Source: Ariolimax columbianus
Lineage: Eukaryota; Mollusca; Gastropoda; Stylommatophora; Arionidae
Direction: 5' to 3'
DNA length: 64,000 bases
Assembly: GCA_036924085.1 (NCBI GenBank)
Contig: JAVGWX010000005.1
Location: 81,706,666-81,770,665, forward strand
Shown here in pieces: positions 1-64,000 of this stretch. Position numbers and translations under genes: made by a program. The notes under the pieces are model-generated. The model was given only the letters and a program-made list of their open reading frames with translations, was not told where the DNA came from and did not search any database. Position 1 is the first letter of the stretch, and each line of letters opens with the position of its first letter.

Positions 1-420
1 AAATGCCACTCCTATTCACATCTAGTAAGCTAAAAATAGATCCATGGGAAGCCATGATGTCAGCTCTTTCGTTTTCCTGAAGCCAGCATGTTCAGGACAG
101 CCAGATCAACTTCAGTTTGATGCAAATATAGCTATAATCGAGTCGTGCCTTATCCAGGCCTTATGTACTTTGAACAGGAAAACTAAAGGACCTGGCACCT
201 TTGCCTGCCCCATTTAAAGACGCCATTGCAGGGCTACGGTCACTGCTTCCATCTCCATTCTCGTTATGGAGGTTATCCCGTATGCTGCACTCCGCTCTTG
301 CAATGAATCTTCAACACTGATCCGTCTGTATGTAGGACAACATCTCTATAATGTTCTCATCGATTGTTGTGTTTCAATATGTGGAGTCTGTACCTGAAAC
401 TGACGTTTGGATGCAGCGAA
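1..420. other. No recognised feature
   Basis: No convincing open frame, RNA or repeat was seen in this stretch. Confidence 0.5.
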
Positions 421-422
421 TT

Positions 423-975
423 GTTTGAGGGTTCAGATTTTGTTAGGTAAGGTGAGTGAGAGCTAACGGTAGTGCCATAGTAGAGGTTTTGGTTCAAGAC
501 TTGATGCATTTGGTGTTTGAGTGTTCAACTTTTGTGAGGTAAGTTGGCTAAAGCTTAAGGTAGTGGCATAGGAGATGTTTTGGTTCTTCTTCTTCTTCCT
601 CGTTCTCAATCGTCCGCTACCAAGCCCTGAAAATGGCTTTGCAAGTAGCAGGATGTTGCCTGGAGAACGGAATGCGTTGTGCCGTAGTTTACAGCTCTAC
701 TGCAATATTTGCACCTTTCGGTCCGACACATCCGTCTTCAGCAGGCATTTTCGAGTAGCTTACCGGGTTAGCCTTCCCTCTTCGATCCCTTCTCATTAAA
801 GAGTCTGCTCAGTACCTGCCTGCTATCCAGGATCACCGCATGGAGGTGAAGAAGGGTCTTTGCGGTCAGTTATGGGTCGCTGACCGCTGCAGCTCAGCGT
901 TTTGGTTCAAGTCTTGATGTATTCGTCTTGAGGTAAGGTGACTAAAGCTAAAGGTAGTGACATAGAAGATACTGC
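423..975. repeat. Three copies of a ~90-bp repeat, split by SINE A
   Basis: Copies at about 423-485, 487-576 and 899-970 share GGTTTTGGTTCAAGACTTGA and GGTAGTGGCATAG. The SINE at 587-898 is inserted between copies 2 and 3. Confidence 0.7.
587..898 (-). mobile_element. SINE family A, copy 1
   Basis: A ~312-bp minus-strand SINE-like retroposon with a perfect 10-bp duplication (GTTTTGGTTC at 577-586 and 899-908). Its tail on the left is (TTC)n, that is (GAA)n on its own strand. It matches the copies at 48077-48432 and 58108-58457 over most of its length (GGTCAGCGACCCATA, CGGTGATCCTGGATA, ACGGAATGCGTTGTG blocks by comparison). The head is not clearly tRNA-like. An open frame of 74 residues inside it is not a gene. 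Confidence 0.88.
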
Positions 976-1019
976 AGTTGGGGATGAAGTGTTAGAGACC
1001 AAATTTGAATGAAGTCTCC

Positions 1020-1962
1020 TATTTCCAGAGGTGGTAGAAAATATACCAGGTATTGCAAACAAAAACTGCCAGATTGAAAAAGAAAGGAGAGATACTACCC
1101 TAAGCTTCATAACGAAAAGCTACCCAAGCATGGACTGGACCCATGCATACACCGACGGTTCTGTAACAAACACAACACAGAACGGAGGGGCAGGAGCATT
1201 CCTGAACCTACCAAATGGCAGAAAAATAACACTGTCATTCGCTACTGGTAAGTACACAAGCAATTTCAGAGCGGAGGCAGAGGCACTGAGGGCGGCAGTG
1301 GAAGAAATGGTGACACACAGTGAAAATGAAAGCCATATAGTCCTGCTTACAGATGCTCTCGCCGTAGTCACAGCGCTAAAAAGCCTGAAAAATACTGAGC
1401 TTAATGACTTAAGAGCAGCACTCTGCAAACTGTGCCAGCAGTCCGCACCAAAAAGGGTAGTGGTACAGTGGGTCCCATCACACTGCAACATCCAATCAAC
1501 GAGGAGGCAGACAGACTGGCAAAAGAAGGTGCAAGACTACCACAAACAGATACTAGTATGACGTACGAAGAGTCAAAACGGCTTATTAAAGCCAGATACA
1601 TGACCAAATGGGAAACCGAACATACTGGTTACACCAAAAACGATGCCTATTACCAGTTGAACCGAAGAGAGCAGGTCGTTGTCTTCAGACTTCGCACTGG
1701 CCACAATAGACTGAGGTACCACCTATTCAACAAATTGAAGATAGGGTGTATCGACGAATGCCCGTGCGGTACTGGTAAAATGACCGCTGAACATCTGCTG
1801 CAGAACTGCCCGACATACGAGGATCAGAGAGAGCAGATGTGGCCATCACCAGTGGAACTGCAAGACAAGCTCTATGGCAGTGGCGACAGTCTCAGGATGA
1901 CCGCCGCTTTTTTCGAAAAAAATAATGGTTACTGTCTGACTGCGTACGAAGAAGAAGAAGAA
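1020..1962 (+). mobile_element. 5'-truncated RNase-H LINE insertion
   Basis: A non-LTR retrotransposon 3' end, 943 bp, with a perfect 13-bp target duplication (GAATGAAGTCTCC at 1007-1019 and 1963-1975) and a (GAA)n tail after GCGTACGAAG. It encodes an RNase H domain: YTDGSVT near 1150, an E in the NFRAEAEAL motif, LLTDA, and WVPSHCNI. After a one-base frame break near 1490 come NEEADRLAKEGA and a C-terminal cysteine/histidine region (CPCGTG...HLLQNCP). The RNase H plus C-terminal zinc-knuckle-like module is known in the I, Ingi, Nimb and R1 groups; the clade is unresolved. The frame break makes it non-autonomous now. Confidence 0.88.
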
Positions 1963-1968
1963 GAATGA
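1031..1968 (+). pseudogene. LINE RNase H domain and C-terminal region, frameshifted
   Basis: Two overlapping frames (1031-1561 and 1432-1968) carry one protein. The first supplies the RNase H core through the HCN histidine block; the second begins at the NEEAD helix and runs to the C-terminus, ending in a run of glutamates encoded by the (GAA)n tail. RNase H would remove the RNA strand during cDNA synthesis. No RT domain is present because the copy is 5'-truncated. Confidence 0.85.
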
Positions 1969-2089
1969 AGTCTCCGCCTTTTGTAAGATACGGTGGTCAG
2001 CGCCATGTCTCACTATCGTGCCTTACTTAACTACACCATAGTTAATCAAATAAAACCATTCAGCTCCATGCGCAGGACAGGTCTTCAAT

Positions 2090-2680
2090 GAGTACACCAA
2101 GTCACCCTGTTCTAAATTATATGTATCAGCTCTATCCACGTCTTACCTGTACATGCAATGCTTGCCTCAAGCTCTCTTCTCCCTGTGTCTTTTAGTCAGT
2201 CTTCATATATTTCTTTTACCTTGAAGATTTCATAAAAGACTCTTGTAATGTGATATTCTAGTAATGTGTCCTATCCAATGTCATTGCCTTCTCCTGAACT
2301 CATTTTCCACTGATATATTCCAACCGTTTCAAATTAGTTATCTTATCATACTATTTCCTTCTCTCTATTTTGTGAAAGTATCCCATTTATGAAAATATAT
2401 ACCCATCGTTCTGTTGAATGCTTTTGTTGCTCTCCATGCTTCATAGCCATACAATAGAATGGGCTTTACAGTGAATTTGAAATTTGACTTTTTTAAAATT
2501 TTTGCAATCGACTTAATTTCTTTTCATTTCCAAAAGTTTTCCAGTGCCACTAAAGCTGATTTAGCCTTCTGTATCTTTATTTTAACATTTGTATCTGCAC
2601 CTCCTCAATGTCCATGCCAATGCAATTCAATTTTATTATGTTCTGGTATCCATTTGTATTTAGAGTAAACTGGATCATCA
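2090..2680 (-). pseudogene. LINE reverse-transcriptase thumb fragment
   Basis: Minus-strand translation across several frames gives KIKIQKAKSALVALENFWK and then LLYGYEAWRATKAFNRTMG, the LLYGxExW region after the RT catalytic domain of non-LTR retrotransposons. Stops and frame changes show decay. Ends are approximate. Confidence 0.65.
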
Positions 2681-2746
2681 CGCGACTCGGGCATATAGTG
2701 AGAAGCAAACATTGTAACATATTTGCTACTCATATATGTGTGCTGC

Positions 2747-3470
2747 AATCGTTGTAGAACGTCCTGTAATCGTTGTAGAACCTGCTGCCATCCGTATAGC
2801 GCGTGCTGCCATCCGTATAGCGCGTGCTGCCATCCGTATAGCGCGTGCTGCCATCCTTATAGCGCGTGCTGCCATCCTTATAGCGCGTGATGTCATCCTT
2901 ATAGCGCGTGATGTCATCCTTATAGCGCGTGATGTCATCATTAAAGGGCGTGATGTCATCATTAAAGGGCGTGATGTCATCATTAAAGGGTGTGATGTCA
3001 TCCTTATAGTGTGTGCTTTCATCATTAAAGGGCGTGATGTCATCCGTATAGAGTGTGCTGTCATCATTAAAGGGTGTGATGTCATCTTTATAGAGTGTGC
3101 TGTCATCCTTATAGAGCGAGCTTTCATCATTAAAGGGCGTGCTGTCATCCTTTTAGAGCGAGCTGTCATCATTAAAGGGCGTGATGTCATCCTTATAGAG
3201 CGAGCTGCCATCATTAAAGGGCGTGATGTCATCCTTATAGAGCGAGCTGTCATCATTAAAGGCCGTGATGTCATCCTTATAGAGCGAGCTGTCATCATTA
3301 AAGGGTATGATGTCATCATTATAGTGTGATATCCTCATTAAATCGTGTGATGTCATCGCTATAGAGCGTGATATCCTCATTAAAGGGTGTGATGTCATCA
3401 TTATAGAGCGAGCTGTCATCATTAAAGGGTGTGATGTCATCCTTATAAAGCGAGCTGTCCTTATTAAAGT
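2747..3470. repeat. 21-bp minisatellite
   Basis: Units such as GTGCTGCCATCCGTATAGCGC and later GTGATGTCATCATTAAAGGGC, changing to a 42-bp alternation. Because 21 is a multiple of three, ~200-codon frames exist on both strands; these are not genes. Confidence 0.92.
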
Positions 3471-3489
3471 ACGTGATGTTCTCTTCATC

Positions 3490-4120
3490 CGGCGTGTAGA
3501 TAGTGGTTATAATACTTTAAAGATAGTCCTGTGTAGCAAAGCGAATGCATTCATGGCAAAGTGACCAGCTTGACTGACTCTCACGGGCAGTGCACACCAT
3601 TCTCTCCAACAGTGGTTGGGTACTTTCTTACAGCTAGACAGCCATACATTTATAAATGACTGGCAGATCCGCCTTGGATAAAGCGAAACGTTTTATGAGT
3701 CAAGAAGTGACCTTCATTTGGTTATATTAACTGAGTATGGCATATTTAGGTCATGTTGTAGGCTTCCTCGTACAATGATTTTGCTAAAAGTATGTGCTGT
3801 GGTACAAGCTATTTATTGCAGTAACAGAAACAGTGCATACCTTGACACTATTTTCCAGATGTATCAAGCTACATGGCATGCGACAAAAGTATTTAAGCAG
3901 CTTACGAGCAATGACAGTGCAGGTTGTCTGTTCACTTGGTGACCCGACGCCTGTTGATGAACTGTTCTGGCAGGCTTTCTTAGTTATATGTTGAGAAGAA
4001 TCAATAAGACTGAACTATGCACAGACTGTTAGGTAAAGGTGGTATTAAAGTAAACACTGCCGCCGTGATCAATTATTGTTACTACTATGGACCTAACTGC
4101 AGTCGGGTTTTCGTTCTTCA
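3490..4120. other. Unassigned sequence
   Basis: Short frames of 66-120 codons overlap here. Only the end of one (from about 4120) is recognisable, as LINE; the rest is not coding by any evidence visible. Confidence 0.5.
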
Positions 4121-4345
4121 GCCCGATACCATGAGAAAAAAAACAACGAAAACTTTGATAATTAATATAGTACAAATATACCCGAAATCTACACTACAGA
4201 TACTATTAGTCGATCAAACACAGGATCAAATACAGAGTTCCACCTTGCATGGAAACATAATAACCGAAGATATTCGATGCAAAATGGAAATAAGAAAAAA
4301 AATTGGCATGGCCAAATTCTATTTTCCCAAACATGAATCATATAG
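4120..4345 (+). pseudogene. LINE reverse-transcriptase fragment
   Basis: The frame 4017-4379 contains HGNIITEDIRCKMEIRKKIG followed by MAKFYF. This matches the ITEDGRC..EIKxRIGMAK block downstream of the RT active site in many non-LTR elements. The rest of that frame is unrecognised. Confidence 0.6.
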
Positions 4346-4524
4346 TTCCCGAGTGGTTTACTTGGGTCTATGTGCATGACAAGAATAGCACCACTGCCCC
4401 ACAGAGAGCATGTCGGAGGAGGCAACTAACTGTATGGCATTGCATAACACCGGCCGTGGTTTGTTAAGAGCATCATAGATGGCGCCTAACAGATTGCGGG
4501 TCTACTTTGCTCTAGTGCGAGTCT

Positions 4525-5020
4525 ATTAAGATTTATATTTATATATGTGTTATCTTAATTTATATATGTATGTCATTTACGTTATAAATATCTTGTGTAT
4601 TTAAATATGTTATCTTAATGTATGTGTATTTATATGTGTATGTTATCTTAATTTATATATGTATGTTAACTTCATTTATATGTGTCTTATATTTATTTAT
4701 ATATGTACGTTACCTTAATGTATGTATGTGTGTTTTCTTCATTTAAATATGAGTCTAAACTTTATTTATATATGTATGTTATCGTAATTTAATTATGTGT
4801 GTTAGCTTCATTTATATATGAATCGTATCTTTTTTTTATATCTGCATGGTATCCTAATTTGTATATGTATGTTATCTTTTTATATATGTGTCTGTAATGT
4901 TAATTTATGTATGTATATAATCTTTATTTCTATATATATGTTATCTTAATTTACATATGTATGTTATATTTATTTATATATGGATGTTCCCTTTATTTAT
5001 ATGCGTATTAAGTATATATG
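4525..5020. repeat. AT-rich degenerate minisatellite
   Basis: Irregular ~25-30 bp units around TATATATGTATGTTATCTTA. Confidence 0.8.
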
Positions 5021-5424
5021 CATTATTCATTGCATGTGTAATTGCCCGAGTCGTTTCCAATGGCGTATGTCATAGACGAGAATAGAAACACTGTCGCACT
5101 GAGAGCATTGTCGTTATGAGGCAATTGACAATGTAGTCTAACCAATTTAGGCTTGAAGATTCCCAGCACATGATGCTTCACACCCAGACACTCATAGTAT
5201 TAAGAAACCTTATGAGGCTGAGAGAAATATAAGGAAACAGTACGCCAACAAAGACTGTCATAAATAAGACGAAGTAGTGGCAGTATTGAAGGTCTGTAAT
5301 CTATAGAAACATTAATAATTAATGACTGAGTGACCGTATCGCTTGACCACTCGTGTGAGTAATATGGCTGGCTATATCCGTATCGTGTACTTGGTACTTT
5401 CATATTTGTTTTTATTTCTTCTTT

Positions 5425-5555
5425 TTTTCTGCGTTCGTTCTCAATTTCCTGCTACCATACCCTGAACAGGGCTTTGTAAGTAGCAGGATGTTGTCTGGAG
5501 AACGGAATGCGCTGTGTCGCTAGTGTACAGCTTGACTGCGATATTTGCTGTTTCC
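5425..5555 (-). mobile_element. SINE family A, 5'-truncated copy 2
   Basis: Only the 3' third is present (CGTTCGTTCTCAATTTCCTG...GGAGAACGGAATGCGCTGTG), beginning with a T-rich tail on the left. No duplication was identified. Confidence 0.8.
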
Positions 5556-6280
5556 ATTTGTCCTTTGTCACTGAGGAAGTTTTGTGGCCGCAAGTTTTGT
5601 TTTTGTTTTAGTGCTGTCACTGAGCCTTTCCCAGATATGATACATAAATATAAGAAAGACTGAGTTCCCAACAGGGGTCGGGAAAAGAAAGAAAAAGATA
5701 GGATCACACTGTTTTTTACGTGCTATTTCTTCCTCTCATCCAGACCGTTTCACATTTATCAATCTCACGTGACTGCATGAATAGCTGTCTGAACTTCCGG
5801 CGCGTGATACTGGCCTCAAGCTAAGCCGTCTCTTCTTTGTCATCCTTGGCTTGTGTCCAATAATGTTACAGATCAGACAAAACTATATTTGTATATTGTT
5901 TGCTTCTGCCCTTGCGTCTAGTATCTTGAAAGTGCACGTGACCGCGTCTAGAAAGCCAGTTTGAAAATAACCCATTACGGTTGCCACTGTGAGCACGTTC
6001 TCTGACATCACCAAGTTATTTCTTCGCATCAGTTTTCAGCTTTTCCCGGTGATCATGTTTACATTTTGTTACAATATTGCATGATGGGATTTGACAACTT
6101 TTTTGCTTTATTTTGTTCTCCACTTCTGTTATAATAGGAATCGAGTTCATTGCACGCCGAGGACGACACACAGGTGTTTAGTTCTTTGCACTGTTTAACG
6201 AAGTTTTTTTTACATTGCATGGTTGCTAGCTACATTGTGCGAAAAATCATGCTCATTGCCATAGATCCAAGTACTCTACT
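5556..6280. other. Unassigned sequence
   Basis: No gene or repeat recognised between the SINE A fragment and the 62-bp array. Confidence 0.5.
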
Positions 6281-6530
6281 GTTTGGTACTTTACCAACAG
6301 ATGTATGGAACGATTGATACGGGAATCTGATCTGTTTTGTACTTCGACCATATGATCTGTAGAAAAATTGATATGAGAATCTGATCTGTTGTGTACTTTA
6401 CCATATGATCTGTGGAACCATTGATAATGATAATCTGATCTGTTTTGTACTTTACCAAATGATCTGTGGAACCATTGATAATGAGAATCTGATCTGTACT
6501 GTACTTTACCATATGATCTGTGGAAATTAG
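6281..6530. repeat. ~62-bp tandem repeat, four copies
   Basis: Units contain GTACTTTACCATATGATCTG and ATTGATAATGAGAATCTGAT. Confidence 0.88.
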
Positions 6531-6739
6531 TTAAAATATCGTTTGACATGTATGTAATTTATTTCTGTTCTGGCATCTAAGACCGGTGTCGTTAAGGTGT
6601 GTTTTTATATATATATATATGATATGGGATGTCCGTATAATGAAAGACAGCTTTTTCTAGCATTGAAACAATTGTTTGTAGTCAAGCAAATTATTGATCA
6701 TACCTATGAAACGTTTTTGTTTGTAGCCTTGATTGAACT

Positions 6740-7345
6740 TGATCTGGTCCTGAAAGACCTACATTGTGGTCCTTAAAGATTATAGGCAACCCTGAAAAGT
6801 ACTACATGTAGCTCCTTAAGAAATAAATGTGACCCTCAAAGAAATATATGTAATACTAAAAAATATTACAAGTAACTCTGCAAGTGAAATGTAGCCATGT
6901 AATAGCTGTATGTATCTCTAGAAAAACTATATGTAACCTTGAAAACAACTACATAGAGCCCTAAAGAGAAGCACATAGTTATGTAAGAATTGCATGTAAC
7001 CCTGAAAAGAACTGTACATGTAGCCCAGACAGTTATATACAGTCCTAACAGAAGTAAATTTGGCGTTGAAAGGGTTACATTTAGCTTTAAAGAACTATAT
7101 GTAGCCCTAAAAGAACTATCTGTAAACCTGAAAAAATATATATATTTATCCCTGAAGGAGCTATATGTAATCCTGAGAGAGCTATAGCACTGAAAGAACT
7201 GTATGTACCTCTTAAAAGTACTTCATATAAAGACCTGAAAGCTATATATGTAGTCCTAACAGAACTAAATTTGGCGTTGAAAAAAACTATATATTTAGCC
7301 TTAAAAGAAATATATGTAGCCGTGAAGGACTATATGTAAACCTTC
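6740..7345. repeat. Degenerate ~30-bp minisatellite, left part
   Basis: Irregular units built on CTGAAAAGAACTATATGTA and AGCCC. It is interrupted by the block at 7345-7570 and resumes at about 7630. Confidence 0.7.
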
Positions 7346-7570
7346 ATCATCATCAGTCCCATAACCTAGAAGGTCGTTTAGGTACCATTATTGCAGTTTG
7401 TAGTACCAGCTGTCGCCATACAACAATGGTGTGTCTTGGGCCGCTACACACCTGATGGAGCCCATCTCTCTCCAGGTGGCAGTTCATTATAGGCGTGTCT
7501 AAAGTGTCTTCAGCTAAGGCGAAGGACGCTAATCACGTGAAGTTCAGCCGTGTGAACTAGACTGTGAAAT
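7345..7570 (-). mobile_element. Candidate retroposon with (GAT)n tail
   Basis: A unique-looking ~220-bp block that interrupts a degenerate ~30-bp minisatellite. On the minus strand it ends GGTTATGGGACTGATGATGA, a trinucleotide tail. It has no resemblance to the flanking repeats. No duplication was found and only one copy is in the window. Confidence 0.4.
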
Positions 7571-7629
7571 ATGACACATGTTTAAGCGAAGTGCTATTTA
7601 TATAGCCGATGTCTATTCCATGATAATCG

Positions 7630-8200
7630 GACGGACTAAAAGAACTACAGGTAGTTGTAAAGGACATATATGCAGAATTAAAAGAGTTGTATATCGCCAT
7701 GAACAACTGTACGTAGTTCATACATAGCTCTATGTAGCCATGATATGTACTATGTTCATGAACAAGACTGAATTCATGAAAAAAAACAATGGTTTTTAAC
7801 CTTCATAAAGTGTTTACTGTTAGGAAAAAATAATGCTTGAATCCATGGAAAGGACTATTTGTATCTTCAAAAAATCTTAATCTTTCTACTGAAAAAAAAT
7901 TGTTTCAAGTTCTGAGTAGCATTATTTATGTCCATGAAAAATGACTGTTTATGACCAAGAATATAAATACTTGCTGCTCCAGGTAAATTGTATGTAGCTC
8001 TGAAAATGGGTGTTTGTGAATAGAAAAATATATTTTTTTAATTCCTGAAAATGACTGCTTGTAGTTCTGAAAATGGGTGTTTGTGGATAGAAAAATATAT
8101 TTTTTAAATTCCTGAAAATGACTGCTTGTAGCTCTGAAAATTCCTATTTGCATACGTGAAACGATACTGTTTGAAGCCATCACAGAAGCTATTGTTAATT
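7630..8200. repeat. Degenerate minisatellite, right part, with a ~66-bp duplication
   Basis: Continuation of the left array. A better conserved tandem pair near 8000-8130 contains GAAAATGGGTGTTTGTG and ATAGAAAAATATATTTTT. Confidence 0.7.
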
Positions 8201-8396
8201 CGTGTTTTAATTGATAATTGCAGTTCGCTCTATCTGACATAACATATTCTTATATGAACATACCCGGTGGATGTTTTTGTAACTTTCTGGGTCAACCAAT
8301 CATTTTCAATGAACAGAAATAGATATTTCGCTTTAGTCAATCGTGACGTAACGAATTTTGATAGAGAGCGGTCAGCGACAAATTAGAACGTTCATT

Positions 8397-8592
8397 ATGA
8401 CAAGTATGAAAAATTTTCTGAAGTTCAAAACCAGACAGAACAGCGCAGAGCAACGCAAGTATGGAGAAGAACACTATCTAAGGGAAGCCAAGGTGTGGAG
8501 ACCCTTCCGTCTATTCGGCGTCTTCGCCCATCTGGCAGCGATGATTTTTATTGTGACAGCACTGTCCAGTTCCAATTGGATAAACGGGACAG
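8397..8592 (+). CDS. Claudin/PMP22-superfamily protein, exon 1 (of 4)
   Basis: First coding exon of a 222-residue four-pass membrane protein of the claudin/PMP22/EMP superfamily. Such proteins sit in the plasma membrane and act in cell contacts or as channel partners. The exon encodes residues 1-65 and the first base of codon 66: a charged cytoplasmic N-terminus of about 36 residues, the first membrane segment (about 38-58), and the start of extracellular loop 1 with W61. ATG codons lie at 8397 and 8406; the frame stays open upstream to a TTG at 8358, so the exact start is uncertain. The exon ends at a strong donor (CAG|GTAAGT), leaving phase 1. The long N-terminus is unusual for a claudin. 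A CRE-like TGACGTAA lies at about 8344, of unknown meaning. The superfamily call rests on the joined four-exon model; orthology was not determined. Confidence 0.82.
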
Positions 8593-8947
8593 GTAAGTAC
8601 ACTGTAGCCGTTTATTAATATTTTAATGTGTTAATTGACCGTTATTCCCTACGTCCTCGTCAAGTCGATTGGAAACAGTAAAGTTATTGCAATTTTTTTT
8701 CACCGGGTTGATACCGTAGCCATGAAGGTCTTGATGTGGTATCTTGAAAAGCTTGCAGAAATGTGATCTAGTCAGATACTGGGACTGGCGTAGCAAGCGG
8801 CAGGTAGATTTCAAATTGTTTTACAATACGAATGAAGGCAATCAGAAGGAAAGATATGTACAATATGAAGCATCTTGGCGTAAATGGGCAGGTGAGAGTG
8901 AGAGACAGATGAGAGTTAGAGGCAGATGAGAGTGAGAGGCGGATGAG

Positions 8948-9246
8948 GGAGAGAGGTGGGTGGGGGGGAAGAGGTGGGGGGGTCAAAAGAGGTGGGGGGG
9001 GGCAAAAGAGGTGGGGGGCAAGAGAGGTGGGGGGCAAGAGAAAGAGGTGGGGAGCAAGAGAAAGAGGTGGGGGGCAAGAGAAAGAGGTGGGGGGCAAGAG
9101 AAAGAGGTGGGGGAGGGAAGAGAAAGAGGTGGGGGAGGGAAGAGAAAGAGGTGGGGGAGGGAAGAGAAAGAGGTGGGGGAGGGAAGAGAAAGAGGTGGGG
9201 GAGGGAAGAGAAAGCGGTGGGGGAGGGAAGATAAAGAGGTGGGGGG
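8948..9246 (+). repeat. G-rich 20-26-bp array (quadruplex-prone), intron 1
   Basis: Units GAGGTGGGGGGCAAGAGAAA and GAGGTGGGGGAGGGAAGAGA give dozens of G-runs on the sense strand, 360 bp downstream of exon 1. Frames on both strands are shadows. It is followed by (TA)n, (GA)n and (GACA)n tracts to about 9400. Confidence 0.9.
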
Positions 9247-9251
9247 AAGAG

Positions 9252-9282
<31 letters not shown>

Positions 9283-9399
9283 GAGAGAGAGATGAAATTT
9301 TCAAATGAGAGATATGAGGGAAAGAGCGACATATGGGAGACTGACTAGACAGACAGACAGACAGATAAGAGACACGAGAGACAGACAGACAGATAAGAG

Positions 9400-10510
9400 A
9401 GATAGATGAAAGATATAATCGACAGGTACGATACAGATGTCACACATATGAGAGACATTTGAGAAGATCAGATTGTTAATGTTTGGCCCTCAAAATGGTA
9501 ATGTCAGTCCAGTAGTTCATTGGCTACCAAACTTGTCCACACTGTTGACCTGGGTTGACAAGAACAGAACCACTGTCACATTCCAAGCATTTCATAAAAT
9601 ATGTCTAAAGGGTGTTGTGATTGGGGCTGGCAACAACATCGCATAAAAATACATTGCAACTGTAACGAGCTACTGCACAAACTCAATACAGACTTTGTGT
9701 GAAGGGACCAGCTGCATTTAAGAGACCTATGCTCTCACACAATGATTGAAAACAGGCTTGCTTTGACAGTTTTGACCTATGCTTTACATTGGAGCTGAAA
9801 AGGGAATGAATGAATGAATAAACAATAGGAAAGCAGGCGAACATGCAGGTGCATAGGCTGGTGGATAGTAAGTCAGATGATTTTATTGTTCGAAGCTACT
9901 CGTATCCTTTGACTGCGTTACTTTGGAAGCAGGTTACAGTCTTGTCTTACCCGAGGAATAGTTGAGAAAGTGAAATGGTGTCCTTTTGGCTGTAATGCAA
10001 TACGAAGCTCATCGGTAGGCTCTTCCATATATGAACTACAGTGTCTATACTTAGCTGGTTGGCAAGATTGCTTTGAAACATAATGTTTCCAGGGGCATGA
10101 TCAACAACGCGAAGTGGAGTTTGATCAGTATGTTTCAGATGATCCTAGCTACAAGGTTGGTAAAGTCAGCCAGGTAGGGCGTAGCTGGATATATAAATAG
10201 GTAGATAGATAAATAGACGTGTTATCCAAAAGTTACCAGTCTAAATATACATTTTGCTTAGAAACTCAGGAAAACAAATCTACCGCCACACACAGCAAAA
10301 AGTAGTCCACAAATCTCGGCCAATCAATAACTCGCCTGAGTAACCTTGACCTTGAACAAACTGGCGGTTGCGTGTGATAAAGGCTCATAGTCTAGGCTCC
10401 CTGATAAACAAGGTTATCAACTGCTACAGTATGTGCCTTACCAACTGGCGGTGTTGTTGGATCTACACAACCTCTTTTCTAGAATGTCCCTTACCAATTC
10501 TGCAATCGGA
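9400..10510. other. Intron 1 sequence without recognised feature
   Basis: Unique-looking sequence; no frame above ~50 codons of interest and no clear repeat. Confidence 0.5.
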
Positions 10511-10760
10511 GATGGCGTGGGGTAGTGGTTAACTGACATGGCTCACAACCCGAAAGTACTAGGTTCGCTCCCCAATCACAGCACCAGCTCTTACCTCGGG
10601 GAAGCCAACCCTTAGAAAATGCAGGAAGAAGCAGACCATTGCATAAAAGGCATGACGACGTTGGATGCACTGGGGCGATAAGCGCACAATAAATACATAG
10701 CGCAAAGCACACCGCCATGGGGAATAAAGAAATAAGGCGAACGTAAAAAAATTTGTCCCC
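10511..10760 (+). mobile_element. tRNA-derived SINE family B, copy 1
   Basis: The head has a Pol III box A-like TGGGGTAGTGGTTAA and box B-like GGTTCGCTCCC. The body contains ACCTCGGGGAAGCC and GCAGGAAGAAGCAGA and ends GGAATAAAGAAATAAGGCG before an A-rich tail. Minus-strand copies lie at 37292-37526 and 57650-57906. The minus-strand ORFs here are shadows. A C-homopolymer tract follows at 10758-10772. Confidence 0.85.
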
Positions 10761-11186
10761 CCCCCCTCCCCCCGCCAATCCTTAAAAAAACGTGCGTTTA
10801 CAATTTTCTCTGTATTTATGCTCACATCCGATAAACATGAAAACGATAGTGCTCAGAGGCCAAGGTAATTGTGAAAGTATTTTATTAGCAGCCACTGCTG
10901 TGGTCGGGGATAACGCGTTAGGAACTTCATTGTACTAGGCCTGAACTTGTATGAGATGAAGGTGGTTTTCCTTAACTTCCCCTACACTAAGTCAGGTACC
11001 CATGCACATTTGGGTGCTAATAACTGACAAAAAGTCATTAAGCAAAATAGAGCATTAATAAAAAAGGATACCAAGCAACAAAAAGGCAAAGGCAAAGACC
11101 ACCGTCCATCGTAGACGATGATGGCATAATTAATTTTGCTAGCGATATTTTTGGTAAGGATTAACTGCTCTACTTTTTAGCCTCAC

Positions 11187-11366
11187 TTACTCGTCTCGTG
11201 CCGCCCGTCCCCAGTGGCAAGTCAAGGAAAAGACTAGGGAGCGACTACGAGATGCAGGTGACTCCGCATCAAGCACTCGTGAAAAAGACGGCGGAGTCCG
11301 GGGTCGAAACCACACCACCTGATCACGAGGCCGACGGCTTAACCACTTCGCCACGGAATCCCCACA
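11187..11366 (-). mobile_element. tRNA-derived SINE family C
   Basis: On the minus strand it begins GGGGATTCCGTGGCGAAGTG, continues TTAAGCCGTCGGCCTCGTGA, and has box B GGTTTCGACCCCGGA, a good tRNA-like head with an added loop. The body then runs to GCGGCACGAGACGAG. ORFs on both strands here are shadows. No duplication was seen and the ends are approximate. Confidence 0.78.
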
Positions 11367-11639
11367 CCAAGCAACTTCAGCAAATAATAATACTAATTTT
11401 TTACAAAAGTACAACTTTACATGGCTTTAAATACTTTTGTTAAGTCTCACTTTGCCGTCATGGGCACCAGTCCAGGGTCTTAGGGCATCTTGGCTGTGTA
11501 GCGCTCTTTGGACTTATAAATAAATTAAAATAGTGATTGGTACACTGCTTGGAGTTCATAATCCAACATCTTCAGTTCAGGCCTTTCATTGACACATTCA
11601 AATATTTCTGCTATGGGATTCTTGATCTCGTCCCTGTCA

Positions 11640-13038
11640 GCTCTGCTGTGTTTTGATGGCACCTTGGCCCTGCCAACTTTACTGTCATTGTAGCAGTTTG
11701 TCCCTGCCAACTTTACTGTGTCTGAGTAGCAGTTTGGTCCTGCCAACTTTACTGTCATTGTAGCAGTTTGTCCCTGCCAACTTTACTGTGTCTGAGTAGC
11801 AGTTTGGCCCTGCCAACTTTACTGTCATTGTAGCAGTTTGTCCCTGCCAACTTTACTGTGTCTGAGTAGCAGTTTGGCCCTGCCAACTTTACTGTCATTG
11901 TAGCAGTTTGTCCCTGCCAACTTTACTGTGTCTGAGTAGCAGTTTGGCCCTGCCAACTTTACTGTCATTGTAGCAGTTTGTCCCTGCCAACTTTACTGTG
12001 TCTGAGTAGCAGTTTGGCCCTGCCAACTTTACTGTCATTGTAGCAGTTTGTCCCTGCCAACTTTACTGTCATTGTAGCAGTTTGTCCCTGCCAACTTTAC
12101 TGTCATTGTAGCAGTTTGGCCCTGCCAACTTTACTGTCATTGTAGCAGTTTGGCCCTTCCAACTTTACTGTCATTGTAGCAGTTTGTCCCTGCCAACTTT
12201 ACTGTCATTGTAGCAGTTTGGCCCTGCCAACTTTACTGTCATTGTAGCAGTTTGTCCCTGCCAACTTTACTGTCATTGTAGCAGTTTGTCCCTGCCAACT
12301 TTACTGTCATTGTAGCAGTTTGTCCCTGCCAACTTTACTGTGTCTGAGTAGAAGTTTGTTTCTGCCAACTTTACTGTATCTGAGTAGAAGTTTGTTTCTG
12401 CCAACTTTACTGTCATTGTAGCAGTTTGTCCCTGCCAACTTTACTGTCATTGTAGCAGTTTGTCCCTGCCAACTTTACTGTCATTGTAGCAGTTTGGCCC
12501 TGCCAACTTTACTGTCATTGTAGCAGTTTGTCCCTGCCAACTTTACTGTCATTGTAGCAGTTTGGCCCTGCCAACTTTACTGTCATTGTAGCAGTTTGTC
12601 CCTGCCAACTTTACTGTGTCTGAGTAGAAGTTTGTTTCTGCCAACTTTACTGTATCTGAGTAGAAACTTGTCTCTACCTACTTTACTGTATCTGAGTAGA
12701 AACTTGTCGCAACCAACTTTCCTGTGTCTGAGTAGAAACTTGCCTCTTTCAACTTTGCTGTATCTGAGTAGAAACTTGCCTCTATCAACTTTGCTGTGTC
12801 TGAGTAGAAGTTTGTCTCTACCAACATTTCTGTGTCTGAGTAGAAGTTTGTCTCTACCAACATTTCTGTGTCTGAGTAGAAGTTTGTCTCTACCAACTTT
12901 GCTGTGTCTGAGTAGAAGTTTGTCTCTACCAACTTTGCTGTGTCTGAGTAGAAGTTTGTCTCTACCAACTTTGCTGTGTCTGAGTAGAAGTTTGTCTCTA
13001 CCAACTTTGCTGTGTCTGAGTAGAAGCTTGCCACTTTG
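11640..13038. repeat. 1.4-kb 34/36-bp minisatellite, intron 1
   Basis: Two unit types mix: a 34-bp unit with TTTACTGTCATTGTAGCAGT and a 36-bp unit with TTTACTGTGTCTGAGTAG. The left part alternates them, the middle is mainly 34-bp and the right is only the 36-bp type. Frames on both strands (148 and 118 codons) are shadows. Confidence 0.94.
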
Positions 13039-13569
13039 CTAGTAAAACCTATGGTGTGAACAGAAGTAAGTGTTGGAGGTAGACAGACATGAGGACGCTC
13101 CTTTCCCCCTTTGGACCAAGTGCCATTAACCCGCCCTTGATTACTAGGGTTGAGCTCATTACCTTTGCCACGAGGAGCAACCTCACTATCACTCAGTTTT
13201 TTCGTGCTTGACTCTGTCGAAAGATCTTTTTGTAGTCTATACTATACATAAATATTGTTCTATACTTCTATATACATATTTTGTTTTCTGTTAGTCTGTA
13301 AACAGAAAATTGATTTTCTTGCCCGTTCTTTTTAAATCAAAATTGTTTATCCAGCACTTGAACGTCGACTATTTATCAAATTCTTTTCTGTATTACTGTA
13401 GGCACTATAAAAGAGCTATTGTGGAAACCCTGAAGAGATCTTGGGAAAAAAAGAAGAAAAAAGGAGAGAGGACGAACAAACGAAAGGCAAATATGCTTCA
13501 AACAATCAGATGCCTGGCGTGTAGTCTGCGGACAGCCAACGATTAGTGAGAAAGTCCACCAATAAAAAG

Positions 13570-15130
13570 GAGATTTCTGAAGACGAGATCGTAGATATCG
13601 ATGTCCAGCTGCAAATTGTACCACAACGTAGCATACACGAGAAACACTGACCAAGGCACAGGACTGTTTGTGAAGTGAGGTCACACTTACTAGTCGAGAC
13701 AATGCTACAAAAGAAGACACCTGATATTTTATCAGCGACAAGAACGCCTTGCTTGGCTTATTTAGACAGATATTCTGGAGGGAAAAGAAGCAACAAAAGA
13801 GTGGATTACAGCAGAGGTTCTGGTTAGGATTAAGGAATTAAACTTTTTTTTTTAATGCGCTTTAAACAACTGCAAAACTTGGAGAGTTAAAGCCATGTTT
13901 CATAAAATATGCCACGGCTTGCACGAAAAGGTGATATCGTATATTACAAGAGACAAGGAGAAATATATTTGTGAGGAATGGGAAAGAAACAGGTCACATC
14001 GAAGACCTGCATAGAAACAAAAAGAAAATGACTGGAAAACAAAAGAAGTGAACGGTTTCAATATCAACAAAAGGGGGTCAAGTGATTACTGATGCGAATG
14101 GTCTAATGGACAGGTAGGTTGAGGATTTCGAAGAGCTGATAAGTAAACTACACCCCTATACGAGTATGAACATTGAATCCGCTGACTACTACTGATATAT
14201 GGATACACTTCCAGAACCGACCAACGAATTAATTCAGTGAGCGAATGACGTTACCATGTGTGACGTTATGCGATTAGCCCGGATGTAAGCAGAGATGTTC
14301 AAAGCGGATGTAAATGCTTCCACTGAGATTTTGTACAGTCTGCTAGGTAAGGTTTAGGAGAACGAAGAAATGCTAGCAGAACGAACAGCAGAACGAAGAA
14401 ATGCTAGCAGAATGAAGAAATGCTAGCAGAACGAACAGCATAACGAAGAAATGCTAGTAGAACGAACAACAGAACGAAGAAATGCTAGTAGAACGAACAA
14501 CAGAACGAAGAAATGCTAGTAGAACGAACAACAGAACGACGAAATGCTAGTAGAACGTACAACAGAACGACGAAATGCTAGTAGAACGAACAACAGAACG
14601 ACGAAATGCTAGTAGAACGAACAACAGAACGAAGAAATGCTAGTAGAACGAACAACAGAACGAAGAAATGCTAGTAGAACGAACAACAGAACGAAGAAAT
14701 GCTAGTAGAACGAATAACAGAACGAAGAAATGCTAGTAGAACGAACAACAGAACGAAGAAATGCTAGTAGAACGAACAACAGAATGAAGAAATGCCAGCA
14801 GAATGAAGAAATGCTAGTAGAACGAACAGCAGAACGAAGAAATGCTAGTAGAACGAACAACAGAACGAAGAAATGCTAGTAGAAAGAACAACAGAACGAA
14901 GAAATGCTAGTAGAACGAACAACGGAATGAAGAAATGTCAGCAGAATGAAGAAATGCCAGCAGAATCAATGGGAAATCATATCTTAAAACTGCAGACGGA
15001 AGGCGATTTACAGCGGTGTACTAATACAGTGGTATAATGATGCTGTCTGTACCTGGTAAGATATTAAATGGATCACATTTGGGACAATAAAAGTGGCAGT
15101 GAACACTAAAACAGACTTTCCGAACAGCAG
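13570..15130 (+). pseudogene. LINE endonuclease-RT linker and RT start, split by a 31-bp array
   Basis: Reading by frames, EWITAEVLVRIKELN (about 13800), KKMTGKQKK (about 14020), GQVITDANGLMDR (14077), VEDFEELISKLHPYTS and MFKADVNASTEILYSLLGKV (14285-14352) give the linker and the region before RT. After the array at 14355-14965, a frame with IMMLSVPGKILN (about 15040) resumes the RT start. A 31-bp minisatellite thus lies exactly between two neighbouring protein blocks of one LINE. Multiple stops are present. Confidence 0.7.
14355..14965. repeat. 31-bp minisatellite inside a LINE relic
   Basis: About 19 units of GAACGAAGAAATGCTAGTAG plus AACGAACAACA. The unit derives from the LINE sequence just after the LLGKV block. 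Confidence 0.93.
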
Positions 15131-15944
15131 ATTCTGCATTGACTAGATAGTTCCTCTACCAATAATAGTTGAAGTGTGTCAAATCGAAATCACAATTACA
15201 AATTTGCATCGTAGCTATGAACAAAAGTTTGACAACTGAGACAGATAGTCACTATGATAACAGCTCTGGTGACCGTAACCTGCCCGATATATTATCAACC
15301 GAGTACGGAGAAGATACGACGATATTCAATGTTGTTTCCAATATGAAAGTGAATTTTATGTACCATTTAAAATCAAGACTGCGCTGCGGCAGGGGCGTTT
15401 CCAATTGCCAGTCCTCTTCCTGATAGCTCATGAATGGATCATGAAGAGGACGACTGCGCTCATTGGTAGTGGTGATAACTGGACTATGGGACGTAGAAGC
15501 CAAGGAATATGATCGTTGCTGGTGACTTGGCAATTATGTAACTGGGTTGACATCAAACGCAAATTAAATTGGAAGGAATAGATACTTGAACTCATAAATT
15601 GAGATTGAGAAATCATAAAGTTAAAACTTAACACTTTCATAACTAAATGGTGTGGGGACATTACAAAATTGCATCCTTACTTTTTCCTAGCGCGTGCCTT
15701 ATAAGAGCATATACGTGATAGCTTCAGAAAACAATGGAAGATTTGCAATAGGGACCGATAATACATACAAATTAACACTACAGAAGCAAGGATTGAAAAA
15801 AGCAATGGTAACAAAGAAGGGATATGAAAGAACATTGAGCATCAACACGACGACCAACGACATAAGTAAACAGATGAGATGATAGATTATTAAATAGATA
15901 GGGCTTGTTTAGAGGGAACAACAATATCATTGCCAATCCACACG
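15130..15944. other. Unassigned sequence after the LINE relic
   Basis: Could include further LINE sequence, but no RT motif was readable. Short frames near 15169 and 15694 are unrecognised. Confidence 0.45.
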
Positions 15945-16165
15945 AGCACAGAACGCAACAGAACACTATAAAAAAATGACTCCACAACCACAGAACACAA
16001 AAGAATACACAATATCATAAAAACATTACTACACAACTATAGAACACAAAAGAATACAACAGAACACTATAAACATTACTACACAACCACATAACACAAA
16101 AGAATACAATTGAACACTATAAAAACATGACTACACGACCACATGACACAATAGAGCACTAGAAA
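15945..16165. repeat. ~50-bp tandem repeat, about four copies
   Basis: Units contain CCACAGAACACAAAAGAATA and ACACTATAAA. Confidence 0.8.
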
Positions 16166-16564
16166 ACCTGACTCCACGAGTCATTAAGATGTCATAATGT
16201 GACATCTTGATTCTGGGCGTTTTTCAAAATGTGACATCTTGATACTAGGCGTTTTTCATCATGACCTTTCGTAGAGTCTGTTAAAATCGTATAAACAATT
16301 ATTCTGAGCACAGCCACCTAGAAGAAACATTTGCATTAAACTAACCGCGCATCAGTTATACTGAAGTCCTGATAACTTTACCAAAAACCGATCACCACCT
16401 GGGCTGGTTAGTTGATATGTGCTTCATCATCGATACGTGAGCTGTAAATCGAGCAAGCATTAAGTCCATCGATTTGTGTGACACGGCTCTTTATTTGGAT
16501 TACAGCCTACAGTGGGAATGTAAGAATAGATATCGGGTTGTTCATGCAGAGCTATGGTAGGAAT

Positions 16565-17160
16565 CTAGTTAAATATCAGTGTGGGATCTAGTGTGTAGGA
16601 CCCAGTGTGATGGACCCAGTGTGTTGGACCCAGTGTGTTGGATCTAGTGTGTGGTATCCATTGTGTGTTGCACTCAGTGTGTGTAATCGAGTGCGCATAA
16701 ACCAGTGCTTAGGATCAATTATGTCAATACAGTATATGTCCAGAGTTTAGTATATAGTGTGTGTGATACAGTGTGTGTGTGTGGCACAGTGCGTGTAGCT
16801 CAGTTTGTGTGTGACCCGGTGTGTGTGTGTGTGTGTGTGACCCAGTATGTGTGTAACCCATTGTGTGTGTGTGTAACCCAGTGTGTGTGTGTGACCTAGT
16901 GCGTATAATTCAATGTGTATGTCCCCGTATGTATAATCAGCTTTGTTATATCAAAAATGTGTGTGTGTGTGTGTGATTTCCAGTGTGTGATATACAGTGT
17001 TTTGCATCCAGTCTTTTATATCCAGTGTTTTATATTCAGTGTACGATAACCAGTGTGTGATGTCTAGTGTGGGATGCTCAGTGTGGGACATCCAATATGT
17101 GATGTGATGTCCAGTGTGTGATGTCCAATATGTGATATTCAGTGGAGTTGATCTATTGTA
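16565..17160. repeat. GT-rich degenerate microsatellite/minisatellite
   Basis: Variable units built on CAGTGTGTG, with (TG)n runs near 16820 and 16960. Confidence 0.85.
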
Positions 17161-17426
17161 AATTGTTTATTGTGAGATATATAGTCCGTGATACCGCTAG
17201 TCGATTCAAGGAATCCTGGCTGGAGAAAGAACAAGCCCACTACACACTGCTAAATAGCTCATTTTATCGGGGTCTGGAAGGGAAGCATAATGTCATAAGA
17301 CCCACTTAGGAAGGTTTTGGGGGGCACGTGGTCGAATTGTTTCAATACTTGCCTTCTGGTAAGGAGGGCATCGAATTGAATCCCAGTTATAGCACATGTT
17401 GTTTTCTGTGGGGTGTGAAATAAGCA

Positions 17427-17530
17427 AATATAGCCAGCACACAACGTGGCGAAACATAGCCATAACACAACGTGGCGAAATATAGCCATAACACAACGTG
17501 GCGAAACATAGCCATAACACAACAGGGCGA
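17427..17530. repeat. 26-bp tandem repeat, four copies
   Basis: Units of CGTGGCGAAACATAGCCATA plus ACACAA. Confidence 0.9.
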
Positions 17531-17589
17531 AACCAGTGTCAAAGAGGCATGTAGTCCTCACCCTAGAAACCCTTCGACTACCCCAGCAA

Positions 17590-19545
17590 GGGGAATATAG
17601 TCGTACGACAACAAAGACCCTTAAGGTTCTTGATTCTTGATTCTAGGAACAAACATCACACAGGGGACATTCTCATAAGTGCTCTGTTCTCCGTCCAAGC
17701 AGAGTTCCAGTCAGGTGTTGATTTCGTTTTCTTCGGATCTTTCCAGACAGAACACACATTCTCCCTTAGTCACTCCCAAATCTATCATCCTCTGCACCTA
17801 TGGATTTTTACGACCCTTGTCATCATTCTGTAGACTGCCCATGACTGCCATTATCAAATTAACCCTGTCTCTCATTATCACCGCTTCGTTCATCACAGCT
17901 CGTCCCGCCACGGCATCAGCTCTTCCGTTGCCCCAGACGCCTGCATGTCCCGGGCAGTAGATACACATGACACCTTGTATACCATTGTTGTTCAGAATAG
18001 AAGCCCACTCTCTTCTTAGCATGCTCCGTTCTATCTTACTGAGCATGCCTTGCGATCCTGGCAGTATCACCGAGTGTCACCGGTTGCGTCAGCGATCAAG
18101 TCAGGGCTCAATCTCCATCCTTATACTCGATGTGACAGTGGTGTAGGCAGCTTATTTCTCCCATCTCCGTGCCATTTGGGCAGCCGACGTAACTCCAACC
18201 CCACTTGTTTGCATCTCTGCCGGTTGAGCCATCTGTGTACACAGAATTAGGTATTGTGGTCCTAAGTGTTTCCTGTATTGAAGCTTCGGTCCTAGTGCCG
18301 CCCCACTCACGACACTCTGTACTCAGTTGTATCACCACCCTTGTCAGGGGGATCTCGTTGCCCACTTCTTCCAATCCACAGACCCTCATCAGGGAGTCTC
18401 TGCCTCTGCCTACCATAACCTTCCTCGCTTAATGCATCTGCCTTTGAGTGTATCCAAGTCTTTGTGCAAAGAGCGGTGTTCGTTGTTGGCAACGTTGTCG
18501 TATGCCTTTTTACCTGCGCTACGTGATGTCGCACCTTGATACTTGGCAGATCAAGCATGAATCTCACCCAATCTTTCGTCCTGTGTATGTGATAGCTTGA
18601 GTAACCAAAGACCGTAGTCCAAGACAGAGAAAACCAGTGCTTGCATCAACAGGAAGAAAGTACATTGATACATGTCTGTAGTCGTCATGACGTTGATTGC
18701 AATAATACCCCTCTTTGCTTTTACAATCACATTGTCAACATGTTTACTGAAAGAGAGACTTCTGTCGAATGTGATACCCAGGTATTTCGTGTCATGTTCT
18801 CTCTCAATGTTGGTGCCCATGCAGGTGGCCTCTCGTAGTGTATCTGAGACCAACCTATTGTTTACGGAGAACCAGAGAATCTTGGCCTTAGATGGATTGA
18901 ATTCGGCGTTGTAGTCAGTACACCATTCAGACAGTTTCTCCAACTTGCTCTGCACACCCGCGACCATTTCAGTCCTGGCCTTGTCCTGGTTGTATAACAG
19001 GATGTCGTCCGCATCTGTGAGGAACCTACCAGGCCCAGTCACCTCCATCTGTGAGGAACCTACCAGGCCCAGTCTCCTCCATCTGTGAGGATCCTACCAG
19101 GCCCAGTCTCCTCCGTGAGGATCCTACCAGGCCCAGTCTCCTCCGTGAGGATCCTACCAGGCCGTCACCTCCATCTGTGCAATTATACAAGTGTACACAT
19201 TAAAAAGTATAGGAGACAGAGGAGAGCCTTGAGATAGTCCTGACGCTTTGGTTCTGATCTCTGACGTTCAAGAACTGTACTTTAGAGCGACGCTTCTTGA
19301 CATAAGTACCGTTGCACTCCAACGGACGATCCTCAGGTCATTACTGAGGTCTACTAATAGGTCGATTAGTTTGCCGTAGTTGACAATATTGTAGGCATTT
19401 TCCAGGTCGAGCGTCGCGACGACAGTTTCCTCTTTTATCTGGAAGCCCTCATATATATCGTATGCCAAACAGCTGAATTTGTGACCATGTCTTTGCCAGG
19501 TCTGTATGCGGTAGGGTGTCTGGAAATAAACCACCACAGGCCTAG
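17590..19545 (-). pseudogene. RNase-H LINE relic (RT and RNase H)
   Basis: Minus-strand relic of about 2 kb. RT blocks: VATLDLENAYNIVNYGKLID (19268-19537 frame), then, past a 34-bp tandem expansion at 19021-19175, the active-site block DADDILLYN and NPSKAKILWFSVN and DTKYLGITFDRSLSFSKHV (18551-19048). RNase H follows in two broken frames: SVYTDGSTGRD with WGWSYV (18108-18416) and CPGHAGVWGNGRADAVAGRA (17798-18070). The likely 3' end lies at about 17620-17640 with a TTCTTGAT repeat. It differs in sequence from the LINE at 1020-1962. Confidence 0.85.
19021..19175. repeat. ~34-bp tandem expansion inside LINE RT
   Basis: Five to six copies around GAGGATCCTACCAGGCCCAG, with some units shortened, located just upstream (minus strand) of the DADD active-site block. 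Confidence 0.88.
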
Positions 19546-19555
19546 AATATATTGT

Positions 19556-20540
19556 TGATATAGTCCGGTTATCTTTTAATTGTGAGTTTCGTCATCCGCC
19601 ATGTTTCCGCTCTATATGTAAACACCAACTTCACAACTGAGCTGAAGATCTCTACCTTGTTGTGGATGTTGTTCATTTCAGACTGCTGTATGGTTTTCAA
19701 CATGGCGAAGCCACTTTACCATTCTTTTCTCTCTTGGTTTATACATTCTCATCAGCAACACTTGCTTTGTCTATGATGCTCCCTAGCTATGTGAACTCGT
19801 CCCACTATCTTGCTCATCCACTGGTCATTATATTAGATTGCTAAGAGCTGTGTCGTTGATAGCATTTATTTTGTATCTTAGTTACTAGGAGATTGGGTCT
19901 TCTTCTTCTTCTTCATCGTACGCTGTTTACAGCGATATTTACGTTGCACTATTTTATTTTGTTAAGCCAGTGGCTCAGTGCATCCGATTTCAACAGGCGT
20001 TTCTGTAGGGTTGCCCTCCTTAGCCTTTGGCTGTCCCCAGCCTAACTGCAAGGCAGCAGTTGTTTTTGGTCAGAGTTGTCTCTCTTGGGAAGTTGTCTTG
20101 CAGGACTATCGAGTCTTCCCTACTCGTGTCTATAGGGTTTGGCAAAGATATGATGGACTATGTTCTAGTTTGTACTATCCCGGAAGAGAGGCAGTCCAGT
20201 GTGACTTTGTCCCACGATCGTCACGTCCTGCCAGAAACGTGCATATGCATGTGAGTGAGGTATCTCTTTGCTCCCTTTATTTTCTCGGCTCATCTGCAGT
20301 GATGGTACGCCTAGCATTCCCCGCCACCCGGGAGGTTGTCACAATAGGGCAGGACGTGCAATGTCCGCTGGACTGCAGGAGATTGGGTCTAACATGTCTG
20401 TTTTCTTCTGCACTTTGGTAATATGTGTGACGTATAAGAGCGCCTGTGTGATTCCTGTCCTCGTGTGTGGTTCAGATACTTGAACTCTACTTAAACAGGA
20501 CATATCAAGACTCATGCATTTAACATGCGAAACCAGCAAC
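19556..20540 (-). pseudogene. LINE RT thumb fragment, interrupted by the retroposon at 19901
   Basis: On the minus strand the block KVEIFSSVVKLVFTYRAETW with RMTK (about 19570-19660) matches the LLYGxETW region. Upstream, LGSIID-like residues are readable near 19780. The 476-bp retroposon and its 14-bp duplication sit in it. The upper limit is approximate. Confidence 0.5.
19901..20376 (-). mobile_element. Separate retroposon insertion of the same 3' module
   Basis: A 476-bp insertion on the minus strand, flanked by a perfect 14-bp duplication (AGGAGATTGGGTCT at 19887-19900 and 20377-20390). Its 3' end (left side here) carries the trinucleotide tail. It matches 34966-35454 at about 97% by eye and begins at the same base as the shared module. 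It is either a 5'-truncated copy of the rDNA retroposon or a full copy of an independent SINE-like unit. It interrupts an older minus-strand LINE fragment. Confidence 0.9.
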
Positions 20541-21084
20541 CAACTTGCCGACTGGAGGCGTGGAAGAGACCGTTCCCGCTCTACATCGCTTCGGCAGATA
20601 GCAGTCTCCACCTTCAGTACTGGGCGAGGTTTAGCTACAAGCCTCAGCAGCTGAACATGGTAGTGGTCGACTGACGCAACGAGCCTTAGGTGCCTAGGCG
20701 AACATTATTATAAGAGCTTGCTGTCTGTAAACTCCAGGTCTTCAAGTTGTTTAAATAATTACACTTGATTCCTTGTCCCTCCTAAACTAGTTTCTCCCAT
20801 AACCCAATCAGCTGTCAGCAGGGATAGAAAAAGTGGTATCAGAAAACCCGAAAGAAGCCAAATAACCATGCTACATAATAATTAGGGATACCCGCCAGCT
20901 CCCAGACGGTCAAGCGAAGAATTACGATGTTCAATTGGTAGGATGGGGCGGGGAAAGGTTGGATACGAGACTTTTCTTCTCTTTCTTTAAATATTCAAAG
21001 AGGCTGGACAGAAAAGTAGGCCTAGACGTTCACTAATCGATTGGGCTTTTATCTCGTGTATAGCTAATACTCAACTCAGCAGTC
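20540..21084. other. Unassigned intron sequence
   Basis: Nothing recognised. Confidence 0.5.
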
Positions 21085-21650
21085 TTTCCATTTGGTCATT
21101 GTTTTGTTCATTGTCAGTGTTTTCATCATCTCTGTATCTTCATATTGTCATGTAGTATCTTCATTGTCAGTGTGTTCATCATTTCTGCATGTTCGATATG
21201 TCAGTGTTGTCTTCGTGTTGTTTTCTTCATGTCAGTGTATTTATCATGTCGGCGGAAATACCAAGTCAGTGTTTTCATGGTATGTGTTTTCATCAAGTCG
21301 GTGTTTTCCTCAATTCGTGTTGTCAATAAGTTAATGTTTTTATCAAGTTAATGTTTTCATCAAATCAGTATTTTCATTAGTTCAGTGTTTATATCAAGAC
21401 AGTGCTTTCACCAAGTCATTGCTTTCATCATATCATTGCTTTCAGAATGTCATAGCTTTCATCATACCATAGCTTTCATCATGTCATAGGTTTCAGCATG
21501 GCATAGCTTACATAATATCATTGCTCTCATCACGTCATTGCTTTCATTATGTTTTGTCTTCAACATATCATTGCTTTCATAATTTCATTGCTTTCATCAT
21601 GTCATTGTGTGCATTCTGTCAGTGATTCATCTCGTCAGTGCATGAACTCT
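21085..21650. repeat. Degenerate ~20-bp array
   Basis: Units around CATCATGTCATTGCTTT, gradually diverging to GTGTTTTCATCAAGT at the left. Confidence 0.8.
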
Positions 21651-22084
21651 ATTTATTGTTAAATGTTATTGTGTCTTACAGTTCAAAGCGAAAACAAAAC
21701 GTACACAACTAAAATTTCCAGTTTTCCCAATTGTAATTGAGCACTTATACTTTGTTAAAGTTAAGCTAGACACAATAACATTGACCTGATAATCAGCTGT
21801 AACTTTGTACCAGGAATTCTCTAACCTTGTATAACTAACAGCAAACAGCCACTGGCTACATAGACCACCTAGCTTCATAAATACTGACATCTGCTACAAT
21901 AATGTCCTTCAGATGTCATCTCCAAAGACACACACACAGTACAGACCGATGTCAGCGAAATGTACGAAGTTAAGCAGGAAAGAGAATTCGCGACAAAATT
22001 CGCAACAGCACATTGGAACAAGTGATGCGACTACATCGGTTAATTAATATATTGAAGCACAAACAAATTATGTTGTTTGAATAT

Positions 22085-22330
22085 TAGACAAGAATGCAGT
22101 ATGATCAACCTGCAACAAGGTCATACTACATGGAGGTCTCAGGGCTACGAGCAAGAGGTCGACCCAGACGACGATGGATAGAGGGTATCAAAGAAACACT
22201 CCAAAAGTTCAACAAGTCAGAATGACATGCCTCCCACCTAGCAAAAACCAGAAGTCTACCCATACCTCCTCTGTGCGATGCCGCAGGTCAAGTTCAGTAG
22301 GACAAAAGAAGATGAAAATGGGAACTAAGA
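22085..22330 (+). pseudogene. LINE 3' terminal fragment
   Basis: Encodes GLRARGRPRRRWIEGIKETL, a basic GRPRRRW motif characteristic of the C-terminus of many non-LTR element ORF2 proteins, followed by a non-coding 3' end. Confidence 0.6.
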
Positions 22331-22534
22331 ATAATACACAATAAACTACACCATCGATTAAAGTTATAAGTGCATTCCATCCCATTGCAATATCGTTGAC
22401 ATTAGGATGTTGTCAGACTGTCACTGGAAGGTAGAAAACCGCTTCAAACTTATATATATATATACACACACACACACCCACACACACACAGATTCGTACA
22501 TGTGTATATATATTGATATTGCTTACTAATGCCA

Positions 22535-23870
22535 TGATGATAACCCATGCCAGCAAGATATTATTACGTATTATCATGAAGAGACTAGAAAAGAAAGTAG
22601 AATATTAAATACATGAAATGCAGGCAAGATTCAAACAGGCAGAGGCACAAGAAATCACATCTTCAATTTGAGAAACATTTTTAAAAAATGCAAAGATTAC
22701 AATCCTGACCTTCATACATTCTTCATAAATTACAGCAAAGCTTTTGACTGTGTACGCGATCAGCAACTATGGCAAATAATGGAAAACATGGGCTTTACAA
22801 CACATCTGATACAGCTAATGAAACACTTTACAGTGGCCAACAATCTACTGTCATAATTAACGAAGGCACCTCAGGTTGGTTTGAGATCATACGTATATAT
22901 CCGCAAAGGTGTTAGGCAAGGCTACATCCTCTCTCCCTACGTATACATCCGCAAAGGTGTTAGGCAAGGCTACATCCTCTCTCCCTACGTATATATCCGC
23001 AAAGGTGTTAGGCAAGGCTACATCCTCTCTCCCTACGTATACAACATATACACGGAGAATATCGTGCAAAAGGTAAAAATAGATGAAAACTATGAATTTC
23101 GGCCCATTCTCAATTGGAGGAAAAGAGAATCCAGAACTAAGATATGCAGATGACACAATTAAGATATCATACAGCGTTGAAGGCTTGGTACATTTGCTTA
23201 CGATCGTTCAGCACAGTGAAGATCAGAATCTTTTCTTTAAATAAAAAAACCAAATATAATGTCCGTTGACAGACACAGACCCTAACTTAAGATCACTATT
23301 GGTAATGAAGAAATTGAACACAGGGATTACTTTGAATACCTTGGCTGTTTGATAACAAACGATGGGGATTGTGCAGGGGAAATAAGACGATTGTCCATAG
23401 CGATGCAGAAATTGAATAGTATGCAAAATATGTAGCATAATACTAACAAAGAATTAACATTGAAGATCCTCGGACCATGCGTATTCTCTGTGGCAATGTA
23501 CAGGTGCTAGACATGGACCTTCACACAAATATTGAGATAGATGATCGAGACAAAAGGCTACAGAAGAATCCTGAAATTATCTTGGGTAAATAAAAAATAA
23601 AAAATAAAGCCATCCTGCAAGATCTGAGTGTGGAAGAGAAATGGTTTATAAACCATCTTATATCTCGGAAACTTATGTTTTTCTGTCACATCAAGCGCCA
23701 ATACGGACTGGAAAAAGCTGTTCTGGAGGGTATTGTTCCAGGAAGACGAGGCAGAGGTCGATCAAGGCGTAGATGTGCACAAGACATCAAGAACACCCTA
23801 TAAATGAACATGTAGCAGGCGGGTAGACTGACTGCTGATCGAGATTCATATCGAATGGCTTTCACAGCTG
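22535..23870 (+). pseudogene. LINE RT relic with in-frame triplication of the GVRQG motif
   Basis: RT blocks in order: an ASKI-like stretch with ILRIIMKRLEKKVEY (about 22550), YSKAFDCVRDQQLWQIMENM (22735), RKGVRQGYILSP three times in frame (22887-23045), an RYADDT-like block at about 23140, EYFEYLGCL-like residues near 23330, and C-terminal VEEKWFINHLISRKLMFFCH and GRRGRGRSRRRC (23640-23790). The last residues (RDSYRMAF) run directly into the minisatellite at 23862. Several frameshifts; not functional. Confidence 0.8.
22887..23045 (+). repeat. 48-bp in-frame triplication of an RT motif
   Basis: Three copies of a unit encoding YVYIRKGVRQGYILSP, the RT block GVRQGxxLSP, so the LINE frame stays open through the array. 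Confidence 0.93.
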
Positions 23871-24400
23871 ACCTGGCGCTGCTTATGTTAGATACCAGAG
23901 TGGGTCATAGCTGACCTGGCGCTGCTTATGTTACATACCAGAGTGGGTCATAGCTGACCTGGCGCTGCTTATGTTAGATACCAGAGTGGGTCATAGCTGA
24001 CCTGGCGCTGCTTATGTTAGATACCAGAGTGGGTCATAGCTGACCTGGCGCTGCTTATGTTAGATACCAGAGTGGGTCATAGCTGACCTGGCGCTGCTTA
24101 TGTTAGATACCAGAGTGGGTCATAGCTGACCTGGCGCTGCACAAGTTAGATACCAGAGTGGGTCATAGCTGACCTGGCTCTGCCTAAGTTAGATATCAGA
24201 GTGGGTCATAGCTGACCTGGCGCTGCCTAAGTTAGATATCAGAGTGGGTCACAGCTGACCTGGAGCTGCCTAAGTTTTATACCAGAGTTGGTCATAGCTG
24301 ACCTGGCGCTGCCTAAGTTAGATACCAGAGTGGGTCATAGCTGACCTGTCGCTGCTTATGTTAGATACCAGAGTGGGTCATAGTTGTCTAAGTTAGATAC
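23862..24400. repeat. 47-bp minisatellite continuous with a LINE 3' end
   Basis: About 11 units of CTGACCTGGCGCTGCTTATG with TTAGATACCAGAGTGGGTC. The first unit overlaps the last LINE codons (AFTADLALL). Confidence 0.93.
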
Positions 24401-25300
24401 CAGAGTGTATCCAGGCTAGTAAACGCTGCTTACATTAGATACCAGAGTGAATCCAGGCTGATCGCGCGCTGCATACATTATATACCAGAGTGTGTCCAGG
24501 CTGATCACGCGCTGTTTACTTTAGATACCACGGTGTGTCCAGGCTGATCATGCGTTGCTTACATTAGAGTACCAGAGTGTATCCAGGCTGATCGCGTGCT
24601 GCTTACATTATATACCAGAGTGTATCCAGGCTGATCGCGTGCTGCTTACATTATATACCAGAGTGTATCCAGGCTGATCGCGTGCTGCTTACATTAGATA
24701 CCAGAGTGTATCCAGGCTGATCGCGTGCTGCTTACATTAGATACCAGAGTGTATCCAGGCTGATCGCGTGCTGCTTACATTATATACCAGAGTGTATCCA
24801 GGCTGATCGCGTGCTGCTTACATTAGATACCAGAGTGTATCCAGGCTGATCGCGTGCTGCTTACATTAGATACCAGAGTGTATCCAGGCTGATCGCGTGC
24901 TGCTTACATTATATACCAGAGTGTATCCAGGCTGATCGCGTGCTGTTTACATTAGATACCAGAGTGTATCCAGGCTGATGGCGTGCTGCTTACATTAGAT
25001 ACCAGAGTGTATCCAGGCTGATCGCGCACTGATTACATTAGATACCAAAGTGTATCCAGGCTGATCGCGCGCTGATTACATTAGATACCAGAGTGTGTCC
25101 AGGCTGATCGCTCGCTGATTACATTAGATACCAGAGTGTGTCCAGGCCGACTGTGCGCTATTTACATTAGATATCACATTGTGTCCAGGCCGACTGTGCG
25201 CTATTTACATTATGTATCACATTGTGTCCAGGCCGAATGCGCGCTATTTACATTACATACCAGAGTGTGTCCATGCTGACCTGGTGCTGCTTACGTATTT
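24400..25300. repeat. ~43-bp minisatellite, diverged continuation
   Basis: About 20 units of TATCCAGGCTGATCGCGTGC with TGCTTACATTAGATACCAGA. It shares GCTTA-TTAGATACCAGAGTG with the 47-bp array on its left, so the two are one lineage. Confidence 0.92.
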
Positions 25301-26639
25301 AATACGAGAAGGTGTCCAAGCGTAACCTTCATATACTTCAGTTAACAGAATATGCTACATCAAGGTTATTCTTTTCCATCCTCTCGTATACCTAACTTGG
25401 CCTATAAATGTGAAGAATCAGCTGTATGTAGATACAAATATGTTCAGTCTGACAACGTCCGAATGACAGTTCATACTATGTGCCTACCTTTTAGTCTGAC
25501 AACACCATCTTCTATAAGTGGATGTCTCTTCTTTCAACAAAGTATCAACACTTCATCTCCAACATCATTAACTATTGTGGGGCCCCCGCTCCACACAAGG
25601 TGAGACCTTGCAAACTTATAAAAATGATGACTCGAAAATGTCATGTCCATCAGCTGTGACCTGCTTTGTTATTGCATTGTCTTTTTGTCGATACAAAAAA
25701 TGAAAAAGGAATGGCTCAGAGACCGTCCTTGGACAAACGAAAAAACCGAATCCACGTTACGGCCACGACTTTCATCAGAGACACAGAACAATTGAAAATA
25801 ACTAATAAATCACACCAAAAATCGAGAGCTGATGTAAAAAGGATATCCGATACGGCGTGAGTTGGCAGCCATTACCAGCATATGATTTGCATATATTATG
25901 AAAATGATGTGGAGGAGATAAGAGAGAAAAGATTATGATATACAGGAATGTATTCAAACCATGAGACAGGAGGGCATCCAATAAGGCTTTTCAAACTCAA
26001 TCCGGTGTCGATGGTCGTTCGAGTATGACCCATTTATTTGGACAATAGAAAACGTCTCATCGAACTGACATCATTTTAACAAGATACCCACTTGTGTTCA
26101 GTCCCTTTCATAGCAGACAGTGCCGACAACAGTGAAAGGACGAACGAATAAGTCGCCCACCAGTCTTTAGAGAAGCTGAAAACACGAACAGTAAAGTATC
26201 TAAGACAGTACACCAAACGTCATTTATGACTGAATTACCTTTACAATGTTTTATAACTAACACCTCCCACCTACTCCACATAACAGAAGACGAGAACTGT
26301 TAATGAAAAAAAACTTTCTAAAACTCCACCCTCACATGACAGTAACTGCCAAGTCACAAACTTGACATTTGTTGTTATTAGAAAATACTCGGGCTGAATT
26401 GACTCATCGCATACGTTTTATTGTATAGCGGGTTGTGATGGCTCTACTTGCATCCTGAGGCGTACTTCAGGAGGCGGACCGTGGTCATCCGGGCAGTAGT
26501 ACAATGCAAGACTTCTTACCGGCATTACCAATATGGGAATCACTGAGTAACTGTCTGTTATTTAACATAGGTTGTAATTGCATAGCTGACAAAGTGACAG
26601 AATTGAACACTTGACAGGGAACTGGGTGAATGACTGAAT
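25300..26639. other. Unassigned intron sequence
   Basis: Open frames of 83 and 64 codons at 25352 and 25666 show no recognisable motif, and the intron context argues against them being genes. Confidence 0.5.
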
Positions 26640-27070
26640 AATTGTGTGGAGGGACAACTGAATACATGTCGGATTGATAATAGGATATATACCTGAATAG
26701 AAGGATGGATAGATAACTGGGAAGATAGCTGTATCGATTGCCAGATAGATAGATATTTGAACGGATAACTGGTTGGATGGTTGTATAGAAGTTAACTTTA
26801 TGGAAAAAATGAATAGAAAACTAGATGGATGGTTAAATAGATTACTTCATAGGTAGTTGGATAGACAAATGAATGACTTACTAAATGTATATTGTTTGAT
26901 ATTTAACTGTTTAGATAACAAGACTAGATAACTTGATAACTATATTAATAGATGTTCGGATAGACGGTTAAATATACAGTTGGATTGATACTTAGATAAC
27001 CGGTGGGATGGATGAATCGATGATGTTATAGATCAGTGATTAAATAACTGACTAGATGAATGAATTGAAG
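26640..27070. repeat. GATA/GGAT-type degenerate repeat
   Basis: Irregular units around GATGGATGGTTGTATAGA and GATAGATAACTGG. A similar patch recurs at about 27785-27860. Confidence 0.75.
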
Positions 27071-27088
27071 GTTAGAAAGATAACTGGA

Positions 27089-27091
<3 letters not shown>

Positions 27092-27134
<43 letters not shown>
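27092..27134. repeat. (TA)n microsatellite
   Basis: About 21 uninterrupted TA dinucleotides in intron 1. Confidence 0.95.
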
Positions 27135-27135
<1 letters not shown>

Positions 27136-27972
27136 TGGAGAGTTAATCGATTAGATGACTAGGTAGATACAACAGTAGCGAAGCGTGATAATTTGAAGGT
27201 AATCTAAGTCATGAACATAAAGGAGCACATTAACGGTGTCGAAAATTTGAGGAAAAGTATTTCGTGTTTGAGCTGAATGAGGTAGTTTAAACAGATGCTG
27301 TCGTCGTGTCGAGGTAGTTGTCAAAGTTTTCTTGCAAATAAGCTCTAAGAGCTTGTTTTATTTCTAAAAAAATATATATCACTCTCTCCTTTAACCCGTG
27401 ATCAAATCGCAATCACAAAACTAAACAAAACTGCACTGAAATAGCATTTGAAACGCACTTTGAGAGCCTGGATAATAATACTCTGTCAGTCAAAGATGTA
27501 GGCCGTATGTGTGTCTAGTTGGCTGTGAAGAGAAGTAGCGCCCTAATGGCTATCACAAAGTTACCATTTGACCTGATTCCTACGCCATGGTAGGCTGGAC
27601 AATAGTAACTGATAAATTCACTTTGTCGCGTTTGCTAACATGTGACAAAAAGTACCATTACAATTTAATTTTATAATTTATTTGACATATGTTTTATACA
27701 AAGGGTTACCTTCTTTAATTCTTCAAAACCGTTTGGGATAGCTCATCCTATCTTGTCTATTCTAACACTTTTCTAATGTAAATCGATAGATGATTTGGTA
27801 GATAACTGAACAGATAACACTATATACAACAGGGTGAGTAGCTAGATAGATAACTGTTTATACAATAGGCCAGAGAATTGAATAGATCGATTGTTATTAT
27901 CGTTTCCATTATCGTCATGATAATACTACAGTGTCCAATAACACATCTTGTGTCTGTATTCTCTGTGTGCAG
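27135..27972. other. Intron 1 end, unassigned
   Basis: AT-rich, with a weak GATA-type patch; otherwise nothing seen before the exon 2 acceptor. Confidence 0.5.
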
Positions 27973-28056
27973 GCTTTGAAGGAGGCCTTTGGGATCATTG
28001 CTATCAGAACCACTCAGACTCCAGAGCGATGGCTGCTTGTCCGGACAGAAAGTCAA
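27973..28056 (+). CDS. Claudin/PMP22-superfamily protein, exon 2 (extracellular loop 1)
   Basis: An 84-nt exon preceded by a pyrimidine/GT-rich tract ending TGTGTGCAG and followed by GTACGG, a weaker but legal donor. In phase 1 it encodes residues 66-93 and the first base of codon 94. It carries the family signature of extracellular loop 1: G70-L71-W72, then C75 and C88, with W61 in exon 1. In claudins the pattern is W-GLW-C-C; here W61 to W72 is shorter than usual and C75 to C88 slightly longer. The exon is too short to stand out as an open frame. It was recognised because it is needed to give the loop its tryptophan and cysteines, and because it keeps phase exactly with exons 1 and 3. Confidence 0.8.
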
Positions 28057-28845
28057 GTACGGACGTAGAGGAACATACTTTGTTTTTAGGTGTAGGAGAC
28101 AAACCAATGTTTTTTCTCTAATGCTAGGCACTTGGGGGCCATGTGACTACATTGAACCGACTTTGAGAAGCTCAATATATAAATTGCTGCATTTATCAAA
28201 TGTTTATAATCCGGCCCTTTATTTGTGTCAAGACTATATGCTTTTATATATAAATATACACACATATATGGAGTGACGCCGATAAATCCATGTCCTTGAA
28301 ATATATGTTTTAACTCGGCCAAAAATGACACGAATATTATGACATTTAGTGACGAGTGATACAACATTGACATAAATTTCGCAAATGTAAATGTACTAAA
28401 CATATCTATCGTCAGATGCATGCAACACGTACTCCACGTCGTATTCGTCACTTTTTCTAGACTGACTCGTCAATTGTGCGCTGTTCAAGCTTATCCCATG
28501 CTTTCTTAACTCGATCTCTCAATTTTTCTTTCAGTAGATAATCTCTTTCAAGAAACCCCAAATACCATTTTCACCAAATGTCACATTAATAGGGTAATTG
28601 TTGACACTTTTGTAACAAATTAAAGGTCATGGATTTATTCTGTATCAACGAATGAACGAGGAACAGTCATTAAGTAACATACATTTTATTATAAAGTGCA
28701 TGGAAAAGTATGTACAATAAAAAAAATCTTATTTCAGGACGCAGAATAGCTCTTTAGCAATACTTCATGTAGGGATTGTGAAGATCAAGTTGTATGCGCA
28801 TGCGCAATATAGCGTACAATCTGACCGTAATACTGTCGATTTCAC

Positions 28846-29475
28846 ATTGGAAGAACAACGAAGCGTTATTGTTTTTTTCGTGGCCAGAGGGTGAAACACC
28901 GTCTTTAATCTACACAAGAATGAAGGTTCAAGATGGAGACAGTTATTTTAATCAGGGGAGAGTGTATGAATAGGTAGAAAATTTCAAAACGGATGACAAA
29001 ACGTCATTGATAAACCGCGGTCTTGGAGGCTCGCAAGAGTTCTAACTGACACAGTGAAGCACCAGATCAACACTGACACAGTGAAGCACCAGATCAACAC
29101 TGACACAGTGAAGCACCAGATCAACACTGACACAGTGAAGCAGCAGATCAACACTGACACAGTGAAGCAGCAGATCAACACTGACACAGTGAAACAGCAG
29201 ATCGACCAGCTTGTCTGTCGCAACAGGAAAGTCACTATTGAGAAATTCATCGTAGATTTCAACACAAAATTGCTGAGCAGACCAGTATCTATTATGACCT
29301 CGGTTATGGGAAAGTGGGTAGCAGATGTTTCAAGGCAGCTGACAACGTTATAAGGGAGGCGATGCAAAATTCGTTAAAGGTCACATCAAAAGGCTTTTCC
29401 AGAAAGCATCCGCAAGCTAGTGGACAGGTAAACAAAGTGTTTCAACAGTAGCCGCGACTTTGTCGAAAAATATGT
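28846..29475 (+). pseudogene. mariner transposase relic with tandem expansion
   Basis: Frames broken by stops near 28885 and 28960. The open stretch 29054-29353 encodes INTDTVKHQ repeats followed by VCRNRKVTIEKFIVDF, which resembles the linker helix (VRxLIxxDRRLTxxEI) of mariner transposases. No intact DD34D triad is readable. Confidence 0.65.
29046..29208. repeat. 27-bp tandem array inside the mariner relic
   Basis: Six copies of a unit with ACTGACACAGTGAAGCACCA, encoding INTDTVKHQ in one frame. Confidence 0.93.
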
Positions 29476-29523
29476 ATGGTTTGCACTCTTGTAAAAATGT
29501 TATTAATAAAATTCTGTTACTTA

Positions 29524-31364
29524 AGTACTGGCCCCCGTATATGTATGTGTGTGTATGTGTGTCTATGTGCATGCCTCCTTTAGTCCAGTAGTCCATCTAT
29601 ATTTTTATAAATCCATCTGCCTATCTAATCACCCATCCATAAAGTCAACCACATAATAATCGATCTGTCTATCGACCCATTTGTCTTTCGTTGTCATAAA
29701 TCACAAATAAAATATCAATTTCATTGTATACGCAGTAATACATTGTACTTGTTTGGGTTTAAAATACCCTGAGAAAAACAAATCCATGTTTTCTTAAACT
29801 TAATTAATTATTGTCCGATTTATATACGTATAATGACAAGATGGTTGTGTTTCGTTACGCTTAATAAGTATTTGTCAGACTTATGCTACATATTTTTCTG
29901 TGTGTGAAGATATAATGAGATGATGTCCGTATTGTATTATATGTACAGAAAAATGTCTGCGTTTTTGTATGTTCAGAGAATATGTCTGCACTTTTTATAT
30001 GTTTAGAGAGGATGTTCATGTTTTCTGTTTTCATAGAATTGCAGTTTTCTGTAAATGTTCACAGGTTTCACTATTTGTTTCACAAGAAGCTTCATCACAA
30101 CACGCTATTCCACGCAAGAACTAATAGAGTTGTACACCATTTTTATTTATCTGTCACATGACTGCCCATGGCAAGTGGGCCACCTGGCAGTAATAGGACA
30201 CAAGTGCCTTTAACTAAAGATAGTAGTTCCAGCACGCTATAACCCATTCAGGTAGAACTAAAACAAAACCTGGCGGTTTGATTTGAACGCCCGTCGTATA
30301 TATAAAGAAATGACCTCTACATCCACATAGGCAGGAGATGCACAGCGAAGAAGTCACAGATGTGTTGGACGAAATGTAGTTACTCTTGTTACTTTTGTCA
30401 CGTAAACCTGCATTCTTATGTCGTCCTTGTTTTTCTGTTGTTCTTTTGTTAGCAGTTGCTTCCTTCTGTTAAATGGTTTATTCACGTTAAGTTTACTGTA
30501 ACATTTTTTTAAATCGCCAATATTTTCTCATTTAAGATGTTGCATTTTAAGTGTTTTTATTCTGTTTATCTAAGAACTGTACACATTCTTGTTGCTTAAT
30601 TATCATTGGTTATGTACCGCTATTTTTAGTTAACACCTATGTTATCTTTTGTGGTGTTTCCATTTGTCCAGTTTTTGATACATATCTTTAGAGATTGAAA
30701 CAGCATGTCTAATGATGTTCTCTTGTGCAGTTGAATATGTTTATTGTGTTATGTTTTGTTAAAGATAATCGATATAACTGAACTTCGAAAAGAACATACG
30801 TCCAGAGTACCGTTCAGCAAATCACGAGGACGGTATAAATATTCGTGTAGCTCGCTGACTGTATCTCCGTGCTCGACGTATGTTTGGTATCCAACATATG
30901 CATCCTACAGATAGAGGATATAGATATATTGTATTGATCTTAAACATTGAGAACAACAAAATCAATAGTCACTAAGGTATAGCCATTTCTAAATTAGAGC
31001 TTGGACAGAATAGAGAGATTGAAATGGTCTGATCAGATGGCTAATTTGGAACTGTAGTAAAGAAAAAGACAGATAAAAGGGAGGTGAAGACGCTGGAAAG
31101 CACAAATCAATGAAACCAGCTTATAGCATTGCAAGGCAGTCTTAGTTCTTCGATTTCCAGATCAAGAGAGATAAACAGGACCAAAACACACATGGAGATG
31201 AAAGCTCAAGACAAACGTGCAGGGATGTAACAGTAAACACGGTTTAAGCTGTAGGACTGGACTAGGACAGGTGGACTTCGCATGTCTTTTCTCAAGCGTT
31301 TCTCCACAGGCAGTTTGTAATTGACTGATGTGTTAAAACAACGTTTTTTTCGTGTTTTTTTTAG
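29524..31364. other. Intron 2 sequence, unassigned
   Basis: Contains no clear repeat. A stretch at 30130-30340 might be an old SINE and 31030-31215 an old LINE end, but neither is strong enough to call. Confidence 0.45.
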
Positions 31365-31514
31365 GTTGGCAAAATGGTGTTATAGGCCTGATGATATTTG
31401 CTGCAACTTTTGGATTCCTGGCTTCTGTTCTGTCCATATGCGGTGTCTTCACAAATCCGTTACCTAGAAAAATTTATTACTTCCATTCTGCTGGTGAAAT
31501 TTTCTTCATATGCG
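31365..31514 (+). CDS. Claudin/PMP22-superfamily protein, exon 3 (TM2 and start of TM3)
   Basis: A 150-nt exon with a poly-T tract and TTTAG acceptor and a TGCG|GTGAGT donor. It encodes the end of loop 1 (S94-W95), the second membrane segment (about 98-121), a short basic intracellular turn containing P125, P127, R128 and K129, and the beginning of the third membrane segment (about 137-143). It enters and leaves in phase 1 and joins exons 2 and 4 without a stop. The downstream intron (31515-38696) contains the rDNA-derived retroposon at 32397-35454. Confidence 0.85.
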
Positions 31515-31794
31515 GTGAGTATACAAAAAGTCTACATACCATTTTCTGACATGTGAATGCCACTTGTTTATTACGCATTCAATGAAGGTTTCGTTTGTTC
31601 ACCGAAAGCATTATCGACTGGGCATGTATGTTTATCTCTTCTATGCTTTGACTTGATTCGTCTCCCCACATAAGATGCATATGGCTCTTTTCTATTTCCT
31701 GTGACTTAAACAGGCTGGTTTTTGTGTGGTAAGTGTTTATAAAGGCCACATACTCAAAATGATTATTGTAGAAAAATGTAGTAATTCAATGTGG

Positions 31795-32382
31795 ATCTTC
31801 ATACTGTATTAATCAACTACATCAAAGCTTTTGACTGCATACATCACCAGCAATTATGGAATATCGTGTATAACAGGGGTTTTCCCAAAACACATTACGC
31901 AATACACATCTCATGACACAACTGTGCTACGAGGAACATGTTGCTGTAAAGGTAGACTGAGACACGCCAGAGTGATTTGTCCTCCAGAAAGGCATGAACC
32001 AATTCTGCATGCTCTCCCTGTATATATGAACCAGTTCTACATGTTCTCCCTGTATCTGTGAACCAATTCTGCATGCTGTCCCTGTATATGTGAACCAGTT
32101 CTACATGTTCTCCCTGTATCTGTGAACCAATTCTGCATGCTGTCCCTGTATATGTGAACCAGTTCTACATGTTCTCCCTGTATCTGTGAACCAATTCTGC
32201 ATGCTCTCCCTGTATCTGTTTAACATTCATGCTGAGAATATAATGAGGAACATTAGAAAATACCAAGAACACACAAAGTGGGACGTTTTTGGCATGGCAT
32301 GACATCAGATCCCCGAATACAGATACTGTGTTAGAAAATCTAGTTGTGAAACAACACAGCGTTGCATGAAATCTATATTTTT
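31795..32382 (+). pseudogene. LINE RT relic, left part (interrupted by the rDNA retroposon)
   Basis: IKAFDCIHHQQLWNIV (31815) is the RT block around the first catalytic aspartate. The QGCMLSP-like block is expanded into a ~32-bp tandem array (31994-32222). FNIHAENIMRN (32222) then gives the following RT helix. The frame runs into LNTT at the left duplication of the rDNA retroposon and resumes at 35469. Confidence 0.75.
31994..32222. repeat. ~32-bp (64-bp dimer) array inside LINE RT
   Basis: About seven units around GAACCAATTCTGCATGCTCT and CCCTGTAT, alternating two variants. It starts at the QGCMLSP-like block of the RT relic. Confidence 0.88.
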
Positions 32383-32396
32383 AAACACAACATACA
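32383..32396. repeat. Target-site duplication, left copy, of the rDNA retroposon
   Basis: AAACACAACATACA, identical to 35455-35468 immediately after the (GAA)n tail. Confidence 0.92.
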
Positions 32397-33047
32397 TCTG
32401 GGGTAGTTGTCTCACCGCCGCGAATCAATTTTAACCAGTGTTCGTAAAGCGATCTCAGTCCCGCCAGGCGGAGCGATAGCGTGGGCTTGCGGAAAACGCT
32501 TGCTCGCCTTTCCCCGTAGAGGTATTGGGATGCGGTTGTTTTTTTTGCGTCTCCTCCGCCGAGGTGCGCTGCTCTGGTCCGTATCGAGAAACGTTGTCAG
32601 TCGGTGGTGATTTATCTAAGACTTATAGCAGAGCTCGACAGTTCGTCTCGCTGGTGGTCAGACTCTCGCAAAGAGCTTGTGACCGGCAAATGGAAAGAAG
32701 CAGGAATCGTGCCTGAAGGCCCTGTGTTCTCCCGGGGACCAACCCTCGAGAGAAGGGCAGGCCGGCAGGCCAAATTGTCTCTAGTCCCAGTGAAATTCAT
32801 CGCGGGGGTCGTTGGGATCCGTTCTGCACAGAGCGCTGCCATCCCTCTTCGAGCGAGCCTGGTCGGTCGGTCGGTCGTCTGGTGTGTGTAGGGGCCCCTG
32901 TCAGGCGGTCCTAGGTCGACGGAGTGAGGGACGGGGTAGAACAACCGTCCGTTCGTTCGTCAGTCGGTCCCTGCGGCCGTCCCAGTGAGGCTTTTTACAC
33001 ACCCGTCCTCCGCCGACCGGTGTGTGCGGTACGTACGTCTCCGACAG
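32397..33047 (+). other. 5'ETS-like leader of the rDNA retroposon
   Basis: About 650 bases directly upstream of the 18S 5' end, more GC-rich than the surroundings, with repeated GGTCG units near 32870 and 32965. By position it should be external transcribed spacer, and its first base would then lie near a Pol I start site. This is inferred from position and composition only; no ETS or promoter sequence was available for comparison. Confidence 0.55.
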
Positions 33048-33194
33048 ATATCTGGTTGATCCTGCCAGTAGTCATTTGCTTGTCTCAAAGATTAAGCCAT
33101 GCATGTCTAAGTTCACACTGTCTCATGGTGAAACCGCGAATGGCTCATTAAATCAGTCGAAGTTCCTTAGATGACACGATCCTACTTGGATAAC
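33048..33194 (+). pseudogene. 18S rRNA 5' terminal fragment
   Basis: Begins TCTGGTTGATCCTGCCAGTA, the universal eukaryotic 18S 5' end, and continues through CATGCATGTCTAAGT and GCGAATGGCTCATTAAATCA to CCTACTTGGATAAC. It then jumps, with no intervening helices, to the V4 region. About 500 nt of 18S are missing, so this cannot make a functional small-subunit RNA. Confidence 0.93.
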
Positions 33195-33684
33195 TTGGTC
33201 CGGCTCGCGCCGGTTCACTGCCCGTTGTCTCCTGCCCTACCGTCTGCCGGCTCTCTCCCATGGGTGCTCTTCGCTGAGCGTCCTGGGTGGCCGGCGCGTT
33301 TACTTTGAAAAAATTAGAGTGTTCAAAGCAGGCCTCGGCTGCCTGAATAATGGTGCATGGAATAATGGAATAGGACCTCGGTTCTATTTTGTTGTTTTTC
33401 GGAACTGGAGGTAATGATTAACAGGGACAAACGGGGGCATTCGTATTGCGGCGTTAGAGGTGAAATTCTTGGATCGCCGCAAGACGAGCTACTGCGAAAG
33501 CATTTGTCAAGAATGTTTTCATAAATCAAGAACGAAAGTCAGAGGCATGAAGACGATCAGATACCGTCGTAGTTCTGACCATAAACGATGCCGACTAGCG
33601 ATCCGCAGGAGTTGCTTCGATGACCCTGCGGGCAGCTTCCGGGAAACCAAAGTGTTTGGGTTCCGGGGGAAGTATGGTTGCAAA

Positions 33685-33733
<49 letters not shown>

Positions 33734-33757
33734 GCGGCTTAATTCGACTCAACACGG
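33195..33757 (+). pseudogene. 18S rRNA central fragment (V4 to about position 1150)
   Basis: Contains long blocks of conserved 18S: TTTACTTTGAAAAAATTAGA, GGAATAATGGAATAGGACC, AGAGGTGAAATTCTTGGATC, CCATAAACGATGCCGACTAG, and AAAGGAATTGACGGAAGGGC at 33695. The V4 stretch (33195-33300) has the CTCTTCGCTGAG hallmark seen in mollusc 18S. A few substitutions break otherwise invariant positions. After about 33757 the sequence leaves 18S and becomes 28S-like. Confidence 0.93.
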
Positions 33758-34131
33758 CCAACACTGAAATGATTGACATGCCGAGACCACTTTCCTTGGG
33801 TCTATCTAATATGGAACGGGCGCTGGATTTAGACCCTCGGAAATCTAGGGTTATGCCCTCTGTGGCTCGGTTGGTCGGCATTCAGTGTTTGATAAAGGAA
33901 TTGACGGAAGAGCACTACCAGGAGTGGAGCCTGCGGCTTAAATTGACTTAAGACGCCAATACTGTGGAATAACTGTCAAATCGAAAGCACCTTCGTGGGG
34001 TCTAATAGTGAACATGTGCTGGTATTAGACCCACGGAAGACAGGTCAGTCTCTTAACCCCCTAATGAAAGAGCGTCTGCTGTGGTAATCTGGTCTTAACC
34101 CTGCAGAAATCGCAGGTTCCAGAAACTTGGC
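33695..34131 (+). repeat. Duplicated 18S/28S junction module
   Basis: A block starting with 18S AAAGGAATTGACGGAAG and running into a 28S-like segment (TCTAAT...GAACGGG...TAGACCCTCGGAA) occurs at 33695-33892 and again, diverged, at 33894-34131 (start-to-start 199 bp). The second copy runs further into 28S (GAAGACAGGTCAG, then CGCAGGTTCCAGA). The same unnatural 18S-28S junction being present twice means the fusion arose first and was duplicated afterwards. Confidence 0.75.
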
Positions 34132-34643
34132 CATTGACAAACTAAAAAGCCCTCTATTGATACGTCCGGTCTAATATTGAACGGGTGCTGGAAATAGACC
34201 CTCGGAAGACAGGTCAGTTTTACCCTACTAATGACAGGGCGTTGCTACGGTAATCCTGCTCAACTCGAGAGGAGCCGCAGAAATTTGGTTCACGTACTAG
34301 GCTGATAAGCCAACGGCGCGAGGCTACAAGGTGAGGGATTACGGCCGAACGCCTCTAAGCAAAAATATCCCCCAAAAGCTCAGCACGATTGCAAAGGGAG
34401 GCTTCGACATGGTGGGGACCTGGGGCTCCCGCTCCAGCCCCACCCGGTCGAGCCGCAGAATGAGGTCTCTGCCGTCCGCCGATCAAAGCGGGCGGGAAGC
34501 TGCTCGATATTCACCCCATACGGCGATGAGGTATGAAACCATTTGTAGAAGACTTAGTTCTCGGTCGGGGTGCCCTAAGCAGTAGATCAGCTACCGAACT
34601 GCGAACTGCTGATACTCAACCCTTGACCACGAGATATGTCCGC
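34132..34643 (+). pseudogene. 28S rRNA 3'-terminal domain (third, longest copy)
   Basis: From GGTCTAATATTGAACGGG (34168) through GACAGGTCAGTTTTACCCTA, GGTAATCCTGCTCA, GGCTGATAAGCCAA and GAACGCCTCTAAG to a segment resembling the extreme 28S 3' end (AAACCATTTGTAGAAGAC, then CCCTTGACCACGAGA). The sarcin-ricin loop at about 34259-34274 reads CTCAACTCGAGAGGAG where functional 28S has the invariant AGTACGAGAGGA, so it is not a working rRNA. The end near 34640 is approximate. Confidence 0.85.
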
Positions 34644-34659
34644 ACACCAGGCGAACAAC

Positions 34660-34885
34660 ATCTCCATGCAATGACCAGGCTTGTCCCCTGGTCAAATGCA
34701 CTATTTCGAGAGGAATCACAGGTCGCTGACATTTGGTCCACGTGCTTGGCTGATAAGCTAACATCTGAGGGACTACGGCCGAACGCCTCTAAGCCAGAAT
34801 CCCGCCCTAAATCTCAGCACCGCTGTGATGGGAGGCTACAACATGGCTGGGGCTTGCGTCTCAGCCCAGCCCGGTCGAGCGGCAG
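34660..34885 (+). pseudogene. 28S rRNA 3' domain, fourth partial copy
   Basis: Repeats the segment around CGAGAGGAATCACAGG, ACATTTGGTCCACGTGCTTG, ACATCTGAGGGACTACGGCC and GAACGCCTCTAAGCCAGAAT, followed by a GC-rich stretch. It lies after the 28S 3' terminus of the previous copy, an order that does not occur in normal rDNA. Confidence 0.8.
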
Positions 34886-34965
34886 AAATGCACCTGGTAA
34901 AATGCACTACCGCCTCGCTCTTTGCCTCTGTCTGCTATCAGTCATCCCAATGGACGCAGAAGAGA

Positions 34966-35454
34966 TGCAGTCCAGCGGACATTGCACCTCCTGCCCTATT
35001 GTGACAACCTCCCGGGTGGCGGGGAATGCTAGGCGTACCATCACTGCAGATGAGCCGAGAAAATAAAGGGAGCAAAGAGATACCTCACTCACATGCATAT
35101 GCTACGTTTCTGGCAGGACGTGACGATCCTGGGACAAAGTCACACTGGACTGCCTCTCTTCCGGGATAGTACAAACTAGTACATAGTCCATCATATCATT
35201 GCCAAACCCTATTGACACGAGTAGGGAAGACTCGATAGTCCTGCAAGACAACTTCCTAAGAAAGACAACTCTGACCAAAAACAACTGCTGCTTTGCAGTT
35301 AGGCTGGGGACAGCCAAAGGCTAAGGAGGGCAACACTACAGAAACGCCTGTTGAAATCGGATGCACTGAGCCACAGGCTTAACAAAATAAAACAGTGCAA
35401 CGTAAACATCGCTGTAAACAGCGTACGAAGAAGAAGAAGAAGAAGAAGAAGAAG
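34966..35454 (+). mobile_element. 3' module of the rDNA retroposon with (GAA)n tail
   Basis: A ~490-bp segment almost identical (about 14 differences by eye) to the reverse complement of 19901-20376. It has no tRNA-like head or coding frame and ends GCGTACGAAGAAGAAG. The upstream linker 34886-34965 is not recognised and is absent from the other copy. It could be the 3' UTR of a LINE or a SINE body; it is the likely recognition tail for reverse transcription. Confidence 0.85.
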
Positions 35455-35468
35455 AAACACAACATACA
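35455..35468. repeat. Target-site duplication, right copy, of the rDNA retroposon
   Basis: Second perfect copy of the 14-bp duplication. Past it, the interrupted LINE RT frame continues (motifs KSMSIGEVNKS and later VEYLGATIN). Confidence 0.92.
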
Positions 35469-35640
35469 CACAAAACCCCATCAAAAGTATGTCAATAGGT
35501 GAAGTGAACAAATCAAGAATAAAAATAAATAGTGTATAAATAGAAGATGTGAAATAAGTTGAGTATTTAGGAGCCACAATCAACCATAATAGAATACGGT
35601 TTATGTGGACTAACCCAGAAAATATCAATTAGACTACATT
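35469..35640 (+). pseudogene. LINE RT relic, right part
   Basis: Continuation of the relic interrupted at 32382: KSMSIGEVNKSRIKINSV, a stop, then VEYLGATINHN, the region after the YADD active site in non-LTR RTs. The pieces join when one duplication copy is counted. Confidence 0.7.
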
Positions 35641-35830
35641 ATGGTGAAAGCACGATATCGGAATCAACTAAAGATATCACCGACCACAACCTACTTATGA
35701 TGAAATGCCAACTACGATGGAAGAAAATATATAAATGAACAAACAAACCTAAATGGAGCATCACTGCGTTTAGCGAGTTAAAAACAAAGGCTAACTTTCA
35801 ACTTAACGCAACTTAACTTAACATCTTTAT
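35640..35830 (+). pseudogene. LINE endonuclease C-terminal fragment
   Basis: One frame gives DHNLLMMKCQLRWKK followed after a stop by NKPKWSITAFSELKTKANFQ. The DHNL...K...W pattern resembles the end of an apurinic-type endonuclease domain and linker. It comes from a different part of the LINE than the adjacent RT piece, so this is a separate copy or a rearrangement. Confidence 0.5.
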
Positions 35831-35994
35831 ACTGGTTTAGAAGACTCTGCAGCGTCTGTATACACCCAGTTTCATTTATATTTCCTTGCTCTAAAAGATA
35901 GCCGCAACCAATATATTCTTGACTGCATCAATTAAAGGTAGACAAAAACATCACAAATCAACAACATACCTCCAAAGACAAAGAATTACCAATA

Positions 35995-36115
35995 GAGATG
36001 TATACAGATGGCACTAAAGGCTACACATGGCACTAAAGGCTACACATGGCACTAAAGACTACATATGGCACTAAAGACTACATATGGCACTAAAAGCTAC
36101 AGATGGGACTAAAGG
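35995..36115. repeat. 19-bp tandem array
   Basis: Six units of ACTAAAGGCTACACATGGC. The first follows a short frame reading KDKELPIEMYTDG, possibly the start of a LINE RNase H domain. Confidence 0.85.
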
Positions 36116-36449
36116 CAGCAGCCGAAGAATAGATAGGAAGAACAACACATGAAACCTTGGGTGACAACCATAAATACTGAGTATGATGTACGAAAGACGT
36201 GCGAAGCAAGATCTGTGCCTCTACGTTACTCCTACTCGATGCTACACTCTACAACACTCTAGTCTACCAAGCAGTAAAATTGGTACCTGACTCAGAGTTA
36301 TGGAAGAGAAGACAGCATGGATTTAAACTCATCACGCTATCTTAGAACAGTCTGTACCGTAACCTTAGAGGTTCCAAGGACATCACATTATGAGTGTTAC
36401 ATTATGTGGCCAGTTTAGTCTGCATATCGCTAGTGTTTCGGTCTGTTCC

Positions 36450-36540
36450 CAGGTTAGGCCTGCCCATCTCCGAACATCATCTATCTAGCACCCAGGTTAT
36501 GCCTGCCCATCTCCGAACATCATCTATCTAGCACATCTTA
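36450..36540. repeat. 44-bp direct duplication
   Basis: Two copies with CTGCCCATCTCCGAACATCA and TCTATCTAGCAC. Confidence 0.9.
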
Positions 36541-36544
36541 GGGC

Positions 36545-36800
36545 TGTCTCACTTTATTTTTTCCAGGAACCGTGCACCGAGTATTATGCCAAGCATTTCA
36601 TTTGATCGTTTCACATGGCCGTACCATTGAAGTTTGCGCAGTTTTACAACTGACAGTAGCTCTCGATATGGTCCGATAAACTGTCAGATTGTACGCTGGA
36701 ATTATGGACATCATCCATGTTCGCTATTCAGAGTATCTGTCTGAAGCATGTCACCTCTACCGTCTGGATCTTACATTCTAACTAGGCCCTCAACGTTCGT
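36545..36800 (-). pseudogene. LINE C-terminal fragment
   Basis: Minus-strand translation yields LRKLQWYGHVKRSNEMLG, the RKLxWxGHVxR motif near the C-terminus of LINE ORF2. Downstream on that strand is a 44-bp direct duplication at 36450-36540. Confidence 0.6.
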
Positions 36801-37204
36801 GTTTCACAAGCATGTACGTAGACGAAGAGAACCAATATTTGCATTAACGAAATCTTGGTTTTGATTTGATGTTCTTTTCTTCCCATAGTGGCTTCAATGA
36901 GAGGAGATTTGCTGTACCTGAGTAGTTCTGTATTTTGATTCTGCTCTAGTTTTCTTTACTTCAATTACAGATACCAGATATTTGAATTCTTCAAATCTCA
37001 AGTTTTTTATCCATTAGTAATGATGTGTTGTTTTTGTGTGTGTGTGGTTGCATTGATTTCGTTTTTATTATATGTTAGCTGTGTTAAGCCAGCGGTTATT
37101 TCAATGTCATACTTCTAAGTTGTTGTATCAACACTGGTCGTCAGAGCTTGAAGTTCTTTCCCATGACCATCTAGAGCAGTTTTGTCATGAGTCCAGGGTA
37201 GGCT

Positions 37205-37950
37205 TGCGAGTGCCTTCACCTAATTAGTTCCATAACGGCCACCCAGAGTAGCTTTTTCATCAGCCGAATGTAGGTCGGTTATAGTGCCTTTTTTCCGTAT
37301 TTCTTTATTCCCCAAGGCGGTGTGCGTTGTATAGTGGTTTTCATTTTGCGCCTGTCAGCCCACTGCATCCGACTTCAGCATGCATTTTATGTAAGGGTCT
37401 GTTTCCTCCTGCATTTTCTAAGAGTTTGCTTCCCCGGGGTAACAGCCAGTGCTGTAATGGGGATCGAATTCAGCACCTTCGGATTGTTAGCCGTGTCACT
37501 TAACCACTAGCACACGCCACCCCCGCGTGCCTTTATCTAATTACTGTTCCATAACGGTCACCCAGAGTAACTTTGTCTTCAGTCAAGCGTAGATTCGTTA
37601 TAGTGCCTTCATCTAATTACTGTTCCATAACGGCCACCCAGAGTAACTTTGTCATCAGGCGAGTGTAGGTCGGTCATAGTGCCTTCATCTAATTATTGTT
37701 CCATAACGGCAACCCAGAGTAACTTTGTCATCAGGCGAGTGTAGGTCGGTCATAGTGCCTTCATCTAATTACTGTTCCATAACGGCAACCCAGAGTAACT
37801 TTGTCATCAGGCGAGTGTAGGTCGATCATAGTGCCTTCATCTAATTACTGTTCCATAACGGCAACCCAGAGTAACTTTGTCATCAGGCGAGTGTAGGTCG
37901 GTCATAGTGCCTTCATCTAATTACTGTTCCATACTGGCCACTAAGAATAG
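37205..37950. repeat. ~77-bp minisatellite split by SINE B
   Basis: About seven units with GTGCCTTCATCTAATTACTG, TTCCATAACGGC and GTCATCAGGCGAGTGTAGGT. The SINE at 37292-37526 separates the first unit from the rest. Confidence 0.92.
37292..37526 (-). mobile_element. tRNA-derived SINE family B, copy 2
   Basis: Minus-strand copy with the tRNA-like head at the right (GTGGTTAAGTGACACGGC read on the minus strand). It is inserted in a 77-bp minisatellite with GTGCCTTT on both sides (37284-37291 and 37527-37534). The repeat phase resumes after the insertion. Confidence 0.88.
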
Positions 37951-38254
37951 CTGTCTTAAACGTGTTTCCAGAAACAGATTGAACAATGAGGGTGATAGAA
38001 GGCAGCCTATGCTAACACAAACCGTAGTATTCAAATAGATATAGATAAGGGAGGGAAGGGAGACATATTGATGTCACCTATTGACGCCTTCTGGATGATA
38101 ACACGTTCATCGATGAATTGGTGCTCAGCATCCTGCAGGAGTTTGATATCTAACATCGGTCAAGCAGGGAGGGCAGCCTGAATGGAAAAAAGTGGAAGTG
38201 TGTACAACAAACAAGCTGCAAAAACCACCATTACTCATAACGTTTGTCATTTGC

Positions 38255-38665
38255 TAATATGAGAGAGTGAGAGAGAGAAAGAGAGAGAGAGAGATAAAGA
38301 GATAGAGAGAAAGTGAGAGACAGAGATAGAGAGAAAGTGGAGGCGAGAGATAGAGAGAGAGAGAGAGAGATAGCAAATATGAAACTCACTGGAGTACATC
38401 AAAATCCATTCTGCATTACATAGCATAACGCTATTCATATCAAAAAACATATCACGTGATATCGCATTTCATAAGATAATAAAACCGCATCACATGCCAT
38501 TACATCACATACCACCATTATGCATAATATCACATATCATATCACATCCCTTAACATCACATAAGATTATATCACATGGCATAGCATAACAAAACACCAT
38601 CACATAACATCACAATACATAACTTAACGTCAAATCACATGACTTAACATCACATAACGTAACGT
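38255..38665. repeat. (GA)n tract and CATCACATA-type repeat
   Basis: 38255-38375 is GA-rich; 38445-38665 is a degenerate CATCACATAACATCACAT repeat ending 30 bp upstream of exon 4. Confidence 0.85.
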
Positions 38666-38696
38666 ATTCACATTGTTTCTTTTGTTTACTTCACAG

Positions 38697-38935
38697 CTAT
38701 CACTGCCAGTGTTGCCTTAATAGTCTTCCCAATAGCTATAGAAACTGATAGCTGCATACATTCACATCGATACGGCCTGGGATATGGTCTTGGCTGGGCT
38801 GGGGCATTATTCTTGCTCGCTGCTGCAGTCTGCTTGAGCCTGGACGATCTGGTCAGAGAGTCTTCCAGAGCCAAGTGCTGCCGTTGGTGCTTTCGAGCTA
38901 AACAAACTGACAGAAGTGAGCTTCGACAAGTATGA
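38697..38935 (+). CDS. Claudin/PMP22-superfamily protein, exon 4 (TM3-TM4, C-terminus)
   Basis: Terminal coding exon after the acceptor TTTACTTCACAG, ending in TGA at 38933-38935. It completes the third membrane segment (about 144-160), gives a small second extracellular loop with C163, the fourth membrane segment (about 175-192), and a cytoplasmic tail of about 30 residues. The tail has C204, C205 and C208, possible acylation sites, and ends in valine, though not with a classical class I PDZ ligand. The exon contributes 239 nt, and 196+84+150+239 equals 669, an exact multiple of three, which strongly supports the model. No canonical AATAAA is seen in the next ~500 bases, which hold ~43-bp degenerate repeats, so the 3' end of the mRNA is not placed. 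Confidence 0.85.
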
Positions 38936-38939
38936 CAAG

Positions 38940-39360
38940 CAGACTTGGTAGGAGAGAAAAATGCTTTGCTAATTCAGCAAGTTTGACATTACCAACTCTT
39001 AGGAGAGTGTCTGCTGCTAAAAGTTTCCTCTTCTGTTTATTTCTCGTTCGGTTTCACGCGTGAACTTGATGATATATATAATGAAAGAAGTTGTTAGCAT
39101 TTCCAAAGAATTTGTCCAGAAATGGTACTGGTGATGTCCATGTGTGCTTTATCTGTTACTTGTATAATGGACATCTTGTAGCAGATGCTTCGATACATTT
39201 GACGTGGGTGCTTCGTAGGAGAAACACTGCGTTGACAAGTTTGAAATGGGGACTTCGTTTGAGAAAAAGGCTGCTTTGACAAGTTTGAAATGGGGACTTC
39301 GTTTGAGAGAAGACTGCTTTGCTGATTTACAGACGTGTGGCATTTGGCCAATTCTTGGAA
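38940..39360. repeat. ~43-bp degenerate repeats downstream of exon 4
   Basis: Two close copies at about 39230-39315 (TTTGAAATGGGGACTTCGTT) and weaker copies back to 38941. They probably lie in the 3' UTR of the claudin-like gene. Confidence 0.75.
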
Positions 39361-39599
39361 GACTAGACTGTTTGCGGGATTCAGAAATGTTTATCCACTG
39401 CCTTTAATGTACGTAATCATTTATCATAAAGAATTAGAAGTGTATATCTGGTAAAAATTCACCTGATCCAATCTATTACTAGCTTCCTTTGTGTCTGGTG
39501 GATGTTCAGAATGTAGCTTTTCAGTAGCTGGAGCTAAGCCAGGAACAGGCAGACAGAAGAATAGGTTCTGTTTTGCTTGTCTTACAGATTAGTCGGTCC

Positions 39600-39850
39600 G
39601 TGACTATTTGAAAGTATGACAAAGTATGTCGTAGAATATAGCAATCTGTTCGAGCATATAGCAACGAACTGAGGGGGCTTCAGACCAAGAGAAAGACAAA
39701 GAAAAAAATGGATTGAAGGTGTTGAGGAAACTCTAATGAAGCATGGATTTCAAATATCTACATCCACATCGATGTATACAAAAAAGTCGAGTGTATACTT
39801 CCCATGTCATCCATCACCTATGAATGGACGACTGAGATGATGACGACTTT
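39600..39850 (+). pseudogene. LINE 3' terminal fragment, second copy
   Basis: RQRKKWIEGVEETLMKHGF parallels the WIEGIKETL stretch at 22085-22330. Both are 3' ends of the same or a related LINE family. Confidence 0.55.
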
Positions 39851-40389
39851 GCGATTACAGAGACCAGATAGCTTTCCCTTCATGTAGACATAACGTCACA
39901 AACAAGCAAACGGCCTTTGTCAGGGACCAAGTCCAACATAAATAACAAGATATAACTAACTTGAATGTGTGAGTTAGTACTACTTTATCCACACGGGTGT
40001 TATCATGCCATAAACAAACCAATATACTACTGCGTTATATATATATATTTGTATAAATAAAAATCCTGTGTTTTGACCATGGCTCTTATACACCAAGGAA
40101 ACGGACGTTCAAGAATAAGGCAATTTCTCCTGGCAGTTGTTCTGTAGTGTGCAGGATAGACTGTTATTTCAATCGCCAATAGAAAAGTAAATGAGATCTT
40201 TAAGTAGGCTTGAATACTAGCCATCCTAAATAAATGAAGAGTTCTTCAACCACTGGACCAAATACTCTTGATTTACCGGTAGTTAGAATAGCACATTTTT
40301 AAATATATGAATTGGGTGAAGGAATAAAGGTGGGCTGGAGAGATGCAAACGGTGATGTAGCAATGGAAAGATGTGTTCAAAATGTAGGA

Positions 40390-40720
40390 TACAAGGAGAG
40401 GTGAGATTGAAGTTAGAAGATGAGGGGAGATTAGAAGGTGAGGTGGTTTAGAAGGTGAGGTGAAGTTAAAAGAGGTGGGTTCAGAAGATTAGGTGAGTTA
40501 GAAGAGGAAGTGGAGTTAAAAGTTGAGGCGATGTTCGAAGGTGAGGGGTGTTAGAATGTGGGGTTGGAGAGGAAAGGCTTAGAAGGTGAGGTTGAGTGAC
40601 GATAAAAAATGAGATGATCTGGAAGATGTGACCTAGAAGATGAGGTGACCTAGACGATGACGTGGTCTAGAAGATGAGGTGACCTAGAAGATGAGGTGGT
40701 CTAGAAGATGACGTGTACTG
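40390..40720. repeat. Degenerate ~18-bp AGAAGATGAGGTG array
   Basis: Irregular units GAAGATGAGGTGACCTA and TTAGAAGGTGAGG. Confidence 0.8.
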
Positions 40721-41399
40721 TCAAATTTCTTCAGCAGCCTGTTCTAGACCTTCTCAGGTTCCAGATTAACAATCAGGCAGACCAGTTTTGAGATAAGCAT
40801 TTCCACAAAGAAATATTTGTTGTTAGTCAATCAGACTATAACTGCAAAGCTGTTGATATTCGTTGAGTCATCTTATTTGAGATGTGAGGTAGTAGTAAGG
40901 GAGATATGAGATTTATAGGGCAAAGATGTTTTGGATTCCTTGATCTTCTTTTCCTATGCAGATTCCATTCGACTGCATATTTACTCACATTGTTAAGTTT
41001 CTTTCTGAACATGTCATCTATCAATCTCTACTCTCCCTTCGTAATCTCTAGCTGTACTTGTTATCCCTCCTTTTGTCACACATCTGTTTCTTTCTTATAT
41101 ACACAATGTTATGAAGACATATGGCTGCAATTTGTTTTACAAAAAAAAAGAGACAATTGAAATCACACATGTGACAAATAGGAAAGTCTGAAGAATATAT
41201 TTGATGGACTTGATAAGTAGGCGAGAGAAATATAGCTAAAGAAGATGGAAGATACATGTTTGAATATAATAAATGAGATGATGGCAAACGTGAAGATAAT
41301 ATAGGTTTGAAGATAGTAAATGAGAACAAAACTGAATAATATTATTGAGATGATTGGAACAAAACAGTACAAAGGAAAGAACACGTTTGATGTCAACAA

Positions 41400-42190
41400 A
41401 CGGCATAGGTTTGAAGACGGGCAATGAATTTACGAGATGTCTGAAGAAGGTCAATCAAATTTACAAGATGTCTGAAGAATGTGAATGAAATTTGCAAGAA
41501 GTCTAATGGTCAATTAAATTACAAGATGTCTGTTTGAAGAAGGTCAATAAAATTGACAGGAAGCCTGAAGAAGGTCAATGAAATTTAAAATATGTCTGAA
41601 GAAGATCAATTAAATTTACAAGAAATCTGAAGGTCAATGAAATTTAAAATATGTCTGAAGAAGATCAATTAAATTTACAAGAAATCTGAAGAAGGTCAAT
41701 GTAATTACATGAAGTCTGATATGGCAATGAAATTTACCAGTTGTCTGAAGGTCAATGTAATTACATGAAGTGAGATAGAGCAATGAAATTTACCAGATGT
41801 CTGAAGGTCAATGTAATTACATGAAGTGAGATAGAGCAATGAAATTTACCAGATGTCTGAAGGTCAATGTAATTACATGAAGTGAGATAGAGCAATGAAA
41901 TTTACCAGTTGTCTGAAGGTCAATGTAATTACATGAAGTGAGATAGAGCAATGAAATTTACCAGATGTCTGAAGGTCAATGTAATTACATGAAGTGAGAT
42001 AGAGCAATGAAATTTACCAGATGTCTGAAGGTCAATGTAATTACATGAAGTGAGATAGAGCAATGAAATTTACCAGATGTCTGAAGGTCAATGTAATTAC
42101 ATGAAGTGAGATAGAGCAATGAAATTTACCAGATGTCTGAAGGTCAATGTAATTACATGAAGTGAGATAGTGCAATGAAATTTACCAGAC
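41400..42190. repeat. 56-bp minisatellite with degenerate left flank
   Basis: From about 41700, eight well conserved units with ATTTACCAGATGTCTGAAGG, TCAATGTAATTACATGAAGT and GAGATAGAGCAATGAA. The left 300 bp are decayed relatives. Confidence 0.92.
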
Positions 42191-42244
42191 GTTTGAAGAA
42201 GATTAATGAAATTTACTAGAATTCTTAAGGTAAAAAATTTACAG

Positions 42245-42420
42245 GAACTCTGAAGAAGATAAATGATAAAACTCTGAAGAAGACAAATGACAAAACTCTG
42301 AAGAAGACAAATGACAAAACTCTGAAGAAGACAAATGACAAAACTCTGAAGAAGACAAATGACAAAACTCTAGAAGAAGACAAATGACAAAATTCTAAAG
42401 AAGACAAATGACATAATAAT
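42245..42420. repeat. 24-bp array
   Basis: About seven units of ACTCTGAAGAAGACAAATGA plus CAAA. Confidence 0.9.
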
Positions 42421-42949
42421 AAATCATCAGAGGACGAATAATAAAAGTCTAAAGTAGAAAAATGATTAAAGTCTGATGAAGACAAATACAGTAACATCCA
42501 GTCTGAAGAAGATTAAAAACAAATGACAATTGTTACTTCTAGATAAATAAATGGTCTTTAAAATGTACTTTAAATTACTAATCATCACAAAATAACTTCA
42601 GATTTACGAGTAAAATAGTTCTTTTTTTCTGAATGTGAACAAGAATTTCAGGAACTTGTGAATAAAGCGAACAATATAGATTGCATCAAAATTGAGAAAA
42701 TTGGAAAGTATGATAGTTACCAAGAAGACCATGAAAGCAGATGTTGTTGGAAGCTGTGCAAATTGAATTAACTTTTCTGTGGGAATTTCTTTGGTAGTAT
42801 GTTACAGTGACTCTTCTTACATCCTGAATTGTGCTTAAAAAGGTGAGCTGGTATTCTCATGACTGTTGTGCAATAGATTCACCACTATGGGGATACTCTT
42901 GTCAGTTCCAATGTCGTTGATCAGATTACTATCATACAACTTGTTCCCA

Positions 42950-44350
42950 AGAGCACTACGAGGAAGTGAGATTGGGTCTTGATCAGTATGTTTCACCTGA
43001 CCCAGAGCACTATGAGGAAGTGAGATTGGGCCTTGATCAGTATGTTTCACCTGACCCAGCGCACTTTGAGGAAGTGAGATTGGGTCTTGATCAGTATGTT
43101 TCACCTGACCCAAGGCACTACGAGGAAGTGAGATTGGGTCTTGATCAGTATGTTTCACCTGACCCAGGGCACTTTGAGGAAGTGAGATTGAGTCTTGATC
43201 AGCATGTTTCACCTGACCCAGCGCACTACGAGGAAGTGAGATTGAGTCTTGATCAGTATGTTTCACCTGACCCAGGGCACTTTGAGGAAGTGAGATTGAG
43301 TCTTGATCAGTATGTTTCACCTGACCCAGGCACTACGAGGAAGTGAGATTGAGTCTTGATTAGTATGTTTCACCTGACCCAGGCACTACGAGGAAGTGAG
43401 ATTGAGTCTTGATCAGTATGTTTCACCTGACCCAGGCACTACGAGGAAGTGAGATTGAGTCTTGATCAGTATGTTTCACCTGACCCAGAGCACTATGAGG
43501 AAGTGAGGTTGAGTCTTGATCAGTATGTTTCACCTGACCCAGAGCACAACGAGGAAGTGAGGTTTGGTCTTGATCAGTATGTTTCACCTGACCCAGAGCA
43601 CTACGAGGAAGTGATATTGGGTCTTGATCAGTATGTTTCACCTGACCCAGGGCACTTTGAGGAAGTGAGATTGAGTCTTGATCAGTATGTTTCACCTGAC
43701 CCAGGGCACTTTGAGGAAGTGAGATTGAGTCTTGATCAGTATGTTTCACCTGACCCAGGGCACTTTGAGGAAGTGAGATTGAGTCTTGATCAGTATGTTT
43801 CACCTGACCCAGGCACTACGAGGAAGTGAGATTGAGTCTTGATCAGTATGTTTCACCTGACCCAGGCACTACGAGGAAGTGAGATTGAGTCTTGATCAGT
43901 ATGTTTCACCTGACCCAGGCACTACGAGGAAGTGAGATTGAGTCTTGATCAGTATGTTTCACCTGACCCAGAGCACTATGAGGAAGTGAGGTTGAGTCTT
44001 GATCAGTATGTTTCACCTGACCCAGAGCACAACGAGGAAGTGAGGTTTGGTCTTGATCAGTATGTTTCACCTGACCCAGAGCACTTTGAGGAAGTGAGAT
44101 TGAGTCTTGATGAGTATGTTTCACCTGACCCAGGGCACTTTGAGGAAGTGAGATTGAGTCTTGATCAGTATGTTTCACCTGACCCAGGGCACTTTGAGGA
44201 AGTGAGATTGAGTCTTGATCAGTATGTTTCACCTGACCCAGGGCACTTTGAGGAAGTGAGATTGAGTCTTGATCAGTATGTTTCACCTGACCCATGGCAC
44301 TTTGAGGAAGGGAGATTTGGTCTTGATCAGTATGTTTCACCTGACCCAGA
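42950..44350. repeat. 54-bp minisatellite with 483-bp higher-order duplication
   Basis: About 26 units of TGATCAGTATGTTTCACCTG, ACCCAGGGCACT and GAGGAAGTGAGATTGAGTCT. Short 53-bp units occur in triplets at 43325, 43378, 43431 and again at 43808, 43861, 43914, exactly 483 bp later. 54 is a multiple of three, so both strands stay open (18-residue units EEVRLSLDQYVSPDPGHF and QVKHTDQDSISLPQSALG), and the 53-bp units break the frame. No splice or start context supports a gene. Confidence 0.95.
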
Positions 44351-44914
44351 AATTTCTTTGTCTGCTTTTCCTCATGAACTTGGTGGTACGTCTCGGACTT
44401 CTCAACGCCCTACAGTTTATCTCTTATTTGTCTTGAAAAGAGTCACTGTGTTCCCCTCATAGAGCCAGTATACCTGTATACAATTTTTCTACCATTTCTG
44501 TTAGTTCTCACCCCCTCCCCATAGTCATATGTCTTTGTGCCATGTCTTTAATTTGTTGAACATATGATTGTTCAGTTTTCAGTGTCATTTTCATAGTCTG
44601 TACATTGTAACTTTACCCCAGCTATTAACATGCTGCAGTAGACCCAGCTTTAAACAATTACCTGGCATATTGTTATGGAAGGACAGGTAGCAAGGAATGG
44701 AACTAGCCACCCCACCTTATAAAAAGACTTTAACACTTCACACATGACAAAAGTGTGTGCCATGGTGGCTTCCATTACATTTTCCAATGCCTGATAAATC
44801 ATTCAGAGGTCATCACACCTGATGGCGTTCGTAAGGGCAGCAATGAACTCTCTCCATTTTATCTAATCCATGGGAATCTTTTAAAGGGTGCTCCAGTTTT
44901 GGGTACAAATCTTA
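44350..44914. other. Unassigned sequence
   Basis: T-rich unique-looking DNA between two minisatellites. Confidence 0.5.
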
Positions 44915-45125
44915 ATTTCATCTTCTTTACCAAGTTTTCTTAGGTCTCTTTTTTGTTTAAAGACCTTCATTTCATCTTCTTTACCAAGTTGTCTTAGGTC
45001 TCTTTTTGGTAAAAGACCTTCATTTCATCTTCTTTACCAAGTTGTCTTAGGTCAGTCTCTCTTTTGTTAAAGACCTTTATTTCATTTTCTTTACCAGGTT
45101 GTCTTAGGTCAGTCTCTCTTTCATC
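44915..45125. repeat. ~51-bp tandem repeat, four copies
   Basis: Units with CATTTCATCTTCTTTACCAA and GTTGTCTTAGGTC. Confidence 0.9.
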
Positions 45126-46479
45126 TTCTATATGTGGTCCATAGCATGGAAGTCCTTGTGAAGGCATCAAGTTTTCATAGAACGATTCATGTCTGGACTT
45201 GTTGAGACTTGACAGTCACGTGAATGTTTCAGCTGTTCTACCATAGGCCATAGAAGTCTTCATGTCTTTTCTTTGTGCCTTATGGTTTTTTCAGGATAGA
45301 GTAGCCATTCCAATGGCAAACCCTACATAGTCACCTTTTGTTGCATGCTTGTCAGGTTACAGAGCTACAATTCTTTGCTCCTATTATGGCCGTGATTACA
45401 CACAGGTATGTTGACCAGCTAGGATGATGTGGGTGTCTACTTTATTATCTGGGCAACCAGTTCTTAGTTGCTGCTGGTGTTCAGCCAGAATATTCCATGC
45501 ATCTTTCCTAGCCATTTTGTGTGCACAGATGACATCCATTATAGAAACATCTTCACAAATATGATATAATTGAAGGCGTACTGAAGTGCACAACTGACTT
45601 TGGGCAAGACGAATGGAAAAAGAGGTAGAATATATGTCAGACATTGTGAACATAGAACACGTCTTCCGCTTCCATCTTATGTTCTACTGTCATAATGGCA
45701 CAGTCGAGTTAAGTATATTTGTTATGTTAATCTTTGTTCTAATGATGTGTTAGCTGTTTAAATTGTGTAGATCTTTGTTCCTGATCAAGACCTTTCGGTT
45801 CTAGCATGGGTTTCTTTCATGTTGTCCGATACAGTATCTGAGCCATACGTGTCTATGTTTATTTACTCAGAATAAAGAACAGAACATTCCTAAAACATGT
45901 TCTTGGTGTAGCAGTGGCGCTATTCTTGTCTGTGTCACACATACAGACTCTTCTACAACAGAGAAGTTAGATATGCTATTAGCTGCTTCCTGCAACATAT
46001 CAGCAGAGTGAGAGGTCTTTTTCTCCTCTCCATCAATTCAGTCTTCTACCATCAAGAAGTTAAACGGTGCCCCTAGTCGACTTTGACAACATGCTCTCAG
46101 TATAGCAGTGACCTTATTCTCATCTGTCACACACAGAGCCTTTCAGAAATCTACTCCAGCACTGGAAATTGTGTAAATTATTCTTCTTTATTTGTCATCT
46201 TGAATATATGCCTTATAAATATTTATTTTAGCAAAAAAGTTATCTGTCCAATTTTAAATTGTCTAAAACAATTTACACTTTGTTAGTGGGTTTCATTTCT
46301 GCTGGCAGTTGTGTGACAAATGTAAACTAATTGAAAATGTTCGATATGTATATACAATTTATTATGACTTGTATGCTAATATTTAATGCACGATATACGT
46401 TGAACATAATTAACAGTACTTGTCAAGCCTTGGTGGTGCAGTCGAGAAGATTGTGTTGTGAAATGTTTATATAGAGATA
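45125..46479. other. Unassigned sequence
   Basis: A minus-strand 85-codon frame (45396-45653) has no recognisable motif. Nothing else was seen. Confidence 0.5.
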
Positions 46480-46930
46480 TTTCACATGAGTACACTCTGA
46501 ATGATCAGAAAATAGTTGACGGATCCTACATGAAAGCACACTGAATGATCATAGAAAGCCAACTGTGTGATCATTTAATGATGACTGCATGGTCAATGGA
46601 TGATCATACAATGACATATGAATGATCAATAGATGATTGATGGATGGTCAATGAATGATGAATGATTAACCAATGAACAGTATTTCTATGGTCAATGAAT
46701 GATGAATGAATGAACACTGAATGATTCCTAAATTAAAACTCAATAATTATGAAAAGACAAATGAAGACTCACTGAATGATCACTAAATATTCACTAAATG
46801 CACACTGATCACCTGCTGATTTCACACTAATTGTTTATTGATCACTTGCTGAATGCACACTAAATGTTCACTAAATGCCCAATTAAGGTCCTACTGAATG
46901 ATCACCATATGCCCATTGAATTCACACTGA
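46480..46930. repeat. Degenerate ATGATCAATGA-type repeat
   Basis: Irregular 12-22 bp units around GAATGATCA and CACTAAATG. Similar patches recur at 47650-47810. Confidence 0.75.
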
Positions 46931-48076
46931 ATTCATTTAATATGCAAAAAAATAATTTTAATTTAATTCATTTTCTAATTATTTCACACTGCTTTTTAAA
47001 TGTAATATTTTGATCCTACAACAAAATTTATATAATTGCAATTACAGTGATTAATTTAACACTTTTTTTAATGAATTGATGTGCAATATAACTCATTATT
47101 TTCTACATCATAAATGTAATGGTTTCGATCACTTTATTTATTAACATTTGTTTTCTAACCACTCTTATGAATTTGCAATGAATATAACATGCTATTTTTC
47201 TGCATAGCACATATAGTTACTGTGATCACTGAATGATAAATTAAACTCCTTTCTTCTGAAATCGAATGGAATATAATATGTTACTTTCCATAATAACATG
47301 TATATTAATAATGAGAATTCTTGCATTTTGATTATATATTTTTTTTAATACATATATTTTTTTCTTTCTTGCTTTCTTAAGGATTAACTTTTAATGTTTT
47401 GCTTTCATGATGAACACTGAATAAATGCATTTTAATGCTTGCTTTTAATTGTGTAACCACGTTTGCCTTCTGATTGCCAACCATTAACATTGCTTTCTTG
47501 GCATGATTATAGCTTTCCAAGGTTATTTTCAGTCAAGGCTATAATGGCTGGTTGAGTAGCCTTGTTCTAACACACTCCTCTCTTCTTGTTTCATTTTGAT
47601 CATTACACAGAATAGTTTGACATCTGACGCTGTATCCATTACAGCAAGACTGAATCAGTGAATGCCCATTGAATGATCAATGAATGATTGCTGAAAGGTC
47701 AACGATGAAGTCCTGAATAATCATTGATTGATCTTTGAAAGATTATTGCTTTAATGTGTGATCCAATGATTGAGCACTAAAAGATTAATGCATTAATTAA
47801 TAATACAACGATTAAAAAACTTCTTCAGCTCCTTGGGAACCATAGATCTTCAACAGATGAATGTCCAGTCATCAACTATTGACAAGTTTATATCTGTTGA
47901 ATCTTGTGTATCTGACTATAAAGAATTCACTTGGCGCTAAAAATCTCATCATGTGAAATGAATTACAACAGAAACCACAACTGTGAAGAGCATGCACTAT
48001 CGATTGCCAATTCATTAATCCCTCATTATTTTGGCTCGTACCAACTCAATCCCGTAGCAACTTTAATTGCACAAGA
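46930..48076. other. AT-rich unassigned sequence
   Basis: Very AT-rich, with a small ATGATC-type repeat patch at 47650-47810. Confidence 0.5.
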
Positions 48077-48432
48077 TTCTTCTTCTTCGTTCGTTCTCAA
48101 TCTCCCGCTACCAAACCCTGAAAGGGCTTAAGTAGCAGAATGTAGTCCAGAGAACGGAATGCGTTGTGTCGTAGTTTACAGCTTGACTGTGATATTTGCA
48201 CCTTTCGGTCCAACACATCTGACTTCAGCAAGCATTTTTTGAGTATCGGGTTAGCATCACTTATTCGATCCCTTCTCCTTAGCCAGCCTGCCCTGCTGCA
48301 GCCTGTTATCTAGGATCACCACGTGGAGGTGTAGAAGGGTCTTGGCAGCTTTGGTTCGCTGGCCCTGACGCTAGCAGTCAGCTATGGGTCGCTGACCACT
48401 GCAGCTTATGCGCTGCTCAGCATCTTGATCCC
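48077..48432 (-). mobile_element. SINE family A, near full-length copy 3
   Basis: Runs from a (TTC)4 tail to the 5' end GGGATCAAGATGCTGAGCAG read on the minus strand, the same terminus as the copy at 58108. No clear target duplication could be seen. The 66-residue frame crossing its edge is not a gene. Confidence 0.88.
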
Positions 48433-48584
48433 ACTGTGGAATGACTTCCTTTCTTTTGCATTTACTAATGGTAGGGCGATTAAAGTTGTTCTGACGGCCA
48501 GAAAATGAACATGACTAATGACTCTGACAACTATCAATTTTCCTATTTTCTTCTTTGATGCTAGTTCTGAACAGGATGGTGTCT

Positions 48585-48755
48585 CCTAGTTTAAAGCGAG
48601 GCTGCGATATCTGCACTTTTTGCCCAACACATCCTATTTCAGCAGAATGGTGTTTGCTTGGTTTGCCTTCCAACTGTTATCCCCATTCTATTAGCCATAC
48701 TGCACCAATGCAGCACTTTTTCCAGTGCCGTCTGATGCAAGAGGCCAACTAGCTA
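48585..48755 (-). mobile_element. Old diverged SINE family A fragment
   Basis: About 165 bp that align patchily with the middle of family A (TGCGATATCTGCACTTTT, CAACACATCCTATTTCAGCA). It is clearly older than the other copies. Confidence 0.5.
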
Positions 48756-49109
48756 GCTGCTGTCAATTCCTTCACTGTGCTGCATCTTCGACTGCAGTTA
48801 CGAGATAACTGACATTGATGTTCTATCAGTTACATTACTATAATCACCAGAGTCGTTTCAAGGGTCAGGAGAAAAGAGCCATTGTAACCCCAATTCACCA
48901 CAAACATGAATTAAAGGTGACTCAAAAAAAGGTTGCACTTAGAGTTATCAAACTGATGATGTAAAAAAAAAATATTGCTATTATAACCAATCACTACAGG
49001 AGCTCATATACAGGCTTCCTGTATAAGGACCAGTGGCAGATGAAACCTATGTTTTACATTGAAGTGACAATGTGAGTGATTGTAGGTGTTTGGAAACAGA
49101 CTTCATTTC

Positions 49110-49545
49110 AAAAGCAGCCAGCTGTGCTGGTGGTCTATGCCTGCCTGACATTGGAGAAAAGGGGCCAGCTGTGCTGGTGGTCTATGCCTGCCTGACATTG
49201 GAGAAAATGGGCCAGCTGTGCTGGTGGTCTATGCCTGCCTGACATTGGAGAAAATGGGCCAGCTGTGCTGGTGGTCTATGCCTGCCTGACATTGGAGAAA
49301 ATGGGCCAGCTGTGCTGGTGGTCTGTGCTTGACATTGGAGAAAATGGGCCAGCTGTGCTGGTAGTCTATGCTTGACATTGGAGAAAAGGGGCAGGCCAGC
49401 TGTGCTGGTGGTTAATGCTTGACATTGGAGAAAAGGGGCGGGCCAGCTGTGCTAGTGGTCTATGCTTGACATTGGTGGAAAAAATGGGGTCAGCTGTGCT
49501 GGTGGTCTATGCTTGACATTGGAGAAAAGGGGCTAAAATAGTTTA
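49110..49545. repeat. 47-bp minisatellite, nine copies
   Basis: Units with GGGCCAGCTGTGCTGGTGGT, CTATGCCTGCC and TGACATTGGAGAAAA. The right-hand units lose the GCC TGCC part and shorten to about 41 bp. Confidence 0.93.
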
Positions 49546-50054
49546 GCCACATCAAGAGAGTAAGCTGATCACACGGCTGTTGTCACAAACAGAGGCTTTT
49601 CTTTTTACAATCACCAGAAAAAAGTCAATATGTCGTAAGAGGGGAATAAATATAGCCACACATTGGGGCTGGTTATCACATTATATAAGTCCCATAGAAA
49701 GTCAATACATATGGGCAGGCGAACATTTTATGACGTGGCATGCATTTCATGATGATCTGAACTCGACCTGAGGCTGAAAAGGTTGATTGAGGATTGCATG
49801 ATTTCCGACTGTTTATACTAGCATTTCAGAATCGTTTATCGTGGAGAAAAAAACCCTTTCAATAAATTTCAGGTCATAGGGAACACTAGTATGGTAACTA
49901 TGACACCCATAGCTCAGGGCACATGATCAGTAATGTGTAAATGCCACTATCAAATAACAACTGCTCCCCATCTTTTTTAATTGGTCTTTTAAAAATGTTA
50001 TCAACCAATCAATAAAAATCATTCAACCCCGTTCTGAACATTGGTCTTCAACAA

Positions 50055-50290
50055 ATAGTCGCCTGGTGCGTCTATCTACGTCATCTGTTGAAACGCTGTC
50101 TTTGACTGTCCAGAAACCTTGCTGTTTGCCTCCACATCTCATCTCCAGGTGTGCCTTGGTCTGTCCATATGCCTTTTCTCACTGGGTACTCACATTCTGG
50201 AGAACAGTAACTGCCTATGAATGGTAGCAATGTCCTTCCTCAATACATGACCAATCCAGCCTCAACGCCTGATTATCAATTGACCCTTGA
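50055..50290 (-). pseudogene. LINE C-terminal fragment
   Basis: Minus-strand translation reads WIGHVLRKDIATIHRQLLFS and, after a stop, KRHMDRPRHTW, the GHVLR and GRPxxTW pair typical of LINE ORF2 C-termini. Confidence 0.65.
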
Positions 50291-50464
50291 CCGGACTTTG
50301 CTACAGGTGTACGTTAGTAATATTGTCATAACTTTTTTTTTAAATTCGAGTAGAAAATATAGCTCATAAGATGTTTATTAACATAGCAGGTTGCCCGGTT
50401 TCCATCACAACTGGCAGCAACTTTTTAAAAAAAACTATATGAATTGTTATTCAATGTGATTTCT

Positions 50465-50705
50465 CGTAGAACTTTAAAGGGCTTTTTGTGTCACTTAACT
50501 TCAAAGGTCTGTTTGTGTGTCACAGAACTTTAAGGGCTTTTTGTGACTAAAAATTTCAAGAAGTTACTTGATGTGGCGAACTTTGAAAGGCGTTTCGCGG
50601 CACATAACTTCAAAAATGCTTTTTTCTGGCACATGACTTCAAAAAGCTTTTACAAACAAACTTCAAACAGCTTTTTATGACACGTGACTTCAAAAAACCT
50701 TTTGC
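50465..50705. repeat. Degenerate ~30-bp repeat
   Basis: Units around CACATAACTTCAAAAAGCTT. Confidence 0.75.
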
Positions 50706-51274
50706 TACGCAGAACACTGGTTGAGAATCTTAGGCTTAAACAAAGACTAATTTTTGCAGCTGTTCTCGTGACTTTGTTTACGAGTTAGCAGGATGCTTAT
50801 CATCTCCTGCAATTAGGCAGTCCCCTCATGCAATAAAGTATCTAACACTTCATCCCTGACCATAGCACCTACAGCAACACTATCTTTGCTCACAACAGCA
50901 AGGAACAAACTAATCCACAGATATCGTAATACAAAGTCGCCAACAGTTCACCCCCCCCCCCCACACACACCCTCCCCACCGACAATCTCAACTTAGAACA
51001 ATATTTTTGCCCTCGACTGCCACACCTCACAAAAACAAAGACTGCTCAATTGCGACTTTAACATTTCATCCGCGCCCGCTATATCTGCCATGGAACTATT
51101 TTTAATACTGGTTACCACACCGTGAGAAAGCGATAACTGTTTCAATGAAATCTCATAGACATCTCCAACCGACAAGTGTCCTCCTTGAGACCATATAAAC
51201 CTCTGATCACCCCTTCTCCCTCACCACCACCTCACAAAGACGTCATCCCCCAACCGACAGTAGACCCCTAAGAG

Positions 51275-51917
51275 CAGGGCTTGACAAATTTTAGCGTGGC
51301 TCACCAGTCAGTCAAAAATTTCACCAGACAGCATGGTCGGACTACATTCATACGATTGATTAATTCATCATTATTTATAAATAGCAATGCGTACCAAAAC
51401 AAAATATATTGTATTACTTACACAGTATTGACCTATTTCTTCTTAAGAAAAAATGCGCTGCTGTTAGAGGCATGGCGTTTGTGTCCTTGAACATGCTTGG
51501 TAGTTTTAACACTGTTGTACCATTTATCGATGGCTTTAGTTAGTTTTACGGAGCCGCGTAGCGCAGTGGTTAGCGAGCTGCTGGCTTCGCATCTGAGTGG
51601 TTCCCAATGACGGGGAAATGTTCATTTTCAAACCGCAACAGCTCCCAATTCGACCCAGCCTTAAATGCAGTAATGCTATGGGTTACTTTACTTTTTTTTT
51701 AGTAAGTTTAAATTGTAATATTGAAAGTCTATTTAGATTCATCACCATAAGCTAGCTTATGTACAATCTATTTAAACTGTAATATCATTAATAATCGTGC
51801 GAGAGTCCTTATGTAGTGAAGATTAATAACGTAATTAACAATTAGAAACGGATATTTTTTTTACTCGTCAAGGAACTATTTTTCCTCGTCACAGACGAGC
51901 GCTTTTGTGAAGCCCTG
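51275..51917. mobile_element. hAT-type MITE inserted in a minisatellite
   Basis: A 643-bp element with terminal inverted repeats CAGGGCTTGACAAA and CAGGGCTTCACAAA (one mismatch), the hAT terminal form. The flanking 8-mers are CCTAAGAG and CTTATGAT. The target is a tandem repeat whose empty unit reads CCTAAGAGACCATATGAAC, and the right flank resumes at TCCATAT, so the right 8-mer is a diverged duplication. There is no transposase. A SINE (51549-51697) lies inside. The 69-residue ORF at its left end is not a gene. Confidence 0.78.
51549..51697 (+). mobile_element. tRNA-derived SINE family E, nested in a hAT MITE
   Basis: The head GGAGCCGCGTAGCGCAGTGG with TTAGCGAGCTGC resembles a tRNA 5' half. 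A box B remnant (GTGGTTCCCAAT) follows, then a short body and a T-rich end. A near-perfect duplication flanks it (TTTAGTTAGTTTTA at 51535-51548 against TTTAGTAAGTTTA at 51698-51710). Confidence 0.75.
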
Positions 51918-52394
51918 CTTATGATTCCATATATACGTCTGATCCCACCCATCCCCACTACTTCACAAAGACGTCATCCCAAACTGACAGTAGTACCCCT
52001 ATGAGATCATATGAACGTCTGATCCCACCCATTCCCACCACCTCACAAAGACGTAATCCCAAACTGACAGTAGTATCCCTAAGAGACCATATGAACGTCT
52101 GATCACATCCCTCTCCCCCGTCCTCAGGCCCACTTCACACTAACGTCAGCCCCAAAAGACAAAAGTATCCATTAGGAATCCATACGGACCTCTGATCTCC
52201 CCCCTCTTCCCCTCTACATAGCCTCACAAAAGCGTTATCCCCTACAGACAATACTATTCACTATGAGTTTTGGGCCCACATGAACCTCTGACCACCCCCT
52301 CCCCACACACACAACCAACCCAACCCCACAAAGTGCCATCCCAAACTGACAGTAGTATCCACGTTGAAACCTCTGATCATCCCTTCCCCCAAAC

Positions 52395-53030
52395 TCCACT
52401 CCACCCCACAAAACAGAGACATGACTTACAATGAACATCACAGCACCTGTCCCCATGTGCAGTATCTGGTTTCGCCCCTCCATCCGCACCCCACAAAACA
52501 GCGACATGACTCACAATGAACATCACAGCACCTGTCCCCATGTGCAGTCTCTGATTGCGCTCCCACCCCACAAAACAGAGACATGACTCACAATGAACAT
52601 CACAGCACCTGTCCCCATGTGCAGTCTCTGATTGCGCTCCCACCCCACAAAACAGAGACATGACTCACAATGAACATCACAGCACCTGTCCCCATGTGCA
52701 GTCTCTGATTGCGCTCCCACCCCACAAAACAGAGACATGACTCACAATGAACATAACAGCACCTGTCCCCATATGCAGTATCTGGTTGCGCCCCTCCATC
52801 CGCACCCCACAAAACAGAGACATGACTCACAATGAACATCACAGCACCTGTCCCCATGTGCAGTCTCTGATTGCGCTCCCACCCCACAAAACAGGGACAT
52901 GACTCACAATGAACATCACAACACCTGTCCCCATGTGCAGTCTCTGATTGCGCTCCCACCCCACAAAACAGGGACATGACTCACAATGAACATCACAACA
53001 CCTGTCCCCATGTGCAGTATCTGATTACCC
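52395..53030. repeat. 77-bp minisatellite, eight copies
   Basis: Units with ACATGACTCACAATGAACAT, CACAGCACCTGTCCCCATGT and TGATTGCGCTCCCACCCC. Cysteine-rich minus-strand frames (up to 125 codons) are shadows. Confidence 0.94.
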
Positions 53031-53704
53031 CACCTTGGAAAACGTCTTCTCGAATTGCATTATCTGCAATGGGAACTACCTTTATCCCATTATCTGAAAT
53101 CTGAAAATTATTTCTATTATTTTTCCCTCTAGATTTCATGATTAATTAGATTTCATGATTAATATTGCCTTCCTGTTGTTATTTGCATATATGGTATTTA
53201 GCGCACATAAACGTGTACATATTTCTATAACTGTATATACTCATTTATGGAGACTGAAAAGTTTTCATTTGCTCATTAATGTTTGATTTACCTTCCATTT
53301 TTACTTCTTCAGCGTTGTGTACATTTTTCTACTCGAGTCCTAGACCCTATTTTTTTTAATAGTCTGCAATACGAGCTTCCGATATTCCAATGATCCATTG
53401 TTATCTCGACCTTCCTACACTCTGTAGTGGAACAAGATAATTATTTCTACTTGGTAGTTGTTTCGAGTGATACTCGAGAAATATGTATAGTGATCCATCA
53501 AACTTGCTCTCATAGAACAACATACACCTAAATATGCCTCTAACAAAATAGCTTCTGATAATAGCTCATGGCAAATGGCCTTCGAAAATTTAGCTCTTGA
53601 CAAAATATAGCTCTTGACAAAATCGCCACTGACAAAACAACTGCCCAGGGCAGTTTGACGGTTGTTTGGTATAGGCCTATTCTACTGTGGAGATTGATAT
53701 AAGA
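53030..53704. other. Unassigned sequence
   Basis: Nothing recognised apart from a short AGATTTCATGATTAAT duplication near 53140. Confidence 0.5.
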
Positions 53705-53850
53705 TTGATTTATATCTAATTTTTGTTTGTTGATTGATTGATATTTTCTTGTTTGTTGATTGATTGATCGATATTTTTTTATTTGTTGATTGATTGATCG
53801 ATATTTTCTTGTTTGTTGATTGATCGATATTTTCTTGTTTGTTGATTCAT
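53705..53850. repeat. ~30-bp array
   Basis: Five units of TTGTTTGTTGATTGATTGAT and CGATATTTTC. Confidence 0.9.
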
Positions 53851-54677
53851 CTGTTAGCTCCAAAGGAAGTATAGCGTCACCCTAATAAGACGCCTGTATC
53901 CGTGCATTTGTATTGGCAGTTTAAATAGCAATGGTTTCACACGATAAGGTTGCTATTCCCATGCACAATCTTTTTAGTTACCTTTTACAACATGCTTAGA
54001 AAGTTAAATCCTAATTAAAGAAGTTCCATAACATTTAAGGTCTTGAACCTCGGCTGCCTAATCCCAGTGGTCTCAAATGTGGACCTCGTTTTGGCACATC
54101 GAGACCTACCAGGCCTTATCATGTAGCCTACAACGTGAGTAGATATCACAATGTGCTATCGAGGATGAAGACTTCAAGACGTCATTTTACTAAACCTCAA
54201 CATTTCCGTTGAATGTAGTGATGTGGCCTGTTCACTTCCTTGCTGCGTTTCCTTTAATTCCCTAACAGTCATGTAGGCACCCATTTATGATTCAAAACTG
54301 GGTCTAATGGAGCAGAGTAGGAAGGACACCCACAAACTCTCCTGGCATCATTATCTAGTGTCTAACAGTAGATCACTCAAGAAAACTGGCGTAAAACAAC
54401 AGATAGTTGCAGCCCTTCCTTAACCACAGCAAAACTGAAGAAAATAGTACATATAATCGCACTGAATGTAATCTTTCTTACGCATTCCTTATTTGTGTTA
54501 CTTGCCCATTACTAACACCTAATATTATTATACACACTACTACTACGGTTGCATATATATGGGTTTACAAATACCTTTTCTCTTGTTGCTGTTTTTATCA
54601 ATACTAGTCTTATTACTACTCTTGTTATTAATTACTCGAACGCATAACGTTAATTTGCAATTTATATTTCTCTAACA
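53850..54677. other. Unassigned sequence
   Basis: A CAGTGGTCTCAAATGTGG at about 54067 resembles a hAT end, but no partner was found. Confidence 0.45.
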
Positions 54678-55134
54678 CAGTGGTTCTCAACCTTTTGCCC
54701 CATGCACCATTTTCGCATTATGTACGAATCTCATTTCTCCCGTTCCGAGATTGTCCGACTTAAAAAGTGCATTCCAAATTATACGTATATAATATTACAA
54801 ATCGTTTATTTTGTATATATTAGTAAATATACGTTAACTTTTATTATTTTTATAGTGTTTTACAAATTTAATAGCAATAGAAAATGTTGATGGATTTTAA
54901 AACTTAAATAAAAGTACTTTAAAAAGATATTAATAGCTAAATACTGAACAGTCTAAACCGAAATGTACTTTAAGAAACAAAATGTTCAAAAGAATGACAA
55001 TGCATTGTAATCCAGTTTATTCATATGAAGAATATAGTCAATGAGAAACCTGTGATTATTTTTCCTCAACAGTTCTTGGATACACGGAGGAGTGCTTGAA
55101 AGGGCACAACATAGATCATTTTCAACATCTAGTC

Positions 55135-55372
55135 TATATAACAAAGTTGGAAACACTTCCTTTCAATTGTAACAGAGTAGAAAACCCTTTCTTTCACTTG
55201 TAACAGAATTGAAAACAATCCTTGAACTTGTAACATATTTGAAAACCCTTCATTCCAATTGTAACAGAGTTTAAAAACCCTCCTTCATTTCACTTGTAAC
55301 TGAGTTGGAAAACACTTCCTTTCACTTGTAACAGAGTTGGAAAAGACTTCCTTTCACTTCTAACAGAGTGTG
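55135..55372. repeat. ~32-bp array inside the hAT relic
   Basis: About eight units of TAACAGAGTTGGAAAACACT and TCCTTTCACTTG. Confidence 0.88.
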
Positions 55373-55790
55373 TTTAAGGCCAGAGCCTGACGATGGATCA
55401 TATAATGAATACCTTTCACCTTCAGAGTGTGCCAGTTCACACTGACTTTAAATCCTGATTCTGTTCTTAACATAGCTGGTGATCTACCTGTACAGTACCT
55501 ACAGACATTACCCCATACAAGACTTTCTGATTCAAAGAAATATTTAAATTTTTCAAAAATATCTTGGAACCTTTGCAGACGTTTCAATAGGACAATAAAG
55601 CAGAAACTTCTCTTTCATTGGACCTGAGTGAACATATCTAACAAAACACCGGCACACGGGAACACAGTCAATTCATCAAGTTCAAATAATCAAAATGCTG
55701 CAGACTTGATATCCTGTACACCAAGATCCTCGATGTCTAAGGCCAAGTCGCTGATTTTCTATTGGTCAGTACTATAATGATATTAAAACT
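55360..55790 (-). pseudogene. hAT transposase relic (ZBED5-like middle domain)
   Basis: The frame 55360-55587 reads CRYCTGRSPAMLRTESGFK and IHYMIHRQALALNTL, matching the conserved CTDGAPAMLGxxSGF and HCxxHRQALAxKTL blocks of hAT transposases. Upstream residues in other frames (LDELT, an LDEST-like block) support a decayed RNase H-like catalytic domain. The aspartate of the CTDG motif is replaced by glycine. Confidence 0.78.
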
Positions 55791-56339
55791 GCTTCAAGTT
55801 TAAAAAAATCTTTTTCATTTCCCGAAACAGTTACCACCATATTGAGAGCCCGAAGGTTAGATCAAAGCTTCCTCAATTGTAAAATAAAATCTAGGGTTTC
55901 CTAATTTTAACAGAACTGAGTGACATAAAGGATATGTTGTCACACTACAACAAAGTGTGATATTCTGTAGCTTTTGTACATTTTGTAGAATTGTAGCTCT
56001 TAGAAAGATCAATATTCCAACAGATTGAGTCCGTTGTACCAATTCCCTCTTTGAAACCTTTAATTTGTCCCTGGTTGAGAGCCCCTGCTCAACATTTTAA
56101 CGCTGTATTTTTGATTTTTTAAACAATACTTTTGCATATAATTAACATGTTTGACTTGATTTTGTTAACACTCAATACATTTATTTAATAAACTCACCTT
56201 TTTTTTAAATTTATATCTCTTAAAATGAGTTTGTGTTTGCTTTTGTGAGAGTCCCTGTAAGTTTAAATTTAGCACACACTTCACATGCCATTCTGTAGTA
56301 GGATCTAAGAGACTGCCTTGACTTCTCGCTAAACACCCA

Positions 56340-56665
56340 CAAATCTCGTACAGTAAGGTTGATATCATTTCTCATCAAACATACACAAACTGAGACCTCG
56401 TACAGTAAGGTTGATATCATTTCTCATCAAACATACACAAACTGAGACCTCGTACAGTAAGGTTGCTATCGTTTCTCATCAAACATACACAAACTGAGAT
56501 CTCGTACAGTAAGGTTGCTATCGTTTCTCATCAAACATACACAAACTGAGATCTCGTACAGTAAGGTTGCTATCGTTTCTCATCAAACATACACAAACTG
56601 AGATCTCGTACAGTAAGGTCGCTATCGTTTCTCATCAAACATACACAAACTGAGATCTAGTACAG
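56340..56665. repeat. 52-bp minisatellite, six copies
   Basis: Units with CTCGTACAGTAAGGTTGCTA and CTCATCAAACATACACAAAC, between the two hAT elements. Confidence 0.93.
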
Positions 56666-57649
56666 GAAGAAGTCTATCACTTCATCTACAACGGCAACGT
56701 CTGTTATTGAAATTCCTTAACACTAGTCAAACTTCTAAAATGTAGTTATTGTATAATAAAGGCTCCAATTGGTCATCCCGACAATGGCGGCGTCACAAGG
56801 TAGGTACAGGTGTGATACCACTATAGCGGCGACTTCAAAACGAATGTTTATACCGGCAGTTCTCAACCTGTGGTTCGAGACCCTTCGGGGATCCATGAAG
56901 ACTTGAAGAAAACTTGTACCTTTTAAATCAGAATTTCAATTGAAAAACATAAACAATTGAAAGATAGATACAAGGACAAATACAACAGAAGTGAATTTAG
57001 AAAACGTTCATACAAATATATAAATGATTAAAGAAACTCCTGTGTGATAATTTCAGCAGAATAGGGCAGGTGACTGGACATCACAGAAGGCATATCGCCG
57101 CCGGGGCGAATTTTCAAAGGATGCAGACCAGAGTGAGTCACAATTTCTGATGGGAAAATTCATAAAAGTTGTCTGTAGTCGGAGAAATTTGAGGCAGAGG
57201 GTTGATTGGTTGTGGTCTAGATTACTAGAAGAATGAAAATTGATTAGGCGATTGGCTGCGACGATCTTGGAAAAGATAGAATAAATAATGTCGCTTTGAA
57301 TTTAGCTAAAATACGTTTTTGATGAGCCTCAGGAAGATATTAAAACTCAAACGTATTGATAATGAAGATAGGGGTACATCCTGTTTAATGCACAGCGAAT
57401 TGTTTAAAGTCATCTTAAAAAGCATTTCCCTTAAAGCAAGGATTATATATCGATTGGCTTCACTAGTGTGAGTTATGATTCGACATATTGTCAAACGAGA
57501 CCATGAAACCAACAAAATAGCTAAGATATCCAGAAAGAAAACATGGCTCAAAAAGCAGATTTTTTCTAAAGTTTTGGGAAAGAAAGAAACGGTTTTACAA
57601 AAATACTGCAACTGGTTGCAACAACGAAACTGCAGTGAGTGCATCATTT

Positions 57650-57906
57650 AAACAACAATTTTTTTTTGCGTTTGCCTTATTTATCAAATTCCCAAGGCGG
57701 TGTGCGTTGCACTGTGGTTTTTATTTTGCGCCTGTCGGCCCTTTGCATCCGACTTCAGCATGCATTTTATGTAAGGGTCTGCTTCCTCCTGCATTTTTTT
57801 AAGGGTTTGCATCCTCGGGGTAACGGCCGGTGCTGTGATGAGGATCGAACCCGGCACCTTCGGGTTGTGAGCCGTGCCACTTAACCACTAGACCACGCCG
57901 TCCTCT
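57650..57906 (-). mobile_element. tRNA-derived SINE family B, copy 3, nested in a hAT element
   Basis: A 257-bp minus-strand insertion with a 14-bp duplication differing at one base (TGAGTGCATCATTT at 57636-57649, TGAGTGGATCATTT at 57907-57920). Its head shows TAGTGGTTAAGTGGCACGGC and box B GGGTTCGATCC, the best preserved of the three copies. Confidence 0.92.
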
Positions 57907-58107
57907 TGAGTGGATCATTTGAATTTGCTCAACTAATAGAAAGAACAGGAAAACCTACACAATAGCATAAGAACTTTTATTACCAGCTGAAAAAAAATCA
58001 TGTTTCTGCATTTATCAACGAAAAAGCAGTCTTTGTCAAATGATACTGTTAAGAAGATAATTTATGGTTTGTCAGCCAATATCAGGAACTGTTATTAGAA
58101 AGAGTTT

Positions 58108-58457
58108 GGGATCAAGATGCTGAGCAGCGCATGCGCTGCAGTGGTCAGCGACCCATAGTTGACTGCTAGCGTCAGGGCCAGCGAACCAAAGCAGCCAAGA
58201 CCCTTCTACACATCAAACGCGGTGATCCTGGATAACAGGCTGTAGCAGGTAGACTGGCTAAGGAGAAGGGATCGAAGAGGGAATTCAAACCTGGTACTAA
58301 ACAAATTCTTGCTGAAGTCAGATGTGTTGGACCGAAAGGTGCAAATATCGCAGTCAAGCTGTAAACTACGACACAACGCATTCCGTTCTCTGGACTACAT
58401 TCTGCTACCTAAACCCTTTCAGAGTTTGGTAGCAGGAGATTGAGAACGAACGAAGCC
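58108..58457 (+). mobile_element. SINE family A, full-length copy 4 nested in a hAT element
   Basis: About 350 bp from GGGATCAAGATGCTGAGCAG to AACGAACGAAGCC, flanked by a perfect 11-bp duplication (AGAAAGAGTTT at 58097-58107 and 58458-58468). It splits the transposase relic between SLSNDTVKK and YFALQLD, so its boundaries are independently confirmed. Confidence 0.93.
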
Positions 58458-59865
58458 AGAAAGAGTTTACATATTTTGCTCTGCAACTGGACTAAAACAG
58501 AGATATAATAAAGAAAACGACTTTATTGTGCTGCGTTAGTAATGAGCAATAAACGAAATATTTTATAAGACTTTCTGTTCATCTCCTCCTTCGTGTACAC
58601 TACGGCTGAAGAAGTATTTAACAGCTACGAGATATCACATATCAAGACATGGATTGGTTGAGATGCGTTGGAATTGGCCAGACAGGACACGTACAATGTC
58701 TGGAAAGTGTAATGGACTTGCTGAATGAATTAAAGAAATCATACCATCTGTGACTTGATACCATTGATGCATACATAGAAAAGCATTAGTTGCTACGACG
58801 TTACTAGAAAAACGCCAACATACCTTGAATGATAGTTAAAATTTACAATGTTATAAGTAGCCAAGTCACTTAATTCATAACTTTTTGAGCAGCTTTGCAA
58901 AGATATTAACAGTGAACATGATCAACTTTAGTTACATTGTGGCTATCACGAGATAAAGTTTTATCATGCTTTGGTGAACTGTGAGAAGAAGTAAGAATAT
59001 TCCTCACAGAGCAGAGATCGTTTTTACAGATTTTTCCTGGTTAGTAAAACTAGTATATGATATCTCTTCTCACTTAAATATGCTCAACTGAAATCTTCAA
59101 GGAAAAGAAGTTACAGTTTTTCCAAGATAATTAATTAAAGACAAGATCGAAGCAATTATTTAAACAATTGGCATCATCGTTTATTGAATCATAAATATGA
59201 AATATTTCCAAACCTCATACATGTTCTTTGTTATATCAACGAAGTGTTGTCTGAGAAGGACACATCAATTATCGTGCAACATTTCAATGATTTGCGACAT
59301 GGTTTCCAAGAATATTGTCCTGTCTATGATGCATGCTCAAACTGGATTATCGATCCATTTTTAATTAATGTGTATGAAGTAGGAGAGAGGTTCATGGAAC
59401 TATCCATGGGTCGTGTTCTGAAACTGCAGTTTAAGAAACAGTTCTTTGTAAATTTCTGGGCTCACTTACAAACAGATTATCCGAAACTTTGAAAAAGGCT
59501 TTGAAAGTATTGCTATCTTTCACAAGGACATACTTGTGTGAAAAGCCATTCTCTGCTCTTGTTTATCTTGAAAATAAGTCTACAAACTGTACAGAAGATT
59601 CCGCAATTAACCCCAGTTTAACAATGCTTGTAAGTGACATGCAAAATCGGCCTTCTCATTAAAGAAAGTGAACAGTTTATTTGAACTATCAATCATCAAT
59701 TTAGGATACTTGAGACTTCTAAGCCTCAGAGGATTTCAGTAAACATAAGAGAGTGCAAATTGTCGAGTACCTGTAACACGGATTCAGAAGGATATATATC
59801 TGATAAATATAATTTAATTTAAAGTGAACATATTGGGCATCACCTCACCCTCACACTGTGAACAT

Positions 59866-60243
59866 TCACATCACATTACCCTCAGCGTCAGTCAGGCAAA
59901 TATGCAAGGATGCCAACAATATTCTATATGTCTCCCGATCTTTTGCAATTATGTACCAATGCGGGCTTAGGTCTTTCATCAGTCCATCACATAGATGGAC
60001 ACCCGTGTAGACGTACACAGGCATATGGTCATCAAAACATTGTGCTACGTGTCCATCTGTTGGCAGGTATACACACTGCATGTCCAGCCCAGCGATGTTT
60101 GCGTGGAATTGATGCTTCCACAATGTCCAGAAACAAAGTTTGACGTTGAATTTCTTCATGTCAGATACTATAGAAATGTGTAGTACGTGTCGCTCCATTA
60201 CTATCTGTGTCACTCGGAGCCTATCGGCATTTGTTTTGCACAC
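59866..60243 (-). other. Unrecognised 125-codon open frame in the 3' part of the hAT element
   Basis: An open minus-strand frame with a normal amino-acid mix (several Cys, His and Trp) in the otherwise unassigned 59670-60700 segment, opposite to the transposase. No motif was recognised. It may be a chance frame, a captured exon or another inserted element. Confidence 0.3.
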
Positions 60244-60794
60244 GTCACGTAAAACATTGATGGCATAACAATGAATTGAAAGTGAGTTCTATTGCTGTGG
60301 TGTCTTTCATCTTGGACTATTGGCTTAATGAAGTTGTAAGATACAAAGTTGCTTTTTGTCTTCTAGAGATTTCGTGGTCAATTATGTCACATTATCATTA
60401 TGTGGTTGATATTTATTGATTGGCCTTGGTATATATAGGAATTAACATCCTCAATAGTTTCCTCTCTGTGAACACTATAAACTTTGATTCAAACTGATTA
60501 TCATTTTCGAAATTGTGCAAATATTGGTTTTTAATGGAAAAAAGGGATGGTGTCAGTTGCAGATCTAGAGGATTAATTAAAATTGGAAGGTAAGAGAAAA
60601 TTTTAAGTTAGAATTTATCATGTTTTCTTGTTTATTAACAATGCATTTTCATTTTCAATTGCGGGCATTGTTTACTATTTCAAGCACAGATAATTCCTTC
60701 CTGAACATTTTCATATATGGAATATTTTGGGGGTCCACGGAAACAAAAAATATTGAAAAGAGGTCCGTGGTACCGAAAGGGTTAAGAACCATTA

Positions 60795-61586
60795 GTTTAT
60801 CAAATTTGTTGGAAGTGTTTAACATACTTTTTCAAAGCTCAAACTATTTGTAATCTAGCATGCAGTAGTAACATAGTTCCAATTGTGTGAGATTAGGTGA
60901 ATCTGCAATGGGGAAGCATTTTGATGAAGTGTTTCACAAGTTCTTAATGTTGAAGGCAAGAAAATAAAATTTCTCATTTAGATTTGCTAGGAACATTAAT
61001 ACTCAAATAGTATTTAGAATGATGTATGGTCTGGCACTGAAGGAGGTTCATTTGTAACAGGGTGGAACACAAACACAATGAGTTACTTCTATAGGAAAAC
61101 ATCATCCATAGTGATGCCGACCGCTAGTATCGTTGGATATTTGGTTCTGCCGAGCTGCTCTTCACTCTTTTGTAGAAAATGACAAATTGGGCTAGGGCAT
61201 TTGCAGGTGTTTTGTAGTTGATAAGTGGACCTGTATAAGGTGTTAGTGGGGACGAAGATTAACGTCTGGTCATGCAAAACACATTGATCAGACATGTTAG
61301 TCAGGGTTTGGCAAAAATACTAGCCAAGACCCCCACTTCGCCTTCAACGTAGTTCTTGGAAACGGGATGTTTTTCTTGGCAGTCCTGGCTAACGAAGTGA
61401 GGGATTAATGTAATCCCTATAGTAGTGAGCGACACGCTGATGAAGCCAAAAATAGCACAACCTTCTGAAGAACCCCAGTCCACCTTCATTCGCATGCTGG
61501 GGATGTGAGGAAAGCTACTGCATCCCGTCACATAACGTCCTATTCAGGGCGCAGAAAAAAGTAAGACTATTCATTGTGGGTATTCA
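60795..61586. other. Unassigned sequence
   Basis: Nothing recognised between the hAT right end and the 51-bp arrays. Confidence 0.5.
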
Positions 61587-61890
61587 CAACATCAACCTAA
61601 GGTGTTAGGTATCTGTAACGGAGATTGATTGATGACACAACATCAACCTAAGGTGTTAGGTATCTGTAACGGAGATTGATTGATGACACAACATCAACCT
61701 AAGGTGTTAGGTATCTGTAACGGAGATTGATTGATGACACAACATCAACCTAAGGTGTTAGGTATCTGTAACGGAGATTGATTGATGACACAACATCAAC
61801 CTAAGGTGTTAGGTATCTGTAACGGAGATTGATTGATGACACAACATCAACCTAAGGTGTTAGGTATCTGTAACGGAGATTGATTGATGA
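61587..61890. repeat. 51-bp minisatellite 1, six copies
   Basis: Units with CATCAACCTAAGGTGTTAGG, TATCTGTAACGGAGATTGAT and TGATGACACAA; nearly perfect. Confidence 0.95.
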
Positions 61891-61914
61891 CATATAGTTG
61901 CATCTATCATTACG

Positions 61915-62190
61915 ACTATTGCGACTGTATGACTAAGATCCTGCGGATGACAAAAAGTTCCTACTGCCATTATGATTGTGTGACTAGGGTCCTGCGGATG
62001 ACACAAAGTTCCTACTGCCATCATGATTGTGTGACTAGGGTCTTGCGGATGACACAAAGTTCCTACTGCCATCATGATTGTGTGACTAGGGTCCTGCGGA
62101 TGACACAAAGTTCCTACTGCCATCATGATTGTGTGACTAGGGTCTTGCGGATGACACAAAGTTCATACTGCCATCGTGAATGCGTGACAG
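61915..62190. repeat. 51-bp minisatellite 2, five to six copies
   Basis: Units with GTGACTAGGGTCCTGCGGAT, GACACAAAGTTCCTACTGCC and ATCATGATT. Same period as its neighbour and shares GATGACACAA with it. Confidence 0.93.
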
Positions 62191-62819
62191 AAAAAGAATG
62201 CAATTTGACTATTCAAATTCACCCTGTCACATGAGCTGTGAACGCCCAATCAAAACAAGCGAGTGGTTCCCGCGACAAGCTATGCTCCACAATAAGGAGT
62301 GATAGACAAAGGAACTCACAGATCATGGCGAGACACTAGTACACGGTTGTTAACCACTGCATCATGTCATATATTCAACTAAAGTCACCAACCTCAATGC
62401 AATCACCATGTTCGCTTATGCTGGTTAACTCCTCAACCTCAACTCATTATGTGCTACGCATAGACTCTGAAAACCAAAACCATCTCCTGGTATTTTCTTA
62501 CTAACAGGAGAACTTAACTTTACTTAACTTCATTATAATTGTATAGATCGCTCTGCAGAGTCTATATACAGCCAGTTTATGCTACTCAAGTTAATCTAAA
62601 AATAAATTTGTGCATCCAATGTATAAGAAGAGGTGAGGTGCAAGTGTCTGATGATCTAAACCTCTACTGCTGTTAGCGTATGAAGCCAAGAGTTGTCAAT
62701 TCATTCAGGAAAAAAGAAACTCTTAACTATGAATTACTGTTGTTTAGTGTTAGGAAAAACTGAGAAAGATGCCTTTAACACGCCAGTGTGGGATATTGTG
62801 AATATGGGTTTAGGCCCAT
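62190..62819. other. Unassigned sequence
   Basis: No gene or repeat seen. Confidence 0.5.
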
Positions 62820-63215
62820 ATTTTTCTTGACCATCGGCACACTAGGATGTATGTGGCCCACATCACTCTGGCCGCCTTTACTTGACCATCGGCACACTAG
62901 GAGTTATGTGGCCCACATCACTCTGACCGCCTTTACTTGACCATCGGCACACTAGGAGTTATGTGGCCCACATCACTCTGACCGCCTTTACTTGACCATC
63001 GGCACACTAGGAGTTATGTGGCCCACATCACTCTGACCGCCTTTACTTGACCATCGGCACACTAGGAGTTATGTGGCCCACATCACTCTGATCGCCTCTA
63101 CTTGACCATCGGCACACTAGGAGTTATGTGGCCCACATCGCTCTGACCGCCTTTACTTGACCATCGGCACACTAGGAGTTATGTGGCCAACATCACTCTG
63201 GCCGCTTTTACTTTC
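62820..63215. repeat. 55-bp minisatellite, seven copies
   Basis: Units with GACCATCGGCACACTAGGAG, TTATGTGGCCCACATCACTC and TGACCGCCTTTACTT. Confidence 0.95.
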
Positions 63216-63227
63216 CCAGATTATTAT

Positions 63228-63352
63228 AGTACCAAATTTATGAGGCTGGGCCGACCACCAGGAGCCAATTGAAAAAAATATCACACCAGCTGGGAACCAA
63301 ACCCTGATCACTTAGCTGGAAATCAGTGCACTAACTACATTGTTCCCTTAGT
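63228..63352 (-). mobile_element. tRNA-derived SINE family D (fragment)
   Basis: On the minus strand: GGAACAATGTAGTTAGTGCA, then AAGTGATCAGGGTTTGGTTC, a tRNA-like A and B box arrangement, followed by AGCTGGTGTGATATTTTTTT. This is a head typical of tRNA SINEs. The body beyond the A/T run is short. Confidence 0.65.
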
Positions 63353-64000
63353 GGTAGTCATGATTACATCATGATTCCTTTTGTGGTGTGACATATTGAG
63401 TATGTGTACAAAGCATTGCAATCACACAAGATGCTCGAGTGGCTGAGTAGAAAATCTCTGATGCACCGATGGAGAGTTAAGTGGCCCAAAATGTTGCAAT
63501 GCATTACGCCTTGGCTATAACTACTACTAGCTATTTCTACTATAGCTACTGCTACCAATTCTGATCTGAACATAGAGATTTCCTTGCACGAGGTATGAAG
63601 TGAGGCTGGGTAAATCTTAAAAATGTGACGATTCCTTGGGAGAACCCACGGCTAGATGACAGCACTTTAGGTTTGCATATTTGAAGAGCTCCCTCAAATC
63701 CCCCAACCTGAGTGATTCTAAAGCAGATACCTTTCTAACCCATGAAGAGACGACATAGACTGTCTTGAGTGAATGGAGCTGGGATAGAACTGCTTGAGAC
63801 TCCGACTCAATATGGTGCTCTATCATGTGTTTTAAACCTGTATTCGAATTGATTCTATATTTTTCTTCGTTGATCTGCTTCAACCATGGGTGACGGGCGC
63901 ATTCTCTTTTTATTTTGGTTCATATTTTCCTACAGAATTGAGTAGCCAGCACTATGCCCAAACATCCTCAGTTTACATTTTCAACAGACCTGGCATAATA
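63353..64000. other. Unassigned sequence at the window edge
   Basis: A minus-strand 88-codon frame (63617-63883) has no recognised motif and could be a transposon fragment. Confidence 0.45.

Follow-up and report, generated by a model that had tools for sequence, protein, structure and literature searches.

The window, by which we mean the whole 64-kb stretch of DNA analysed here, contains a 3,058-bp insertion that belongs to a large, dispersed retroposon family whose body consists of rRNA sequence and whose 3' part is also found in a LINE. The family probably originated from a LINE whose 5' region was acquired from precursor rRNA (pre-rRNA). The window element would then be an internally deleted derivative of that LINE, mobilised in trans.

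The insertion is enclosed by a perfect 14-bp target site duplication (TSD), AAACACAACATACA, which is matched exactly nowhere in the window except at the two ends of the element (Table 1). In a chance control with 20,000 random 14-mers of the window, a perfect match 2.5-4 kb upstream was obtained for two, and one anywhere in the upstream 8 kb, tandem repeats included, for 1,823. An earlier interpretation made from the letters of the window (the sequence-only reading) had proposed a single retroposed unit with 18S and 28S rRNA in transcription order and a LINE-type tail, and these features are confirmed by the perfect duplication around the 3,058 bp, by matches to the Rfam models (18S from 33049, 28S end at 34639), and by the terminus ACAGCGTAC(GAA)n, which is common to the window element and a LINE copy. 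The 5' boundary proposed at the same time stands with respect to its enclosure by the duplication and shifts with respect to its exact position: the base ahead of TCTGGGG is an A in 23 of the 24 copies with an intact 5' end, so that the element most likely starts not at 32397 but at the A at 32396, which is shared with the duplication.

Table 1 Features of the window element and of related copies in the window (TSD, target site duplication)
Feature	Position	Strand	Remarks
5' TSD copy AAACACAACATACA	32383..32396	+	Last A common to element 5' end
Leader (A)TCTGGGGTAGTTGTCTC...	32396..33048	+	5'ETS-like, ~653 nt, directly abuts 18S base 1
18S-derived segment	33049..33798	+	Rfam model 1 to ~1280; 531 nt of the majority sequence missing after 33195; end approximate
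28S-derived fragment adjoining the 18S part at the first 18S/28S junction	33799..33892	+	Boundary approximate; 28S assignment in part presumed
Second, diverged 18S/28S junction segment	33893..34166	+	33893-34038 repeats 33694-33842 at 77%, both crossing the same 18S-to-28S junction
28S 3' end	34167..34639	+	Rfam model, to last model position (3401)
~64 nt past 28S end	34640..34703	+	Directly adjoined by the module in 10/20 5.8S relatives
Second partial copy of 28S end	34704..34892	+	71% to 34276-34460 (repeat at 34724-34887)
Module	34893..35417	+	Predicted LINE 5' region ahead of ORF2
ACAGCGTAC	35418..35426	+	Last nucleotides common to LINE 3' terminus
(GAA)10 tail	35427..35456	+
3' TSD copy	35455..35468	+	Overlaps (GAA)10 tail
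5'-truncated family copy	19901..20376	-	Majority 3088-3548; 14-bp TSD AGACCCAATCTCCT at 20377-20390 and 19887-19900
5'-truncated (GAA)-tailed LINE	1020..1962	+	RNase H and C-terminal part; 13-bp TSD GAATGAAGTCTCC at 1007-1019 and 1963-1975

At the gathering score, 18S and 28S are the only Rfam matches in the window, and since leader and 18S precede the 28S part, the latter is not the sole head of the element. The leader has a GC content of 0.59 and an observed/expected CpG ratio of 1.09, compared to 0.27 and 0.56 in the flanks. As evident from the internal repeats listed in Table 1, the body is more than an rRNA with deletions, and the stretch between the 28S end and (GAA)10 shows no rRNA likeness apart from the repeated part of the 28S end. 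A putative start codon, the candidate ORF2 start, is located inside the module (ATG at 35361), and the element ends with ...TGTAAACAGCGTAC(GAA)n. No tRNA was found in the window by ARAGORN, run with the bacterial code, and when a chance reading frame of the element was compared with proteins, none of the 76 candidates reached E ≤ 0.001.

The assembly searched comprises 2.294 Gb in 401 contigs. With the element as query, 66 matches of 90-100% identity were obtained from the 40 scored of 8,991 candidates; the copies from this search were picked by their likeness to the window copy and the sample is biased accordingly. The 21-mer ATCTGGGGTAGTTGTCTCGCC, representing the exact 5' end, occurs at 3,243 places in the assembly (1,601 + 1,642), its reversed control at none. 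With the leader as query, all of the 40 matches scored among 3,307 candidates span the leader, 39 of them from base 1. Among the first 30 loci returned, 24 have the 5' terminal motif TCTG[GA][GT]G[TC]A[GT]TTGTCTC, L004 carries a variant 5' end, and 20 of these 24 are flanked by a TSD of at least 8 bp, each a different one; a duplication of 8 bp is absent from L008, L015, L026, and L029. The duplication of L013 measures 27 bp and includes the GAA tail into which this copy was inserted. Ten further body-covering places (L031-L040) were taken with their flanks: six (L031-L035 and L040) possess 5' end and duplication, several of them with internal gaps and L031 with a T ahead of TCTG, and the other four are truncated, including L036 with a clear 12-bp duplication. 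Truncated at the 5' end and equipped with TSDs are likewise L045 and the window copy at 19901-20376. The latter had been regarded in the sequence-only reading as the module inserted on its own, a claim that fails, and an independent module family was rejected for this copy because it is a truncated member of the element family.

A fixed 3' end with a simple tail and 5' truncation are thus both present in the family, and its insertion sites are dispersed with differing flanks, unlike those of an R-element with its fixed rDNA site. The expectation that a family would reveal itself in a genome search by many copies that have their internal junctions and 5' end in common, each with a duplication of its own, agrees with what was obtained. 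The majority sequence of the 24 copies is 3,547 bp long and each copy differs from it by 1.2-2.9%; it includes the 531 nt of 18S missing in the window copy, and in the full copy L012 an unbroken 18S match covers model positions 4 to 1116 (893 bits). Over the 24 copies, 1,192 variant states occur in one copy, 186 in two, and 50 in at least three, and this mostly private, star-like pattern points to a recent burst from a few sources, within a sample biased to window-like copies. In other sequence collections, a 28-mer of the module was found at 0 places in viral_contigs and 0 in genome_contigs, and an 18S pattern at 0 places in viral_contigs.

The connection to a LINE is provided by relatives that were recovered with the 5.8S model (RF00002); the search scored 40 of its 53,434 candidates, which are distributed across many contigs. 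Likeness to the element was detected in 18 of 20 loci returned by this search, L056 and L057 having no element match at that threshold; L057 shows an ITS2/leader junction. In varying sets, the 5.8S relatives hold the 18S 3' end, ITS1, 5.8S, and ITS2, all of which are missing from the window family. Their 5' ends recur, as judged by eye, at a few sites within ITS1. The rearranged 18S/28S core is present in 11 of the 20 loci, which argues for an old 18S/28S junction that did not arise at the window locus, and the module in 14 of the 20 within the stretch read. In ten loci (L046, L047, L050, L053, L054, L060, and L062-L065), the 28S 3' end plus ~64 nt meets the module at one point, and the second partial 28S-end copy is missing at that junction. 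In three of these ten (L046, L053, and L063), the module continues into an endonuclease frame, which in L046 reads ...IRILQWNAEGVINKKL...IDVACIQETHLNNNHKFSIRGYQ...; L062 and L065 follow this sequence for ~30 and ~140 nt beyond the module before the locus ends, and L064 ends inside the module. In L046, L053, and L063, a 5' part composed of 28S end and module is hence common to element and LINE, with the endonuclease frame following on the LINE side. The three, which are all the endonuclease-bearing copies read upstream, came from the 5.8S search, and L063, the sole one among them with 18S, is truncated inside the 18S. The combination of an rRNA body and a LINE tail therefore holds for its parts, but not as a chance joining, since 28S end and module elsewhere also precede the endonuclease frame of a LINE.

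In L063, the sequence that follows matches PF14529 (Exo_endo_phos_2, endonuclease-reverse transcriptase) in Pfam with E=1.2e-9, while the piece of L053 alone gave only sub-threshold Pfam matches. In the genome, all of the 150 endonuclease matches scored (of 16,424 candidates) cover 82 or 83 of the 83 amino acids at 86-100%; stops are present in some of them, and one copy on contig C9 has an open frame of 805 amino acids. A 1.4-kb stretch (L067) ~2.4 kb downstream of this copy contains RNase H with 78% identity to the window LINE fragment, followed by CTGACAGCGTAC(GAA)4, ~3.4 kb downstream of the endonuclease copy. The last nine bases and the tail of this LINE terminus are identical to those of the window element, and this common 3' terminus may be taken as a modest link to the autonomous LINE. 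The end of the module folds into a hairpin (CGCTG TAAA CAGCG), the end of the window LINE hardly does, and terminus recognition would accordingly rest on sequence and tail only. The protein of the window LINE has 107 relatives, of which the three with an organism name are from gastropods (Batillaria, Bradybaena, and Plakobranchus). On contig C1 up to 76.3 Mb, none of five endonuclease matches had a listed exact 5' 21-mer within 10 kb, and LINE copies with this 21-mer may therefore be rare.

These data can be combined in a model of a LINE of gastropods that encodes an endonuclease of the apurinic type and RNase H, ends in (GAA)n, and whose 5' region would be pre-rRNA in the order leader, 18S, variably ITS1-5.8S-ITS2, 28S 3' end, ~64 nt, and LINE proper; the layout from the leader through ORF2 to (GAA)n is a composite of separate loci. 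The window family would have emerged by a deletion that began shortly behind the candidate ORF2 start and spared only the final ~9 nt, ACAGCGTAC, together with (GAA)n. The LINE protein would recognise this terminus in trans and copy the RNA by target-primed reverse transcription, with run-off at the RNA 5' end giving the fixed A-TCTGGGG start and early stops giving 5'-truncated copies. The rRNA might have been captured either by insertion of the LINE just downstream of a 28S gene, leading to co-transcription with the rDNA unit, or by a template jump; the order of the pieces, with the 28S end followed by the 64 nt, suggests co-transcription of an rDNA unit and a downstream LINE.

Judged by its position next to 18S base 1, the leader is a candidate for the host 5'ETS. 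Two exact 28S R2-site 47-mers are present in the assembly, according to which the host rDNA is barely assembled, and there are 29 exact 18S 3' ends, two of them on contig C222 at a distance of 12.3 kb and in one orientation, possibly marking a candidate rDNA unit. The start at A and the invariance of the first base would suit a genuine RNA 5' end, produced by transcription initiation or by processing. The Pol I promoter is located mostly upstream of the transcription start, and a retrocopy from +1 would thus lose most of it. Transcription might then depend on downstream elements within the leader, on a few sources in or beside rDNA, or on Pol II; the star-like variant spectrum fits few source copies. 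A further-reaching proposal, which we regard as tentative and rather doubtful, is that an abundant animal LINE lineage took over pre-rRNA including its start, uses it both as a promoter and as a 5' untranslated region, and relies on Pol I for transcription off the rDNA, with its deleted partner accounting for thousands of rRNA-bearing copies.

The reverse order of events, in which an independent rRNA-derived non-autonomous retroposon came first and a LINE acquired its body afterwards as a new 5' region, appears unlikely. The leader-bearing form does have thousands of intact 5' ends while the LINE copies read stop short of the leader, and for LINE proteins, template jumping onto stable RNAs is described in excerpts as documented (PMC3414825) and as proposed (PMC13174262). 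However, the non-autonomous form keeps the module together with the candidate ORF2 start, as fits a deletion from a LINE, and the 5.8S relatives, including the three with the frame, retain rRNA pieces that are absent from the window family. Repeated retroposition of pre-rRNA processing intermediates by LINE machinery, without any stable family, would agree with the recurrent 5' ends in ITS1, as from cleavage sites or strong stops; it is very improbable in view of the rearranged core and the module in 11 and 14 of the 20 5.8S loci, respectively, which would not come from normal pre-rRNA each time.

Two more trivial origins have next to no probability. Single-locus 28S/LINE-1 chimeras are known from an excerpt of PMC13174262, but a one-off template-jump chimera at the window locus conflicts with thousands of copies of the same 5' end and dozens of loci with the same internal structure; it was rejected on the basis of the genome search, in which the element was not found just once, an outcome named beforehand as refuting a family. 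An artefact of assembly or rDNA contamination, conceivable for rDNA that is poorly represented, was dismissed as practically excluded by dispersed copies on many contigs with differing flanks, separate duplications, and mostly private divergence from the majority sequence.

If the preferred model of an internally deleted LINE with an rRNA 5' region is true, the most heavily transcribed RNA of the cell has been incorporated into a mobile element instead of serving as its insertion site. Tests could then address the acquisition of new 5' regions by LINEs and the activity of Pol I start sequences in a retrocopy, and also what effects thousands of near-intact 18S segments have on rRNA sequencing, snail barcoding, and ribosome assembly. 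In genome annotation, such copies could pass for rDNA or rRNA pseudogenes.

The known neighbours of the family are 28S- and 5S-derived SINEs, single rRNA/LINE chimeras, rDNA-bound R elements, and SIDEs. 5S rRNA brings along a Pol III promoter, whereas 18S and 28S rRNA do not. Matetovici and others have reportedly surveyed the SINEs of gastropods and bivalves. We know of no described element with a 5' region of this rRNA sort, and searches of the open-licence PMC literature revealed no dispersed LINE family whose 5' region is made of 18S and 28S. An internally deleted LINE partner is known in kind and its rRNA 5' region appears to be new. TbRIME and Ag-Sponge are comparable as non-autonomous non-LTR elements that are said to stem from internal deletion, but unlike the window family, an rRNA body is not mentioned for them in the excerpt of PMC3414825. 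The 5S-rRNA-derived SINEs resemble the family in having an rRNA head and a LINE-like 3' end (excerpt of PMC8010984). In the known 28S/LINE chimeras, according to partial accounts, 28S is joined to a LINE mostly in sense orientation, as it is here; in contrast to the present case, they comprise 18 loci with segments of 50-482 nt, and those accounts describe no amplifying fusion family. SINE28 shares the 28S 3' end within a dispersed retroposon (excerpts of PMC3576234 and PMC8010984), but the window family is ~3.5 kb long, combines leader, 18S, and 28S, and has relatives with a LINE endonuclease frame behind the module. The Drosophila R2 SIDE and R2/R1 SIDE are, as excerpted from PMC3414825, non-autonomous elements in which internal deletion has brought the 5' part of a LINE together with its 3' end, and which are mobilised by the LINE and are co-transcribed with rRNA. 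The family has the internal-deletion plan in common with these elements and, with the R2/R1 SIDE, also TSDs of 14 bp; according to the same excerpt, the SIDEs occupy fixed rDNA sites and carry a ribozyme at the 5' end, whereas the window family is dispersed and carries the 18S and 28S sequences inside the element itself.

The relatives of the rRNA-containing element that bear 5.8S, recovered as loci L046-L065 by a 5.8S search of the same assembly, have recurrent 5' ends which, as judged by eye, lie at three places in ITS1, upstream of 5.8S: near TACCTGAGCGTCC, near TTTTTGCTAACTTCGCC and near TCTTGTCC. The loci concerned are grouped as L046, L048, L054, L055 and L059; L052, L056 and L057; and L050, L053, L060, L062 and L065. 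Recurrent ends of this kind would be expected if pre-rRNA were cleaved there, or if reverse transcription met strong stops. Two loci, L051 and L057, share a junction at which ITS2 (CCCTGGCTG / CCCAGGCTG) is joined to the leader start ATCTGGGG; beyond it, L051 matches the majority sequence of the family at about 90% in the leader and 100% in 18S 1-543. This junction possibly reflects template jumps off the 5' end of the element, or a rearranged subfamily.

Part of the putatively LINE-derived module may also occur in other repeats, since majority positions 3018-3297 have a 74% relative at L041 (the same genomic place as the L007 interval listed) near a reverse-transcriptase-like reading recognized by eye. 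Because the element copies at L013, L037 and L038 lie within or adjoin GAA tails of the LINE, such tails may be favoured insertion targets. The window also contains two copies of a second kind of (GAA)-tailed non-coding insert, a duplication being looked for and not found at copy 2, and numerous minisatellites (101 rows).

Features and their coordinates (L051 and L057 oriented with 5.8S on +)
Feature	Sequence	Position	Strand	Detail
ITS2/leader junction	L051	~1971		
ITS2/leader junction	L057	~1917		
Module relative	L041	4083-4367		
Module relative	L007	4519-4803		
(GAA)-tailed insert, copy 1	window	584-898	-	10-bp duplication GAACCAAAAC
(GAA)-tailed insert, copy 2	window	around 48077-48480	-	
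Minisatellite example	window	23867-25294		43-bp unit
Minisatellite example	window	42953-44349		54-bp unit

Exact 18S 3' ends are present on the small contigs C222, C50 (four), C190 and C298, those on C222 (67320 and 79607) being 12.3 kb apart in one orientation; these ends may be what is left of the genuine rDNA array.
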